From Rhodopirellula baltica SH 1 (lineage in GTDB: Bacteria > Planctomycetota > Planctomycetia > Pirellulales > Pirellulaceae), in assembly GCF_000196115.1 (NCBI RefSeq), contig NC_005027.1:6816001-6880000 (forward strand): a stretch of DNA of 64,000 nt, given 5' to 3'. Numbering within the stretch: position 1 is the stretch's first letter; the number at the start of each line of letters is the position of its first letter. Shown piece by piece: positions 1-64,000 of the stretch. A model generated the notes under the pieces. It did no database searches and had not been told where the DNA came from. It saw nothing but the letters and a program-made list of their open reading frames with translations. Both the position numbers and the translations under genes were made by a program.

Positions 1-1
1 C

Positions 2-235
2 ATCGATCCTCTGACCACTGCTGGGATGAAGCTGACACTGGCAACCAAATGCGAAGGCAGCATCGGCGGCGGTTTTCGCGAACGAGAGTGTGCCGCGGGC
101 GATGCGTTGCCTGAGTTGGTGCCAGTGCGAGTCGAATTGGAGGCTCTGCAGGGCCAGACCTTCGTCAGCGAGTGGTTGGATGAAGGGCGGCTTCTGTTGC
201 GAACGACCGAGCAGCCTGGTTTAGCGGCCGCTTGA
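2..235 (+). CDS. C-terminal fragment of an unidentified protein
   Basis: The reading frame is open from the left edge and stops at 233-235, leaving 78 codons, so the true start lies outside the window. The visible tail (key stretch GMKLTLATKCEGSIGGGF, then an acidic region ending LRTTEQPGLAAA) has no membrane segment, repeat or metal motif. I do not recognise the family. The frame has codon use like its neighbours and is followed by about 110 bp before pyrF on the same strand, so it is probably a real gene, possibly co-transcribed with pyrF. The internal ATG at 26 is unlikely to be the start because coding-like sequence continues upstream of it. Confidence 0.5.
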   Translation: MDPLTTAGMKLTLATKCEGSIGGGFRERECAAGDALPELVPVRVELEALQGQTFVSEWLDEGRLLLRTTEQPGLAAA

Positions 236-344
236 TCGACTTTGTCCGCCGTCAATGAAAAGTCACGGAAGCTGGGCCGACAATTTGCCCGAAATCCGAT
301 AGCATTCCGACTGTTTGGATTCAGACTTCAACGGGGTGTGATTG

Positions 345-1250
345 ATGACATTTGCCACGCAGCTCAATGCGGCAATCTTGCGGACCGGATCGGTGACTTG
401 CGTGGGTTTGGACCCGCGATTGGAGCAGTTGCCCAAGCCGCTTCGGGACAGTGTTTCGGAGAAACGGAAGGATTCCGTTGCGGCCGCTTACACGCAATTT
501 TGCTGTGAGATCATTGACGCGGTCGCGGGTTTGGTGCCCTGCGTGAAGCCCCAAGCCGCTTTTTTTGAGCAACTCGGCCCAGCCGGGATGGTTTCGCTGG
601 GCGAAGTCATTTCTCATGCGAATCAAGCCGGATTGATCGTCATCACCGATGGCAAGCGGAACGATATTGGCAGTACCGCGACGGCTTATGCGGACGCTTA
701 TTTGGGAAGTGCTGAACCCGATCGATCGCCCTGGGGAAGTGACGCGTTGACGGTCAGTCCCTATTTGGGGCGAGACAGCCTGGAGCCCTTCGTGGAGGTT
801 TGTGACCGACGGGCGGCGGGCATCTTTGTTCTTGTGAAGACCTCAAATCCCGGTGGCGGCTACCTGCAAGATCTCAGTGTCGATGGAAAGACGATCTATC
901 AGTCCGTGGCGGAGCTGGTCACGGAACTGAACAAGTCTCGACTGGACGCTGATGGCTACGGGCCGGTTGGTGCGGTGGTTGGAGCAACCTATCCCGAGCA
1001 ACTCGTTGAACTGCGGAAGGCGATGCCGCACAGTATTCTGTTGGTTCCCGGATTTGGGGCTCAGGGCGGATCGGCCGATGATGTGCGTGCGGCGATGGAT
1101 GCCAATGGAGCCGGCGCGGTCGTGAACAGTTCTCGGCATATTGTCTTTGCTCACAAGCGTGAAGAGTTCTCGGTCGCTGCGGATGAGAGCAATTGGCAAG
1201 ATGCGGTTCGGGCGGCGACCATTCAGATGAACGAGCAGCTGAAGGGCTAG
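345..1250 (+). CDS. pyrF: Orotidine 5'-phosphate decarboxylase (type 2)
   Basis: Catalyses the last step of UMP synthesis, decarboxylating OMP in the cytoplasm. The 301-residue length fits the longer PyrF type 2 subfamily. Near residue 102 it has the catalytic DxKRxDI motif (seen as DGKRNDIGST), with Lys104 and Asp107 as the expected active-site residues. The N-terminal GLDPRLEQLP, the mid-protein SPYLGRDSLEPF and the late LVPGFGAQGG phosphate-loop segment also match the family. The ATG at 345 is chosen over the TTG at 342 because a G-rich stretch (GGGGTG) precedes it and the family starts near this point. No other pyrimidine gene is adjacent, so it appears to be a stand-alone locus. Confidence 0.95.
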   Translation: MTFATQLNAAILRTGSVTCVGLDPRLEQLPKPLRDSVSEKRKDSVAAAYTQFCCEIIDAVAGLVPCVKPQAAFFEQLGPAGMVSLGEVISHANQAGLIVITDGKRNDIGSTATAYADAYLGSAEPDRSPWGSDALTVSPYLGRDSLEPFVEVCDRRAAGIFVLVKTSNPGGGYLQDLSVDGKTIYQSVAELVTELNKSRLDADGYGPVGAVVGATYPEQLVELRKAMPHSILLVPGFGAQGGSADDVRAAMDANGAGAVVNSSRHIVFAHKREEFSVAADESNWQDAVRAATIQMNEQLKG

Positions 1251-1707
1251 CCTCGGGGTGTGTCGGGTTGCGTGTTCGGCGAGAAATGATCGTCGCTTTG
1301 GAGGTTGGGGTGCGTCATGCGGTCGCCCCACGCAGCCACCTAGCGTTCCAAGTGCGGCAGGCTCGGCGAACCTCCGAGCCTACCCCATTGCCCCATGTTT
1401 CGGTTTGAGTGCTGGTGGGGAGTGCTGCGCAGGTGCGTAGACAGGGGAGTCGGGCAGTCAAGGGCCGGTATTGTCGACTGAGGTTCGATTTTTTGTGCGA
1501 CACAATGTCGCTGATCGTTCGCTGGCCTTGCCCTCGCAGGTGTTTCCGACTGATAATCCCGGCCCGCGCTCGGAAGAGTTGCGCGGATGCTCTATTACTT
1601 TTTCTTGTCTCGTCAACGTTGCTCGGTCGTGTTGCACTCGGGGGATCCCTCAGGTGCGAAATGCGGTTTGGGGTTTGGTTTCCGTTGGCGTGTGATTTGG
1701 ATCGATC
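1251..1707. other. Intergenic region upstream of the respiratory operon, with two hairpins
   Basis: This 457-bp gap separates pyrF from actA and should hold the promoter of the respiratory operon, although no clear -35/-10 pair stands out. Two inverted repeats are visible. At 1360-1380, GGCTCGG and CCGAGCC arms surround a 7-nt loop, a planctomycete-style repeat hairpin that may end pyrF transcription. At 1497-1511, GCGACA and TGTCGC flank CAA, which could be an operator. Short frames here look like chance. No Shine-Dalgarno sequence precedes actA. Confidence 0.5.
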
Positions 1708-2412
1708 ATGAAACGTTTTTTGTTTCCACGTTGGGTCAATCCCTTCTTGGGCGTTCTAGGACTGGCCATTGTTGGCGGAGGCGTGTACGCCGCTGCCATG
1801 GGTGGATTGGTCACGGACCCTCAGACTCTCAACGTGGGCTATCAACCGACTCAGCCGGTCCCATTCAGTCACGCGATTCACGCGGGACAGTTGAAAATGG
1901 ATTGTCGGTACTGCCACAACACCGTTTTTGATGCCGCCCACGCTGCTGTGCCTCCAACGGCAACCTGCGTGAATTGTCACTCGCCCGCCGCTGAGAACGG
2001 TCAAACGGCTTTGGGTGCGGTTCACACCGACAAAGCCAGCTTGGCACCGATCCACGAGAGTTGGAAAACCGGTCGCAGCGTTGCCTGGAAGCGAATTCAC
2101 AACTTGCCCGAATTCGTTTACTTCAATCACGCCGCACACGTGAATTCCGGCGTCAGTTGCGTTTCCTGCCACGGACGCATCGACCAAATGGAAGTCGTGT
2201 ACCAACACGAGCAACTGTCGATGGCATGGTGTATCACTTGTCACCGCAACCCGAACGAACACCTTCGCCCGGTTGAGTTTGTCACCAAGCTCGATTGGAA
2301 AGCGGAAGACCACGATTGGGGCGAGTTCGCTGATCAAGCGGAATTCGCGAAAGCCCATCGAGAAGAACACAACATCAATCCACAAGTCCATTGTGCGGTT
2401 TGTCACCGATAG
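1708..2412 (+). CDS. actA: Alternative complex III subunit A, pentaheme cytochrome c
   Basis: First subunit of alternative complex III, which oxidises quinol and passes electrons to cytochrome c or directly to the oxidase. A single N-terminal membrane anchor (about residues 10-32, FLGVLGLAIVGGGVYAA) is followed by a periplasmic domain. That domain has five CxxCH heme sites: CRYCH, CVNCH, CVSCH, CITCH and CAVCH. Five hemes and 234 residues match known ActA proteins. It lies directly upstream of actB with 70 bp between them. Function rests on the heme count plus the perfect act gene order downstream; the family assignment is firm. Confidence 0.93.
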   Translation: MKRFLFPRWVNPFLGVLGLAIVGGGVYAAAMGGLVTDPQTLNVGYQPTQPVPFSHAIHAGQLKMDCRYCHNTVFDAAHAAVPPTATCVNCHSPAAENGQTALGAVHTDKASLAPIHESWKTGRSVAWKRIHNLPEFVYFNHAAHVNSGVSCVSCHGRIDQMEVVYQHEQLSMAWCITCHRNPNEHLRPVEFVTKLDWKAEDHDWGEFADQAEFAKAHREEHNINPQVHCAVCHR

Positions 2413-2482
2413 TCCATCGAGAACAACTGGCCCGCTGAATTCGGCTGACTCACCGCAAACTGAACTGAGAAGATTTTCCTCC

Positions 2483-5400
2483 ATGACCACTTCGACCCAA
2501 GACGCCGGTTTCGATTCCTCCGAAGCCTCTTCCTCGTCCGCTGCAGGCAAACCGCAGTACTGGCGAAGCTTGTCGGAATATCGTCAAGACGACACGTTCG
2601 TCAACGAATTTCTGCATCGCGAATTTCCAGTCGCGGCGTCGGAATTCCCCGAGGGTGTGTCGCGTCGTCGATGGATGCAAATCATGGGTGCGTCGCTGGC
2701 CATGGCCGGCGCAGCTGGGTGTCGTTATCCCGAAGAATTGATCGCTCCGTTTGTGCTTCGTCCCGCGGACCGTGTGCCGGGTGAAACCTATCAAGCAGCG
2801 ACCAACTTCGAACTCGCCGGTGAAGTCCAGCATCTGCTGATTACTTGCGTCGATGGCCGTCCGATCAAAGCCGAGCCCAACACGACTCACCCCGCAGGCG
2901 GCGGAGCGGGGACTTACGCACAAGCCTGCGTGCTCGGGCTGTACGATCCCGATCGAGCCCGCGGCGAAGCCGGTGTGCCGATTCAATACGACAAAACCGA
3001 AAAACGTCGCATCGAAACCGATTGGGAATCATTTGCAAACTACGGCCAAGCTCTGCTGCGTTCGGTTGGCGATGGCCAATCGGTCGCGGTGATGATGTCG
3101 CCGACGACTTCGCCGACCACGCTGCGAATGATCGGCGAGTTGCAAAAGAAGTTGCCCGCCGCATCGGTTTGCGTTTATGACTCGATCGATGGTGGCTTGA
3201 TGAACGAAGCCACCCAGCGTGTCTTCGGCAAACCATCCGCACAAAAGTTTGATTTCACCGAAGCCGAAGTCATTGTTTCCTTCCAGTCGGATTTCCTGGG
3301 CAGTGATGCCGGAAGTCAAAACAACTCACGCACGTTCGCGGCCAAACGCGATCCAATGCGGGAAGAAACAAAGGGCCAAATGAGTCGTCTGTACGTCGCC
3401 GAAGGCGGGTACACGACCACCGGAGCCGCCGCCGACGTTCGCATTGCGATTCGCCCCAGCCAAATGAAGGCTGTTTTGGCTGAACTTGGCCGCCGTGTCG
3501 AAAAGGTCAAAGCCGGCGAAACGCTAGGCGAACAATACGACCTTGAAAATCTGCCCGAAAAAGGCGCCGCATACAACGAAATCGAAGCCGCAGCTCGATT
3601 GGATCGATTCTTGAACGCCGCCGCAACTGACTTGGCCGCCGCTGGCGACAAGGGAGTCGTGGTTGTTGGGGAAACATTGGGTGCCGACGCGATTGTCGCG
3701 GGCATCGACATAAACTCAAAACTCGGTTCGCTCAGTTCAATCCAAACCTTCCGCCCAATCGCCGGAACGGAACTGAAGAATCAGATTTCGCTCAAAGACG
3801 CATTCGTTCGAATCAATAGCGGCGATCTAAGCACGGTTTTGTTTGTTGACACGAACGTCGTTCATACCGCACCTGGTGACTTGAACTTCACCAAGGCTCT
3901 TGAGCGAGTCGAGCACTCGATTTATTTGGGCATCTACGACGACGAGACCGCAGAGAAATGTGGTTGGTCGTTGCCGATGAGCCACCCACTGGAATCCTGG
4001 GGGGACTGCGTCGGAATCGATGGTCACTACGGCGTTTGCCAACCGCAAATCATGCCGCTTCTAGGTGGTCGCTCCGCCGCAGAAGTCCTGGCGTTGATGT
4101 TGGACCAAGAAGTCACCGATGGTGAAAAATTGGTCCGCCGCACCGCGGATTCGGTTTCGGGAGCGGCTATCAGCGATCGTCAGTGGCGAAAGTTGTTGCA
4201 CGACGGTTTCTCCGAAGACGTTGTTGTTTCGGCCGAAGAAGTCTCTGCCGGCGATACATCCGTTGAACTGCCAGGTGAACTTCCCGAAGTCACGCTGGAC
4301 GTTGATCAAGATGACATCGAAGTGGTCTTCACCGCATCGGAAGCTCTTTACGACGGTCGCTTTGCCAACAACGGTTGGTTGCAGGAGTTGCCTCAAGCCC
4401 TGACGAAGTTGGTTTGGGACAACGCGGCGGTCATGAGCCCTCGCACCGCGGAAGCATTGGGAATCAAGCACGGTTTGATGGTCGCGATTCGTCGCGGTGA
4501 TTCTTCGGTTGAATTGCCCGTTTACGAGATGCCCGGTTGTGCACCCGGCGTCATCACCACTCAGATCGGCTACGGCCGAACTCGTGTCGGTGCGGTTGGC
4601 GGTTCGACCGAAATGGGTGTCGACCCAGTCGGTGTCAACGTGTCGCCAGTCCGATTCACGGATTCGATGTTGTACGCTCACCCGGTCGAAGCGCGTCCGC
4701 GTTACACCGAGTACGAATTGGTCACGACCCAAGACCACTGGGCGATTGATGAACTCGGACGTGACGAAGCCGAAAGCCGCAGCTTCAGCCTGATTCGCGA
4801 AGGCACGTTGGAACTGCTCAACAAGCTGCCTGAGTTCACCGAAGCCAAAGGACCTCACGTCCCATCGGTTGGCGAAGAAGGTTCGCTTTGGAAAGAACCA
4901 ATCAATTCGATCGAAGAAACCCAAGAGCAAGTGCCTCAGTGGGGCATGTCGATCGACTTGACCAAGTGCCTTGGTTGCAACGGCTGCGTGATTGCTTGTC
5001 AAAGCGAAAACAACGTGCCGATCGTCGGCAAAGAACAGGTCGGCAACAGCCGCGAAATGCATTGGTTGCGAATCGACCGCTACTTCCAAGGCGATCCAGA
5101 CGTTGCTGACATCGTTCAGGAACCGGTCACCTGCATGCACTGCGAAACCGCACCTTGCGAACAGGTTTGCCCCGTCGCGGCGACGGTTCACACAAACGAA
5201 GGTCTCAACGCGATGACCTACAACCGCTGCATCGGCACGCGGTACTGTGCGAACAACTGCCCCTACAAAGTTCGCCGCTTCAACTACTTCAATTACAACA
5301 AAGAAGTCGGTGTCGGCTACGGCATCGATGCCTACCCTGGTTCGATCGAAAAGGCCAACCGCAAATTGCAACAGTTGGTGCTCAACCCCGATGTCACCGT

Positions 5401-5890
5401 TCGCGGTCGTGGGGTCATGGAAAAGTGCACCTACTGTGTCCAACGCATCGAGCACGCCAAGATCGACGCTCGCAAAGACGGCGGCCGTCCGGTTCGCGAT
5501 GGTGAAATCGTCACCGCTTGCCAAGCTGCTTGCCCAACCAATGCGATCGAGTTCGGCAACATCGCGGATCCCGAATCCGCTGTTGCGAAAGCCAAGGCTG
5601 ACATTCGCAGCTATGGCATGTTGAGCCAGCTCAACGTCAAACCGCGAACGACTTACAAAGCTCGAATTCGCAACACACCTCTCGCTTTGATGACTCGTTC
5701 GCAAATCGATGATTTGTCGCTCGAGAAACCTCATCACGGCCATGGAGAGCATGGCGAGCACGGTCACGATGATCACGGAAGCGACGATCATGGCCATGGC
5801 GAAGGCGAACACGGTCACGACGATCACGCTCATGGCGAAGAAGAGCACACCCGGAACATGAATCGTCCGTTCCAGTTGCCGATCGTCTAG
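2483..5890 (+). CDS. actB: Alternative complex III subunit B, molybdopterin-like/iron-sulfur fusion
   Basis: A 1135-residue peripheral electron-transfer subunit. The ATG at 2483 is chosen because the longer frame overlaps actA coding sequence. About residues 59-80 form a twin-arginine-type signal ([13 protein letters not shown]) ending in a lipobox-like AAGC. Residues 80-770 are the molybdopterin-oxidoreductase-like half, which in this family lacks the cofactor. From residue 829 come ferredoxin-like Cys clusters: [35 protein letters not shown] and CTYC...CQAAC. In the third, Thr replaces a Cys, which fits the one [3Fe-4S] centre known in ActB. The last ~45 residues are a His/Asp/Glu/Gly-rich tail, unusual and probably metal binding. 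Confidence 0.93.
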
Positions 5891-5951
5891 GGATTCACTC
5901 CCTGCCCCGCATTCCTACTCCGAAATCAACCCTCCTTTCTCAGCCCTTTCC

Positions 5952-7373
5952 ATGTCTCTCGCAATCCCAAACGGACTGGATAATTCGAACGATCGGCCCG
6001 GTCAGCGTGCACCGCTGGTCCTAGGCGATACGAATTATCACTCGATCACCGAAGCGGTCTGCAAGATCGCCGAGCAACCGCCGTCTCGTGCGTGGGTGAT
6101 CGGGTTTTTGGTATCCGTCCACTTGGCGACCATGTTGGGTTTGTGCATCGCATACCTGATCTACACCGGGGTTGGTGTTTGGGGTAACCGAGCACCTATT
6201 TTCTGGGGTTGGCCGATTGTCAACTTCGTGTTCTGGGTCGGGATTGGTCACGCAGGAACGCTGATCAGTGCGATTTTGTATTTGTTCCGCCAAGAGTGGC
6301 GAACAAGTATCAACCGGACCGCCGAGGCCATGACGATTTTCGCCGTTGTCTGTGCGGGGACGTTCCCGGGCATTCACGTCGGTCGAGCTTGGCTCGCGTT
6401 TTGGCTGGCACCGTACCCCAGTTTGAACCTTTGGATGTGGCCTCAATTCCGCAGTCCACTTTTGTGGGACGTTTTCGCGGTTTCGACCTACGCAACCGTT
6501 TCTTTGTTGTTCTGGTACATGGGGATGGTTCCCGACTTGGCGACCTTCCGTGACCGCAGCAAGAATCCTTTCCGACGAGCCGCTTACGGTGTTCTCGCAC
6601 TCGGATGGAGCGGGTCGTCGCGACACTGGATGCGATACGAAAAGGCTTACGCATTGTTGGCCGCTTTCGCCGCTCCACTGGTTTTGTCGGTGCACACGAT
6701 CGTGTCCTTTGACTTCGCGGTTTCGCAGGTTCCCGGTTGGCACACAACGATCTTCCCTCCTTACTTTGTCGCCGGTGCAATTTTCTCCGGTTTCGCGATG
6801 GTGATCACGCTGATGGTCCCCGCTCGCTCGATCTTTAACATTGAAAAACTGATCACGATCCGGCACTTGGAAAACATGTGCAAGATCATCCTGACCACCG
6901 GTCTGATCGTCGGTTTGGCATACGGGACCGAGTTCTTCATCGCTTGGTTCGGCCAAGTCCCGGAAGAGAAATTCGCGTTCGTCAACCGAGCCTTTGGTCC
7001 GTATTGGTGGGCGTATTGGACGATGATCACCTGCAATGTGATCTCGCCCAATATCTTCTGGTCAAAGAAGGCACGCACGACACCTTGGATCATGTTCGTT
7101 GTCTCGATCTTCGTGAACATCGGAATGTGGTTCGAACGCTTCGTGATCACGATCACCAGTCTTTCACGTGACTACTTGCCCAGTGCTTGGGCGTACTTCA
7201 GCCCAACGTGGGTCGATTGGTGCATGTTGATTGGCTCGTTTGGATTGTTCTTCACCCTGTTCCTGTTGTTCTGCCGATTGATGCCAATCATCAACATGGC
7301 GGAAACCAAGGCGACACTCGCCAAAGAATTGCACATGGCTCACGCCGACCATTCGCACGAGGGCGACCACTGA
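5952..7373 (+). CDS. actC: Alternative complex III subunit C, NrfD-like quinol-interacting membrane protein
   Basis: A 473-residue polytopic membrane protein of the NrfD/PsrC family with roughly ten hydrophobic helices. It is the expected quinone-binding partner of the ActB iron-sulfur domain. Recognisable segments include [19 protein letters not shown] near residue 84 and the late helix containing [11 protein letters not shown]. The protein ends in a short His-rich tail ([13 protein letters not shown]), echoing the tail of ActB. It sits 61 bp after actB and 84 bp before the actDE fusion on the same strand, in the canonical act order. Identification is firm from context and helical pattern. 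Confidence 0.93.
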
Positions 7374-7457
7374 GTTTGTCCGTCGCGACTTTCGCGATTG
7401 ACACCTCTTTGACGTGCTGAATCCTGATCACTGAAAACTGTTCATTGAAATTTTCCC

Positions 7458-8990
7458 ATGACTGAATCCCAACCCATACCGCAGACGGTCGCCGACGACA
7501 AAAAGGTCCACGGTGTCGTCGCTGAATTCACGGATGTCGATTCGCTGTTGGCAGCATGTCGTCGTGTTCGCGACGCGGGCTACACGAAAGCGGATGCGTT
7601 CACGCCGTTCCCGGTTCACGGGATCGACACGGCGCTTGGGATCAAACCAACCGTTTTGCCATGGATCTCTTTGGCAGCTGGTTTGACCGGAACCACGATC
7701 GCACTTTTGATGCAGATCAGCTTGAACGGTCAAACCGACTTGTTCGAGGGAATTCAGTACCCATACATCATCTCGGGCAAGCCCTTCATCTCGTTGCCGG
7801 CCTTCATTCCGGTCACCTTTGAGTTGACGATTTTGCTCGCGTCGTTCGGAACGTTCTTCGGCATGTGGGCTCTGAACGGTTTGCCACGGTTCAGCAACCC
7901 GATGTTCACCAGTCCGCGCTTTGATCGTGTGACCGACGACACGTTCTTCTTGTTTCTGGATGCCAAGGATTCGCGATTTGACGAAGCCGGGGCCAAAGCA
8001 TTGCTGGGGGAACTCGGCGGTGAATTTGTCGAACCGGTGTTGGAAGACGATTCGTCCAAGGTCATTCCAAAGGGTTTGTTGATCGCATTGGCAACTGTGA
8101 TTTGCCTCTCGTCGATTCCTGCGTTGGCTGTGTTGCGTATGCGAGTGACCAAAAGTAGTTCGCCTCGTTTCCACATCTTCCCCGACATGGACTTCTCTCC
8201 TTCGAAAGACGCACAGCAAACGACGACATTGTTTGCAGATGGTCGTGCCATGCGTCCAGATGTTCCAGGAACGGTTCGCCGAGGTGAGATGGATTGGGAC
8301 TTGAATTTCAAGACCGGCATCGACATGGACGAACTGGCCAGCATCGATCCTCCTCGCGCGGCTCAGTTGGTTGCCATGCAATCCGATGTTGCCGTGGACG
8401 ACGAAGATGAAGTGGTTTCGGAAGCTGACGTCGATGCACCAGCAGAAGACCAAGACGGTGAAGCGGCCGATGCATCTGAGCCTACCGCTGAAGAGAGTGC
8501 CGCTAGTGAAACGGCTGACAACACACCTTGGTTGAGCGAGAACCCGCTTGAGCTGAGCGAAGAAGCTTTGGCTCGCGGCCAACAACAATTCAATATTTAC
8601 TGCTCGGTTTGCCACGGCATGAACGGTCGCGGAAACGGATTGGTCAATCGTCGTGCTCAGAAAATCTTGGCGACGACCTGGACACCACCATCGAACATGC
8701 ACGACCCAACGCTGTACGCGGACGTTTATCCCGACGGCAAGTTGTTCAGCACGATCACCAACGGTGTTCGCAAGATGCCGGGTTACGCGTCGCAAATCAA
8801 AGCAAAAGATCGTTGGGCCATCGTCGCCTACGTGCGGGCGTTGCAGGCCAGCCAAAACGCAACGTTGGAAGATGTTCCTGGATCCGAGCGTTCAAAAATC
8901 GAAAAAGAACAGGCCGAAGTTCAGGCTCAATTGAAAGCCGCTGCGGAAGCCGAAGCAGCCAAGGCGGCAGAAGCTGCCAACGCCGAATAG
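7458..8990 (+). CDS. actDE: Fused alternative complex III subunits D and E (DUF3341 + monoheme cytochrome c)
   Basis: A 510-residue protein combining two subunits that are separate in most bacteria. Residues 1 to ~205 are ActD (DUF3341): an N-terminal GVVAEFTDVDSLLAACRRVRDAG domain followed by two membrane helices. A further helix near 212-232 leads into an ActE-like cytochrome c part, with an acidic Ala/Glu-rich linker at about 310-365. The heme site CSVCHG is at residue 382 and the likely distal Met is in the RKMPGYAS segment near 440. The C-terminus is a charged Ala/Glu/Lys helix. No separate actE exists between here and actF, which supports a true fusion rather than a duplicate domain. 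Confidence 0.9.
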   Translation: MTESQPIPQTVADDKKVHGVVAEFTDVDSLLAACRRVRDAGYTKADAFTPFPVHGIDTALGIKPTVLPWISLAAGLTGTTIALLMQISLNGQTDLFEGIQYPYIISGKPFISLPAFIPVTFELTILLASFGTFFGMWALNGLPRFSNPMFTSPRFDRVTDDTFFLFLDAKDSRFDEAGAKALLGELGGEFVEPVLEDDSSKVIPKGLLIALATVICLSSIPALAVLRMRVTKSSSPRFHIFPDMDFSPSKDAQQTTTLFADGRAMRPDVPGTVRRGEMDWDLNFKTGIDMDELASIDPPRAAQLVAMQSDVAVDDEDEVVSEADVDAPAEDQDGEAADASEPTAEESAASETADNTPWLSENPLELSEEALARGQQQFNIYCSVCHGMNGRGNGLVNRRAQKILATTWTPPSNMHDPTLYADVYPDGKLFSTITNGVRKMPGYASQIKAKDRWAIVAYVRALQASQNATLEDVPGSERSKIEKEQAEVQAQLKAAAEAEAAKAAEAANAE

Positions 8991-9111
8991 TTCGTTCCAG
9001 TGATCGGCGGGCGGTTCACCGCTCTTGCCGAGAACTAGGAACGTCCGACGCCGGACTAACCGGCAACGAAAACAGTCATTTCATCACTTAGTCTCAGCCC
9101 TCACATTTCCC

Positions 9112-10353
9112 ATGTCACACAAAGCGGTCGCTATCAAGCCTGCCGATGACCCGGCATTCCAACTTCCCGCCTCTTTGGCCGGGTTGTCGCTGCCCATGAT
9201 CATCGGTGGCATCGTGGCACTGGTCGGCGGTGCGTTCTTCTCCAACTCTGCCATTGGCGGCCGATTTGGGATGTCATCGTACTTGGTGGCTTACATGTAC
9301 TGCCTGACCCTCGCGATTGGGTCGCTGTTCTTCGTCTTGATCCAGCACCTCACTCGTGCGGGTTGGAGCGTTGTGGTTCGACGAGTTGCTGAGCTGATGA
9401 TGATCATGGTCATCCCACTAGCACTGCTCTTCATCCCCATCGCGGTCTCGGCTTACACCGGATCGTTGTACGTTTGGTCGCTCGAAGGCTACCAAGCTGA
9501 TCACGGGATCCCCTCGGCAATCTGGAAACAAAAAGAACTTTGGTTGAACCCCAACTGGTTCGTCGTGCGTTCTCTGATTTACCTGACTGTCTGGTGCGGA
9601 ATCGCGGCCTGGTATTACCGCGGTAGTCAGCGTCAGGACGAAACCGGCGAAATCACGATCACCGAAAAACTGCAAGCTCGCAGTGGCCCCGCGGTCATCG
9701 CATTCTCGTTCTGCACGTCATTTGCGGCGTTCGATTGGGTGATGAGCCTCGCACCAATGTGGTTCTCGACCATGTTCGGCGTTTACATCTTTACTGGCAG
9801 CATTTTGTCCGCTCACTGTGCAATTTGCCTGTTCAGCTTTTTGCTGCAGCGTGCCGGTGCGATGCGAGATGAAGTCACGGTCGAGCACTACCACGACCTG
9901 GGCAAACTCATCTTCGGATTCATTTGCTTCTGGGGATACATCTCGTTCAGCCAATACATGCTGATCTGGTACGCCAACATTCCGGAAGAAACGCACTGGT
10001 TCTACACCCGTTCGACCGATGGATGGTTCAACGTTTCGGTCCTGCTGATGGTCCTTCACTGGGGACTACCGTTCGCAGGCACGATGAGCCGCCACGTCCG
10101 TCGTCGCCCTTGGTTGATCACAAGCTGGGCCGCCTACATCCTGGTTTTGCACCTGGTTGACCTGTACTGGATCATCATGCCCGAAGCCGGCATGGGGCTC
10201 GGTGGAGCCACCGGGATCATCGCGACGCTGGTCTGCGTGATCGGAATGGCCGCATTGATGTTGGGCCTGATGCTCAAATTAGCCGCTGGAACACGTGTTG
10301 TTGCTGTTCGCGACCCTCGATTGGGTGAGTCGCTGGCATTCGAAAATTTCTAA
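9112..10353 (+). CDS. actF: Alternative complex III subunit F, NrfD-like membrane protein
   Basis: A 413-residue polytopic membrane protein, the second NrfD-like subunit of alternative complex III and a paralogue of ActC. About ten hydrophobic helices are visible, beginning with LPMIIGGIVALVGGAFFSNS. Family-typical segments include FAAFDWVMSLAPMWFSTMFG and FGFICFWGYISFSQYMLIWYANIPEE. The ATG at 9112 is preferred because the 29 extra codons upstream are hydrophilic and lie in the gap after actDE. It closes the act part of the operon; the gap to the next gene is 72 bp. Confidence 0.92.
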   Translation: MSHKAVAIKPADDPAFQLPASLAGLSLPMIIGGIVALVGGAFFSNSAIGGRFGMSSYLVAYMYCLTLAIGSLFFVLIQHLTRAGWSVVVRRVAELMMIMVIPLALLFIPIAVSAYTGSLYVWSLEGYQADHGIPSAIWKQKELWLNPNWFVVRSLIYLTVWCGIAAWYYRGSQRQDETGEITITEKLQARSGPAVIAFSFCTSFAAFDWVMSLAPMWFSTMFGVYIFTGSILSAHCAICLFSFLLQRAGAMRDEVTVEHYHDLGKLIFGFICFWGYISFSQYMLIWYANIPEETHWFYTRSTDGWFNVSVLLMVLHWGLPFAGTMSRHVRRRPWLITSWAAYILVLHLVDLYWIIMPEAGMGLGGATGIIATLVCVIGMAALMLGLMLKLAAGTRVVAVRDPRLGESLAFENF

Positions 10354-10425
10354 ACCGTTCTGCGTTTTGCGGCAATTTGCCGCTGGTCGGACACCACCCA
10401 TCTCCTTTCTACTGAATCCTTACTC

Positions 10426-10722
10426 ATGGCAGCCTACGACGACCTCAATGTCAAACGAATCGCGGTCATTAGCGTGATCTCGATCTTGGTCACTGCGGTT
10501 ACCGTGTTAGCGGTCCAGGTCCTGTATTTCGCGATGGCGGACATTGTCGATGGACGCAAGGTTCAATCGGCTTCGTACACGCGGCAAAATGCGGTGCTGG
10601 CGGAGCAATCCGACGAAATTTCGCGTTATGGCGTGGATCCAGATACCGGGAATGTGACTGTGCCCGTTGAAGACGCAATGAAAAAAATGGTGAAGGAAGC
10701 TGGCTCACACGACGAAGCCTGA
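10426..10722 (+). CDS. Small single-helix membrane protein of the respiratory operon
   Basis: A 98-residue protein with one N-terminal membrane helix (about residues 12-35, AVISVISILVTAVTVLAVQV) and a hydrophilic remainder ending in Asp/Glu/Ala. I do not recognise a named family. It lies between actF and the sco gene with gaps of 72 and 40 bp, so it is clearly co-transcribed with them. It may be an accessory subunit or assembly factor of the alternative complex III-caa3 unit; this is inference from position only. Its reading frame and spacing leave little doubt that it is a real gene. Confidence 0.7.
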   Translation: MAAYDDLNVKRIAVISVISILVTAVTVLAVQVLYFAMADIVDGRKVQSASYTRQNAVLAEQSDEISRYGVDPDTGNVTVPVEDAMKKMVKEAGSHDEA

Positions 10723-10762
10723 GATTTCCGAACCTTCCACTGATCACACGAAAACCACTTTG

Positions 10763-11779
10763 ATGAAAACGTACTCCTCCAGCCGAATGACCAGCCTCTT
10801 GCCAGCGGCAAGTTGGGTGTTCGTGGTTGCATGGTTGGTGCTTTTCGTCGGTGGCGAATCGAAAACCTGGGCTCAACCCAGCACACGTGCGGACGACCAA
10901 GGTGCCGATGTTCTGTTGAACGACGGTATCCCGAAGGGAGTCGAGAACGTGACGGTCGAGCAGCGATTGGGCAACCAATTGCCCGGCGATATGAAGCTGG
11001 TCGATTCGATGGGGCGTAAGTTGACGCTGAGTCACTACTTGGACGGCAAGCGGTCGTTGATTTTGACGCTGAACTACAGCAATTGCCCGATGTTGTGCAA
11101 TGTGCAGCTCAATCAATTGGCTCAGTCGCTCGACAAGATGGACGATTTGAAGATCGGTGAGGACTTCCAGTTGCTCAGCGTTAGCATTGATCCGACTGAA
11201 ACCGATCAACGCCTTCGCGATACCAAGCAGCGTTATGTCGAACAGGTTCCATCGCACGCGAAAGCCGAAGAGGGATGGTCGTTCACTCGGACCACCAAGG
11301 CAAATGTCGAACGATTGGCCAAGGAAGTTGGTTTCTCGTACAAGTACAACCCTCGCACGAAAGAATACGCACACCCGGCAATGCTGGCGTTTGTCTCACC
11401 TGACGGTGTGATCACTCGATACTCGCTCGGCGTCGCTTTCCCACCGGACCAAATGAAGTTGGCATTGGTCGAGGCTGGCCAAGGCAACGTTGGTGACATT
11501 GTCGATCAGTTTGTACTGTGGTGTTACAGCTACGACCCGAACGAGAACAGCTATGTGCCACAAGCTTGGAAGATGATGCGAGCCGGCGGCCTGATCACGA
11601 TCACGTTGCTGGGACTCGCGTTGTTGCCTTATTGGCTGGGCCGGAAAGGTTCGCCATCAAATGTGGCTGACGAAGAAACACAAGACGGAAACGTCAACTC
11701 GACGGCTGGTTCCGATAACACATCGGGATCAGCACCTTTGAAACCAACGCAGTGGCATTTGTCCGGAAATGCCGACTGA
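10763..11779 (+). CDS. SCO1/SenC family copper chaperone
   Basis: A thioredoxin-fold protein expected to deliver copper to the CuA centre of the cytochrome oxidase encoded next. The 338-residue protein starts at the ATG at 10763 (a TTG lies just before it). It has an N-terminal signal/anchor helix, the CxxxC copper motif CPMLC at residues 108-112, and the conserved His at about residue 204 in EYAHPAMLAFV. Unusually for the family, a second membrane helix follows near residue 275 (ITITLLGLALLPYWLG) and then a hydrophilic tail. The gene directly precedes coxB, whose CuA site is the likely client. Confidence 0.92.
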   Translation: MKTYSSSRMTSLLPAASWVFVVAWLVLFVGGESKTWAQPSTRADDQGADVLLNDGIPKGVENVTVEQRLGNQLPGDMKLVDSMGRKLTLSHYLDGKRSLILTLNYSNCPMLCNVQLNQLAQSLDKMDDLKIGEDFQLLSVSIDPTETDQRLRDTKQRYVEQVPSHAKAEEGWSFTRTTKANVERLAKEVGFSYKYNPRTKEYAHPAMLAFVSPDGVITRYSLGVAFPPDQMKLALVEAGQGNVGDIVDQFVLWCYSYDPNENSYVPQAWKMMRAGGLITITLLGLALLPYWLGRKGSPSNVADEETQDGNVNSTAGSDNTSGSAPLKPTQWHLSGNAD

Positions 11780-11846
11780 CCATCGCTTGCGAATTTCGCG
11801 AGCCCAGACAACCGAATCCACTGCGACCTGAAAATCATTCACTTAA

Positions 11847-13028
11847 ATGTTTCCTGCAATCGAATCGCTCGCTATGACGTTTCCAACTTTGTTGGCTGAC
11901 ACGAACGCGGACTTTTGGTTTCCCATCCAAGGTTCATCGTTCGCCGAAGAAGTTGATTGGGTTTACGACCTGATCCTGTACATCAGTTTGGCATTCTTCG
12001 TGCCAATGATGGCGTTCATGGTTTGGTGCCTGTTTAAATACATCAAGGCTCGCGGAACGAAGGCGGAAAGCCAAATTTCGCACCACACCACGCTGGAGCT
12101 GACTTGGTCGATCGGTCCTTCGGTATTGTTGGTTTGGATGTTTGTCCAGGGTTCGATCTCGTTCTTGGACATGCGGACGCCGCCGGAAGGTTCCTACGAC
12201 ATCGGGGTTCAAGCCTTCAAATGGGGTTGGACCATGGATTACGGGAACGGAACGTTCCATCCTGAGTTGCACATCGTCAAAGATGAGCCGACCAAGCTTT
12301 CGATGCGAAGCACGGACGTGATTCACAGTTTGTTCGTGCCTGCGTTCCGGGCGAAGAAAGACATTGTGCCGGGTCGGTACAACTACATGTGGTTCAAACC
12401 CACGGTTGCAAGCGAGCAGATCAGCGATGAAGCACTCGCCAAGATTAAGAAGCAAAGTGAAGGTACGACCTGGGATTACGACAAAGTCCACACGATTCAG
12501 ACCGAGGATGGCGAGCGAGAACTGCAAGTCACACCGGAAGGTTACACGTTCTTCGATTTGTACTGCACCGAGTACTGCGGCAAGAACCATTCGGAAATGC
12601 AAACCGTTGTCGTGGTTCATGAAACACAGGCTGAACTCGAGGCATGGATCAAAGCGAACAGCAGCCGCGGTCCTATTCCGATGGAAGAGTGGGGTGAATT
12701 GCTCTACGGCCGTCGAGGTTGCTCGGGTTGTCACTCCGTTGATGGAACGAAATTGGTTGGACCATCGTTCAAGGATCTGTACGGCAGCCAGCATGCTTTG
12801 ACGACTGGTGAAAACCAAGTCGTCGACGAAAACTACGTTCGCGAATCGATTATCGCTCCGAAAGCGAAGGTGGTCGCCGGATATCAGCCGGTCATGCCGA
12901 GTTACCAGGGTCAACTCAGCGATGACGACATCGCCTCGATCATCGCGTACTTGAAGTCAATCAGCGCAAACGCACCGTCGCAACCGGCGGGTGCCGAGGC
13001 TGAATCGGAAGAAGAATCTGCGGAATAG
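11847..13028 (+). CDS. coxB: Cytochrome c oxidase subunit II with fused cytochrome c (caa3 type)
   Basis: A 393-residue subunit that accepts electrons into the oxidase. Two membrane helices lie at about residues 39-66 and 85-108, followed by the cupredoxin CuA domain. The full copper motif CTEYCGKNHSEM starts at residue 240. A C-terminal cytochrome c domain has the heme site CSGCH at residue 292 and a likely distal Met in VMPSYQGQLS. This domain makes it a caa3-type oxidase able to take electrons directly from alternative complex III. It ends in a short acidic tail. The gap to coxA is 100 bp. Confidence 0.95.
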   Translation: MFPAIESLAMTFPTLLADTNADFWFPIQGSSFAEEVDWVYDLILYISLAFFVPMMAFMVWCLFKYIKARGTKAESQISHHTTLELTWSIGPSVLLVWMFVQGSISFLDMRTPPEGSYDIGVQAFKWGWTMDYGNGTFHPELHIVKDEPTKLSMRSTDVIHSLFVPAFRAKKDIVPGRYNYMWFKPTVASEQISDEALAKIKKQSEGTTWDYDKVHTIQTEDGERELQVTPEGYTFFDLYCTEYCGKNHSEMQTVVVVHETQAELEAWIKANSSRGPIPMEEWGELLYGRRGCSGCHSVDGTKLVGPSFKDLYGSQHALTTGENQVVDENYVRESIIAPKAKVVAGYQPVMPSYQGQLSDDDIASIIAYLKSISANAPSQPAGAEAESEEESAE

Positions 13029-13128
13029 TTCGTTTAGAGATTCAGGCTGATTCGGTAAACTGACTGATAGCCTTTTCAAAGCACACCCATCACCGACACG
13101 TTTTACGGTCTCCAGAAGGGACGCCAAT

Positions 13129-14871
13129 ATGTCCAACGCTACACTCCCAGCGGGCGCTCGCGACCCCGGTTATCCAACCGAACGCGAAAACTACCTGACC
13201 AACTCCTCGGGCATCCTCAGCTGGATGTTCACGCTGGATCACAAACGCATCGGATTGATGTATTTGATCGGTGTGATGAGCGCGTTCGCTGTCGGTGGTT
13301 TGCTCGCACTCGCCATTCGCTTGCACTTGCTCAACCCCAATGGTTGGATGTTCTCCGGTGCTGAGGCGAACAATATCTACAACCAGGTGTTCACCCTTCA
13401 CGGGGCGATCATGGTTTTCCTGTTCATTATTCCGAGTATCCCGGCGGCACTGGGGAACTTCCTTGTTCCGGTGATGCTTGGGGCAAAGGATGTTGGTTTC
13501 CCCAGGCTGAATCTGAGTAGTTTTTACTTGTGGGTGTTCGGTGCGTTGTTTTTCGTCACCGCTTTGTTCAGCAGCGGATTGGACACCGGATGGACGTTCT
13601 ACACGCCATACAGCACAACCACCGACACGTCGGTGATCTTGGCGACCTTGGGCGCGTTCATTCTAGGTTTCAGTTCGATCTTTACCGGATTGAATTTCAT
13701 CGTGACGATCAACACGATGCGTCCCCCAGGGATGACTTGGTTCAAGATGCCTTTGTTCCTTTGGGCGACCTACGCAACCAGCATCATTCAAGTGTTGGCA
13801 ACGCCAGTGCTCGGTATCACACTGCTGCTGTTGATTGCCGAACGTACGATGCACATCGGGATTTTTGATCCCGAGTTCAACGGTGACCCGGTCACGTACC
13901 AGCACTTTTTCTGGTTCTACAGCCACCCTGCTGTGTACATCATGATTTTGCCGGCCTTCGGCATCATCAGTGAGCTGATCAGCGTCCACAGCCACAAACA
14001 TATCTTCGGTTACCGCTTTATCGCTTATTCCTCGATCGCGATCGCTCTGTTGGGCTTTTTGGTCTGGGGACACCACATGTTCACCGCGGGCATGAGCTCG
14101 CTGACGACGATTGTGTTCTCGGCTTTGACGTTCACCGTGTCGGTGCCGTCGGCGATCAAAGTGTTTAACTGGTTGGCGACGATGTACAAGGGCTCGATTA
14201 GCCTGACGACGCCGATGTGCTATGCCATTTCGTTCATCTTCCTGTTCACGATCGGTGGTTTGACCGGGTTGTTCCTCGGAACACTCGCGACCGACTTGCA
14301 CCTTCATGACACGTACTTCGTGGTGGCTCACTTCCACTACGTGATGGTTGGTGGAACGCTGATCGCTTTCCTCGGTGGTGTGTTCCACTGGTGGCCGAAG
14401 ATGGTTGGCAAGCTTTACAACGAAACCCACGGCCGAATCGCATCCCTGTTGGTATTCCTCGGATTCAATGGCACGTTCTTGCCGCAATTCGTCTTGGGTA
14501 GCCGCGGGATGCCTCGTCGATATGCGACCTACGACCCCGAGTTCGCATTCCTGCACCAACTCAGCACATTCGGTGCGTTGCTGCTGGGAATGGGGTTGCT
14601 TTACGCTTTCATCGTGCTGATGGTCTCGCTGGTGAAGGGCCGCCGTGCTCCCGCCAACCCTTGGGGAGGCGTGACGCTGGAATGGCAATGCACCAGCCCT
14701 CCACCGTATTACAACTTTGAGCGTCCGCCAGTTGTTGGCGACCCATATGATTTCCACAGCTTGGAATGGGACGCTGAGAACGAGCGTTATGTCATGACGG
14801 AGCCAGAACGCAAACTGGTTCCTGAGTCGACGCCCGAGGAAGTTCCCGCCCACGCTGGTGGCCAAAAGTAG
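13129..14871 (+). CDS. coxA: Cytochrome c oxidase subunit I (A2-type heme-copper oxidase)
   Basis: The catalytic subunit with heme a, heme a3 and CuB, 580 residues and about 12-13 helices. Heme and copper ligands are visible in [20 protein letters not shown] and [17 protein letters not shown]. At residues 264-266 the CuB loop reads FYSHPAVY: the proton-channel Glu of the A1 class is replaced by the Tyr-Ser pair that defines the A2 class, as in Thermus and Rhodothermus caa3 enzymes. Length and ligand set are complete. The C-terminal ~60 residues are hydrophilic and acidic. Confidence 0.97.
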
Positions 14872-15006
14872 TTTTAGGTCTGCCCTGCGTCGAATTGTCC
14901 ATCTGGTTGGATCGTGCGACGTTCGGGGGCAGTTGTTATAAATCCCGCGGCATCCGATTGGTGCCGCTTTCCGTTTTGAATCAGTCCACACGTCGGCCCA
15001 CCGCTC

Positions 15007-16302
15007 ATGGCAACGATCGACTCAGTAACCAATACCACCGATGCTCACGCGGATGATTCGCATGGGCACGATCACGATCATCCATCTTGGTTGGCGCACC
15101 ATTTCGACTCCCCTGAACAGCAATTTGACAGCGGTAAGCTGGGCATTTGGTTGTTCCTGGTCACCGAAATTTTGTTCTTCAGTGGGATGTTCTGTGCGTA
15201 CGCTATCTTCCGAATGCTTAGGCCTGATGTATTCGTCGGATGTAGCGAGTTTTTGAACACCAAGCTTGGTGCGATCAACACCGGCGTTCTGTTGTTCAGT
15301 TCGCTGACAATGGCTTGGGCCGTTCGTTGCTCGCAAACGGAAGAACACAAAAAGTTGGTCGCATTGATCGCGACGACGCTCTCCTGTGCGATGGTCTTCT
15401 TGGGTGTGAAGTCGATCGAATACTCGCACAAATGGGGCATGGGACTCCTGCCTCCGGGTTCGTATTTCTACAGTGCCGCCAACGAACATCCGACCGCACA
15501 GCAGTTGGTCGATATTCATGGTTTTTCGGAGTCGATGGCGTACTTCCTGACAAATAGCCTGTACTTCATCTGTGCTCCATTCGCTTTGGTTGTCGTCGGT
15601 GTTCTTGTATGGCTGATCGTGGCCAAAGTATCGGGCAACGCTTTTCAGTATGCTTGTGCAAAGCCGTTGCTGGTCGTTGCTTTGAGCTTCTTCGGCGGCG
15701 TTGGATTGGGAATGATCCTGGAATCCGGTGGTGAGCACCACGACGGCGAGCACGTTGCAGCGGCCGGCGATCACGCGGACGCGGAGCATGGCGATCACGC
15801 TCACGAAGGCGATGATCATGGTGATGCTGACCACGCAGTCGCTGCTGCAGACCACTCGGAAGCATCGGCTGACGAGGTCGATGCGACGATGGTGGAGTCG
15901 CCACTGGGTGATGACTACGCCGCGGTGAAGCTGTTGGCTGAAAACGAAACCAACACTGGTTTGAAGGACTTGGTTGCCGCAGAGCAAACGCAACAGTCAA
16001 TCGCCAAAGGAAAAGTGCTGACAGATCCGTCGGCCAGCGACATGGGGATCACAGCCGTCGAAGGCGATGTGAATACACCTCGTCAGGCAGGTGTTTTCTT
16101 CGGCATCTATTACTGCATGACCGGTGTTCACGCGATTCACATTTTGGCCGGGATTGGAGTTCTGGTCTGGCTTTTGGTTCGTGCGGTTCGTCAGGATTTC
16201 AATCGTCAGTACTTTGGTCCCGTGGACTACGTCGGTTTGTACTGGCACTTGGTTGACTTGATTTGGATCTACCTGTTTCCGCTTCTGTATCTGATTCGCT
16301 GA
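15007..16302 (+). CDS. coxC: Cytochrome c oxidase subunit III with a large His-rich insert
   Basis: Recognised as subunit III from the N-terminal KLGIWLFLVTEILFFSGMF helix and from the C-terminal GIYYCMTGVHAIHILAG and VDYVGLYWHLVDLIWIYLF helices. At 431 residues it is about twice the usual size. It starts with a His/Asp-rich segment (SHGHDHDH). After helix three it contains an extra block with two further hydrophobic helices (about 175-235) and then roughly 115 hydrophilic residues, the first 35 dominated by His, Asp and Glu (241-280). The conserved helices resume near residue 358. The insert may bind metal; that is inference. Confidence 0.92.
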   Translation: MATIDSVTNTTDAHADDSHGHDHDHPSWLAHHFDSPEQQFDSGKLGIWLFLVTEILFFSGMFCAYAIFRMLRPDVFVGCSEFLNTKLGAINTGVLLFSSLTMAWAVRCSQTEEHKKLVALIATTLSCAMVFLGVKSIEYSHKWGMGLLPPGSYFYSAANEHPTAQQLVDIHGFSESMAYFLTNSLYFICAPFALVVVGVLVWLIVAKVSGNAFQYACAKPLLVVALSFFGGVGLGMILESGGEHHDGEHVAAAGDHADAEHGDHAHEGDDHGDADHAVAAADHSEASADEVDATMVESPLGDDYAAVKLLAENETNTGLKDLVAAEQTQQSIAKGKVLTDPSASDMGITAVEGDVNTPRQAGVFFGIYYCMTGVHAIHILAGIGVLVWLLVRAVRQDFNRQYFGPVDYVGLYWHLVDLIWIYLFPLLYLIR

Positions 16303-16364
16303 TACAGCCGCCGATCCGTTTTTCCGCACACACTCTCAAATAACGACCCATCGAAAGTTGCAAC

Positions 16365-16757
16365 ATGTCTGACCACGGACATTCCACCGCCACCGCTGAT
16401 TTGCACGACGGCCATGCAGAGGGCGATTTTGCTCACCCATTGCCACTGCCGTTGTTGTTCGGCGTTTTCGGTGCCTTGGTGTTTTTGACGATCGTCACTG
16501 TCGCTCAAGCCAACTACGACTTGGGAAGTTTTGATATCGCGGTGGTGATGTTCATCGCGACGATCAAAGCGGTCTTGGTCGGTTTGTTCTTCATGCACTT
16601 GGCGTTCGACAAACCTTTTAACTTGATCGTGTTTCTGTCGTCGTTTGTTTTTGTGGCTTTGTTTGTGATCATCACGCTGAGCGACGCAAACATGAACTCA
16701 GGCTCATTTGAGGACAATCCAAATGATGCTCCCCCTGCAGCTGCGGCGGAGATGTAG
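16365..16757 (+). CDS. coxD: Cytochrome c oxidase subunit IV (prokaryotic CoxD-like)
   Basis: A 130-residue protein with three hydrophobic helices matching the small fourth subunit of caa3 oxidases. The family pattern is visible in DIAVVMFIATIKAVLVGLFFMHLAFDKPFN, where the Lys-Ala-x-Leu-Val-x-x-x-Phe-Met-His signature stands out. The N-terminus is His-rich (MSDHGH, HDGHAEGDFAHP), a trait shared with several other subunits in this operon. It follows coxC by 62 bp and is the last gene before a strong terminator, marking the end of the respiratory operon. Confidence 0.9.
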   Translation: MSDHGHSTATADLHDGHAEGDFAHPLPLPLLFGVFGALVFLTIVTVAQANYDLGSFDIAVVMFIATIKAVLVGLFFMHLAFDKPFNLIVFLSSFVFVALFVIITLSDANMNSGSFEDNPNDAPPAAAAEM

Positions 16758-16805
16758 CGAATAGACGTCATTTGCGTTGCCGACACGGCCCCGCACAACG
16801 AGTAC

Positions 16806-16832
16806 GCCCGGTAGCCGATACCGGGCTTTTTT
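16806..16832 (+). terminator. Intrinsic terminator ending the act-cox operon
   Basis: A perfect 8-bp stem (GCCCGGTA / TACCGGGC) with the 5-nt loop GCCGA is followed directly by six T residues (16827-16832). It lies 48 bp after the coxD stop, so it should end the roughly 15-kb respiratory transcript. Confidence 0.92.
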
Positions 16833-17003
16833 ATTGGCCAGATGGAGGTTGCCGCTCAACCTGGTTGGCTGGATTCGCTCAGTTTTTGAGATGCCTGATT
16901 GTCAGACGCGGGATTTTGTCGCGAATGCTTGACCTAAACCTCCCAAACTGTTTTTCTGACGTATGTTTGCAGGTTCAGACATTCCCTCAGGAGAAAAACA
17001 GCG

Positions 17004-17324
17004 ATGCGTTCTATGTCCGGTTCTGTGTTGGCTTTGTTGGCAGCAGTTAGTTTTGGAGCCTCCGTGGTGGGCAGTCCCGCCGATGTTGCCGCTGAAGATT
17101 GGAGTCCCGTTGTTGTGCCGACCGGCGAATATCGGGCTCAGATCCAAGCGACGCCAATCACGGAACGTCCCGGACGTTTGTTCCACGTTTATGGAAACAC
17201 GGTTCGCTGGGTTGATAGTGCTGAGCAGACTCCATTGACATACCGACCACTTCGCCGCGTCGTGATCGGCACTGACGGTGTACCGTCAGGATCCGGAGGC
17301 ATTCTTCCTTTCGGTCGCCGATAG
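17004..17324 (+). CDS. Small secreted protein of unknown function
   Basis: A 106-residue protein with a classical signal peptide (MRSMSGSVLALLAAVSFGASVVGSPA), likely cleaved near residue 29. The mature part is short, without Cys or repeats. The start is well supported: a strong Shine-Dalgarno AGGAG at 16989-16993 lies ten bases before the ATG, rare in this window. A TTGACC box near 16928 is a possible -35 element, but no clear -10 follows. It is convergent with kdsB, only 11 bp apart. I do not recognise the family. Confidence 0.7.
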   Translation: MRSMSGSVLALLAAVSFGASVVGSPADVAAEDWSPVVVPTGEYRAQIQATPITERPGRLFHVYGNTVRWVDSAEQTPLTYRPLRRVVIGTDGVPSGSGGILPFGRR

Positions 17325-17335
17325 GTCGCGGTCGT

Positions 17336-18088
17336 TCACTGAGACTCGATTCTCGCTGTGAAGGCACGGAAGTCTTCGAGCGTGTCGATTCCCGGAGCGG
17401 ATGCTTCGACGGGGGCGACAACAATCGTTTTTCCTGCTTCGATGGCTCGGAGTTGTTCGAGTTTTTCAATTTGCTCCAGACGACCGGGCGGTTGAGTCGC
17501 GAACCAAAGTAGGAATTCGCGACGATAGGCATACAGCCCGATGTGCTGCCAGTAGTTGGGCGGTTCCGCATTGAGCAAGGCGTCCGTTAATCCATCGCGG
17601 GGATGCGGAACGGCAGCGCGACTGAAGGTGATCGCGCGGTGGTCGTCGCCTAAGACGGCTTTGACACAGTTTGGGTCTTCCACTCGCTCTCGATCTTTGA
17701 TGGCACAAGCCGCGGTGGCAATGTCAGCTTCGGGATGCTGCATCAAAAGCTTTGCCACCGCATCGATCGTCTTGGGATCGATTTCGGGTTCGTCGCCTTG
17801 GACATTGATTAAGATGTTGATGTCTTCGTGCATCAGAGCGACTTCCGCGATTCGATCGGTTCCGCTTTGACAGTCAACGCTGGTCAACCGAGCCTGCCCG
17901 CCGAACGAATCGACTTCAGCCGCAAGTCTCGGGTCATCGACCGCAACGATCACTTCCTCTGCGACGGACGATTTCAGGGCGGCTTCGTAGGTGTGCTGCA
18001 GAACTGATTTGCCGCCCGCTTGCAGCAACAGTTTTTGACTGAGGCGAGAGGAGGCCAAGCGAGCGGGAATGACGATCATGCACTTCAT
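17336..18088 (-). CDS. kdsB: 3-deoxy-manno-octulosonate cytidylyltransferase (CMP-Kdo synthetase)
   Basis: Activates Kdo with CTP to CMP-Kdo for lipopolysaccharide inner-core synthesis in the cytoplasm. The 250-residue length is typical. The N-terminal nucleotide-binding signature VIPARLASSRLSQKLL is slightly altered from the usual SxRxPxKxL. NVQGDEPEIDP near residue 95 is the conserved metal/nucleotide motif, and NYWQHIGLYAYRREFL near 178 is the family's Kdo-binding segment. The gene supports an outer membrane carrying Kdo-type glycolipid. It is divergent from the permease, with about 250 bp between them. Confidence 0.93.
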   Translation of the reverse strand: MKCMIVIPARLASSRLSQKLLLQAGGKSVLQHTYEAALKSSVAEEVIVAVDDPRLAAEVDSFGGQARLTSVDCQSGTDRIAEVALMHEDINILINVQGDEPEIDPKTIDAVAKLLMQHPEADIATAACAIKDRERVEDPNCVKAVLGDDHRAITFSRAAVPHPRDGLTDALLNAEPPNYWQHIGLYAYRREFLLWFATQPPGRLEQIEKLEQLRAIEAGKTIVVAPVEASAPGIDTLEDFRAFTARIESQ

Positions 18089-18339
18089 GGAACTTCCGGT
18101 GGCTTGTCGGATGGGATGGTGTCAGTTGATCGGCGAAATTGGCGGAAGACAATCCCGGTTCGTGACAGTGGAGATGGAGCGTTTTTGAGATGCAAACGCC
18201 ATTGAATCGGCAACAACGATTGATTCAATGACCCACGGGGTTGATTATCGCACCATGGCTCCACGGCGTTTGGAATCCGGTTAGAACTAGGGCACCGTCA
18301 GCGAGGCAACCGGCTCCATTCGTTAACAACAGGTTTTTC

Positions 18340-20013
18340 ATGTCTGGTGCAGAGCAAACAACAGGCCAGAACTCTCGAGGGATGTGGTGGGCGACAACGG
18401 GAGACATCAATGCCTTTTTTGGGTTGATGCTCGATAACGTGGCGGGGTTGTTGCTGATGACGGCTTTGTTGGCCGGGTTCGGTTTACCGGCCGAGTTCAC
18501 CGTGACGCATATGGTGCCGGGAACAGCGCTCGGCGTCATGTTGGGTGATATCGCATTTTTTTTCATCGCTCTACGAATGGGCCGCCAGCAGAACCGGGAT
18601 GATGTGACGGCGATGCCGTTGGGGTTGGACACTCCCTCGACTTTCGGAATGATATTGTTGGTGTTGGGGCCCGCGTTTTTGGCCGCGCGAGCAGGTGGAA
18701 TGTCAGAACTGGAAGCCGCTCGTCATACATGGCACATCGGTATTTGGTGCACGGTGATGTGCGGTGTGTTGAAACTGATTTTGGCTCCGTTTGGACAAGT
18801 CGTTCGCGATGCGATTCCACGGGCAGGCCTTCTCGGTTCATTGGCCGCGATTGCGTTGGTGTTGATTAGCTTCTTTCCACTGACGCATATATTGGGTTCG
18901 CCGCTCCCGGGGTTGTTGGCTCTGGTCATGGTTCTCGGAACGCTGATCGCTCACGTTCCATTGCCTGGTCGGACGCCCGGCACGCTTGGTGCATTGATCG
19001 TTGCTGGTGGCGTTTACTACTTACTGTGTCTGATTGGTGTCGCGGGCTATGAGCTTCCGACAACCCAGCCGACCGTATGGTTTCCGACTCAGTGGATGGA
19101 GTCTTGGCAAGGGACTTGGTGGGGAGCTTTTCCCGATGCGGTTCCTTTCCTTCCGTTTGTATTGCCATTTGCTTTGGCAACGGTGGTGGGCGGAATTGAC
19201 TGCACCGAATCAGCCGCGTCAGCGGGTGACGAGTACGACGCGAGAACTGTGTTGGGCGTTGAAGCCGCCGCAACGTTCTTGGCCGGATTGTCAGGCGGCG
19301 TCATTCAAACAACGCCCTATATCGGGCACCCGGCGTACAAGGCCATGGGCGGTCGCGCCGCTTACACTTTGGCAACGGCGTTGTTGGTCGGATCCGCCGG
19401 AGTGGTTGGATACTTTGCTTTGTTGAATGCTTGGATTCCAGCGCCAGCGGTCTATCCGATTTTAGTCTTCGTGGGATTGGAAATCACTTCGCAGACGTTC
19501 ATGGCGACACCTCGAAAGCATTACGCGGCGGTTGTGATCGCGTGCCTACCCGCGTTGGCTTATCTTGCCATGAGTTTGCCTGACCGCATCTTTGGCGACT
19601 CTTTGATGATCCAAGGTGGGTACACAATGGCTTCGCTTGAAGGCGGGCCGCTGAAGCACGATTTGCAAACATTGCGGATGCTTAGCAATGGTTTCATCGT
19701 GACCGGATTGCTTTGGTCGTGGATGCTCGCATCGATGATCGATCGCAAGCTGATCTTGGCCGGCGTCGTGATGCTGGGGGCCGCGATGCTCACGTGCTTT
19801 GGAGTGATGCATTCACCGATCGAAGGCAATCGCTTGTTTGTTCCGTTTCTCTTTGACGAAACAAGCTCTTTGGGATTGCCGGCTCAGTATGTTCCCGCCG
19901 TGATGGAATACGTGGCAGGGTACGCCGTTACCGGTGCGTTTTTGATAGCGTGGTCAGTCTTCCTGCCGAAGGTTGTCTCTGACGACGAGGTTGCCGGAGT
20001 GAACGGTCATTGA
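18340..20013 (+). CDS. NCS2-like (xanthine/uracil family) permease
   Basis: A 557-residue polytopic membrane protein with about 12-14 helices. Family-like features include an N-terminal GDINAFFGLMLDNVAGLLL, the segment VTAMPLGLDTPSTFG near residue 91, and GGIDCTESAASAGDEYDARTVLGVEAAATFLAGLSGGVIQTTPYIGHPAY in the middle. That pattern of a Glu/Asp-bearing helix followed by a Gly/Thr/Pro-rich re-entrant stretch is typical of NCS2 purine/uracil permeases. The ATG at 18340 is chosen because the 33 upstream codons are hydrophilic and would precede an otherwise normal N-terminus. The substrate cannot be told from sequence; no purine gene lies next to it. Confidence 0.75.
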   Translation: MSGAEQTTGQNSRGMWWATTGDINAFFGLMLDNVAGLLLMTALLAGFGLPAEFTVTHMVPGTALGVMLGDIAFFFIALRMGRQQNRDDVTAMPLGLDTPSTFGMILLVLGPAFLAARAGGMSELEAARHTWHIGIWCTVMCGVLKLILAPFGQVVRDAIPRAGLLGSLAAIALVLISFFPLTHILGSPLPGLLALVMVLGTLIAHVPLPGRTPGTLGALIVAGGVYYLLCLIGVAGYELPTTQPTVWFPTQWMESWQGTWWGAFPDAVPFLPFVLPFALATVVGGIDCTESAASAGDEYDARTVLGVEAAATFLAGLSGGVIQTTPYIGHPAYKAMGGRAAYTLATALLVGSAGVVGYFALLNAWIPAPAVYPILVFVGLEITSQTFMATPRKHYAAVVIACLPALAYLAMSLPDRIFGDSLMIQGGYTMASLEGGPLKHDLQTLRMLSNGFIVTGLLWSWMLASMIDRKLILAGVVMLGAAMLTCFGVMHSPIEGNRLFVPFLFDETSSLGLPAQYVPAVMEYVAGYAVTGAFLIAWSVFLPKVVSDDEVAGVNGH

Positions 20014-20062
20014 GGCCGCGGAAACGCAACCCGGATCCGCATCCGTTTGAGGTCTGGCCAGC

Positions 20063-20125
20063 CAGCTGTTTTGTTGCTCTTCACAGAATCAAAACGTTTT
20101 TCACTAGCTAATGCCAAAACAGCTG
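20063..20125. repeat. Inverted repeat between convergent genes
   Basis: Perfect 11-bp arms, CAGCTGTTTTG at 20063-20073 and CAAAACAGCTG at 20115-20125, flank a 41-nt loop. It lies between the permease stop and the kinase stop, so a role in ending both transcripts is plausible but there is no T-tract right after either arm. Confidence 0.5.
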
Positions 20126-20146
20126 ATGCAACGTAGTTGCGTCTAG

Positions 20147-21178
20147 TTAGGCAGCGCGACGAGTGGTTTGGCCCTCGGGGACAATGTGGCATCCGAGGGT
20201 GTCGATTTCGAGTTTGAGTAAACGCGAAACAACTTGACGAGTGCTGGGACGCTCGAGCGGGTCGGGTGAGATCATCTGTTCGATCAAATCCGCGACCGGC
20301 TCAACACTGCTGGAATGAGTCGGTTCAGTAGACGCCAGGGTTTCTAGCAGAATGCGACCGAGCGAATGGATGTCCATTGCGGGCAATGCAGCGGTGTTGC
20401 CAGCGGCGAGTTCGGGTGCCGCGTATTCAGCGGTGCCGCGAAAAAGTGGCGGCATGGGTGAATGGATTCGTGCGGCGTTGCCCATGTCGATGAGGGTCAC
20501 GTGACCTTGCGAATCCACCAAGATGTTCTCGGGCGTGATATCGCCATGGATCCAGCCATTTTTGTGCAAAGCTTCCGTGGCTTGCGCGAGTTGTCTGGTC
20601 CACCACAGAGCGACGGGCAAAGCAAATTGTTGAATTTGTGAAATACGGTTTTTCAGATTCACGGCGTCCAGACGTGGCATCACGACGTAGGGTGTGGTTC
20701 CGCCAGCTGATTCATCCAGGATTGGCACCAGGTTGGGGTGTTTGACTCTGGCTGATGCGATGATTTGATTGAACCGCCGAGTGGATTGGACCGCTGGAAC
20801 GTTCTGGTTTTCGGTGGCGGCGACAGTTTTGAGGACGTAGTCCCAACGGGGGCTGTCCGCTGCATCGGCGGGTTGAGCGAGAAACAGTTCGGTCCCATTT
20901 CCTTTTGCGATGGAACGTCCAACTCGCCAAATACCCAGAATTCGTTGAGAAAACGGGCTGTTCATGGAGCAGGTGGGCGTCTCGGCGGCAGAAGTCGGCT
21001 TTGATGACGCACGGGATTTGCCAAACATGAGCGATCCAAACAGGAGGCGAAGAGGTCTGGGAGCGGACGAACGGATTTGTCCGGAACCGAGAGAGACATC
21101 GACTAGGTCGATGGTTCCGGTCGAATCGACTCCCGGCGACCGGAAAAGTCCGCCAATTCGGCATGACTGACGCCCCAT
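20147..21178 (-). CDS. Serine/threonine protein kinase-like protein
   Basis: A cytoplasmic kinase-fold protein of up to 343 residues. An ATG at 21028 would remove 50 poorly conserved residues and is an equally good start. The visible kinase subdomains are a VGRSIAKGNGTELFLA glycine-rich stretch, the VAIK-like Lys in YVLKTV, a catalytic loop HGDITPENI (normally HRDLKPEN), the metal site LIDMGNA (normally DFG), and GTAEYAAPELAAG as the APE region. The catalytic Asp and metal-binding Asp are kept, but HRD Arg is Gly, loop Lys is Thr and DFG Phe is Met. It has no C-terminal membrane or sensor domain, unlike typical PknB proteins. It could be an atypical active kinase or a pseudokinase. Confidence 0.78.
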   Translation of the reverse strand: MGRQSCRIGGLFRSPGVDSTGTIDLVDVSLGSGQIRSSAPRPLRLLFGSLMFGKSRASSKPTSAAETPTCSMNSPFSQRILGIWRVGRSIAKGNGTELFLAQPADAADSPRWDYVLKTVAATENQNVPAVQSTRRFNQIIASARVKHPNLVPILDESAGGTTPYVVMPRLDAVNLKNRISQIQQFALPVALWWTRQLAQATEALHKNGWIHGDITPENILVDSQGHVTLIDMGNAARIHSPMPPLFRGTAEYAAPELAAGNTAALPAMDIHSLGRILLETLASTEPTHSSSVEPVADLIEQMISPDPLERPSTRQVVSRLLKLEIDTLGCHIVPEGQTTRRAA

Positions 21179-21288
21179 TGGCGTGATTCAGAGGGTCCAA
21201 TGGGTGATGGTTGTGCGGGTTATGAGAAGTGGAGGATTCCTTCGGGGAACTTTGTCGATCGTGTTGACGTCACAAAGTAGGCATTTCG

Positions 21289-21316
21289 TTGACACCGCAT
21301 CGCCCCTAACTAGACT
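21289..21316 (+). promoter_or_regulatory. Candidate sigma70-type promoter for the 1703-residue surface protein
   Basis: TTGACA (21289-21294), a 16-bp spacer, then TAGACT (21311-21316). The -35 box is perfect and the -10 keeps T, A, A and T of TATAAT. Transcription would start near 21323 and leave a 5' leader of about 110 nt before the start codon at 21436. The match is by eye. Confidence 0.5.
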
Positions 21317-21435
21317 CGCTGTCGCGGTTTGCTGTTTGTGGCCACTTCCGCATCGTCACGAAACGTCGACAGACGTGTGACAGCACTGCTTCCCCTTTTC
21401 TGGTCCCCAGGGGCCCATCCTGCCAGAGACCCTCG

Positions 21436-24400
21436 ATGATTCATCGTCAGCCTTCTCAACCGTCGTCGGATTGGACTTCTCAAGCCGCTACGGAGCGAAA
21501 TCCTTCCGATTCCAATGCGGGCAAAGGACGCTCGAAACGCCGTAGTGACCGGCGAAGTAAACGAAATCAGAAACGCCGTTTGATGATGGAAGGGTTGGAA
21601 TCACGCCAACTCTTGGCCGCGGGCGGCATCATCCCTGGTACCCCTTCCGTGCAGGAGTACGAGGGGCCACGCAATGTCGGAGCGGTCGCCGCATTTCCGG
21701 TATCGGAAGTGGAAGGCCGGGGCGACATGGGCGAAAATGATTATTTCCAGGACGCCCAAATCATTCCGTTGGGGAACGGCCCCGGACAACGCAATACGGT
21801 TGATGTCTCAGGTGCGGCTGGCGTTCGTTCATCATCATTTGGTGGCTTTGAGAACGATGTCGATGTCTATGGCTTCGAATTGAAAGCGGGGGACATCCTT
21901 GACATCGCGACGTTGGGCGGAACGACGTCCTTCACCACATTCTTGCCCAATGGAAACATTTGGATCGGGCAGGATACGAACATCAATATTCCGGGCGTCT
22001 TTTCGGCGTACCCCTCGTCGTCTCCACTGCAGACGCTGGGAAATGCAACGATGGCCCAGGTGGTTCCTGAGGATGGAACTTACTACGTGGAAGTTGCAAC
22101 TCAGAGTTCAACGACCGACTACACGCTCGGACTGCGAACCTATCGTCCGGTGACTGAAAGTCTGCCGGTTGGTTCGAGCCAAAAGGTCTTCTTGGACTTC
22201 AACGGTGGCACGTTCCAACGAGACCTGTTCAACCTCTCGCTGTTGACCGCAGGCGTGTTCACCGGTGGTTCCGTTCGAGTTCCATCGTTGCAGGACACGC
22301 TCAATGACGTAGGCATCGTTGTCGGATCGAACGCGGAATATGACGCGTTGATTGATTCGGTTGTTGAAACGGTGATATCGCAGTATGAAGATTTGGGAAT
22401 CGATGCCTCGAACGGCTTGTACTCTCAAACAGGAAATCCTGGCGACTTTGGAATTGAAATTCTCAATAGCAAAGATCACCCAGACCCAGGAAGCGACCCG
22501 CTAGTCACCCGTGTGGTATTCGGATCAGGGGCATCTTTCCCCGACTTCGTTGATCCGCCACTCGGTGTTGCCCAATCGATCGACGTTGGCAACTTCGATA
22601 CTAGCGAAGTGGTTCTCGTCTTCCTCGACATCGAATTCACTCAGTTGCCACTAATTCCACGTTCGTCTGCTTTCAGCGATTTGGATGTACTGGGATTGGA
22701 ACTGGCGGCGACGACGTCTCACGAGCTTGCACACTCTTTTGGTGCTTATCACACCGACGGCACAAACCTGACGCCTTCATTGATTGATGGCGGTGGTGCA
22801 CTGAACAACCAGAATGGACTCGGCGTTGGACCGGATGGCATTCTTGGCACTGCTGACGATGTTCGTGTGGCTTTCCGGACGGATCGCGTTGATCCAGCTG
22901 GAGTAGTTTCATTCGGTACGCTGTTCTCCGCTGAATCGCTGGCCTACGCATTGTCCACAGGTACGGTCGGCTCGACTGCAACCGGTCGGATCTTCAACGA
23001 TGCCAATGGCAACGGCACCTTCACTGGCGACTCAGGTCTCGGCGGTGTGACGGTGTTCTTGGACGTCAATGGCGATGGCGTGTTGAGCCCATCTGATCCT
23101 TCGACGGTCACTGCTGCGGACGGTACTTATAGCTTGTTCGGTGCATCGGGCACCTACAACGTCATCGCGATGACTCCTTCGAACTTTGTCGCGACGACTC
23201 CTGTCAGTCGTTCGGTGACATTGGGAAGTAGCAGCACGCTGCCAAGCTTTGGTTTCCGTCAGTTGCTTTCAGATGCGACCGGTCGGAAGTTTGAAGACGT
23301 GAACGAAAACGGCGTCTATGACCCAGGCGAACCTGGTGTCGCAGGTGCTTACATCTATGCCGACTTGGACGGCGATAATCGTCCTGACCTTGGCGAGCCA
23401 TCCGCGATCACCGATGAGAACGGTCTGTATACGCTCGATTTGCCAGATGTGAGTTACTCCTACGCGATTCGCGAAGTCGCGGAGCCTGGGTTCGAAGCAA
23501 CCGTGCCGTTGTCTGGCGAATACATCATTGCACCTGGTAGTGGACCGGCAGAAGGTCTCAACTTCGGTGGCCGATCGTCACGCGACTTTGGTGACGCTCC
23601 GGATTCATACGGTACCCTCAGTGCATCCAACGGTGCCAGCCACGGGATCCTCAGTGGGTTTACCCTCGGTGCGACCGTGGATCGTGAAAGCGACGGGCAA
23701 CCAACTGCCGATGCCACCGGTGACGGTGCCGACGAAGATGGTATCCAGTTCACTGCACCATTGGTGCCTGGAACGACCAGCTCGATCCAAGTCACTGTCA
23801 ACAACACCACTGGCGGGCAGGCTTACCTGCAAGGGTGGATTGACGTCGACGGCAACGGAACATTCGATTCCGATGAACGCTTCATCTCAAACCAAGCCCT
23901 CACGACTGGTGTCAACTCGGTCCCATTGACTCTGCCTAGCTTCACCTTGCCAGCAAGTGGCTTGTTGGACACGTTCGCTCGTTTCCGCCTGAGCCAAGAC
24001 CTCAACATCTCAGCAACCGGTTTTGTCGATTCGGGTGAAGTCGAAGACTATGCCGTTCGCCTTTTGAACAACGGCGACTTGGCCAATGACGACAGCGTCT
24101 CGGTGCCGCGCAACAGTCAGGGTTTCCCAATCGATGTGTTGGCGAACGATTTCAACTCAGCATCTAACCCGCTGACCATCACCACACAAGGCACTGCTGC
24201 TACACGAGGTGTCGTGACGATTAGTTCGGGCGGCGCCGGTCAACAGCGATTGCTGTACACACCGCCAAACAACTTTGTCGGTCAAGATTTCATCCAGTAC
24301 CGAGTCGTTGACACGCAAGGCAACGTGGCAACAGCCACTGTCACCGTGAATGTGACCTTCCAAACGGAAAACCCAATCGCTCTGGATGACATCTATCGCA

Positions 24401-26547
24401 TTCCAGCGAACGCAAACAGCAGCGGTGGATTCCCGCTGAATGTTTTGGACAACGACATCGCTTCGGATGCTCCCGGTGGACTGACGTTGGCGTCGGTCAC
24501 CAACGGCTCGGCCGGCGGAACGGTCGTGTTGACCCAGAACAACCAATCGGTGCGTTACACGCCGCCCGCTGGTTTCACTGGATCAGAACAGTTCATGTAC
24601 ACGGTCCAAGACAGCGAGAACAATTTCTCGACTGCCACCGTGACGGTTTCGATCAACCCGGATGCGGATGCTGATGATCAAGCATCCTTTACCCTGGAAA
24701 TTTTGGACGCGGTCAATGACACGCCACGCCCAACTTTGCAACAAGGTGATATTTTCCGATTGCGAGTCAGCGTCGATGACTTGCGAAATCTATCCACCCT
24801 GGCACCACAGGGCATCGCTTCGGCGTTCCTTGATGTGTTGTACTCCAGTGAACTGGTGACGACCGTCGACACCAACACCAGCGACGCGTTCCCCTTCGAC
24901 ATCACGTTCGGACCTAAATTCGAATCCTCCAGTTTCCAGCTTGGAAACACATTGACGCCCGGTCTGCTCGATGAGATTGGTGCTTCTCAATCCATCGCCA
25001 ACCTCGATTCCGTCAATGGACCGAATGACGTTGCTTCGCACGTCGGACCTGAGGAATTGTTCACTGTCACACTGCAAGCAATTGGTTCCGGAATCGCGAT
25101 CTTCCAAGCGGATCCAGCTGACGCCGCTGTGAGTGAAACGGTCCTCATCGAAGAGGACACGGCTCTGAATTTCAGCCAGATTCGATACGGTTCGGTTGAA
25201 GTCGCGATTGCTCCTGCAGGACCAAACTTCCCATCCGCATTGGATGATTCGTTCCCTCAAGGGCTCGACAGCAATGGCTTGTCGATCACAAGTGACCGCG
25301 AGTCGACACTGGATGTGCTCGACAATGATTTGTTGGGCAGCGGTGGCGAAGTCATCTCGTTTGAGATCAATCAAGGTGCCGCGAATGGTGTCGCGATTGT
25401 CCGCGACAACGGCACACCAAACGATCTGTCCGACGATTACATCGGATACACCGCCGATATCGGTTTCAGCGGCTTTGATTCGTTCACTTATGTGACGACG
25501 GTGTCCAGTCCAACGTTTGGGATTGTCACGAGCATCGCAGAAGTGACTTTGGTCGTCGGAGCCAACCAAAACCCCTTGGCTGAATTTGACTTTGAATTGG
25601 TTGATGAATCGGGGAATCCAATTTCCAGCGTTGCGATTGGTCAACGCTTCGGAGTTCGGATTATCGCGGATGACCTGACGCAATTCGATCCTTATCCCGT
25701 CTTTGCCGGTTTCTTGGATGTTCTGTACGACGCAGGACGCATCGTCCCATCGAACACGATTACCAACGACAGTTTCAATTTCGATGTTGAATTCGCCGAC
25801 GAGTTCAACGAGTCAAAGGCTGTTGGTGTCAATACGCGAGCAGGTTTGATTGACGAATTTGGAACGCTGCGAAGCGATACTGGACAACCGATGTCTGGCG
25901 TCAGTCCTTTGTTGGCAACGTTGTACTTCGAAGCAATTGCTCCGGGTACCGCGACCATCACTGGTTCGCCAGCAGACCGCTTCCCATTCCAAGACACATT
26001 GTTGGATGACCGTGACGAGCGAGTCGATCCATCGCAGATCATCTACGACTCACTGTCGTTTACGATCACTGGGAATGGTGAGCCACTCCAGAACACCAAC
26101 CTGCCTCCTGACGTGAACGGTGACAACCTCGTCACCGCGATTGACGCCCTGTTGGTGATCAATGAATTGTCACGATTGGACGCCGCTGCTGCTGGTGAAC
26201 CTGGGTCTGCCAACACTCCATTGTTCTACCATGATGTCAACGGCGACCGCCGTGTGAGTGCTCTGGACGCATTGCGAGTGATCAACTACCTCAACGATGC
26301 TTCCGCCGGAGAGCCGACTGCACCGGCCGGAGAGCCTCTTGCCAATGGTATCCAGACGCTCGCAAGTGACGCGTCGGACCAAGCGATCGGTGATTTGGCT
26401 GCGGAAGGGAAAGTCAAAGGCGGAGCAGTTGTTTCGTCCGATGCATCCTCCAACGGAGCGGTTGTTACCGACAACTCGGACTCCGATTCGGAAGACGATG
26501 ATCTGCTCGATTTGCTGGCTGACGATGTCGCCGGTCTTTGGGGCTGA
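21436..26547 (+). CDS. Giant secreted surface protein: metzincin motif, SdrD-B-like repeats, cohesin-like pair, dockerin
   Basis: A 1703-residue extracellular protein. A very basic N-terminus leads to the planctomycete export motif LESRQLLA near residue 55. A pre-peptidase-type beta domain follows (about 95-235). Next comes a region with a metzincin-like zinc motif HELAHSFGAYH at residue 429, although the expected downstream Met-turn reads SLID instead of containing Met. Two SdrD-B-like domains start near 515 and 614 (GRIFNDANGNG, GRKFEDVNENG). A GEVEDY segment is at about 865, with cadherin/Big-like repeats at about 885 and 982 and another near 1268. Two cohesin-like domains span about 1075-1260 and 1378-1535. 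A dockerin-type pair (DVNGDNLVTAIDALLVINEL, DVNGDRRVSALDALRVINYL) is at 1557-1625, and the C-terminus is acidic. Domain names are assigned by eye. Confidence 0.85.
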   Translation: MIHRQPSQPSSDWTSQAATERNPSDSNAGKGRSKRRSDRRSKRNQKRRLMMEGLESRQLLAAGGIIPGTPSVQEYEGPRNVGAVAAFPVSEVEGRGDMGENDYFQDAQIIPLGNGPGQRNTVDVSGAAGVRSSSFGGFENDVDVYGFELKAGDILDIATLGGTTSFTTFLPNGNIWIGQDTNINIPGVFSAYPSSSPLQTLGNATMAQVVPEDGTYYVEVATQSSTTDYTLGLRTYRPVTESLPVGSSQKVFLDFNGGTFQRDLFNLSLLTAGVFTGGSVRVPSLQDTLNDVGIVVGSNAEYDALIDSVVETVISQYEDLGIDASNGLYSQTGNPGDFGIEILNSKDHPDPGSDPLVTRVVFGSGASFPDFVDPPLGVAQSIDVGNFDTSEVVLVFLDIEFTQLPLIPRSSAFSDLDVLGLELAATTSHELAHSFGAYHTDGTNLTPSLIDGGGALNNQNGLGVGPDGILGTADDVRVAFRTDRVDPAGVVSFGTLFSAESLAYALSTGTVGSTATGRIFNDANGNGTFTGDSGLGGVTVFLDVNGDGVLSPSDPSTVTAADGTYSLFGASGTYNVIAMTPSNFVATTPVSRSVTLGSSSTLPSFGFRQLLSDATGRKFEDVNENGVYDPGEPGVAGAYIYADLDGDNRPDLGEPSAITDENGLYTLDLPDVSYSYAIREVAEPGFEATVPLSGEYIIAPGSGPAEGLNFGGRSSRDFGDAPDSYGTLSASNGASHGILSGFTLGATVDRESDGQPTADATGDGADEDGIQFTAPLVPGTTSSIQVTVNNTTGGQAYLQGWIDVDGNGTFDSDERFISNQALTTGVNSVPLTLPSFTLPASGLLDTFARFRLSQDLNISATGFVDSGEVEDYAVRLLNNGDLANDDSVSVPRNSQGFPIDVLANDFNSASNPLTITTQGTAATRGVVTISSGGAGQQRLLYTPPNNFVGQDFIQYRVVDTQGNVATATVTVNVTFQTENPIALDDIYRIPANANSSGGFPLNVLDNDIASDAPGGLTLASVTNGSAGGTVVLTQNNQSVRYTPPAGFTGSEQFMYTVQDSENNFSTATVTVSINPDADADDQASFTLEILDAVNDTPRPTLQQGDIFRLRVSVDDLRNLSTLAPQGIASAFLDVLYSSELVTTVDTNTSDAFPFDITFGPKFESSSFQLGNTLTPGLLDEIGASQSIANLDSVNGPNDVASHVGPEELFTVTLQAIGSGIAIFQADPADAAVSETVLIEEDTALNFSQIRYGSVEVAIAPAGPNFPSALDDSFPQGLDSNGLSITSDRESTLDVLDNDLLGSGGEVISFEINQGAANGVAIVRDNGTPNDLSDDYIGYTADIGFSGFDSFTYVTTVSSPTFGIVTSIAEVTLVVGANQNPLAEFDFELVDESGNPISSVAIGQRFGVRIIADDLTQFDPYPVFAGFLDVLYDAGRIVPSNTITNDSFNFDVEFADEFNESKAVGVNTRAGLIDEFGTLRSDTGQPMSGVSPLLATLYFEAIAPGTATITGSPADRFPFQDTLLDDRDERVDPSQIIYDSLSFTITGNGEPLQNTNLPPDVNGDNLVTAIDALLVINELSRLDAAAAGEPGSANTPLFYHDVNGDRRVSALDALRVINYLNDASAGEPTAPAGEPLANGIQTLASDASDQAIGDLAAEGKVKGGAVVSSDASSNGAVVTDNSDSDSEDDDLLDLLADDVAGLWG

Positions 26548-26576
26548 TTCAAGCTCGAAGTTCCAATGTGAAATGC

Positions 26577-26618
26577 AAAGAGCGTGGCGAAGCAAATGCT
26601 TCGTCACGCTCTTTTTTT
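26577..26618 (+). terminator. Intrinsic terminator of the giant surface-protein gene
   Basis: A long stem (AAAGAGCGTGGCGAAGC with GCTTCGTCACGCTCTTT, one mismatch) around a 4-nt AAAT loop, followed by a run of T residues. It lies about 30 bp after the stop codon. Confidence 0.9.
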
Positions 26619-26721
26619 GTTTCAACGTTATCTCAAGAACCCGATCGCTTTGGCTGATGCCATCTGACTCAGCATCCTACTGAGTTCTTGAGCCGCTTGA
26701 TGTCATTCAACTTGCTCGAAC

Positions 26722-28086
26722 TTATCGCACTTTGCATTGGAATTCGATCGTCACCGTTTCGCCAACGCCCAGCTCTTCAGTGAGTTTCCAGATCAGTTGA
26801 TCTGATCCGGCTTGGTTCGGTTGAATGCTGAAGTCAGCGTCCAGCGTTGCCGATTCCGAATCAGCGATGTATTCCAGTCGTGTGGTCAAGTTGTCTGTCA
26901 CGACGACGCCGTTGACTGGCGAGTCACCCACGTTTTGCAGTCGCAAGGCGAATGTCACGGTCTCACCGATCGGAGCGTGCTGCTTGTCTGCCAGCTTGAT
27001 CAGGTTGACACGTCCGGCTTCGGGGAAGTCATATACGACAACGGCATCGACTTTCTCGTCACGCGTCAACGTTGGTGGCTTCAAGTCTTGAATCTCGACT
27101 TCCACGGATTCGTCAATCGACCAAGCGATGGCCGCGTTGGCGAAGCGTTCGACGAGAGCCAACTGTGATTCATCCAGTTCAGACAAGCTGAGTTGGCGGA
27201 TGTTGGTCAGCAACGCGAGGACGTCTTCGGCGACTTCGATCTGTTGTACGTTTTCGACTGGGACACCGCGGTTGCGATCCCGCATTGCATCGACACGTCG
27301 TGTCAACTCGCTGTGGGCGATCTTGGTGGTGTCGGTCATGACCAACCCGGGTTGGTCCAGGTCAATGCCAAGCGGACCGACAGGTTGAAACGTGCCGCCC
27401 ACGGTGATCGAGCGATCGTTTTCGATTGCTCCCGTGATCCGTCGCACGGACGCGAATCGGGGCGAGTAGACGCAGACTCGATTGGAAGCCGAAAATTCGA
27501 TGTCACCGGCCTCCGTTGTGTAATGCGTCACAGTGTCCTCAGGCTGAAGGCCTACGATGACATCGCCTCGAGTTAGCCGGGCGTGTGGATCGTGGTCGCC
27601 GCCATCGCAAAGGAATTCCTGTGGATCCACACCCCATGGTGCTCGCATCATCGGAGCAGCTGGCATCGGCTGGCAAGCCACGCAGTCGCTGGACACGCCC
27701 GCCGCCGAACCGCATTGACCGGCACAGGCGGTGTTTCCGCAATCACAGGCGGCTCGATCTCGAAAACCAACTTGTGCGATCGCTGGTCGATTGATGGTTG
27801 CGTTTGCACCAGAAACATTCGAAGTCACCGACGTTGATCCGTACAGCGACGCGACATCCAATGCCGGCTTAGCCGCACCGGTTGGTGCCTGTGCAATTTG
27901 ATGAACGGGCGAGTTCGTTGGCACCGGCTTCGACGTGAGCGACTTGGTCGGTGAAGCGACCGGAGTCGCACATCCACTGATCAACAGCGCGACCAATCCA
28001 GTTGCGAACCAAGCCAAGCACAGGCGTGCGTGGGGCGTTGGCTGAGACTGAACCGCGAATTCGGAAAGGTGAGCAGGTTGCATCAT
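26722..28086 (-). CDS. DUF11-repeat lipoprotein
   Basis: A 454-residue lipoprotein. The signal peptide ends in the lipobox LISGC (about residues 33-37). A Thr/Ser/Ala-rich linker and a short Cys-rich stretch (CDCGNTACAGQCGSAAG, DCVACQ) follow. The C-terminal ~110 residues are a DUF11-type beta domain with VTFALRLQNVGDSPVNGVVVTDNL and EYIADSESATLDADF. The start ATG at 28086 overlaps the stop of the upstream gene as ATGA, implying translational coupling. Such domains occur in outer-surface proteins of planctomycetes and bacteroidetes. It is last in a three-gene operon with two paralogous secreted proteins; the precise role is unknown. Confidence 0.78.
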   Translation of the reverse strand: MMQPAHLSEFAVQSQPTPHARLCLAWFATGLVALLISGCATPVASPTKSLTSKPVPTNSPVHQIAQAPTGAAKPALDVASLYGSTSVTSNVSGANATINRPAIAQVGFRDRAACDCGNTACAGQCGSAAGVSSDCVACQPMPAAPMMRAPWGVDPQEFLCDGGDHDPHARLTRGDVIVGLQPEDTVTHYTTEAGDIEFSASNRVCVYSPRFASVRRITGAIENDRSITVGGTFQPVGPLGIDLDQPGLVMTDTTKIAHSELTRRVDAMRDRNRGVPVENVQQIEVAEDVLALLTNIRQLSLSELDESQLALVERFANAAIAWSIDESVEVEIQDLKPPTLTRDEKVDAVVVYDFPEAGRVNLIKLADKQHAPIGETVTFALRLQNVGDSPVNGVVVTDNLTTRLEYIADSESATLDADFSIQPNQAGSDQLIWKLTEELGVGETVTIEFQCKVR

Positions 28087-28868
28087 GATTCCGGCTTGAA
28101 GATAGGGGCCCACGTGGGATAGCCAAAGAAAAACTGTGGTGCCAGTTCATGAGAACGCGGCGGAGCGAGCGATCCGATTCGCAGGATCGCGACGACTCGG
28201 CCAAGGCGATCGGCAACTTGCAGTGGGTCTTGGAACTGCGACACATCGATTGGTGTTTCGCCACCGGTGTCGCTGTCTGTCGTGGGTTCTTGAGCGAGTG
28301 GTACAGCGGTTTGTGGATCTTCGAGGTAGATCACTCGTGTAACGAGTTGGCCATCAAGTGCCGCTTGCAGGTCTTCTTCGTCGATCGTGACGATGATTGG
28401 ATAGCGCGTCGCCAGTCCTGGTGGTGGATAGGTTCGGTCGACCATTTCCAGTGTCGGAAACAACTCGGCTCCCTCTGCCCCGCGAATGCCGCTGATTTGA
28501 AAGCGGTAAACCTGGCCGACCAACAAACCTGCCATCAATCCAGGCTCTGGATCCTGAAAGCTGCCCATTTGAGGCAGAGCAAATCGTACACCTTGTGGGC
28601 CACGGATTTGGACGGGTTGATAGTAAGGAGCTTGCACTCCCATTGCTGCCGTGCCGCCTGGGCCGGCCATCTGGCGGGTCGCAGCGATCGCACCTGGTGG
28701 CATTGCACCGTTGAACAACCGGTGCTGTCCGTTGGACGAAAGATACTGTGACGGGTCAGCCGCCGTGGATGCGGTGCTCGTTGCCAACACACAGGCGATC
28801 GCGAGTGACGGCAGAGCCCATCCGACGTTCAGCAAATTGCTGGGCGGAGTAATGCGTGCGATTGCCAT
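28083..28868 (-). CDS. Secreted protein, paralogue of the upstream lipoprotein
   Basis: A 261-residue exported protein. The ATG at 28868 gives a good signal peptide (VGWALPSLAIACVLATSTASTA) cleaved near residue 33; upstream codons look non-coding. The C-terminal ~170 residues align by eye with the product at 29145-30500. Shared landmarks are YRFQISGIRGAEGAELFPTLE against YRLKLTNIPSRPGVELYPTVE, a DEEDLQAALDGQLVTRVIYL block against EEDFDQVLTGNFVTKVIYL, and a closing GRVVAILRIG against GSILAIIRLG. The function of this family is not known to me. Its stop overlaps the next start by four bases. Confidence 0.78.
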   Translation of the reverse strand: MAIARITPPSNLLNVGWALPSLAIACVLATSTASTAADPSQYLSSNGQHRLFNGAMPPGAIAATRQMAGPGGTAAMGVQAPYYQPVQIRGPQGVRFALPQMGSFQDPEPGLMAGLLVGQVYRFQISGIRGAEGAELFPTLEMVDRTYPPPGLATRYPIIVTIDEEDLQAALDGQLVTRVIYLEDPQTAVPLAQEPTTDSDTGGETPIDVSQFQDPLQVADRLGRVVAILRIGSLAPPRSHELAPQFFFGYPTWAPIFKPES

Positions 28869-29144
28869 GAGTCTCAATCCGGTTGCGATATTCGTTCTCG
28901 GGCAGCTGCGGAACAGGCTCGTTGCAGTTTGTGTCTCTGCTTTGAGCTCATTTCTGCACTGATGCCTATTGTTTGCACTGAGCAATTTTGGTCTCTGCTC
29001 TGGGCAGGCTTGTGTATCTGCTCTGGGCACTGACGATGCGGTGCTTTGCCAAAACAAAACACCGCGTCGTGGTTCAGAGCAGCCAGGCTCGGGAGCCTGA
29101 CTGCGTTCGGTTTGTCACCGACTTTCCAAATCAAGCGTTACCGA
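28869..29144. other. Gap inside the operon with a 10-bp hairpin at 29080-29103
   Basis: This 276-bp gap separates the two paralogous genes. At 29080-29103 CAGCCAGGCT and AGCCTGACTG arms enclose a CGGG loop (one G-T pair). It follows the 29145-30500 gene on its strand, so it may attenuate read-through. No T-tract follows directly, so it is more likely an mRNA-stabilising or partial stop structure. Confidence 0.4.
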
Positions 29145-30500
29145 TTAGTAGACGCCTTGGCTGGCCTTGTCGTAGTGAGGTCGACCATTTGGAATGCCTG
29201 GGTTGATGTTCTGCTCGGTGATCCGAACACGGCTGACCGGGTTGGGGTAGCTCATGCCAGGTTGCTGGCGAACATCGATTTTCATTTTCTCAACAGGTCG
29301 TGGAATGTTCATGTGAGTGTGGTTGCGAATCACATGTTTTTGCAAACCGGCGGGAGCACCCAATGGAATGTGAGGTGGTCCAGGCAATCCGATCGGCGTG
29401 CCGGTGTGTGGCATTCCGTACTGAGGAGCGTTGACACCAGCGATCATGCCTGGCAGTCCCATCGGCGTGCCCGACTTGCCAGCACTTGGTCCACCGCAAC
29501 CATCGGTCATCGCAGGAGCGAAAGGAGCAGGCAAGCCAGCGATAGGAGGACCCATCATGCCGCCCATTGCCATGCCGCCGTTTCCGCCAGCCATCTCGAT
29601 GTCTTTGTCACCCAAGCGAATGATTGCCAGGATGCTGCCGCGACGGTCGGCTTCGACGATTGGGTCGATGCCTGGATCGAGGCGAGTGCTAACGAGAGTG
29701 TCGATACCGGCCAAAGCTGGGCCTTGGAACTCGGGATCTGGTAGGTAGATGACTTTGGTAACGAAGTTTCCGGTCAAGACTTGGTCGAAGTCTTCTTCGG
29801 TGAACTGGATCGGCACCGAGTTGTGGGCCAAGTAAGCACCGGTCCGTGGGTTGGCGTAAGCCAATTCAACGGTTGGGTACAGTTCCACACCGGGACGGCT
29901 AGGAATGTTGGTCAACTTCAAGCGATACAGACCGCCTTGTGGGAAGTTCTGACGAGCGGGAACCACCATGGGTTCGCTGTCGAACATGCCGGCACCGGAT
30001 TGGTCATAGCGAACTTGCATGCCATCTGGATTGCCAAACGTGACCTGAGCGGTCGAAACCATCCCAGGCATCATGCCGGGAGGTGGCATCATTGCCACGC
30101 CACCGCCAGGAGGAATGTTAGATCCGCCACTGAGACATCCGCCGCCACCGCAGCTGCCGCCGCATCCGCAATCGCCACCGGCGAGTTGACGGAAACCGAC
30201 TTGCTGAATTTCGGGGTTGTTCTGTCCTGCCTTGACGATGCTCGAAGGCACTTCGCCGAGGACGCCATCGATGGCTCCCTCAGTAATCATGCCTTCTGTG
30301 TTTGCTGCGGCAGCTGGAGCGTTGGCTCCCATCATGCCGTAGGCCTGTGGGCCCAACACACCGGGGCCGGGGCCTCCGACGCCTGGGCCTGGTTGCATCA
30401 TCCGTTGTTCCGGAGGCAGGTTGTGGCGAACCGGCACACATCCGGTGGCGAGGATCGCCGTGGCCGCCGCAAGCGCCAAATGAGTGACGATTCGTTTCAT
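29145..30500 (-). CDS. Gly/Pro/Met-rich lipoprotein, paralogue of the downstream secreted protein
   Basis: A 451-residue lipoprotein. The ATG at 30500 is well supported: a GGGGGAAAAG ribosome-binding stretch lies just upstream, and the signal peptide MKRIVTHLALAAATAILATGC ends in a lipobox. Residues 22-80 and the C-terminal ~150 residues are Gly/Pro/Met-rich and of low complexity (runs such as GPGVGGPGPGVLGP and MAMGGMMGPP). A Cys/Gly knot GDCGCGGSCGGGGC lies near residue 127. The central ~170-residue beta-rich domain is shared with the 28083-28868 product. It is first in an apparent three-gene envelope operon. Function unknown; a cell-surface role is inferred. Confidence 0.78.
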   Translation of the reverse strand: MKRIVTHLALAAATAILATGCVPVRHNLPPEQRMMQPGPGVGGPGPGVLGPQAYGMMGANAPAAAANTEGMITEGAIDGVLGEVPSSIVKAGQNNPEIQQVGFRQLAGGDCGCGGSCGGGGCLSGGSNIPPGGGVAMMPPPGMMPGMVSTAQVTFGNPDGMQVRYDQSGAGMFDSEPMVVPARQNFPQGGLYRLKLTNIPSRPGVELYPTVELAYANPRTGAYLAHNSVPIQFTEEDFDQVLTGNFVTKVIYLPDPEFQGPALAGIDTLVSTRLDPGIDPIVEADRRGSILAIIRLGDKDIEMAGGNGGMAMGGMMGPPIAGLPAPFAPAMTDGCGGPSAGKSGTPMGLPGMIAGVNAPQYGMPHTGTPIGLPGPPHIPLGAPAGLQKHVIRNHTHMNIPRPVEKMKIDVRQQPGMSYPNPVSRVRITEQNINPGIPNGRPHYDKASQGVY

Positions 30501-30806
30501 CTTTTCCCCCGTCTTGGGTCGCTGGGTTCTTCCCCCAACACTCGTCATGAATCGGACAAGTCGACAATCGACTCGTTCGCGTTTCACACGGCGTGGAACA
30601 AGAACTGGTTGTGATTCAATCGTTGAATCAAATCAAAATGGAAAGTCAGTGGTGTTCAGTTGTGACCAGATCTGGCTGGACGCGAAGCGGGAAAACGACC
30701 TAGGATCGGTCGTCCTTCCCCGCAACTGTTCGGTCAGGATCAGTCACTGCTCAGCTCATCGGCACGTGAGGGGGCATTTCTTTGGCAAAATCGTCATAAC
30801 CTCCCC
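30501..30806. promoter_or_regulatory. Divergent intergenic region with a candidate operator at 30612-30630
   Basis: This 306-bp region lies between the minus-strand lipoprotein operon and a plus-strand secreted-protein gene, so it must hold both promoters. At 30612-30630 TGATTCAA and TTGAATCA flank TCG, a compact 8-bp inverted repeat typical of a dimeric regulator site. No convincing -35/-10 pair was found for either direction. Confidence 0.4.
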
Positions 30807-32021
30807 ATGAAGATTCACCCGCATGACTGTCTTGACTGGTTGGACCTGCATGGCCGGTGCGGTTCCTGGATGCAGCGTTGGTGGGCCATGCACCGCACTT
30901 CACCCCGCAAAACGTTGGGGAAACTGATTCTTTGCGTTGCCATTTGCACGCTCTCCGGAAGCCTCGCGAAGGTCGCGTCGGACGAAATTCAGGCATCCGG
31001 GGCAAATTCGATTCAGCCAAAAACAAATGGTCCAGCCGACCGTTTGATCGCGCAAACGATTCAACGAATTGCCATGGGCCCCGCTTTTGACGCGAAGGTT
31101 CGCCAAAGAGTTTGGGTCAGCGGTCGTGAGATCTTGGGTGTCGGGACGTATGAGCAAGCCGGCCAGGGAAGCGGGCAATTCAATTTGCAAGTCACGATGC
31201 TGGACGGCGACGGTAAACACACTCTGCAACAAGTCAGCGACGGCCGACTGGCCTGGACGAGAGAACAAATCGGCGAGCAGATCTCCCTTCGCCGCGTCGA
31301 TGTCGGACGTTTGGACCAATGGGTCAACGACTCACTCGCATCACTGTTTGGACGCGGCACGCAAAATTCCCGTTCACCGGCGACGCTGAAACCCAGCGTG
31401 CGTGTGGGAGCCTGGACGGAGATGATGGACACGATCGCGAGTGAACACGATCTGACGTTGCAGTCCGGTCAGCTCGAAGGTCGCGATGTTTGGATCGTCA
31501 AAGGGACATTGCGAGACGATGTCCGAGCACAGCGTTTACAAGAGTTCGGAACGACGACCTGGCCCGAGCTTTGCCCCACTCAGGTTGTCGTCTTGATTGC
31601 GCGAAGCAACGACCCTGAATCCGAGTTCGGGAAAGGCTTGCCTTTGAGAATCGAGTATTGGGGAGATCCGGTGCGTCAGCGGACGGCGGACCAGCAAGAC
31701 GCCCCGCAAACCGCCGAGAACGATGCAAAGTCATCTGACGAAATCGACGCTTCTGGCGCCGTCGACGCTGATGCCAGCGAAACCAGTGTGGTTGACGGTT
31801 CCACCGCCCAGCCGCGAACATCAAAAGAGCGAATGCTGAATTGTCCCTTGATCAGTTTGATTGAGCTGTATTCGTTGCGTCCGATCTCGCCACCGCCGAT
31901 CGGTCGTTTTCGTTTTGAAAACCAAGACCTCGACGTTGATTTCTCCAACGAAACCGATCGCTATCTTTCCCGTTACGGAATTGCGATCACGGAACGTCAA
32001 AGTCGACTGCTTCGTCGCTAA
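30807..32021 (+). CDS. Secreted protein of unknown function, coupled to a UbiA-family gene
   Basis: A 404-residue protein with a long basic N-terminus and a hydrophobic segment at about 37-55 (KLILCVAICTLSGSLA) acting as signal or anchor. The rest is soluble and rich in beta-like alternation, with stretches such as QVSDGRLAWTREQIGEQISLRRVD. This vaguely recalls LolA-like lipoprotein-carrier folds in planctomycetes, but I cannot confirm it. An acidic Ser/Ala/Asp linker lies near 285-335. The stop and the start of the next gene overlap as TAATG, so the two are translated together. Confidence 0.7.
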   Translation: MKIHPHDCLDWLDLHGRCGSWMQRWWAMHRTSPRKTLGKLILCVAICTLSGSLAKVASDEIQASGANSIQPKTNGPADRLIAQTIQRIAMGPAFDAKVRQRVWVSGREILGVGTYEQAGQGSGQFNLQVTMLDGDGKHTLQQVSDGRLAWTREQIGEQISLRRVDVGRLDQWVNDSLASLFGRGTQNSRSPATLKPSVRVGAWTEMMDTIASEHDLTLQSGQLEGRDVWIVKGTLRDDVRAQRLQEFGTTTWPELCPTQVVVLIARSNDPESEFGKGLPLRIEYWGDPVRQRTADQQDAPQTAENDAKSSDEIDASGAVDADASETSVVDGSTAQPRTSKERMLNCPLISLIELYSLRPISPPPIGRFRFENQDLDVDFSNETDRYLSRYGIAITERQSRLLRR

Positions 32022-33088
32022 TGAACTCCAGCAATCCACGCACATCGCCTTCTTCTGATGCAGCATTGACTTCACGTTTATTCTCTTGGGCGAAGCTCGT
32101 TCGGCTACCCAACGGATTCACTGTCGTCGCCGATGTGTCAGCTTCGTTCTTATTGGTGCTAGGTGCCAGCGGTTGGTTGCGATCCGGAGATGACTCGGCC
32201 GGTTCGGTTTGGCCCTCGATGGCCATGGTGGTTGCATCCGGCATTGCGTTGTACTGGGGCGGAATGGTGCTCAACGATGTCTTTGACATCCGAGCCGATC
32301 GCCGTGCCCGCAGCGAACGACCGCTCCCTCGCCGCGAACTTCGACTGGCCGATGCGAGATTGGTCGGTTGGACCTTGCTTGTCATCGGGATCATTCTCGC
32401 GTCATTGGTCGGCGTGGTTTCTGGTGTGATTGCAATGCTATTGAGCATTTGCATTGTTGCTTACGACGGTCCATTCAAACGCACTCGCATCGCATCGGTG
32501 TTGATGGGTGGGTGTCGTGTCCTGAGTTTCTTGTTGGGGTCTACTGCGGCTCATTCGGTCATACCTGGTGAGCAGTGGCAAGGACGAGTCTCGGTGCTAG
32601 GCGAACCCGTTTGGATGCACATCACACCCGTCACGTTCGCGTTTGCAATCGGCATGGGGCTGTACATCACCGGAGTCACCACGTTTGCGCGTCGCGAAGC
32701 GATCGGTGATCGCAGCATGCATTTGCCATTGGGTTGGTTTGGAATGACGTTGGGCGGTGTGGTGCTGGCTCTCGCCCCACGCGTCGCAGGTGTCTTCTCT
32801 GGTGCTGACGTGCCAGTCGATTGGACGCGGGGTTGGCAGATCGACCCGGCAGTTATTTTCCCGGCAACGATCGCACTCATGATCGTTCCGACGTTGGCGA
32901 GAGGTTGGACGGCCTGGCAATCACCGTCGCCCAAACGCATCCAGTTGACGATCAAGTCCGCGATCATGGCCATCATTCCACTGATGGCCGCGATCACCAT
33001 GCTCGGTGCCGGAGCCATCCCATCGCTCTGCGTCTTCGCCCTCATTATCCCATCAACCTGGCTCGCCCGCCGCTTCCGAGTGACCTAA
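32021..33088 (+). CDS. UbiA-family prenyltransferase
   Basis: A 355-residue membrane protein with about eight or nine helices. The first Asp-rich motif NDVFDIRADRRARSERPLP near residue 86 is the prenyl-diphosphate/Mg site of the UbiA superfamily. The second is less canonical: YITGVTTFARREAIGDR near 220 ends in Asp-Arg. This pattern resembles EboC-like members rather than quinone UbiA/MenA enzymes, and no other ebo or quinone genes are present here. The aromatic or sugar acceptor is therefore unknown. It is translationally coupled to the upstream secreted protein. Confidence 0.82.
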   Translation: MNSSNPRTSPSSDAALTSRLFSWAKLVRLPNGFTVVADVSASFLLVLGASGWLRSGDDSAGSVWPSMAMVVASGIALYWGGMVLNDVFDIRADRRARSERPLPRRELRLADARLVGWTLLVIGIILASLVGVVSGVIAMLLSICIVAYDGPFKRTRIASVLMGGCRVLSFLLGSTAAHSVIPGEQWQGRVSVLGEPVWMHITPVTFAFAIGMGLYITGVTTFARREAIGDRSMHLPLGWFGMTLGGVVLALAPRVAGVFSGADVPVDWTRGWQIDPAVIFPATIALMIVPTLARGWTAWQSPSPKRIQLTIKSAIMAIIPLMAAITMLGAGAIPSLCVFALIIPSTWLARRFRVT

Positions 33089-33340
33089 AAGGTGTCAGGT
33101 ACCTTTTTGAGAGGTTAGGCAATTTGCCCCGGGCCTCGGGGCACTGATCCACGCGCATCGGTAACACGGAAAACAACTGCTCGAGTAGTCACGTTTTGTG
33201 CTTTGAAGAGGCGAACTCTCACGAGATTGCGGCGGTGGGCGAAAGCAATTGGACGTGTACATCGGCCGACCCAAAAATCGGGCGGATGCCAGCGAGGAAA
33301 TTGCCTATTCTTCCAAAAAGGTACCTGACACCTTTTTGCC
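33087..33340. repeat. ~250-bp element bounded by inverted repeats (MITE/REP-like)
   Basis: Each end carries a nearly identical 22-bp arm with core GGTGTCAGGTACC flanked by A and T runs: 33087-33110 and, inverted, 33315-33340. Just inside, both ends share TAGGCAATTT (33115-33124 and the inverted copy near 33299-33308), so the terminal homology is over 30 bp. The interior encodes no recognisable transposase. The left arm begins right at the ubiA-like stop codon. Similar GGTACCTGACACC repeats are, as I recall, common near REP-associated transposases; here only the non-coding element is present. Confidence 0.6.
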
Positions 33341-33461
33341 GGTAGAGATTGCGAGGCGGTTTTTGTTTTGATTTGACAAATCGGCGCGGTGTGCGAAAAC
33401 AGGCCGACAACTCGATGTTTTCTTTTCTCGTTTGTTGGGTTTGCGTCGTCAGACCTCATTC

Positions 33462-34577
33462 ATGTCATCGATGAAACTACGCCGCCAAATTGCTTGGGAG
33501 GCGGCACGTTTGATGTACTCACGCGACGTCAGTGAGTACTACCAAGCCAAACAGAAGGCGGCTCGAAGGATTCACAAAGGATGGGTCAAGCCAGCTGACT
33601 TACCCTCTAACGCTGAAATTCGCGAGCAAGTTCAGGTTCTCGCTCGTTTGCATGAGGGAAGTGATCACCAACGGCATCGTTTGCTCGAAATGCGATTGCG
33701 AGCGGCATGGTGGCTGCGTCAGTTGAAGGAGTTCCATCCGCGGTTGATCGGCAGTGTTCTTGGCGGCGCGATCCGGCAAGGATCCGATGTGGATGTGCAC
33801 GTCTTTGCATCCAATCCACATCGCATCACGATGAAGTTAGACGAGTTCGGCGTCTACTATGAGCTTCAACGCAAACGCGTGAAGAAGGATGGTGAGCAGA
33901 GAATTTTTACGCACATTCATGTTCGTGATGAATTTCCAATTGAGCTCACTGTCTATCACCCATCCTTGCTCGGCTTTCGGTTTCAAAGTTCGATTACCAA
34001 CAAACCGATCGAACGGGCAAGCTTGTCTCAGTTGGAACGTTTGATTGTGTTGGAACACAACATCGATCCAGAGCAACAAGCTGCGAGGTTGGAAGAAATG
34101 GATTCTTGCTCAGATCGGTTCGCCGTGTTCTTGTCGTTGTTGGTTCCTTTGGAAAACGTTCAGCAAAATCTGCGTTATCATCCCGAAGGCGATGTGTTGT
34201 TCCATAGTCTGCAAGTCTACGGGCACGCCAAAGAACAAATGCCCTACGACGAAGAGTTTCTGCTCGCAGCGTTGTTGCATGACATTGGCAAAGCAATCGA
34301 TCCGGATGACCACGTGTCGGCAGGGTTGGAATCGATCGAAGGGTTTGTATCAACCCGAACGAGCTGGCTGATTGCGAATCACATGGAAGCTCACAAGATC
34401 CATGATCGCACGATCGGGGCACGTCGTCGAAAACGTTTGGTCGCTCATCAATGGTACGAGGATTTGGTTGTGCTGGGCGAATGCGATCGGGCTGGTCGTG
34501 TTCCAGGGGCCGAAGTCGAGTCCATTGAAGAAGCACTCGACTACATCGAGCAAATCGATGAAATGTTTGGGAGTTGA
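33462..34577 (+). CDS. Nucleotidyltransferase-HD domain protein
   Basis: A 371-residue cytoplasmic protein. Residues ~95-190 form a nucleotidyltransferase fold, with the GSxxxGxxxxxSDxDxxV-like signature seen as GSVLGGAIRQGSDVDVHVF. Residues ~240-340 form an HD phosphohydrolase-type domain: H in VLFHSLQVYGHAK, then HDIGKAIDPDDH. The combination resembles tRNA nucleotidyltransferase/poly(A) polymerase and related nucleotide-signalling proteins, but the domain spacing is not that of classical Cca. ATG at 33462 is chosen over the TTG upstream; a second ATG at 33471 is possible. Substrate unknown. Confidence 0.78.
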   Translation: MSSMKLRRQIAWEAARLMYSRDVSEYYQAKQKAARRIHKGWVKPADLPSNAEIREQVQVLARLHEGSDHQRHRLLEMRLRAAWWLRQLKEFHPRLIGSVLGGAIRQGSDVDVHVFASNPHRITMKLDEFGVYYELQRKRVKKDGEQRIFTHIHVRDEFPIELTVYHPSLLGFRFQSSITNKPIERASLSQLERLIVLEHNIDPEQQAARLEEMDSCSDRFAVFLSLLVPLENVQQNLRYHPEGDVLFHSLQVYGHAKEQMPYDEEFLLAALLHDIGKAIDPDDHVSAGLESIEGFVSTRTSWLIANHMEAHKIHDRTIGARRRKRLVAHQWYEDLVVLGECDRAGRVPGAEVESIEEALDYIEQIDEMFGS

Positions 34578-34619
34578 TTTCCAAGACTCGTCATCGAATC
34601 GTTTGCACGATGGTTATGC

Positions 34620-37600
34620 CTAAACCAAATGTTTTAAATCGGAACTGATCGATGAAGTGAGGACTTCATCGACGGTTGTTGGGTCGAGTGGCATTCGTGG
34701 CTCATCGCGTGTTGATGTGCCGAGCTCCGACAAGGATTGCGATGCAGGAACGGCGGGTGTCGCATCGATGAATTGGTTGGTCGCTTGTGCCTGGATTGCC
34801 GGATCGTTCACCGAGTGAATTGTTTCGTGCGAGTCGTCCGATGGTGCGAATCGACAGATGAAGGTCTGAGGAGCGGTTTGTTCAATTGGAATGAATTCAG
34901 ACTCTCCTGAGGTGGGGCCAAAACGCAATTGGTTGATGATTTGCAATGCATCCAGTGGGCTGAATCGAGAATCTCCGTTGACGTCGAAGTAGAGACCGCC
35001 AAGACTCAACCATGTTCCGGTTTGAGCTTGTTCGCTATTGAGATGGTTGATCACTAGCAGTGCATCGATCGCTGAGACGCTCCCGCTCCGATCAACGTCG
35101 TGTGCGAGAACCGGATTTTGATCCTCGGAAACGGCTTCCAATTCGATGACCTGATCGCCTGCTGTCACGCGGTGGTACAGGCGGTTGTCGCGGACGATGG
35201 GGAGCAGCACATCCCACTGTCCCGACCAAGTGAGGCTGGTGCCGGACCCGACGATAATCTGAGAAGGCCATGTCACAAGAGAATTGTCCGCGATGGCCGA
35301 GTCGATCGATATCGGCCCCAGGTCTTGATCGCTTAGGTCGAGGATGGACCGGTTCCCGACACGGTCGGTTGCGGTCGCAAAGAAATGGGAGGCATGGGCA
35401 GAGGTGATTGTGTGTTCGATGCGATTAGTCGTGCCCGCCTGTCGATGCGAGAGCAATCCATCATGGATCGAAAACAGTGACAATTGTGCCACACCCGAAC
35501 CTTGGCGACCGAGTTCGTCACTGTCACTCGCTGAGGCACGAACATAGTGAGTGTCTGAATCAGTTTCGATATCCAGCGAGATTTTCGGAGCGGTCACGTC
35601 AAACGACTGAATCTCAACGATATAGTCTGCTCGTTGCTGAGAGTTCGGGACGTGTCCCGGGTAGAGATTCGATGGGCCGATGGTCAGTTCGGTACCGAGT
35701 TGGTCCGTGATCGTTCCTGTTACAACAAATCGCTGAGACTTTCGATTTGCAATTGGATCAAGAAGGAGAAACGGATTTGCGAACGTCCAGGTAGTCGAAC
35801 GGGTGTCGATCCGAATGTCAGTGTGCTCTGGCAGATGACCTATGTCGTAAGTTGTTTCATGATAGGGGTAGAAGGAGCCGGACTCGTCGCTGATGAAGGA
35901 GTCGGCGACAACGGCGGTCTCTCCACGATCTGTTGTTTGAAAAATGGGATGGTCGCGGTGATAGCCTTCGACCGGTGTTCCACCATCGGCCAATGGAGCA
36001 ATGTGAACCCAGAGTTCATACAGCCGGTCATTCGGAAGTTGGGCTGTGTTGCCTTCAACTGCTACGAAGTACGTGCCATCAGTGGGGATTACATAGTGCT
36101 GGAATGCACCCTGCTGCGGATACTGGTGATGACGCGAGCTCGCGGTCATGTATTGGCCGGCTTCGTTCGAAAGGCCTGACGTCGCAAAATAAGAGCTGGA
36201 TCGATTGGGGGTCCAAACCGTGACCCAATCTCCGGCTGACGCGTCGATGCTCCAGTGATCGATGTCGTCATCTCGTTCCAGCGATCCGATGCCGCGGACC
36301 AACCAATTCGAACCAGGTGCCTCAGGATCAAGATGGACCGCGCCAGTCCGGTCATCGTTTGTGGGACCTTCGACAAGATACCCGTCGGGCAATTCTCCGA
36401 TCGAGAAGTCTGTTGAATAGCCATCGCCTTCCTCGAGCGGTTCGCCATATCGCGATTGGAAGCTAGCGGGCAAGTGCAGTCGATACTTGCCCTCACGCAG
36501 AACGTTCACTCCTGAATCAACGGAGAAGTGGAGACGGTCATACTGCGTTTTTCCATGGGCGAACGCGAATTCGTGCTTGAGTGCGTAGGATTGATCGTCC
36601 GAGGTGCCGAACTGACCGTCCGCACCGGCTTCCACAATTGAGGCTTTGGATGTTTCGAACGAGCCTTCACTTAGGTTGCGATTGAAGGTCACTTCGAAAT
36701 CCGACAGCATCTGGTCCGTCTCGCTATTGTCCGAAGGTAGCCCGCGGATTTCGGTGACTTGGAACGGCACAGGGTCGATGGCTTCCACGTTCAACACATA
36801 CTGTCCATCGAAACCGGCGCCGTTCCCTTTCGGATTGGCCGCGACAAGCACTTCATATTCCCCACGGTCGGTCGTCAACGCTCGAAAACTACCGTCTTCG
36901 TCGGGAGAGATTTCGGTGAACGCTGAGCCCACACCGTAAAGACCGATAACCGGTTCGACTTGACTCCACTCAGGTCGATCGATGGTGAACCGAACTTGAA
37001 GATTCGGTTCGAGAGAGCCCAGTTTGTAAGTATCACGATCTGCAAGCAGAAGTGTCCCGGCAATCGATCCCTTCAGCGATCCATCCGGGGTCGAGTTCAA
37101 CACGATTGTGTCGCCATGTCCTTTGTGCTGGTTTGCTTGTTCTCTCGACTCCAACGCTTGGCCTGCAACAGTATCGATTCGCAATTCGTAGTCGCGTTGA
37201 TGCTCGCTGTAGATCAAGTGTCGCTTTTGAATCTGAATGTAGTATTCGCCGTCGCTCGGAACCTGGAAACGATTGACTAACGTCGACTTGTCGACTTGTT
37301 GGTGCATTGCCAGTGTGCCAGCAATTGTGTGACCCTCGGAGTCCGTGACCGTAAGATCCAGGGATTCAATCATTTTCGTCGTAAGCGTGACGCGAATGGT
37401 TTGCGAAGCCTCAGCCTCGAAGCTCCACCAATCGGTGTCGTTGAAGGTTTCAATGAGACCCACGCCCGATCGAGGCGTTCGCGAAAATCCGGTTCCGGTT
37501 GGATCCAATTCGAGTGGCAAAACGGTCGCTCGATCGCGCTGGCCGTTGTCAAAACCTTCAAAGATTTCTGTGTTGTCGACGGCATTCAATTGGAAAAATT

Positions 37601-40325
37601 GTGTGACGGCGTTGTCGCCATCCAAAGTGTTTCCAGACAAGTCCGTGATGTCGGCATCTAGCTTCAAACGGAATTGTCCGGTGTCGAGCGGGCCATCGCT
37701 AACGATGAACTCGAAATAGGAATTGGTTTCATCGCCCGTCAATTCGACATAGAATGACCGGTCGTCATCTGTATCGAATTGGCCATCGTCGCCCGCTTCA
37801 CGCAGATCAATCGAGTCGTTTTCCAGCAAGACTTCTTCGCTGAAGTTCAAGGCGAAGCGACCGATCAATTCAGTGCCTGCTTCGTCCGCGGCGGGCAAGC
37901 CCGGGGTTCCGAGAAGTTTCGGAGCGATGTCGTCATCAATCTCGATGTCGAGGATGTACTGGCCATGCAAACCGTATCCAATGTCAGCTCGTACAACGGC
38001 ATAGTACATTCCGTCCGTTGCACTCGTGCCTTCAAAGACTTCTTCTGAAACATTGGTGTCAAGAACTCTTTCATAACCACGATAGAGTTCAACAAAAGGT
38101 TTCAGTGTGCTCCAGTATGGAAGGATTGATCGGAGCGAGACTGTTGAGCCCGCGTTCAATGTGCCCAGGGAAAATCTGTCTTGTGGGGAGTCCGAGCCGA
38201 CGGACAATGCACCGGCGACCGTGGCCAGTCGCGGATTGGTCGTTTCGTTAAACTCAATGTCCTCGGTTGTGGGATTGATGTTCGATTGTCTGGAGTTGGT
38301 TTCCAGCGTGATCGATTGGGAGACATCCAAAGAAAGTTGATACGGTGCGTTTGCATCTGATCCAAGGGATCCTGAGAGGAGGACAAAGTACTGGCCTGCT
38401 TTTGGCAATGAAACTGCGTTGATCACATTGTTGCCTTGTGCCAGCACATTTTCATCTGCGTCCAGCAATGTCAGTCCTCGTCCACTGCCCGTAATACGGA
38501 CCGCAATTTCAGATGCCGCTGCGACGTCAAACGTCCAATAGTCCGGATCTCCGTATTGGCTTATCAACCCCAGGCCGGTTCGAGTCGTGTGCGAAAGTCC
38601 TGTTCCTCCCAAGTCTGGCGTCAATGGAATCGGCGTCGCCGTTTCCATGGTGTCGTTGTCGACTCCTTCAAAAATGAAGCGTTTAGTGTCAATCGCGATC
38701 TCGAAAGATTTGCTGTACCCAGCACCAGCGGCCAAAGGGTTTCCGAACAAGTCCGTCAGTTGATCCGAGATGGAAATCTGATAGTGGCCATCCGCGATGG
38801 GACCATCCATGATGCAGACGACGAGTTCAGTCGGTGAATCAAGTTTGGATGTTGTTTGGAAGAGTCGATCATCATCGGTAAAGAATTCGCGGTCGACGCC
38901 TGCCTCGCGTAGATCAACGATATGGTTCAGGTCGCCAGTCGCCTGGATGGGCTCACTGAATTCAAAACCAAGTTCAATCAACGGCGAATCCGCAACGATA
39001 TCGTGCGTAGGGATTCCCGATACCGATACAACTTGAGGGGCATCCGCGTCGGTGACGACAACGTCTAGCAAATACAACGCATCGGGACCCGCAAACGAAG
39101 ACACCGGATCATCTTCGTTTCGTGGAAGTTCGATGATGGTCGTCTTGCTGATGTAGGAGAAGACTTGCTTTAGAGCCCATTTACCAGACTGATCCATGAC
39201 TCCATCGCCACGCGATTCATGCGAGTGCAAGGCTGGCTCACCTTCCCGCCAATTGTTATAGGTAATCTCTTCACCGCTGGACCACCTCAGCGAGTCGACA
39301 GACTCGTGTTCGCCCAGACTGATTCCAATCCAGGTTTCACTTTCGATTGGTTCAAAAAGCGATTGTTCTTCGGCGCTGTTGATCGCGAGCAAGTGTCCGC
39401 CACTTTCGTGGGCCAATTGTTCGGCTTCTATTTTTGTATTCCGACCTCGAGATTTATATTGGCTATCGCCAAAGACTGTTTCCTGCCGCACTCGCACCTC
39501 GTATGTGCCGGCACTTGGAACAACGGCTTCGACCTTGCCTCGAGCTGGGTTCTGATCGACAACGATGCCGCGTGAGCCGCGAAGCTCGATGATTGGTGCG
39601 GCGGTCCCACCACTCGGAATGCTGGCGGTCAAATCGACTCGCGTTCCTTCGGCCAAAAATCCGAGCGAGTACGAGTCGATGTCTTCGTCGTGCAATCCGC
39701 TGGCAATCACACCGGCAACGCTGGCTGTTCCGATGCCCTGCAAATTCGAAAGAAGCGGGGCGAGCGATTCGGTTTCGAAGGGCAAGCTCCCCTGTAGTAC
39801 CCTCAGCTGATAGTCGCTGGCATAGTCGGAGGAAAATGAGGGATCGACTTCAAGTAGATACTCACCCGCTTCCGGGACGAGGATCGATTTGTGATCGTGT
39901 TGGGCATATGGATCACTGCTTGTGACATAGTTCCCGTCTTCGTCGAAAAGAGTAGCACTGAACGTGAGTGCTAAACCACCAGAATTAACGTAGAGCGAAA
40001 GTTCCGTTTGCTCCTCGGTCGAAAGCGAGAATCGATTGCTGGTCTGACGCAGATCGCCCGTCGAGCGTGCAATTTGTAAGTCTCGCCCTTCCACGACGGG
40101 CGCAAACACGAGCGGCGTGCTCTCTGGCATATCCGAGATTGCATCGGCGGCGAGCATCCATCGCGATTCCAATTGCTCCAGCCGCGCGCGACGGCGATTG
40201 GCAGCCGCGTTTCTGCGGTGAGTGCTTCGTCCGCGACGGTTCCTTTGGGCTCGACCGGGAATCAAAGCTCTTCCTTCGTCCTGAGTAACTTGCTGCGATG
40301 GAGACGTCGAACCAGTGTCAGCCAA
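34620..40325 (-). CDS. Giant secreted surface protein: C-type lectin-like domain, repeated PPC/Big-like modules, dockerin
   Basis: A 1901-residue extracellular protein. A basic N-terminus leads to the planctomycete motif LESRWMLAAD near residue 53. The start is a TTG, since no ATG precedes the motif. A C-type lectin-like domain spans about 285-400 (AHESGGHLLAINSAEEQSLF, ESETWIGISLGE, YNNWREGEP). Then come about four repeats of an Ig-like module (LREAGxDGQFxTDDDRSF) alternating with pre-peptidase-like modules (EGxDNxxxxxATxxPLxxD...GLIxxxxDxDWWxF). A dockerin-type pair, DVDRSGSVSAIDALLVINHL and DVNGDSRFSPLDALQIINQL, lies at ~1742-1802. Adhesion to glycans or to a cohesin partner is inferred. 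Confidence 0.83.
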   Translation of the reverse strand: MADTGSTSPSQQVTQDEGRALIPGRAQRNRRGRSTHRRNAAANRRRARLEQLESRWMLAADAISDMPESTPLVFAPVVEGRDLQIARSTGDLRQTSNRFSLSTEEQTELSLYVNSGGLALTFSATLFDEDGNYVTSSDPYAQHDHKSILVPEAGEYLLEVDPSFSSDYASDYQLRVLQGSLPFETESLAPLLSNLQGIGTASVAGVIASGLHDEDIDSYSLGFLAEGTRVDLTASIPSGGTAAPIIELRGSRGIVVDQNPARGKVEAVVPSAGTYEVRVRQETVFGDSQYKSRGRNTKIEAEQLAHESGGHLLAINSAEEQSLFEPIESETWIGISLGEHESVDSLRWSSGEEITYNNWREGEPALHSHESRGDGVMDQSGKWALKQVFSYISKTTIIELPRNEDDPVSSFAGPDALYLLDVVVTDADAPQVVSVSGIPTHDIVADSPLIELGFEFSEPIQATGDLNHIVDLREAGVDREFFTDDDRLFQTTSKLDSPTELVVCIMDGPIADGHYQISISDQLTDLFGNPLAAGAGYSKSFEIAIDTKRFIFEGVDNDTMETATPIPLTPDLGGTGLSHTTRTGLGLISQYGDPDYWTFDVAAASEIAVRITGSGRGLTLLDADENVLAQGNNVINAVSLPKAGQYFVLLSGSLGSDANAPYQLSLDVSQSITLETNSRQSNINPTTEDIEFNETTNPRLATVAGALSVGSDSPQDRFSLGTLNAGSTVSLRSILPYWSTLKPFVELYRGYERVLDTNVSEEVFEGTSATDGMYYAVVRADIGYGLHGQYILDIEIDDDIAPKLLGTPGLPAADEAGTELIGRFALNFSEEVLLENDSIDLREAGDDGQFDTDDDRSFYVELTGDETNSYFEFIVSDGPLDTGQFRLKLDADITDLSGNTLDGDNAVTQFFQLNAVDNTEIFEGFDNGQRDRATVLPLELDPTGTGFSRTPRSGVGLIETFNDTDWWSFEAEASQTIRVTLTTKMIESLDLTVTDSEGHTIAGTLAMHQQVDKSTLVNRFQVPSDGEYYIQIQKRHLIYSEHQRDYELRIDTVAGQALESREQANQHKGHGDTIVLNSTPDGSLKGSIAGTLLLADRDTYKLGSLEPNLQVRFTIDRPEWSQVEPVIGLYGVGSAFTEISPDEDGSFRALTTDRGEYEVLVAANPKGNGAGFDGQYVLNVEAIDPVPFQVTEIRGLPSDNSETDQMLSDFEVTFNRNLSEGSFETSKASIVEAGADGQFGTSDDQSYALKHEFAFAHGKTQYDRLHFSVDSGVNVLREGKYRLHLPASFQSRYGEPLEEGDGYSTDFSIGELPDGYLVEGPTNDDRTGAVHLDPEAPGSNWLVRGIGSLERDDDIDHWSIDASAGDWVTVWTPNRSSSYFATSGLSNEAGQYMTASSRHHQYPQQGAFQHYVIPTDGTYFVAVEGNTAQLPNDRLYELWVHIAPLADGGTPVEGYHRDHPIFQTTDRGETAVVADSFISDESGSFYPYHETTYDIGHLPEHTDIRIDTRSTTWTFANPFLLLDPIANRKSQRFVVTGTITDQLGTELTIGPSNLYPGHVPNSQQRADYIVEIQSFDVTAPKISLDIETDSDTHYVRASASDSDELGRQGSGVAQLSLFSIHDGLLSHRQAGTTNRIEHTITSAHASHFFATATDRVGNRSILDLSDQDLGPISIDSAIADNSLVTWPSQIIVGSGTSLTWSGQWDVLLPIVRDNRLYHRVTAGDQVIELEAVSEDQNPVLAHDVDRSGSVSAIDALLVINHLNSEQAQTGTWLSLGGLYFDVNGDSRFSPLDALQIINQLRFGPTSGESEFIPIEQTAPQTFICRFAPSDDSHETIHSVNDPAIQAQATNQFIDATPAVPASQSLSELGTSTRDEPRMPLDPTTVDEVLTSSISSDLKHLV

Positions 40326-40414
40326 ACTTCAGCACATAGACCGAGATGGATGCTGGATCTATATTCAGTTCCAGCTATTGTAGTTTCTCGGGATGCTCAT
40401 TCCGAGCGTCTGTT

Positions 40415-42241
40415 TTAAGAAGGGGTGCTTGCGCCCAGTGGAATGTCGGTGCTCCATAGGGAAACGAGGTTCCGTGATGCAGCTGGGTTCTCTTGCAGCC
40501 ATTGGCACATCGCGAGGCGTCGTTCGGGGCCGGTTGCGTCCTGGATCGACGCAGTGCGGATTTTGGGTTGGCCGCCGGCCTCGTTTCGCCAAAAGCGTGC
40601 TGCCGATTCGCTGGCGAGGTGGTCGCCAAAACGAACGGTGAAGTCGGAAGTTTCGCCCACGAACAACACGGAACCGTCTTGGGCGAGCACCTGGTACAAG
40701 CCACCTTTGGCGGAGCCGCTTTTCGAAGTCGGCCCAGATGTGGTCGTCCAGTTTTTTGCGGCTGAGAACTTTGGGGTCGATGGCTCGGGTTCGTCCGCGC
40801 CGGGTTGGTGCTCTCGGGCAGTGGTCGCCCACGATCGTAGCTGGGTCGCACACCAACGAAGAGTCAAAGGATCGGCATCCGCCGCATGCAGCAACGCTTC
40901 GCGATCGAACTCTTCCAGCAACTTCGGATCGGTGAAAATATCGTCCAAGCTGTGTTCGGGATAACGTTGCACCAGGATCGCCCACGCCAATTCAGCGGCA
41001 TAGCTGAACCGTTCCAGTGTGGTCGTTGGGATCGTCGTGGGACGCTCGGTGTGAATGCCTTCCGCGGTCAACGCACCAGACGCGCGAAGTTCGATCAGTC
41101 GCTGGCGTCGGGACGAAGCGGGCTCGCGTTCGGAGATTCGGCGACAGGCGGATTCCAGACGATCACTGAGGACCGGATCGAGCAGCACCCGATCGACGGA
41201 GTGGCCATCATGAATTTCGCGAAAGGCGTTGATCAGTTCGCCATCCGTCATGGCACGCATGGTTTCAAACTGGAATTCCAACTGAGGTCCGACCTGTTGG
41301 GTTGCCCAGCGTTGTCGTTCTTCCTCCTCGCGAGCCAGCTTTTCCGCCTTGGATTCGTTCTTCTTTCCGTTGGTGGCGGGGGCACTGCGAAGCGGGTCTG
41401 CGGCACCAGTGAGCGGGTCGCCAACGCGAATTTGTTCGAGACGTTCGGTTCCGAGGGAAACGTATTCTTCGCTCATCTCAAAGCTGATGAATTCGCGACC
41501 GAGCTTTTTGGCAACGGCGACCGTGGTGGCACTTCCGCTGAAGGGATCCAGCACTTTGTCACCGGGATCACTGCAGGCCCGAATGATGCGGCCGAGCAAT
41601 TGTTCGGGCATTTGGCAGCCGTGGAATCCAGCACGCTCTTTGAACGTGCCTGCGACTCGGGGGAAGTACCAGATGTCTTCGTCGGCCGTGAAGCCGTAGG
41701 GCAGATCCTGAGGACGCAGGATCCAAGTGTCATCAGGCATCCGGCCTTTGCTGTTGGCGCGGCGGTCGTTGTAGACCAACTGCCGAGCCGAAGGCACCCG
41801 CACGGATGGATCGTCTGCGTTGAACTTGAAGTGTTTTTCGTCTTTGACGAAATGAAACAGGTGAGCGTGAGATCGCGTGAACTTGTATTTGCAGTGCACG
41901 CCAAAGGTGTAGTACCAGATGACCCAGCTTCGGCACTGAAAGCCGATCTGCTGTGCGAGCACCTTTAGTTCAGCGGCGTACTCGTCGCCGATTGCCAACC
42001 AGAAAGCTCCGTCATCGGCCAGCACGCGGTGCACGCCGCGAATCCAGCTCTCGGACCACTGGATGTATTCATCGGATTCCAACGAGTCGTCGTAGACGTC
42101 GTAGGTGTAGCCGATGTTGAACGGCGGGTCGGCGAACGCAAGATCGATGCAGCCGGCGGGCAATTCAGCCATGCCATCGATGCAATCTGAAACGTGAATT
42201 TGTCCGAACGCTGGGTGAGTCTTCAAAACATTCGGATCCAT
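40415..42241 (-). CDS. DNA methyltransferase (N6-Ade/N4-Cyt, beta-type) with C-terminal GIY-YIG-like domain
   Basis: A 608-residue protein. The N-terminal ~275 residues are an amino-methyltransferase with the catalytic motif DPPFNIGY at residue 37 and the AdoMet motif VLDPFSGSATT at ~231. Motif IV before motif I is the beta-class order. A charged central region (~290-510) follows. The C-terminal ~95 residues look like a GIY-YIG domain: GLYQVLAQDG (517), LFVGETSDFTVRFGDHL (~530), and PERRLAMCQWLQENPAASRN with a possible catalytic Glu. The YIG Tyr is Phe-Val-Gly here. No restriction endonuclease gene is adjacent. It starts 17 bp after the stop of the upstream membrane-protein gene. Confidence 0.85.
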   Translation of the reverse strand: MDPNVLKTHPAFGQIHVSDCIDGMAELPAGCIDLAFADPPFNIGYTYDVYDDSLESDEYIQWSESWIRGVHRVLADDGAFWLAIGDEYAAELKVLAQQIGFQCRSWVIWYYTFGVHCKYKFTRSHAHLFHFVKDEKHFKFNADDPSVRVPSARQLVYNDRRANSKGRMPDDTWILRPQDLPYGFTADEDIWYFPRVAGTFKERAGFHGCQMPEQLLGRIIRACSDPGDKVLDPFSGSATTVAVAKKLGREFISFEMSEEYVSLGTERLEQIRVGDPLTGAADPLRSAPATNGKKNESKAEKLAREEEERQRWATQQVGPQLEFQFETMRAMTDGELINAFREIHDGHSVDRVLLDPVLSDRLESACRRISEREPASSRRQRLIELRASGALTAEGIHTERPTTIPTTTLERFSYAAELAWAILVQRYPEHSLDDIFTDPKLLEEFDREALLHAADADPLTLRWCATQLRSWATTAREHQPGADEPEPSTPKFSAAKNWTTTSGPTSKSGSAKGGLYQVLAQDGSVLFVGETSDFTVRFGDHLASESAARFWRNEAGGQPKIRTASIQDATGPERRLAMCQWLQENPAASRNLVSLWSTDIPLGASTPS

Positions 42242-42258
42242 TCACGGGCCACAAACAA

Positions 42259-44262
42259 TCAACTGTTGGGCCGGATGATCCACCATAAGCGTTCGAAGAT
42301 CAACGCCTCATCGTCGCCAGACGCGAGAGCTTGGTGGGCCAATTCACGCTGGGCGGTGTTGAGTTTCAATTGACCCGCCAGATGAGCGACGTGGTCCAAT
42401 CGGCTGTCGAAGTCCGGCAACCGCGAAATCCACGCCGGAACGATCATCGACGAACGCATTGGATAGCCGGTCGAAGCCACAACGGTTTTGCGATCCCGGT
42501 TCTTGTCGGGACGGCGGTCACCCGAGTCGGAAGGCGACCCGTCGGTGGTCATTTCACTGCCGAGTGGTTGAGCCAGCAATGCATCTCGACCGCTGCCGGC
42601 GGGCCAATTTGGTTTGGCGTCCAGTTGGGCGACCTGCAAGCGACGTTGGGCGGATTCAGGCCGGCGGAACGGCGATCGAGCGGCCATCGCGTGGACCGCG
42701 GCAACGGCGTTGGACCACTGCTCATCATCAGCGACCAAGATGCCCTGAGCCGACATCGCCTCAGGTACCGAGCGAGTCATCACGGCATCGGACAGCAGGA
42801 TCGATAGGCAACGCAGAACGTCAAAATCACTGGCGATCAAATCATCGACCAATGGACGTAGCGTCTCGGGCGGAACAGAAGCTGCCGACGCAACCGACAG
42901 ATCAAACGGGCTGGTCGTTGACGGCGAATCATGGACCATCGTGAACAACGTGGACACAATGCCTTCCGCTAGATCACGCGAACCGATCAAGCCCTCAGAC
43001 CAGGCCTGTGATTGTTCTTCGGTGGGAGGGCTGGCCAATTGCCGGCGACCATCCAACGTGTCGTAAAACAAATCTTTCCCAGCACGCGAAGGATTCAACA
43101 GCGGTGCCAAACCAGCAGCAACGCTCCAGTAATCGGCTTGAGAGGGAACCTCATCACCCGCGTTGGGAACATCGTGGCAACGTTGACAACGTAAGTCTTG
43201 GTGATTCGTCAATGCGGCTGTCTTGACGGTGACTTCGTGCAAGTCCGCAGGTTGCAGCATGCGAATCCAAGGCGTCGCAGCGGGTGTCTTGGAGGCGGAT
43301 GCTTGATCGCCAGCCTTTGGCGTCGTTTGCGAAGGACGCATCCACGATGCGATCAACCGGTCCGCGCCCGTTCCCGATCTCAACACTTCGCTGAGTGATT
43401 TGGTGGCGTTTTCGTTTTGTGAGCTCTTACCAAGGAACGACGCAAGCAGACGGTTGGAGATCGCTTGACGGTTGGATGGTTTTTGGAGGGCAACTTGAAT
43501 CGCTGCGGAGTCGCCGATTGCCTCGACAGGAACCTCGATTCCCAATCGATCGGATAGCTCTCGCCGGATGGAATCCTTGTCACGCGATGGCGTGGGATTG
43601 ATACCAAGTCGCTTCCAGTGCGATTGCCAACGTGAATCAACCGTCTTGGAAACCAGGGTGATCGGTGCAGGTGAACCTGAATTACGATCGCGTGGGATCG
43701 TCAGTTGATCCAGGGTTTCCGGCGAAGCGTTAGTCGACGAGCCAAGTTCGTCAGCGTTGTTGTTCGATGGATTGCCAGCCAATTCAATTGGTTGAGGACG
43801 TTGTCTCGGAGTCGATTTGGGTTGTGGCGAGGCGTCATTGCCCTCGTTCTCAACGATCGCAGTCGGTCCAGGAACCGAGGGCGCATTCTGGGCGGCTTCG
43901 TCGGCTCGAGCTTGCAAAGCCAAGTCGGATCGATATTTCAATCCCAAGGCGATTCCGACGCTCAGCAACAACGCGGCGGCGGTTCCGATCAGAAGCGTGA
44001 CGATTGATAGCTTGGAGGTGTACTTCGATGATCGCGAAGTCTCGCTGACGGAACCGGTTTTGGACCCCGTGCGTTTCGTATGTGAGCCTTCTTCTTTATC
44101 TGCCAGTCGTTGCAGAATGAGTCCGGTTTGATCGGGAGGTGTTGGACCACCGAGTGCTTCCTGCAGCAGCAGGTCCAACATGGCATCGTCACGCAACGAA
44201 TCGGGGCCCTGGTTCTCAGGTCCTTCGTTGTGTGGTTCAGCGGGAGATGGATTGGTATTCAT
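42259..44262 (-). CDS. Membrane-anchored protein with a heme-like CxxCH, encoded with an ECF sigma factor
   Basis: A 667-residue protein whose start (ATG at 44262) overlaps the sigma-factor stop as ATGA. Residues 1-70 are hydrophilic and cytoplasmic. One membrane helix (about 85-107, IVTLLIGTAAALLLSVGIALG) and a Pro/Ser-rich stalk follow. The periplasmic part includes CQRCHD near residue 363, a c-type heme site as in planctomycete DUF1549 proteins. Later it has DUF1553-like stretches (LAEGIVSTLFTMVHD, LVDDLIASDFDVLRCLSILLSDAVMTR). Position and topology suggest a regulator of the sigma factor with a periplasmic heme-binding part, but this is inference. Confidence 0.7.
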   Translation of the reverse strand: MNTNPSPAEPHNEGPENQGPDSLRDDAMLDLLLQEALGGPTPPDQTGLILQRLADKEEGSHTKRTGSKTGSVSETSRSSKYTSKLSIVTLLIGTAAALLLSVGIALGLKYRSDLALQARADEAAQNAPSVPGPTAIVENEGNDASPQPKSTPRQRPQPIELAGNPSNNNADELGSSTNASPETLDQLTIPRDRNSGSPAPITLVSKTVDSRWQSHWKRLGINPTPSRDKDSIRRELSDRLGIEVPVEAIGDSAAIQVALQKPSNRQAISNRLLASFLGKSSQNENATKSLSEVLRSGTGADRLIASWMRPSQTTPKAGDQASASKTPAATPWIRMLQPADLHEVTVKTAALTNHQDLRCQRCHDVPNAGDEVPSQADYWSVAAGLAPLLNPSRAGKDLFYDTLDGRRQLASPPTEEQSQAWSEGLIGSRDLAEGIVSTLFTMVHDSPSTTSPFDLSVASAASVPPETLRPLVDDLIASDFDVLRCLSILLSDAVMTRSVPEAMSAQGILVADDEQWSNAVAAVHAMAARSPFRRPESAQRRLQVAQLDAKPNWPAGSGRDALLAQPLGSEMTTDGSPSDSGDRRPDKNRDRKTVVASTGYPMRSSMIVPAWISRLPDFDSRLDHVAHLAGQLKLNTAQRELAHQALASGDDEALIFERLWWIIRPNS

Positions 44263-44780
44263 GACGGTTGGGTTATAGCGCGGAGTTTTTCTTCCACGCA
44301 ATCTCGAAGTTGTGCTTTCGCTCGCTGCATCAGGTTTCGGGCTCCGTGGTCGGAGATGCCGAGGTTTTCCCCGATTTTCACTCGCGGTGTGTTGTGAACG
44401 AAACGCATCGCCAAGGCGTCACGAGCACGTTCGGTCAGGCTCTCCATGCATTCTCGGAGGGCTTCGACGGTTTCATTGCCCGTCAAATCCTTGCCCGCCC
44501 AACGTTGCCAACTCTCGTCCAGCAACTCAGGTGAATCAGAAAGGTGGATCCGTCCAAACTTTCGGTGATAGGAAACGAGGAGGTTGTAGGCCGTCCGTCG
44601 CAGGTATTCTGAGGTGGCTTCGTCTGAATGTTGAACGAAGTTGTCTCGTCGAAGTACACGCAGAAACGTCTCCTGCGTCAAATCGTCCGCCGTGGCGGCG
44701 TCACATCCGAGCAGTCGCAAATACCGCCAAATTCCATCTTGGTGGCGGACAACTAATTCAGCTGGTGAAAGTTCACTCAC
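44259..44780 (-). CDS. ECF-type RNA polymerase sigma factor
   Basis: A 173-residue sigma factor. Region 2 is seen in VVRHQDGIWRYLRLLGC and ADDLTQETFLRVLRR. Region 4 is seen in LTERARDALAMRFVHNTPRVKIGENLGISDHGARNLMQRAKAQLRD, a helix-turn-helix. The GTG at 44780 is chosen because the longer TTG-started frame would overlap the DUF1501 gene ending at 44800. The gene overlaps the next by four bases, so sigma factor and membrane protein are made together, as is usual for sigma/anti-sigma pairs. The target promoters are unknown. Confidence 0.9.
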   Translation of the reverse strand: MSELSPAELVVRHQDGIWRYLRLLGCDAATADDLTQETFLRVLRRDNFVQHSDEATSEYLRRTAYNLLVSYHRKFGRIHLSDSPELLDESWQRWAGKDLTGNETVEALRECMESLTERARDALAMRFVHNTPRVKIGENLGISDHGARNLMQRAKAQLRDCVEEKLRAITQPS

Positions 44781-44799
44781 ACATCCATTGGCCTGGGTC

Positions 44800-46068
44800 T
44801 CAGGCCACCAATTCACGAATGAGCTTTCCGCCGCCAGCAATTTTCATCGGTCGTCCGTTGTTACTGGTGAAGGTGGTTTCGGTTGAAATTCCCAAGCCTT
44901 TGCAGACCGTCGTCATCAGATCTTCGCTGCTATAGGGTTCCGTCTCAACCGCAGTTCCGTCGGAATTGGTCTCTCCGACGGCCAAACCGCCCTTGATTCC
45001 CGCTCCGCCGACCACGCAAGACCACGCCCGGGCGAAGTGATCTCGACCGGCGTTGGCGTTGATTCGAGGTGTCCGGCCGAATTCACCCATCCACATCACT
45101 ACGGTGTCCTGCAGCAATTCTCGCTGGGCCAAATCCTCGACCAGAGCACTCATGGCGCGGTCCAAATTTGGCAACTTGGTGTCTTTGAGAGTCGCGTGAA
45201 TGTTGTTGTGCATGTCCCAGCCGCCCAGGTCGACTTCGATGAACGGCACTCCGGCTTCGACCAAACGACGGGCCAGCAAGCATCCTTGGCCAAAGTTGTC
45301 GGTGCCGTAGCGTTCTTTGACTTCATCGGGTTCTTTCTCGACGCGAAACGCTTCCATCTGCTCACTGGTCATCAGGTCCAGCGTTTTCCCCAGCACTTTC
45401 GCGTGTTCAGCAGCGGGCGTGTCACGGGTCCGCTTGGCAAACCCACTTTCGATCATGTTCAGTGCCGCCATGCGTTGCAGCAGACGTTGATCGTCCAGGT
45501 TCATTTTCAAGTTGCGAACACGACCGTTGCTGGTGACGGAGAAAGGCGACCAAGCCATCCCCAGGAAACCAGGTCCGGCACCCGCACCACCAACCGAAAC
45601 GAATGGAGGGATCTCCAACTCGGGTCGTTGATCAATCAACTCGTGAGCGATCACGCTGCCGTAGCTTGGGTGTTCGATGTTGGGATTGGGAACGTAGCCC
45701 GTGTGCATGTAGTAGCTGCCGCGACTGTGGTCGGCTTCGCGAGTCGACATGCTGCGAACGACTGACAGATGCTTCATTTGTTGAGCGACCATCGGCATGT
45801 GCTCACAGATCTGAGCGTTACCGGTCGTTGAGATCGGACGGAATGGGCCGCCGGTCGGAGCACCGGGTTTCAAATCCCAAATGTCGATCGTTGCTGGACC
45901 GCCACCCATCCAAAGCAAAATCGCGGACTTGCGATTGCGTCGCATCTCATCGGCTTGCGCGGCGATGTTGCCACCCAGAGTCCACGCGGCAGCAGCTGCG
46001 GCAGATGACCCAGCCAAGTGGCTCATGAAGTGACGACGCGTCATGCCGTTTGGTGTGGAAAGATCCAT
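44800..46068 (-). CDS. DUF1501 (sulfatase-like) secreted protein
   Basis: A 422-residue protein of the planctomycete DUF1501 family, which has an alkaline-phosphatase/sulfatase-like fold of unproven activity. The N-terminus is a twin-arginine signal (TRRHFMSHLAGSSAAAAAAW). The family opening follows as KSAILLWMGGGPATIDIWDLKPGAPTGG. Later WMGEFGRTPRIN and GRDHFARAW match conserved blocks. A GGAG Shine-Dalgarno sequence lies about eight bases before the ATG. It follows a DUF1549/DUF1553 gene by 117 bp, a pairing seen throughout planctomycete genomes; the pair is thought to act on complex substrates but the role is unknown. Confidence 0.93.
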   Translation of the reverse strand: MDLSTPNGMTRRHFMSHLAGSSAAAAAAWTLGGNIAAQADEMRRNRKSAILLWMGGGPATIDIWDLKPGAPTGGPFRPISTTGNAQICEHMPMVAQQMKHLSVVRSMSTREADHSRGSYYMHTGYVPNPNIEHPSYGSVIAHELIDQRPELEIPPFVSVGGAGAGPGFLGMAWSPFSVTSNGRVRNLKMNLDDQRLLQRMAALNMIESGFAKRTRDTPAAEHAKVLGKTLDLMTSEQMEAFRVEKEPDEVKERYGTDNFGQGCLLARRLVEAGVPFIEVDLGGWDMHNNIHATLKDTKLPNLDRAMSALVEDLAQRELLQDTVVMWMGEFGRTPRINANAGRDHFARAWSCVVGGAGIKGGLAVGETNSDGTAVETEPYSSEDLMTTVCKGLGISTETTFTSNNGRPMKIAGGGKLIRELVA

Positions 46069-46185
46069 GGTGAACTCCGGGAAAGAAAAGGTGGTCGGTT
46101 GGAGGCGATGGACGAGCCACCGCGAATTTGTTTTGAATAGAAGACTCGCTGAGGTAGCGGGTCTCGAGGTCGATTCGATGCGGCG

Positions 46186-47889
46186 TCAGTGCTGCATGAT
46201 GAATTCGTTGCTGTTCAGAATCGCCCACCACATGTCTTGCAACATCTCAGGCTCATCGCCTTTGCGAGCGACCAACAGTTTGCTGGCGATCGACACTTCG
46301 TTCTTGGTCGGACGACGTGCCAAACCGCTGAGGAACAATCGCGTCACACGATCTTTCGGCGAACGACCGGTTTGACTGAGTTGATCAAGGAACGATCCCG
46401 CTTCGAGGCTGATCGCGTTCTTGGTGAGATCACCGTTGAACAACATCAACGCTTGTGGAATCGATCCATTGAAGGTGGTTGTTTCGGTTCCTTCGTCGTT
46501 TCCAAAAGCGACAACGAACTGTGACAACCAACGGCGACGTTCGGCTTCTTGTTGTTCGTAGCTGCCCTTGGATTGAGCGTTGCTGGCGGTGACCATCGAC
46601 GCGTAGAGTTGTTCAGCGCTCATCTGACGCAAATAGAACCGCGAAAATTTGGGTGACTCACCGATCGTTGGATCGTCGATCTCGTTGCTGGCACTCAGCG
46701 TCGATGCCAATTGATAGGGACGACTGAGCGTGATCCAGGTGATCAGCTTCTTCAAGTCATAACTATTCGCTCGGAATTCCTTGCCCAGGTTTTCCAGCAA
46801 CTCAGGATGCGATGATGGGTTGTGTGGACCCAGGTCATCGATCGGACGAGTGAATCCGTAGCCGAGGAACATCGACCACATTCGGTTGACGATCATTTTG
46901 TCCAAGTACTCGCTTTGCAGCATCAAGCGTCCGAGTTCTTCTCGGCGATTGACGTCTTCGACAAAGCCACTCTTTTCGATTTCGGTGCCGTCTGTGAAGA
47001 CTGGGTACGCGACCTTTTGAAGGCCGTTTCGCAGTTCGTAAAACACCAGCGCGTCTTCGGGATCGTTGGCTTCCCCGGCAAAGTCTTGGCTGACCAATTC
47101 AGCGGACTCGATGTCCTGCGTTCCATCAACGAACCGGCGTAGAGCACGGGTTTGGCGGAAGAACGCGTTGAACTCCCAAAACTTCTGTTGTTTCCACTGG
47201 TTGAACGGGTGGTTGTGGCACTGTGTGCACTGGACTTGTTGGCCCAAGAAAATTCGCGAAACGCTGCTGGTTGCGAGCGTACCTTTTTCCGCGTTGACTT
47301 TGTCGACCAAGAAGTTGACCGCGCCGTTGAAGTTGGCGTTGCCCGGTGTCGTGGACCCTTCGGCCGTGACTAATTCATAAGTCATTTGGTCATAAGTTTT
47401 GTTTCCCGCAAAGCTGTCGCGAAGATACTTCTGCATACCGGTTCGATTCGTCAAATCTCGACGGTCCGTGCCACCACTGCGGCCAATCAATAGGTTCGTC
47501 CAAACGGTGGACCAATGATTGGCATACTCTTCGGTGTAGCGATCGTCATTGAGTAATCGATCGACCAAGTTGGCTCGTTTGTTCGAATCGCGATCGCTCA
47601 TGAATTCGGACAATTCTTCGAGCGATGGAATTCGCCCGATGACATCCAAATACACTCTGCGGCACCAAGTCGCGTCGTCAGCTTCCGCGGCAGGACGGAT
47701 CGAGAAATCTCGCCAGACCTGTTCAATCGAGTCGTTGATCATCGCCACCTGAGGCGGGACCGCAGGACCGGCGGCATTCACGGCCGGAACCGTCATCGCC
47801 GATAGACACGCGAAGAATCCCGCGAACAGTAACCCTTTTGAAAACCCTCTGGAGGGCAGCCACTTGAAGGGCAGAACGAGTGATTTCAT
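46186..47889 (-). CDS. DUF1549/DUF1553 protein with CxxCH
   Basis: A 567-residue exported protein. The N-terminal signal (LLFAGFFACLSAMTVPAVNA) is followed by a DUF1549 domain with WCRRVYLDVIGRIPSLEEL and FLGQQVQCTQCHNHPFNQW, which holds a CxxCH heme-type site. The C-terminal part is DUF1553 (NRMWSMFLGYGFTRPIDDLGPHNPSSHPELLENL, LITWITLSRPYQL). This domain pair is characteristic of planctomycetes, where such genes are paired with DUF1501. It is the first gene of the minus-strand run that includes the DUF1501 and possibly the sigma-factor genes. Biochemical role unknown. Confidence 0.93.
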   Translation of the reverse strand: MKSLVLPFKWLPSRGFSKGLLFAGFFACLSAMTVPAVNAAGPAVPPQVAMINDSIEQVWRDFSIRPAAEADDATWCRRVYLDVIGRIPSLEELSEFMSDRDSNKRANLVDRLLNDDRYTEEYANHWSTVWTNLLIGRSGGTDRRDLTNRTGMQKYLRDSFAGNKTYDQMTYELVTAEGSTTPGNANFNGAVNFLVDKVNAEKGTLATSSVSRIFLGQQVQCTQCHNHPFNQWKQQKFWEFNAFFRQTRALRRFVDGTQDIESAELVSQDFAGEANDPEDALVFYELRNGLQKVAYPVFTDGTEIEKSGFVEDVNRREELGRLMLQSEYLDKMIVNRMWSMFLGYGFTRPIDDLGPHNPSSHPELLENLGKEFRANSYDLKKLITWITLSRPYQLASTLSASNEIDDPTIGESPKFSRFYLRQMSAEQLYASMVTASNAQSKGSYEQQEAERRRWLSQFVVAFGNDEGTETTTFNGSIPQALMLFNGDLTKNAISLEAGSFLDQLSQTGRSPKDRVTRLFLSGLARRPTKNEVSIASKLLVARKGDEPEMLQDMWWAILNSNEFIMQH

Positions 47890-48363
47890 GAAGACGCTCG
47901 GGAATCGAAGAAAAGATTGGACCCATCTGCCGGCCGAAAAAGCAAACCGGGGAGTGGTCAGACACCAATCGCTGCTGAATGCCGCCAGGTGGAATCACCG
48001 ACTCATTGCGTCCTGCAAACGGCAACGCGTTCTGGGCCAGTAAAGATAGAACGATTGGGTTCTAGCGATGTACCCACCGGCATTGAGCATGGTGTCGACC
48101 GCCTCTCATCTTAATCCAAGCAGGATGGGAACCGGACCGAACTCCTCTAGGGGCAGGAGAAAACGCGGTTCCGAGCGTGTCGACGTGGCCGGATGTTTCG
48201 ATTTTCCGGGGGGAGCGATGGCCACGTTGGCGGAGTGGCGAATGGCCTCGCCGCCAACCTCTTTCCGCATTTGCACGACGGGAATCTCCGCTCGCAGATG
48301 AAATCCTGATGAATTAGGTGAGCGAAGATTGGCCCTGAGTTCTTGATCGCTGTCGTGATTCGC
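47890..48363. other. Intergenic region, probable promoter zone of the DUF1549/DUF1501 run
   Basis: A 474-bp gap between two minus-strand genes. It must contain the promoter of the DUF1549 gene, but I see no clear promoter boxes, RNA gene, long repeat or convincing small gene. Short open frames here lack coding character. Confidence 0.4.
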
Positions 48364-49398
48364 TCAGTGTGAAATGCGAATTCGGCAGAGCTTGTCGTCG
48401 GCGGTCATGTACAGCCAATTTTCGTCGCTGTCGAAAGTGCAATTGCTGGTGCGTCCGCCGGTGATGATTCGTCCCAGCAATTTGCCTTCCGAAGTCATCA
48501 CGTAAATGCCACCTGGTCCACTGGCGAACAAAGTTCCGTCACTGTGAATCGCCATCCCATCAGGAAGACCGGGGAACTCCTTCATCGCGTCGCTCGCGTT
48601 GCCAAGCACACGGCGCTGGCCCAGCGTTCCGTTTGACTTCAGCGGGAACGCCATCCAAATCGGCTCTTGAGGATCGCTCTGCGCGACATACAACGTCGAC
48701 TCATCGGGTGACAATCCGATGCCGTTGGGGCGAGCGATTGAATCCGTCAGAAGTGTTATGTCGCCTGTTTTGGTGACACGGTACACACCACAGAAATCGA
48801 GTTCACGTCGCTTGTCTTCCGCGCGCTCGGGCAAACCATAAGGCGGGTCGGTGAAGTACAAGTTGCCGGCTTTGTCGAACACCAGATCGTTGGGGCTGTT
48901 GAGCCGTTTGCCTTGATAGTTGTCGACAATCGTTCGTTTGCCACCGTCGACGGTCAGGACCGACACGCGGCGGTCACCGTGTTCGCACATCACCAAGCGA
49001 CCTTTTGCATCCAGCATCAAACCATTGCTGCCGGGTTCCAAACCATAGTACGTGTTGCCGGTGTAACCGCTGGGTTGCAAGAACAACTCAACGCCCTCGC
49101 TCTCACTCCAACGAAAGATGCTGTTGCGAGGAATGTCGCTGAACAACAAGGAACCTTCACCACCGTCCTCTTTTGAGGGAACCCAAACGGGGCCTTCGGT
49201 CCAAGTGAAACCGGCGGCAAGCACTTCGATCTTGGTTCCCTTTGCGACGTATTGATCCAGCGAATCATCCAGACGTTCAACTTTGCCGATGGTCGATGGC
49301 GTTTGGGCAATCGCTCCGGAGCAAGGCATTAGCGACATCATGGAAGCAGCAATCGCCATGAAAGCGACGCGGCGATGACAAAGGGAAAGAGACATCAT
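48364..49398 (-). CDS. SMP-30/gluconolactonase family secreted protein
   Basis: A 344-residue beta-propeller protein. The ATG at 49398 gives a clear signal peptide (RRVAFMAIAASMMSLMPCSGAIAQ). Conserved family segments include FTWTEGPVWVP with the metal-binding Glu, LLFSDIPRNSIFRW, GSNGLMLDAKGRLVMCEHGDRRV, LNSPNDLVFDKAGNLYFTDPPYG with the metal-binding Asn, and RPNGIGLSPDESTLYV. Such enzymes hydrolyse sugar lactones; the periplasmic location suggests a role in polysaccharide or sugar breakdown. It stands alone, flanked by gaps of over 200 bp. Confidence 0.9.
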   Translation of the reverse strand: MMSLSLCHRRVAFMAIAASMMSLMPCSGAIAQTPSTIGKVERLDDSLDQYVAKGTKIEVLAAGFTWTEGPVWVPSKEDGGEGSLLFSDIPRNSIFRWSESEGVELFLQPSGYTGNTYYGLEPGSNGLMLDAKGRLVMCEHGDRRVSVLTVDGGKRTIVDNYQGKRLNSPNDLVFDKAGNLYFTDPPYGLPERAEDKRRELDFCGVYRVTKTGDITLLTDSIARPNGIGLSPDESTLYVAQSDPQEPIWMAFPLKSNGTLGQRRVLGNASDAMKEFPGLPDGMAIHSDGTLFASGPGGIYVMTSEGKLLGRIITGGRTSNCTFDSDENWLYMTADDKLCRIRISH

Positions 49399-49611
49399 GT
49401 TGGGGATCTCGATTAGGAGGGTGGGGATGGAAGGATGGGTGGCGAAGCATCTTATCCACGACACTGGCGCGACACAAATTTGGCGGTCATGTTCCCCCAG
49501 ACGCGAGGCATCGATCGTGCACTCGCGAATTTGGTCGGTGCAGTCTTCCACGGGTGTCGACCCGGCCGAAGCACGCCGGGTTTGAACCTTCGTGACCTGA
49601 TTTCAAGGGCA

Positions 49612-52329
49612 TCACTTTTCGGCGGAGTACCGGATGTCGCCTCGGCGTAATCGGGCTTGCCACTTTTTGATGTCGCTGTTTCGACGAGCCACATTTTCTT
49701 GGTCGGGACGATACCCCAGCGTTTCACCCACGATGTCTCGCAAGTTTTCAATTGCCAGAACTCGGACCGACATCGAGCTCGAATTCAGATATTCGATCAG
49801 CTTCGCATCCGCACCCGCTTCGAGTTGGTCGTTGTTGTAACCAACCAGCAGTTCAAACAAGGTTTCATCGTCCGCTTGTTCGGCTTGTTGAATGGCGTCG
49901 TCGATTGCTTTGGCCGCCCGAGCATCCGATGCCATGTGTTGGCGAAGTTGTCGAAAGTGCTCGGTGAAGTACAACCGGTGCCGCGGCGTGCTGAGGATCC
50001 CTGTCGCGCCGAAGTACACATCCGCTCGACCGATCAGCAGCAGTGTTTGTGCGGCCAAGGCTGATACTTCGACGCGTCGAAACGCCATCGCTTCACGAAG
50101 TTCTTTCTCGAGTTCTTTGTCATCGAACGAACCATCACGGCTGACGAATTCCAACAGTCCTTCGCGGGCAGAAGTGACCAACAAGTCAGCTTTTTCGGGT
50201 GGATCGATCCAATTTGGCAATCGTTCCACATCGCTCACCTCAGCGGCCGACTTGCCACGTCCTTGCCATTGTTGTCCGGACGCAAGCGTCACCGTCTCGG
50301 GACCGGCCTCGGCGTCGTCCTCTTCGAGTGGCTGCTCCTTCAGTTCGACGGTGCCTTGGACTGCGATAACTCGGTAAACAGGCATTCGGTTAGCGGGCAC
50401 ACGTGGGTCCATTCCCAACGGTCGAAAGTGAGTCACTTCAATTGCCAAAACCGTTTGAGATTCGGGCATGGTCATCTCGATTGTGCGAGGTCCCAATTCC
50501 CAAACCGCCGTCACGTTTTCTTGCGTCGATGCCAACAGCAATCGGCCGTCATGCAATCGAGTGATGGTTTTCGCAAGCTCAGGTGCTGCAGGAGCCGCGT
50601 CCTCGTCCACCTCTTCGATTGCGGCCGCTTCTTCCGATGCGGCGGGCTGCGCAGTTGTCATTTGCGAGATCGACAATCGTGTCGGTCCGGCGAGTGTCCA
50701 TTCGAGACCTTGATCACCCGCCAGGATCGGGCGGTACAACGATGGGGCCAGGATGGTTTGGCCGGCCGATACAAATCGCAGGCGGTCGTCCGCTGGAGCG
50801 TCTGCTTTTTCTTCCTCGCTTTCATCGGCGGCCTTGTTCTTGGCGGGCCACAAGCGACGCCAACCGGCGGTATTGACCGAAGCGGTTTCATCATCGGATT
50901 CGGTCGAGTTGGCGAACGTGTCTTGAGCCAACACGACCGATTGCTCGTTCACCAAGTAAGCCACCTGCGTTCCATCGGCAACGCTTTCAGAGGTCGGTGT
51001 TTCTGGCTGACTGATCTCATCGGCGGCTGCGACCGAATCGGTCGGCGTGGTCTCAGGTGGTGTCATGCCAGGTGGAATCGGTGGTGCCGCATCGACCGCT
51101 TCCGGCATATCCGCGATTGCAGCGTCGGCCACATCTTCTCCAGTTGATGATGTCTCGTTTGAACCTGGGGCGGCGGGTTCTGCTTTGGGCTCGGGCTCGG
51201 GCTTGGGGTCAGTCGCTGCCGGAGTGTCAGTTGCCGGAGTGTCCATTGCCGTGATGGGAGCATCGCTGGGCGAGGTGCCTTGATCGGATGAGGCTGCTGT
51301 GTCGGTGCTGTCAGAACCTGCATAGGGTTCTTTTGTCGTACTCGGTTTCGGAGTTGTCGATTCTGAAATGGTCGGCGAGGTGGACTGTTGGGTTTTAGTT
51401 CCGGGCGTTGGAGCAGTGGGTGTGGCGTCCACTTCGGTGTTGTTGACCGTCTCGTCGTTCAACTTGTCTTGCTCCGCCATGCGACGGTCGCTCAGCGGGG
51501 CGAAGATTTTGCCGAGTGCAAAGAGCAGGACGGCAACCAAAGCTAACGAAACCAACCAAGGTGTGATTCGTGAAGGACGCACCATGCCGCCATAGCCATC
51601 CTCGCGCATCATCGCTCGTGTGGTCCGAGCAACCAATTCAGCTTCGGATCGCGACGAGGATGGCGTCGCAGAATGCCCCACCGGGTTTCGGAGTCGGGTT
51701 GGGGCATCGGCCACACCGGAATCGCTCGGGCCGACCGGAGAGATTGGTTGTCCTGAATGCGTGTCGTCTTGTCCGATGGTGACCGCATCGACGGAAGCCA
51801 CTTCGCCGGGGACTTCCGTCGCACCCTTCTCATCGCCGGGGATGTCCAACGAAGAATAAGAAGCCGTTTCCGCACTTGCGATCGTTTTGGATGGACTCGC
51901 GTCGGGGGCTCGCTCAATTTGTTGTTCCATGTTGCGAAGCGCTTCGCTGGAGGGCAACGCATAAATCCGCTCCTTCAATCCATCGCCAACTCGTGCGGGT
52001 TGGCCCAGCACCATCGTCAGAATTTGGTGGCACGCCGCGGCCTCGGCCAACGTCGTGTCGGATTCCAAGCAAACTCGTTCGACCTCCGCGATTTGTTCTG
52101 CCGACAGGGTGCTGTCCAGGTACTCGCTGATGACGTTGGCATTTTCCAACGGGCCGACCGCATCTGGTGACAAGGCCCCCAAACTAGGGTGATCCATTGC
52201 GGATTGGATTCGAGCGACCAGTGAGGTGGCGTAGCTGCTTTCGTCAATCTTTTGCTTCAATAACTTCGCATCTTGGTCGTCGAGCATGTCGTCGAGGTAG
52301 GCCAGCAAGGTTCGAAGGGTCAAACGCAT
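49612..52329 (-). CDS. Large membrane-anchored protein with anti-sigma-like N-terminus, unknown function
   Basis: A 905-residue protein. The N-terminal ~120 residues are acidic and helical (LLAYLDDMLDDQDAKLLKQKI, VISEYLDSTLSAEQIAEVERVC), resembling the N-terminal domains that planctomycetes use in putative anti-sigma or scaffold proteins. One membrane helix lies at about 256-276 (PWLVSLALVAVLLFALG). A long Thr/Pro/Ser/Glu-rich stalk spans about 290-460. Beta-rich C-terminal regions contain IEMTMPESQTVLAIEVTHFRPLG and a helical end. A FecR-like periplasmic domain is possible from the YRVIAVQGTVELKE stretch. No sigma gene is adjacent. Divergent from purM. Confidence 0.7.
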   Translation of the reverse strand: MRLTLRTLLAYLDDMLDDQDAKLLKQKIDESSYATSLVARIQSAMDHPSLGALSPDAVGPLENANVISEYLDSTLSAEQIAEVERVCLESDTTLAEAAACHQILTMVLGQPARVGDGLKERIYALPSSEALRNMEQQIERAPDASPSKTIASAETASYSSLDIPGDEKGATEVPGEVASVDAVTIGQDDTHSGQPISPVGPSDSGVADAPTRLRNPVGHSATPSSSRSEAELVARTTRAMMREDGYGGMVRPSRITPWLVSLALVAVLLFALGKIFAPLSDRRMAEQDKLNDETVNNTEVDATPTAPTPGTKTQQSTSPTISESTTPKPSTTKEPYAGSDSTDTAASSDQGTSPSDAPITAMDTPATDTPAATDPKPEPEPKAEPAAPGSNETSSTGEDVADAAIADMPEAVDAAPPIPPGMTPPETTPTDSVAAADEISQPETPTSESVADGTQVAYLVNEQSVVLAQDTFANSTESDDETASVNTAGWRRLWPAKNKAADESEEEKADAPADDRLRFVSAGQTILAPSLYRPILAGDQGLEWTLAGPTRLSISQMTTAQPAASEEAAAIEEVDEDAAPAAPELAKTITRLHDGRLLLASTQENVTAVWELGPRTIEMTMPESQTVLAIEVTHFRPLGMDPRVPANRMPVYRVIAVQGTVELKEQPLEEDDAEAGPETVTLASGQQWQGRGKSAAEVSDVERLPNWIDPPEKADLLVTSAREGLLEFVSRDGSFDDKELEKELREAMAFRRVEVSALAAQTLLLIGRADVYFGATGILSTPRHRLYFTEHFRQLRQHMASDARAAKAIDDAIQQAEQADDETLFELLVGYNNDQLEAGADAKLIEYLNSSSMSVRVLAIENLRDIVGETLGYRPDQENVARRNSDIKKWQARLRRGDIRYSAEK

Positions 52330-52594
52330 CGGACAATTCCGGTGAAAAAAAGCGAGCCGGCAGAGCGGCAGTAGCAGTCAAAAAAACAATCGATTTCGTC
52401 GAAAGACATCGCGATTAGGATGGCCTCCACCCTTGTTAGTGACGTCGGGGAAGCAAATCCGTGCAGAGAAATCCGAAAATCAGGCAGGAATCCGATCGAG
52501 ACACGCCATTTCGGGGCCCGGTCTCGTCATTTCGAGGTTCGCCGGTCATGATTGGGCGTTTCCAAGCCCGTCCTCCCCGTCAAATTTCTCGTTC

Positions 52595-53674
52595 ATGGCT
52601 TCGACCTACAAAGACGCCGGCGTCGATCTGGATGTCTACGCTGAATCGATGAGCCGCTTGCCTCGGCTGATGCACCGTACGTTCAGCCCCCGCGTCATGC
52701 CCAGTGACGGTGGTTTCGCCGGACTGTTTCGCTTGGATTTTCCCGGCAAATTGTTCGCTCGTAACTACGAAGAACCGGTTCTGGTCAGCGGCACCGACGG
52801 TGTTGGGACCAAGCTGAAAATCGCTCAGACGATGAACCAGCACGAAACGGTTGGCATCGATCTGGTCGCGATGTGCGTCAACGATTTGATCTGTACCGGT
52901 GCCGAGCCTCTGTTCTTCCTCGATTACGTGGCAATGGGGCGAGACGATCCCGCACGTTTGGAACGCATCGTTCAAGGCATCAGCGATGGTTGCGTCGATG
53001 GCGACTTGGCACTGCTCGGTGGCGAAACCGCGATCATGCCCGACATGTATGGCACCGACGACTATGACTTGGCCGGATTCGCGGTGGGCGTCGTCGAACG
53101 TAAACGATTGGTCGATGGGCATCTGATCGCCCCCGGTGACGTTGTGTTGGGACTGCAAGCATCCGGATTGCACAGCAACGGTTTCTCACTGGTTCGAAAA
53201 ATCATTGCTGATCATGGGCACCAATGGAGCGATGTGATCGACGAACTGAACCAAGACACGAAGACACCTGAAACGTTGGCACAAGTCTGCCTGCGTCCGA
53301 CCAAAATTTATGTTTCGGCAATCCGGTCGATCCAGTCGCATTACCGAGTCAAGCAAGTCCTGCATGGGATCGCCCACATCACCGGCGGTGGCATCGAGGA
53401 AAACCTGGACCGAATCTTGCCGCCGGGCGTGAATGCAGAAATCGATCCGAACGCTTGGACTCCCAATCCAATTTTCCAGTGGCTGCAACAAACCGGCGAT
53501 GTGGCAACCTCGGAAATGCGACGTGTCTTCAACATGGGCATCGGCATGGCCGTTGTGGTCAACGAGTACTATGCCGCCAGTGTCGCCAGCCAAGTTGCCA
53601 AGGCCGGAATCGAATGCTCTCCCATCGGCCGAATCGTCGAAGGGTCTTCCAAGGTGGTCTACAAGGAAGCCTGA
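52595..53674 (+). CDS. purM: Phosphoribosylformylglycinamidine cyclo-ligase (AIR synthetase)
   Basis: Makes aminoimidazole ribotide from FGAM with ATP, step five of purine synthesis. The 359-residue protein begins at the ATG at 52595; longer frames upstream lack coding character. Family motifs are YKDAGVD at the N-terminus, the nucleotide/substrate loop [14 protein letters not shown] near residue 66, [21 protein letters not shown] near 91, [13 protein letters not shown] near 142, and [17 protein letters not shown] near 256. It is slightly longer than E. coli PurM. It stands as a single gene, divergent from the 905-residue protein gene. Confidence 0.95.
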
Positions 53675-53757
53675 GCGAAAGTCATTCGCTGTCTTATAAG
53701 GCACCTCGCGAGGCCGGTCTTCGCGAGTCGGGTGGACCGCAAGTGAGCTGTTGATTT

Positions 53758-53841
53758 GATCAGCCGTACCGCGTTAGCGGCGGTTAACCGGATGCCAACC
53801 GAAGCTGACGCCCATTGGCTACTAACGCCGACCGGCTGATC
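53758..53841. repeat. Imperfect long inverted repeat between purM and the glycosylase
   Basis: GATCAGCCG near 53758 and its complement CGGCTGATC near 53832 bound an 84-bp segment. The arms extend imperfectly inward over a CGTTAG/CTAACG region. This looks like one of the hairpin repeats scattered in Rhodopirellula-like genomes, and could slow read-through from purM. Confidence 0.5.
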
Positions 53842-53941
53842 GTTGTCATTTGAGATGCGACAGAATCAACAGGCCGCTAGACGCTTGGCTAAAGTCGTTC
53901 GTCAGCGTTCTCTCCCGCCCAAATCACCTCGTCAGCCTGTC

Positions 53942-54727
53942 ATGCCTGAAGGACACAAGACTCACTATCTAGCTCGCGAGCACAACCAGCGCTACGCGGG
54001 GGAACGGTTGGATGTCTCCAGTCCGCAGGGTCGGTTCAGCGATGGAGCCCGCGCCGTCAGCGGTCGTGTGCTCGAATCAGTGCGAGCTGCTGGCAAACAC
54101 TTGTTCTATGAGTTTGAGGGGAACCGTATCGTTCACGTTCACTTGGGACGTTACGGAAGCTATGTCGAACAAACGTCGCCACCTGAACCGCCGCAGGGGC
54201 AAGTCCGCCTGCGAGCGATCAGCCCGACGCATACGTTGGATCTTCGTGGCCCGAGTCAGTGCCGTTTGATTGATTCGGAGGTCCAGAAATCGATTTGTGA
54301 TTCCCTGGGTCCTGACCCGCTCAGCGGTGGCAAAAAGACTGAGGTTTGGTCGGCGATTTCGGCAAGCGGCAAACCCATCGGCGGTTTGCTGCTGGATCAA
54401 TCCATCGTCGCTGGTGTGGGCAATATCTTTCGAGCCGAAGCCCTGTTCGAGACCGGATTGGATCCCCACATCCCCGGCAACAAACTCTCACCAGACCAAT
54501 TCACGCGGCTTTGGAAATCGCTGGTGAAGATGATGAAATTGGGGCTGAAACACGGCCGCATCATCACCGTCACTGCGAAAGAAGCGGGCAAGCCATTGAA
54601 GGAGTTGGCTGGCAACGAGCGTTTTCGTATCTACGGCAAAATGGATTGCCCGCAGTGCGGAGGCAGCATCGCGGTGGACTCGGTCGCATCGCGAAAAATG
54701 CATTGGTGCCCGGAATGTCAGAGCTGA
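53942..54727 (+). CDS. Fpg/Nei-family DNA glycosylase/AP lyase
   Basis: Base-excision repair enzyme removing oxidised bases. The ATG at 53942 is decisive: after Met removal the protein begins PEGHKTHYLAREH, and the family requires N-terminal Pro and Glu as catalytic residues. A conserved Lys lies in AAGKHLFYEF near residue 51. The helix-two-turn-helix is GVGNIFRAEALFETGLDP. The C-terminal zinc finger has CPQC and CPEC pairs, with the DNA-contacting Arg in ASRKMHWCP. At 261 residues and with PEGHK it is closer to endonuclease VIII (Nei) than to MutM. Longer frames upstream would bury the catalytic Pro. Confidence 0.92.
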   Translation: MPEGHKTHYLAREHNQRYAGERLDVSSPQGRFSDGARAVSGRVLESVRAAGKHLFYEFEGNRIVHVHLGRYGSYVEQTSPPEPPQGQVRLRAISPTHTLDLRGPSQCRLIDSEVQKSICDSLGPDPLSGGKKTEVWSAISASGKPIGGLLLDQSIVAGVGNIFRAEALFETGLDPHIPGNKLSPDQFTRLWKSLVKMMKLGLKHGRIITVTAKEAGKPLKELAGNERFRIYGKMDCPQCGGSIAVDSVASRKMHWCPECQS

Positions 54728-54818
54728 ACCGCTCGTCGGTTTGGTTGGTCCGATTCGGTGGATGACCAAGCGGTGCGCAGGGGAAGTGTGCGTCTTTGTT
54801 TTTTTGCGACCGCGCATA

Positions 54819-54860
54819 GAAAAACCCTCGCATTCAAAACCGAAGTTTCAAACGCGAGGG
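54819..54860 (-). terminator. Intrinsic terminator with UUCG loop for the Cys-rich gene
   Basis: On the minus strand, CCCTCGCGTTTGAAAC and GTTTTGAATGCGAGGG pair around a UUCG tetraloop and are followed by five T residues. It lies about 80 bp after the stop codon of the Cys-rich protein gene. The stable UUCG loop makes this one of the clearest terminators in the window. Confidence 0.88.
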
Positions 54861-54940
54861 CAATCGGAATCTCAAGGGTGACTCAGTTTGTGGCTTCGTA
54901 CACGAACCGAGTCATTTGAGTCAGTGTTGGGTTCTTCGGC

Positions 54941-55453
54941 TCAGTGTCCGCAACCGCAAGCTGGTGCTTCGAAGCCACAGGAAGGCTCGACGTACTCGCA
55001 ACCGCAAGTTGGCTCAACGATGTCACATCCGCTGTCGCAGCAAGCGTTCTTGCGGCTGAACAACTTCTTGAACAGGCCCATTACAGGACGATCGCAGCAA
55101 GGTGCGCTGTCGCAGCAAGGGTCGACAACTTCGCAACCGCAAACGGGTTCGCAAACTGGCTCACATCCGCAGACAGGCTCACAAACTGGTTCGCAGCAAG
55201 CGTCGCAACCGTGCTTCTTAGCGAACAAACGCTGAAGCAAGCCTTGTTTTGGTGCACAGCAAGGTTCGACAACTTCGCAACCACAAACTGGTTCGCAGAT
55301 TGGCTCGCAACCGCAAGTTGGTTCGCAAGCGACGTCGCAGCCACTGTCACATCCGCCGAACAACGACTTCAGGTGTCCGAAAGCACTTGCTTCTTGAACG
55401 TTACAAGCGACGACAGCCAAGGCCAAAACGGCAGGAACGAGGAAACGGCTCAT
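54941..55453 (-). CDS. Cysteine-rich secreted repeat protein
   Basis: A 170-residue exported protein. The ATG at 55453 has a GGAG Shine-Dalgarno sequence nine bases upstream and opens a good signal peptide (MSRFLVPAVLALAVVACN). That peptide could be cleaved after EASA, or at the VVAC lipobox. The mature part has 31 Cys, mostly as CEPVCGCEPVC-type units. It contains three copies of a Leu/Phe/Lys module before a Cys cluster (LKSLFGGCDSGC, LQRLFAKKHGCDACC, FKKLFSRKNACCDSGC). The many Cys could form disulfides or bind metal. I know no function for this family. Confidence 0.8.
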   Translation of the reverse strand: MSRFLVPAVLALAVVACNVQEASAFGHLKSLFGGCDSGCDVACEPTCGCEPICEPVCGCEVVEPCCAPKQGLLQRLFAKKHGCDACCEPVCEPVCGCEPVCEPVCGCEVVDPCCDSAPCCDRPVMGLFKKLFSRKNACCDSGCDIVEPTCGCEYVEPSCGFEAPACGCGH

Positions 55454-55993
55454 AGGGAATCTCCATGGAAGGTTTGGTTTTAAATTGGTCGTCCGTGGAA
55501 CCACTTGTTTGCGTTGGGCAAACCTTGCTGGGAGGCAATCGGTGTCCGGGACACACCTAGATATCGGACATTCCACAAGACCATGCGGTGGAATCTTTCC
55601 ACAATGGTCGCAAGTCGGTGTTTTCGCGTTCGGGACAGCAGGGTTGCTCCGGCTAACGGCAAAGCAACGGATGCACGAATCGAGAACAAATTCTTGGACC
55701 TTTTTTAGGTCGAATTTGTTTGACCGCGCATCGAACGCGCGCAGCAAGTCTAGGTTTGAAAACACACGGATGCCTTCGAAAAGATTGTCCCGACCGTCTC
55801 CGGGCGGAAATGTGCCCTTTCAGCCGCGAAAATCGCTGTGATCGGCCCTGGTTTGCTTCCTCGTACCCCTCTGTAAACGGGGCGGAGGCAAATTTGTTAC
55901 GGTCTCGCTTCGTCGGGTCGCTACAATCAATCTCCATCTTGAATGCATCTCTCCCACGGGGACCAGCACCTCCTCGCTTTCGGTTTCGGCTGA
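55454..55993. other. Divergent intergenic region between the Cys-rich gene and the htrA-like gene
   Basis: This 540-bp gap holds both divergent promoters, but no strong box pair was found. The only clear structure is a GC-rich palindromic stretch near 55727-55745 (CGCGC arms around CATCGAA). Apparent longer frames reading through this gap lack a signal peptide and are unlikely to be genes. Confidence 0.4.
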
Positions 55994-57523
55994 ATGCGTC
56001 TTCCTTTTGGAAATGTGGCCATGCGAACCGACAAACCCTCCGACGAACCGATGTCGCTCGATGGGATCACTCCCATCCCCGTGCCCTCGGTTTTTTCATC
56101 TGACAAAGACGCCGAGGCCGCCATGCTGAATGCGGCCAAAGATGGAATGGGTACGGAGTGGTTCGGATCCGCGGAAGACGGTGATTCGGAAAACCGTGAC
56201 ACGCAGGACCATGAGGCTCTGAATTCGAGTCGATCGGACTCGGCCAGTCGTGAATTGCTGTCGGCGAATTTGCGTCAGGATGAAAAACCAGAAGGACCAC
56301 CGCCACCGATCTCCAAGCCACCTGTTTCGGACCGGTGCTCGGATTCGGATCGCAACCAGAATGCTGGGCAGCCTCACCCGATCCTGCAAAGCCTGACGTT
56401 GCTGGCCACGATGGCGTTGATGTTGTTGCTGGCTCGTTACAGCGTTCCACACATTGTCGAAGAGATTCGCTACGCCTGGCACCGCGGTGAAATGCGAGCG
56501 GAAAACGAAACCGGCGTCGAAGGTCTTCGCAATGTTTCGTTGGATTCGCTCAGCCGAGCTTACGAAATGGTCACGTCCGCGGTCGGACCCACCGTGGTCC
56601 ACATCGATGTGGAACGTTCGGTTTCAGAAGAAGATCGCAATCTGCAACGTTTGCTCGGCGAAGATAGCTACACGTTGTCGGATCAAGGCAGCGGTGTGGT
56701 GATCGACAAAGACGGCTACATCCTGACCAACCGGCACGTGATTGCCGATGGTATCGCGATCAGCGTGACGCTCAGTGATGGTCGTCGGCTGCCCGCCGCT
56801 TTGGTCGGCAGCGATATGCCCACCGATTTGGCTGTTTTGAAAGTGGACGCGGACGGATTGATCCCAATTGCGTGGGGGGACAGCGATGCTTTGCGTGTCG
56901 GTTCACCCGTGTGGGCCGTCGGCAGTCCGTTTGGTCTGGATCGTACGATCACGTTTGGAATTTTGAGTGGCAAGCACCGTGTCGTGCGGGCTGGTGTTCA
57001 GCATGGTTCCAGTGCTCGATATCAAGACTTCATGCAAAGTGATGTGGCCGTCAATCCGGGCAACAGTGGCGGACCGCTCGTCGACGCCCGCGGACGCTTG
57101 ATCGGTATCAACACCGCGATCGTGGGTGACACGTATCAAGGCGTCAGCTTTTCGATCCCCAGCAACGTGACTCGCCAGATCTACGACCGCATTCGTGAGA
57201 CGGGCAAGGTCGAACGAGGATGGTTGGGAGTGCTGTTGTCGGAAGTTCCTGATTCTATGCACCGTGGCGATGACCTGCGTGTCCGAGGCGCGTTGATCTC
57301 CGGAGTGACGGGGGAAGATTCTCCTGCCGCCATTGCTGGATTGGAAATCGGCGACATCCTTTTGAAAATCGATGGCGTTCGAGTCAGCGACGTTGGTCAC
57401 CTGATGCGTCTGATCGCGAATCTCGGGCAGGGAACGTTGTTGAACGTTGAGCTGACCCGTGATGGCGAACCGATGACCGTCGAGGTGAGGCTGAAGAAAC
57501 GACCCGATAATCTGGATCGCTAA
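55994..57523 (+). CDS. HtrA/DegP-type serine protease with PDZ domain
   Basis: A membrane-anchored periplasmic protease of up to 509 residues. A long acidic N-terminal tail (~1-130) precedes one membrane helix (SLTLLATMALMLLLARYSVP). The S1C protease domain has the full triad: His248 in LTNRHVIADG, Asp278 in PTDLAVLKVD, and Ser358 in GNSGGPLVD. One C-terminal PDZ domain follows (LISGVTGEDSPAAIAGLEIGDILLKIDGVRV). ATG at 55994 is used; ATG at 56021 would also fit. It is a likely envelope protein quality-control enzyme. The unusually long cytoplasmic tail ahead of the anchor is not seen in classical DegP. Confidence 0.92.
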   Translation: MRLPFGNVAMRTDKPSDEPMSLDGITPIPVPSVFSSDKDAEAAMLNAAKDGMGTEWFGSAEDGDSENRDTQDHEALNSSRSDSASRELLSANLRQDEKPEGPPPPISKPPVSDRCSDSDRNQNAGQPHPILQSLTLLATMALMLLLARYSVPHIVEEIRYAWHRGEMRAENETGVEGLRNVSLDSLSRAYEMVTSAVGPTVVHIDVERSVSEEDRNLQRLLGEDSYTLSDQGSGVVIDKDGYILTNRHVIADGIAISVTLSDGRRLPAALVGSDMPTDLAVLKVDADGLIPIAWGDSDALRVGSPVWAVGSPFGLDRTITFGILSGKHRVVRAGVQHGSSARYQDFMQSDVAVNPGNSGGPLVDARGRLIGINTAIVGDTYQGVSFSIPSNVTRQIYDRIRETGKVERGWLGVLLSEVPDSMHRGDDLRVRGALISGVTGEDSPAAIAGLEIGDILLKIDGVRVSDVGHLMRLIANLGQGTLLNVELTRDGEPMTVEVRLKKRPDNLDR

Positions 57524-57552
57524 CACGCAAGTTCCAATCAGCCAACCTGTAG

Positions 57553-57571
57553 CACGGTGGTCCCCACCGTG
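57553..57571. repeat. Short hairpin after the htrA-like gene
   Basis: Perfect 8-bp arms CACGGTGG and CCACCGTG with a TCC loop, 30 bp past the htrA-like stop. It is the first of several GC-rich hairpins in this gap between convergent genes. Confidence 0.6.
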
Positions 57572-57579
57572 AGTGTGCG

Positions 57580-57958
57580 CTCGGCTCGCTGGAGGGCCCC
57601 AGCGTGCGACGGATGAGTGCGACACCAGAGTAGAACCATTGTCCCCAATTGTTCCGTCTAGCGGCTCCCGAAAGCCGAGCAGCGTCGCATCCATTCCAGC
57701 TCGCAAATCGTCCGCGCTGCGAACATCACTGTGGACACCGTGCTGAACTCATGCACGGCACGCTGGGGGCCCCAGCGAGCGACGGGTGATGCCGCTCCAG
57801 AGTAAAACAATTGTCCCCAATTGTTCCGTCTAGCAGCTCCCGAAAGCCGAGCAGCGTCGCATCCATTCCAGCTCGCACTTCGTGCGCGCTACAAACATCA
57901 TCTGCGACAACTGTGCTGGACTCATGCTCGGCTCGCTGGGGGCCCCAGCGAGCGACGT
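57580..57958. repeat. ~172-bp tandem repeat of palindromic units (about 2.2 copies)
   Basis: Two nearly identical ~172-bp units lie in tandem, with a partial third. Each unit contains a near-perfect palindrome (GCTCGCTGGG / CCCAGCGAGC, in variant form in copy one), then a conserved block with CCAGAGTA and TTGTCCCCAATTGTTCC, and CCGAAAGCCGAGCAGCGTCG. Palindromes are at about 57583-57605, 57756-57778 and 57929-57951. The repeat lies between the convergent htrA-like and leuA stops, so it can act as a two-way transcription barrier. It looks like a repeat family of this genus; copy differences are small. Confidence 0.75.
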
Positions 57959-57996
57959 TAAACGTTGATCGTGGGGCGGCGGATCTGCCTCCGCGA

Positions 57997-59607
57997 TCAG
58001 GGCTGAGGCAGTTCGCCGGGATCCGATGCGATGCCAGCAACGATGCGGTTGATCGCGTTGAGCATGGCCAAGATCGTGCTCTCGACACTGTCCGTGCTCA
58101 CCCCGGTGCCGCGATAAGTCTTGCCCTCGTGCTCGACTTCCAAGTTGACTTCGCCGATCGCGTCACGACCGAGCGTGGCACTGCGGACGCGAAAGTCTTT
58201 GCAGACCACTTGGATTCCGGTGATCTTCTCGACCGCCCAAAACGCGGCATCAATCGGTCCATCGCCCTGTGCAACTTGCTCGGTGATGTCCTGCTCGTCG
58301 CGTCGCAGCGTGACTCGCACATTTGGCGTTTGGTTCTTGCCGCTGGTGACTTCGTAATCGACCAGTGTCCATTCTGGGGCAACCGTCTCGCTGATCTTTT
58401 GTTGGACCAACGCGACGATGTCACCGTCGTAGATCTCTTTCTTCTTGTCGGCGAGTTCTTTGAATGCCTCGAAGACTTCTTGCAACTGTTCGCCGGTCAA
58501 CGTCATGCCCAATTGTTTGGCACGATCGGCCAACGCCGCGCGTCCGCTGTGTTTGCCGAGGACCAAATCGGTTTTGGTGAAGCCGACTTCTTCGGGCGAC
58601 ATGATTTCGTACGTGGTGCGTTCCTTCAACATCCCGTCTTGGTGAATGCCGGATTCGTGTGCGAACGCGTTGCGACCAACGATCGCTTTGTTGCGTTGCA
58701 CGTTGATGCCAGTGGTCTTGCTGACCAATCGACTGACGGGGACCAAGCGTTTTGAATTGATGTTGGTTTGGCAGTGATAGAAGTCTTGGCGAGTCTTCAT
58801 TGCCATCACCAATTCCTCGAGGGCCGCATTGCCGGCTCGCTCGCCAATGCCGTTGATCGTGCATTCGATCTGCCCGGCACCCGCGTCGACTGCGGCCAGC
58901 GAATTGGCGACCGCCATCCCCAAGTCATCGTGGCAGTGCGTGCTCAAGACGGCTTTGTCCATGTTGGGAACACGGTCCCGCAACATTTTGAATCGATCGT
59001 AAATCTCACCGGGTGTGGTGTAGCCGACCGTGTCAGGAACGTTGATCGTGGTGGCTCCCGCGTCGATCGCGGCTTCGACCACGCGGCACAGGAAATCGTG
59101 TTCGGTCCGGCAGGCGTCCTCGGGTGAGAACTCCACGTCATCGCAATGCGAAGCGGCACGGCGAACCCCGGCGACCGCCCGTTCGACGATCTCGTCGGGC
59201 GTCATCCGCAACTTGAATTCGCGGTGGATGGCGCTGGTGGCCAAGAACACGTGAATGCGAGCTTGCGGGGCGGTCTTCAACGCTTCCCAGGCTCGATCGA
59301 TGTCCTTTTCGGCACAACGAGCCAACCCGCAGATTGTCGCCCCGCGAATCGTGGTGGCGATTTGCCGGACCGATTCGAAGTCACCCGGGGAGGCGATTGG
59401 GAAACCGGCTTCGATGATGTCGACACCCAAATCGACCAGAGCCGATGCGACCTCGAGTTTCTCCGCCAAGTTCATGCTGGCACCAGGCGATTGCTCGCCG
59501 TCGCGCAGCGTGGTGTCGAAAATTCGGATTTGGCGAGTGGCCACGTTCTCAGAGGACGGGGCTTCGGCGGACTGGTTCATGGCATCAGGTGTCGGTTGGT
59601 CAGACAT
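57997..59607 (-). CDS. leuA: 2-isopropylmalate synthase
   Basis: First committed enzyme of leucine synthesis, condensing acetyl-CoA with 2-oxoisovalerate. The 536-residue protein starts at the ATG at 59607. The catalytic TIM-barrel motifs are FDTTLRDGEQSPGASM near residue 30, LSTHCHDDLGMAVANSLAAVDAGA near 224 with the metal-binding His pair, and INGIGERAGNA. The C-terminal ~130 residues are the LeuA dimerisation/leucine-feedback domain (VRVTLRRDEQDITEQVAQGDGPIDAAFWAV). The N-terminal tail is acidic and non-conserved. Upstream on the same strand are a Leu-rich leader peptide and a terminator, suggesting attenuation by leucyl-tRNA. Confidence 0.95.
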   Translation of the reverse strand: MSDQPTPDAMNQSAEAPSSENVATRQIRIFDTTLRDGEQSPGASMNLAEKLEVASALVDLGVDIIEAGFPIASPGDFESVRQIATTIRGATICGLARCAEKDIDRAWEALKTAPQARIHVFLATSAIHREFKLRMTPDEIVERAVAGVRRAASHCDDVEFSPEDACRTEHDFLCRVVEAAIDAGATTINVPDTVGYTTPGEIYDRFKMLRDRVPNMDKAVLSTHCHDDLGMAVANSLAAVDAGAGQIECTINGIGERAGNAALEELVMAMKTRQDFYHCQTNINSKRLVPVSRLVSKTTGINVQRNKAIVGRNAFAHESGIHQDGMLKERTTYEIMSPEEVGFTKTDLVLGKHSGRAALADRAKQLGMTLTGEQLQEVFEAFKELADKKKEIYDGDIVALVQQKISETVAPEWTLVDYEVTSGKNQTPNVRVTLRRDEQDITEQVAQGDGPIDAAFWAVEKITGIQVVCKDFRVRSATLGRDAIGEVNLEVEHEGKTYRGTGVSTDSVESTILAMLNAINRIVAGIASDPGELPQP

Positions 59608-59685
59608 GGGACTGCAATCTCGGAAAGGGAAGAAGATAAACTTCGGAGCCCCGGAATCGCACCCGCCGCACATGCATTCGGGCAC

Positions 59686-59720
59686 AAAAAAACCCGAGTC
59701 GCGGCAAGTGCGGCCCGGGC
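59686..59720 (-). terminator. Candidate attenuator terminator in the leuA leader
   Basis: On the minus strand a stem of CCCGGGCCGC with GCGACTCGGG (one G-T pair and one C-A mismatch), loop ACTTGCC, is followed by seven T residues. It lies 34 nt after the leader-peptide stop and 78 nt before the leuA start, exactly where an attenuator would sit. A clear alternative anti-terminator could not be drawn by eye, although the CCGCAC of the left arm can also pair with GTGCGG near 59670. Confidence 0.75.
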
Positions 59721-59754
59721 AAATTCATTCGATGGAAAATTGAGACAACCGCCG

Positions 59755-59838
59755 TCAGGCGTCCACCACGAATCCGCTCAGGCCGTTCGCTAGAAGGCCG
59801 AGGTCGAGATTCAGTAGGAGGCAAAGTTGTCCGCTCAT
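59755..59838 (-). CDS. leuL: Leucine-rich leader peptide of leuA
   Basis: A 27-codon minus-strand frame with ATG at 59838 and TGA at 59755-59757. Nine of 27 residues are Leu, eight of them within codons 5-16 (LCLLLNLDLGLL), using CTT, CTC, CTA and CTG codons. It ends FVVDA. It lies upstream of an intrinsic terminator and of leuA on the same strand. This is the classic layout of an amino-acid attenuator: the ribosome stalls at Leu codons when leucyl-tRNA is scarce. Too short for normal gene finding. Its real translation is inferred. Confidence 0.78.
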   Translation of the reverse strand: MSGQLCLLLNLDLGLLANGLSGFVVDA

Positions 59839-59847
59839 GGAACTGAC

Positions 59848-59875
59848 GATAATCCGATCCCGCCACGCCGGTCAA
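59848..59875 (-). promoter_or_regulatory. Candidate promoter of the leu leader
   Basis: On the minus strand TTGACC (59870-59875), then a 15-16 bp spacer and GATTAT/ATTATC (59848-59854). Transcription would begin only a few bases before the leader ATG at 59838, so the leader peptide might be translated from a nearly leaderless transcript. By-eye match only. Confidence 0.5.
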
Positions 59876-59935
59876 GGTGGGAATGGGGGGGGAGTGGGAA
59901 AGGGCCGCAGAAGCTCAGGGCCACAGTGGGGGGGG

Positions 59936-60271
<336 letters not shown>

Positions 60272-60451
60272 CGCTCGCATCCCGACCCTTCGGTAGCGTC
60301 GGCCCGCTGCGGGCTTGTGCAGGTTACGCGCTGGATCCAATGCTCGACCCTCCCCTCGCTTTGCTCGACCCTCCCAGGGGGAGGGTGATGTTAAACGCCT
60401 GGCAGTGATGCTCTTAAGGACTCCACGATCTCCGCGATCCGGAGGGCGATC

Positions 60452-60613
60452 ATTGAAAAAGTGAAATTGCAAATTGGTTTCCGATTGGTTCAGCGAGCGT
60501 CTGTGGCAGGCCAATTCCTGCCCTGGCACCATGTCCGAGCCATCTACTGCAACCAACACAAAGCCCACCCCTCCGATTTTACAATTTGCAATTTTCAATT
60601 TCACTTTTTCAAT
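60452..60613. repeat. AT-rich inverted repeat pair
   Basis: A 25-bp arm at 60452-60476 (ATTGAAAAAGTG...GCAAATTG) recurs inverted at 60582-60613, where a 7-base TTTTCAA insertion makes it longer. The spacer is about 105 bp. The AT-rich arms stand out in GC-rich surroundings and suggest a small mobile or REP-like element. Confidence 0.6.
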
Positions 60614-60977
60614 CAAGCCACCCCTGAGCCCCTGTGGTCCTGCTCCCCTGAGCCCCTTTCCACTACTTCTTACCCAGCTCTCGCGATCGCCCCAAGTGAC
60701 CGGGTAGTTGGTGCGTGATGAGAAGAAAATTTTGATTGCCGACAAGTTTTCCACGAGGTCGAGGTGTCTTCTCAGGAGATTCACTAACTCTTCACCACAG
60801 CGAGCTTTACGTCGGCGGTCATGGGGCGGTTGACCCCAGGTGTTCGATTTGGGAACGGCGCGCAAACCAATTGCTGGTCGCTGTTTACGACAGTTTGAAA
60901 ATCGAGATTGACACAATCCTGGGAACCTCTAATATTCCCGCCGTCGCCCACATGTAGTGCCTCAACGGCATGGAAAC

Positions 60978-60991
60978 CACTACCGGTAGTG
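60978..60991 (+). promoter_or_regulatory. Palindromic candidate operator upstream of nrdJ
   Basis: CACTACCGGTAGTG is a perfect 14-bp palindrome 217 bp before the nrdJ start, followed at once by GCAAA-N4-TTTGC (60995-61008). It does not match the usual NrdR box, and no cobalamin riboswitch B12-box was seen between here and the gene. A dimeric regulator site is possible. Confidence 0.35.
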
Positions 60992-61207
60992 ATAGCAAAT
61001 CACTTTGCATCGATTTTGACGATCAATGATCCGATATCGACTTCATGGACCACGCGGTAGCTCGTTTCGCTCACGGAAGCAGCACTCAGTGGCGACTGCC
61101 AGCTCTCATTTCAAATTTGACGGGATCGGTTGTTTCGCGAGGACCGCGAATGGCAACTGCCGGTGCACCGTCCACGGACGATCTCTTTAAGGAGTTTGTG
61201 ACGCGCT

Positions 61208-64000
61208 ATGTCCACTGTTCTGCCCGAGTCGAACGCGACCTCCCGCATCCCCGCCAACGACCCCGCTTTGGAAAAGGTCGATTCCGAGCATGGCGTTGAG
61301 TACGCACGCGAGAAGTTCGGCACCGCCCTGCGAGGCGATCGCGCCGGTCTGAAATTCGAATCGAAGTTCTGCCCTGACGACGGGCGCACCCCGTTCGCCA
61401 CCACCGCCTGGGATCTGCGTTCGGCCGCGATCAAAGACGAATCGGGCAACGCTTTGTTCGAACAAACCGATTGCGAAGTCCCGGCTTCGTGGAGCCAATT
61501 GGCGACCAACGTCGTCGTTTCGAAGTACTTCTACGGCGACCCTAAAAACACCGACGAACGTGAACGCAGCGTCCGTCAACTGATCCACCGCGTCACCCGC
61601 ACGATCAGCGACTGGGGATTGGCCGACGGTTACTTCGACACGCCCGAAGACGGTGAGCGTTTCTACCGCGACCTGACTTGGTTGTCCCTGCACCAGCATG
61701 GTGCGTTCAACAGTCCCGTTTGGTTCAACGTTGGTCTGCACGCTCAGTACGACGTCGAAGGCGACATGTGCAACTGGCACTGGGATCGCACCGAAAACAC
61801 CACGGCCCAGCCCGACAACCCGTACGAATACCCACAAGGGTCAGCCTGTTTCATCCAGTCCGTGGATGACAACATGGAAGACATCATGCGTCTGGCGTGC
61901 AGCGAGGCAATGCTGTTCAAATTCGGCAGCGGCACAGGCACCGACTTGTCGACCATCCGCAGCCAACGCGAAAAATTGTCGGGCGGCGGAACGCCATCGG
62001 GCCCGCTGTCGTTCATGCGAGTCTATGACTCCATCGCTGGCGTCGTGAAATCCGGCGGCAAGACTCGTCGTGCGGCCAAGATGCAATCGCTCAAAGTCTG
62101 GCACCCAGACATTCTCGAGTTCATCGAGTGCAAATGGGCGGAAGAAAAGAAGGCTCACGCGTTGATTCGCGAAGGCTACGATTCGAACTTCAACGGTGAA
62201 GCTTACGCCAGCGTTTGTTTCCAAAACGCTAACCTGTCAGTTCGTTTGACAGACGACTACATGGAAGCGGTTCGCAAGAACGAAAACTTCCAAACTCGTT
62301 GGATCACTGACAAACCGACCACCGAGCCACCAAGTTACGTCGCCAAAGAGTTGCTCAACAAAATGGCCGAGTGCGCTTGGCACTGTGGCGACCCCGGCGT
62401 GCAGTACGACACGACGATCAACAAATGGCACACGTGCCCGAACAGCGGAGCGATCAACGCATCGAACCCTTGCTCGGAATACATGTTCCTGGATGACACC
62501 GCGTGTAACCTGGCCAGCATCAACTTGATGAAGTTCGTCCAGCAGGATGGATCGTTCGACCACGAGCGTTTCCGTGCCGCTTGCCGCACGTTCTTCATCG
62601 CTCAAGAAATTTTGGTCGACCACGCCAGTTACCCAACTGAGCCCATCGCTCGCAACAGCCATAAGTTCCGTCCGCTGGGGCTTGGTTATTCGAACCTCGG
62701 CAGCGTCATCATGACGGCCGGTTTGCCTTACGACAGCGACGCCGCTCGCGGCATGTGCGGATCGTTGACCGCGTTGCTGCACGGGGAAGCCAACCGCACC
62801 AGTGCTGAACTGGCCAGCGTCGTCGGAACGTTTGACGGTTATGTTGAAAACGAAGCCCCAATGCTTCGCGTCATGCAAATGCACCGTGATGCTTGCGATC
62901 AAATCAACGATGACGGCCCAGCCGAATTGAAAGAAGCCGCTCGCGAATTGTGGGACGGTGTGCTGGAAATCGGCGAAAAGTACGGCTTCCGCAACGCTCA
63001 AGCGACCGTGCTGGCACCGACCGGCACGATCAGCTTCATGATGGACTGCGACACGACCGGCATCGAGCCTGACATCGCATTGGTGAAGTACAAACAACTC
63101 GCCGGTGGCGGGATGTTGAAGATCGTCAACCAAACCGTGAAGCTCGGCTTGAAGACGCTCGGCTACGACGCCGACACGATCGACGAGATCCTCAAGTACG
63201 TCGATGCCAACGACACCATCGAAGGTGCTCCTGGTTTGCAGGACGAGCACTTGGCCGTGTTCGATTGTGCATTCAAACCGGCCAACGGTGTTCGCAGCAT
63301 CGGCTGGCGTGCTCACATCACCATGATGGCCGCGGCTCAGCCGTTCTTGTCCGGTGCGATCAGCAAAACGGTCAACATGCCCACCGATGTGACCCCGCAA
63401 GACATCGCGGACGCTTACTTCTGGGGATGGGAATTGGGGCTCAAGGCGATCGCGATTTATCGTGATGGCAGCAAGCAGTCGCAACCTTTGAACACCAAGT
63501 CCGACGAGCAGAAAGCGACTGACGCAGCCGAAGCGGCAAAGGTCGAAACGGTCGAGAAGATTGTCTACAAACCACGTCGCGAACGTCTGCCTGACACACG
63601 TCAAAGTTTGACTCACAAGTTCAGCATCGCTGGGCACGAAGGTTACTTGTGCGTCGGTTTGTATCCTGATGGGCGTCCCGGTGAAATGTTCATCACGATG
63701 GCCAAAGAAGGTTCGACGATCGGCGGCATCATGGACAGCTTCGGCACCGCACTTTCGATTGCCATGCAGTACGGCGTGCCTTTGGAAGTGATTGTCAACA
63801 AGTTCAGTCACACTCGTTTCGAGCCGATGGGGCACACGTCCAACAAGGACATCCGCATCGCTAAGAGCGTCGTCGACTACATCGCTCGTTGGTTGGGCAT
63901 CACCTTCATGTCCGGCAACGATTATTCCCCCAGTGCGGAAGGTGCGGCGAAGACAGGCGGCAACGGTCCTGACCTGACTACCGCGCCTGCCGGAGCAACG
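61208..64000 (+). CDS. nrdJ: Class II (adenosylcobalamin-dependent) ribonucleoside-diphosphate reductase, 3' end outside window
   Basis: Reduces ribonucleotides to deoxyribonucleotides using adenosylcobalamin, so it works with or without oxygen. The frame is open for 931 codons to the window edge. ATG at 61208 has AAGGAG (61189-61194) upstream. Recognised segments are NSPVWFNVGL near residue 160, SVDDNMEDIM, FKFGSGTGTDLSTIRS, SGGGTPSGPLSFMRVYD, ACNLASINLMKF with the active-site Asn-Cys region (NASNPCSEY), and LAPTGTISFMMDCDTTGIEPD. The C-terminal part carries a linker and TRQSLTHKFSIAGHEGYL, typical of the NrdJ/NrdZ family with a C-terminal extension. No NrdB-type small subunit is present, as expected for class II. 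Confidence 0.93.
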   Translation, partial: MSTVLPESNATSRIPANDPALEKVDSEHGVEYAREKFGTALRGDRAGLKFESKFCPDDGRTPFATTAWDLRSAAIKDESGNALFEQTDCEVPASWSQLATNVVVSKYFYGDPKNTDERERSVRQLIHRVTRTISDWGLADGYFDTPEDGERFYRDLTWLSLHQHGAFNSPVWFNVGLHAQYDVEGDMCNWHWDRTENTTAQPDNPYEYPQGSACFIQSVDDNMEDIMRLACSEAMLFKFGSGTGTDLSTIRSQREKLSGGGTPSGPLSFMRVYDSIAGVVKSGGKTRRAAKMQSLKVWHPDILEFIECKWAEEKKAHALIREGYDSNFNGEAYASVCFQNANLSVRLTDDYMEAVRKNENFQTRWITDKPTTEPPSYVAKELLNKMAECAWHCGDPGVQYDTTINKWHTCPNSGAINASNPCSEYMFLDDTACNLASINLMKFVQQDGSFDHERFRAACRTFFIAQEILVDHASYPTEPIARNSHKFRPLGLGYSNLGSVIMTAGLPYDSDAARGMCGSLTALLHGEANRTSAELASVVGTFDGYVENEAPMLRVMQMHRDACDQINDDGPAELKEAARELWDGVLEIGEKYGFRNAQATVLAPTGTISFMMDCDTTGIEPDIALVKYKQLAGGGMLKIVNQTVKLGLKTLGYDADTIDEILKYVDANDTIEGAPGLQDEHLAVFDCAFKPANGVRSIGWRAHITMMAAAQPFLSGAISKTVNMPTDVTPQDIADAYFWGWELGLKAIAIYRDGSKQSQPLNTKSDEQKATDAAEAAKVETVEKIVYKPRRERLPDTRQSLTHKFSIAGHEGYLCVGLYPDGRPGEMFITMAKEGSTIGGIMDSFGTALSIAMQYGVPLEVIVNKFSHTRFEPMGHTSNKDIRIAKSVVDYIARWLGITFMSGNDYSPSAEGAAKTGGNGPDLTTAPAGAT

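Follow-up and report, generated by a model that had tools for sequence, protein, structure and literature searches.

The leuA gene in this planctomycete DNA is preceded by a leucine-rich leader ORF, a terminator, a hairpin exclusive of that terminator and promoter-like boxes, and the arrangement is conserved and changes jointly among relatives. We conclude, with a probability of about 0.9, that leuA is controlled by a ribosome-mediated transcription attenuator. Leucine attenuation had been proposed in the earlier note on this DNA, and it remains the best reading of the conservation, the pairing and the position of the promoter site. The region carries the parts by which attenuators are recognized: a Leu-rich leader ORF, an intrinsic terminator, a computed antiterminator and, by consensus matching, a promoter upstream only. 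The mechanism itself is known; its occurrence in this phylum is new as far as the literature searched shows, and its less expected parts are the probable leaderless start and the spread.

Leader, terminator and promoter-like site before leuA

Coordinates are positions in the window, the whole 64,000-nt stretch analysed, which belongs to a genome of 7,145,576 bases in one contig (Table 1). Leucine is encoded at codons 5, 7, 8, 9, 11, 13, 15, 16 and 20 of the leader ORF, which amounts to nine of its 27 codons, eight of them within codons 5-16. The frame and its Leu cluster, eight codons within twelve, are as the earlier note had read them; its statement that the frame ends in Val-Val needs amending, the true C-terminus being Val-Val-Asp-Ala with Val-Val just before the end. 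Equally borne out are the stem-loop, separated from the leader stop codon by 34 nt, the seven T residues and the gene behind them, whose product is identified as LeuA by TIGR00973 (722.7 bits against a cut-off of 598.7). NF002086 was matched too, and the protein contains an HMGL-like and a LeuA dimerisation domain. Translation of leuA probably begins at the ATG at 59607, judging from a similar ATG context in relatives.

A generic pattern scan of 59500-60000 returned 0 terminator-like sites, with 0.4 expected by chance. The scan presumably missed the terminator because of a 1x1 internal mismatch in the stem and because the loop is too long if the outer stem alone is counted. The leader peptide matched no Pfam or NCBIfam model; the leader is thus a gene that family libraries do not recognise.

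Table 1. Features at the leuA locus of the window
Feature	Position	Strand	Basis or remark
-35 box, TTGACC	59870..59875	-	consensus matching; same place in relatives
-10 box, TATCGT	59846..59851	-	consensus matching; 7 nt before the leader ATG
Leader peptide ORF, MSGQLCLLLNLDLGLLANGLSGFVVDA, 27 codons + stop	59755..59838	-	sequence and conservation in relatives
Region 2, predicted core of the antiterminator 5' arm, leader nt 54-67	59772..59785	-	inside the leader, just after the Leu cluster
Predicted antiterminator hairpin, leader nt 54-128	59711..59785	-	-37.2 kcal/mol for the free RNA up to region 3, ribosome placed at Leu codon 11 or 13
Terminator hairpin	59692..59720	-	29 nt, -15.4 kcal/mol; 5' arm (59720-59710) is region 3
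U-tract, 7 T	59686..59692	-	first T can also close the stem by G-U
leuA, 2-isopropylmalate synthase, 536 aa	57997..59607	-	profile matches; alternative start GTG 59685

The promoter-like site just before the leader has 9 of 12 consensus matches and is the only one in 59500-60000. The consensus scan of this stretch found none between the terminator and leuA, where a transcript start, downstream of 59686, had been named in the earlier note as evidence against attenuation. We compared the 50 Pirellulaceae regions that have both leader and terminator, with positions counted relative to the leader's first base. TTGA stands at -37 to -35 in 30 of them and TANNNT at -13 to -11 in 29; both boxes occur in 27, whereas shuffles average 0.05 and never exceed 1. 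Shine-Dalgarno (SD)-like words before these leaders are about as common as in shuffled sequence (5 of 50, shuffled mean 3.9). Given the positions of the boxes, the 5' end of the RNA should fall on the leader ATG or no more than 1-2 nt from it, which suggests that the leader is probably leaderless in Pirellulaceae. With the leader starts picked for other families, which are less certain, no such arrangement of boxes is evident.

The leuA gene appears to be on its own. The first recognised gene downstream of it lies on the opposite strand: a Do/HtrA-type serine protease with a PDZ domain (55994-57523, +), convergent to leuA. Between them lies a repeat (57649-57961), in which the mechanical ORFs 57649-57789 and 57821-57961 share the same peptide at their starts. 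Upstream of the leader promoter are long heptanucleotide (GAAGCTA)n and hexanucleotide (GAGCAC)n repeats, at about 59936-60172 and 60171-60270, respectively, and six other places in the genome (L003-L008) contain pieces resembling the (GAAGCTA)n array.

Distribution of the leader among planctomycetes

The leuA search gave matches in 134 of 149 genomes of the family (E 1e-60), 103 of 244 of the phylum (E 1e-120) and 157 of 158 of the class (E 1e-40). Of the 133 other family members with a match, 60, mostly those that scored best, supplied upstream regions; a further 40 regions came from the phylum search and 60 from the class search, giving 161 with the window included. A Leu-rich ORF before leuA is more than chance. 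In the 450 nt preceding the leuA match, 109 of the 161 regions contain a short ORF with 6 or more Leu in 12 codons; on the antisense strand 3 regions do so and in the stretch further upstream 4, and dinucleotide shuffles average 2.0. With at least 5 Leu in 12 codons, the figures are 133 against 10, 11 and 20.8.

By group, the ORF with at least 6 Leu is present in 40 of 61 Pirellulaceae regions, 12 of 17 from other Pirellulales, 18 of 20 from family f3, 11 of 20 from f83, 10 of 14 from f84, all 6 from f85-87 and 12 of 23 from other classes. A leader ORF was called in 135 of the 161 regions, a few of these calls being doubtful, and 117 of the 161 have leader and terminator together (50 of 61 in Pirellulaceae, 20 of 20 in f3, 12 of 20 in f83 and 9 of 14 in f84). 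Every Planctomycetia family with more than three regions (f1, f3, f77, f83 and f84) has a Leu leader before leuA. As judged by sequence, the leader reaches through the examined families of Planctomycetia and into parts of other classes. Family f84 is presumably Gemmataceae: the LeuA proteins of its members G397, G424 and G470 share 71-77% identity with the LeuA of a Limnoglobus MAG (Gemmataceae), the next best among the matches listed, from other families, reaching 62-63%. We would guess that f3 is Planctomycetaceae, as the LeuA closest to the compared f3 member is that of Schlesneria (67%).

In the genus of the window, the Leu cluster and the terminator are kept in all 6 species of the set (its own and 5 others). 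Between genera, leader length, non-Leu residues and C-terminus vary widely and the leucines stay. Both the retention among close relatives and the drift of the remaining leader sequence had been put forward in the earlier note as checks of its proposal.

No leader ORF was called in 10 of the 61 Pirellulaceae regions, namely four of g11, two of g59, G142, G021, G112 and G126. Among these, G112 was missed by the 5-Leu rule and shows a leader with 4 Leu on inspection by eye, and the G126 region is truncated by a contig end; a fifth g11 region, G146, has a doubtful ORF and no terminator. The g11 (L047, L049, L050, L051, L054) and g59 (L052, L053) regions show no convincing Leu leader with terminator and are apparent losses. 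Several regions outside Pirellulaceae likewise have no called leader ORF, and some ORFs called without a terminator (for example in G146, G198, G269 and G163) are probably not leaders. In family f65 (L108, which is G370, and L105, which is G357), inspection by eye revealed a tight GC hairpin around the stop codon after the Leu run, with a weak terminator or none.

The terminator is altered in a Gemmata-like clade. Its members keep the leader and a strong GC-rich hairpin and have a broken U run (G397, G403, G405, G407, G424, G444, L181 and L182), 2 to 6 of the 8 bases that follow the hairpin, with the bounds used here, being T; the f84 members G438, G470, G411 and G481 have 7-8 T there. The hairpin bounds were off for G492, G421 and G401 in this analysis, and G394 gave none. 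In f83, 6 of the 18 regions with a leader fail the terminator rule, so broken or short U-tracts are not confined to the Gemmata-like clade. Either termination tolerates a broken U-tract or the output of the switch differs in these genomes. The Gemmata-like leuA regions L161, L154, L156 and L158 show this combination of retained leader and hairpin with a broken U-tract.

Mutually exclusive hairpins and Leu codon choice

The earlier note had found no clear antiterminator. One is present at 59785-59711, and its pairing is conserved across species. Region 2 forms 13 pairs with region 3 and the bases preceding it (z -1.9, p = 0.06 against shuffles for this genome alone). Region 3 is common to the terminator and the antiterminator, and the alternative folds that the earlier note had wanted predicted include this mutually exclusive hairpin, with region 3 captured on stalling.

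We folded the window leader with a ribosome placed at Leu codons 8, 11, 13 and 16 and at the stop codon. For the full-length RNA, the antiterminator is the best fold with the ribosome at codon 11 or 13, and at these codons only. At codon 8, the best full-length fold combines a hairpin of regions 1 and 2 with a shortened terminator; at codon 16, a shortened terminator is preferred and capture of region 3 is weak (0.30); and at the stop codon, the best fold is the terminator. Capture probabilities were computed on the transcript cut at region 3. They are 0.81 for a ribosome at the cluster's first Leu versus 0.18 at the stop codon. The cut transcript without a ribosome also gives 0.81, an antiterminated state that is unlike textbook superattenuation. 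The full 153-nt leader without a ribosome folds with the terminator, and the whole leader folds no better than shuffles (z -1.37).

Comparison across species makes the case for the antiterminator. Four distrusted calls were left out of the pairing tests, G370 and G421 because the wrong ORF was picked and G259 and G175 because leader or terminator is doubtful, which kept 113 of the 117 leaders. Mean capture of region 3 in these is 0.70 with the ribosome at the first Leu, 0.72 at the middle and 0.64 at the last, 0.25 at the stop codon and 0.48 without a ribosome; in 101 of the 113, capture for a first-Leu stall is more than 0.2 above that in the stop state, and in none is it more than 0.2 below. 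Regions 2 and 3 pair with a mean z of -1.83 (p = 5e-26). The cognate pairing is stronger than the additive expectation from non-cognate combinations in 99 of 113 leaders (p = 1.5e-17). Among decoys, the stretch upstream of the leader gave 59 (p = 0.32), the reversed region 64 (p = 0.04) and the reverse complement 60 (p = 0.19) of 113. By family, the cognate excess is found in 38 of 50 leaders of f1 (p = 2e-6), 17 of 20 of f3 (p = 4e-4) and 7 of 8 of f84 (p = 0.016), and in f83 it is not significant (7 of 12, p = 0.13).

Alignments within narrower groups say less. Across the 6 species of the genus, the terminator is paired throughout (100% of cells); the antiterminator reaches 85.9% and its best slid version 38.5%. 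One of the 13 antiterminator pairs changes on both sides (U-A to C-G or the reverse) with the terminator partner staying U, which 305 of 500 shuffles match, and two of the 13 are broken in 5 of the 6 species. In f3 (14 of 20 sequences aligned), the antiterminator is paired in 95.2% of cells and its best slid version in 66.7%, and two-sided changes are seen in 2 antiterminator pairs, a number reached by 76 of 500 shuffles; the terminator is paired in 96.4% with 5 two-sided changes and lies above all 500 shuffles on 4 of 5 measures. Within a single genus or family, covariation is too sparse to establish the antiterminator, and we accept it on the strength of the cross-species cognate test with its decoys.

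The position of region 2 fits a ribosome-controlled switch. It starts a median of 9 nt past the last Leu codon of the cluster (quartiles 5 and 11; earlier in 9 of 113) and overlaps the leader stop codon in 80 of 113 leaders. The genus of the window is a variant, with region 2 inside the leader and clear of the stop codon. Given this geometry, a ribosome finishing the leader would cover region 2 and one halted early in the cluster would not.

The choice of Leu codons in the leaders is also distinctive. Relative to the first 50 matched codons of leuA, in which CUA makes up 4-8% of Leu codons in Pirellulaceae, f3 and other Pirellulales, CUA is enriched in the leaders of all three groups: 33% versus 5% in Pirellulaceae (p = 5e-16), 25% in f3 (p = 1e-4) and 30% in other Pirellulales (p = 0.007). 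No significant difference in CUA between leader and leuA was seen in f83 or f84. In 32 long ORFs of the window, CUA accounts for 2.9% of Leu codons; ribosomes may be more likely to stall at a rare codon. The Leu codon used most in these ORFs, UUG (42%), is absent from the window's leader and is rarer in leaders than in leuA in all five groups.

Proposed mechanism, alternatives and known systems

We infer the following course of events, in which leaderless translation, stalling, the response to leucine and termination itself are all predicted. RNA polymerase would start at the leader ATG or no more than 1-2 nt away, and a ribosome would initiate directly at the 5' end of the RNA. When Leu-tRNA runs short, the ribosome would halt in the Leu cluster and leave leader nt 54-67 free to pair with the 5' arm of the terminator and the bases preceding it, so that the polymerase reads into leuA. 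If leucine is plentiful, the ribosome would reach the stop codon and cover nt 54 onward; the terminator would form, and transcription would end at the U-tract. On this view, the leader is a candidate sensor of Leu-tRNA charging that many planctomycetes share.

The leader ORF could instead encode a small hydrophobic protein that acts itself, as a membrane or trans-acting peptide, with the terminator merely giving it a transcript of its own. In Sinorhizobium meliloti, the attenuator leader peptide peTrpL is reported to have a function in trans (PMC7298713). A functional protein is nevertheless hard to reconcile with the wide variation of length, non-Leu residues and C-terminus between genera; what is conserved is the Leu codons, the use of CUA (in three of five groups), the position before leuA and the RNA pairing, and we regard this explanation as very unlikely. 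We give an equally slim chance to a Leu-codon leader that controls the translation of leuA, as proposed for the actinobacterial LEU element, with an incidental hairpin. Actinobacterial leuA leaders do hold a Leu run, and mutations in them do not fit classical attenuation (PMC1262725); the broken U-tracts of the Gemmata-like clade and some f83 genomes would also suit such control. Against it stand the hairpin and U-tract in 117 of the 135 regions with a called leader ORF, the capture of the terminator 5' arm by the antiterminator and, in 9/50 regions where the start could be placed automatically, a leuA with no SD-like 4-mer before it.

A hairpin that constitutively terminates upstream transcription, next to a Leu-rich frame that is a by-product of GC-rich sequence, is scarcely credible: chance hairpins and long ORFs are common in such sequence, but promoter-like boxes lie between the upstream sequence and this terminator, the ORF occurs in 109 versus 3 or 4 of 161 regions, and the pairing is cognate. 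Rfam families include known leu leaders and T-boxes. At gathering score, none matched the 701-base stretch or the 20 leuA regions of relatives, and a metabolite- or tRNA-sensing RNA (riboswitch or T-box) with an accidental ORF, to which only the alternative hairpins point, is exceedingly improbable given that codons and arm complementarity are what is conserved. A weak-threshold Rfam scan of the window stretch gave three sub-threshold matches, one of them to a betaproteobacterial sRNA family over the terminator (15.6 bits against a gathering score of 50); all were rejected as chance.

In leuL of Escherichia coli and Salmonella, a Leu-codon leader peptide, an antiterminator and an intrinsic terminator precede leuA. 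The attenuator proposed here has the same parts in the same place. It differs from the proteobacterial one in having no Rfam match, in a leader that is probably leaderless in Pirellulaceae and in a leuA that seems to stand alone. For the actinobacterial LEU element, a pseudoknot and a Leu run pairing with the Shine-Dalgarno box of leuA have been proposed (PMC1262725); the planctomycete leader, by comparison, has a terminator with a U-tract and a matching antiterminator. A leucine-rich attenuator peptide that controls branched-chain amino acid synthesis is described in Staphylococcus aureus (PMC5794164), which resembles ours in its Leu-rich leader and belongs to another phylum. In the alphaproteobacterium S. 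meliloti, the trpL RNA begins with the ATG of the leader ORF and switches between terminator and antiterminator (PMC7298713). That system senses Trp, and the leaderless start of the planctomycete leader is predicted from promoter position only.

For planctomycetes, the Rhodopirellula-1 motif is a candidate cis-regulatory RNA of Proteobacteria and Planctomycetes (Weinberg et al. 2010, PMC2864571), whose main text mentions neither leucine nor leuA; the table line that lists the motif gives no position. Leader genes close to start codons have been counted in many phyla including Planctomycetes (PMC4833913), and leucine and leuA are likewise absent from that main text. The earlier note knew of no description of leu attenuation in planctomycetes; we found none in the open-licence literature searched either, which does not prove that none exists.

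For ribosome-mediated attenuation, a ribosome must follow closely on the polymerase. In planctomycetes, and in Gemmata above all, transcription and translation have been claimed to be spatially separate (Gottshall 2014 as cited in PMC5287468 and PMC5394234). Because the Leu leader occurs in f1, f3, f77, f83 and f84, the last presumed to be Gemmataceae, this claim becomes testable on a single gene. One scenario is an ancestral planctomycete switch with a leaderless leader that needs a coupled ribosome, presumed Gemmataceae included, whose output has moved, for example to translation, in the Gemmata-like clade. If it were true, transcription and translation would be coupled in planctomycetes, and the moved output would be as expected if that coupling had been lost in the Gemmata-like clade. 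We consider the scenario unlikely, its odds being slightly lowered by the broken U-tracts in part of f83.

Other genes of the same genome offer a weak negative: ilvC, ilvB and two chorismate-binding genes have no such leader within 450 nt of the start of the longest ORF, these starts being uncertain. An ORF rich in Leu, Ile and Val at locus L261 lies on the strand opposite to a presumed ilvC and was set aside.

Beyond the phylum, we surveyed 80 loci (80 of 594 relatives) from many phyla, planctomycetes included. An ORF with at least 6 Leu in 12 codons is present at 16 of them, against 5 on the antisense strand. Leu-rich ORFs are present at four of the six verrucomicrobial loci (L204, L216, L220 and L253, with L243 and L258 lacking one), Pedosphaera and Akkermansia being taken here as Verrucomicrobia, and at two deltaproteobacterial loci (L226 and L241). 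Leu leaders before leuA are therefore not confined to planctomycetes, and the device may be older than the phylum or may have arisen repeatedly. At the four verrucomicrobial loci with a Leu-rich ORF, a hairpin followed by a T-run can be seen by eye before leuA (751-1211 of L204, L216, L220 and L253).
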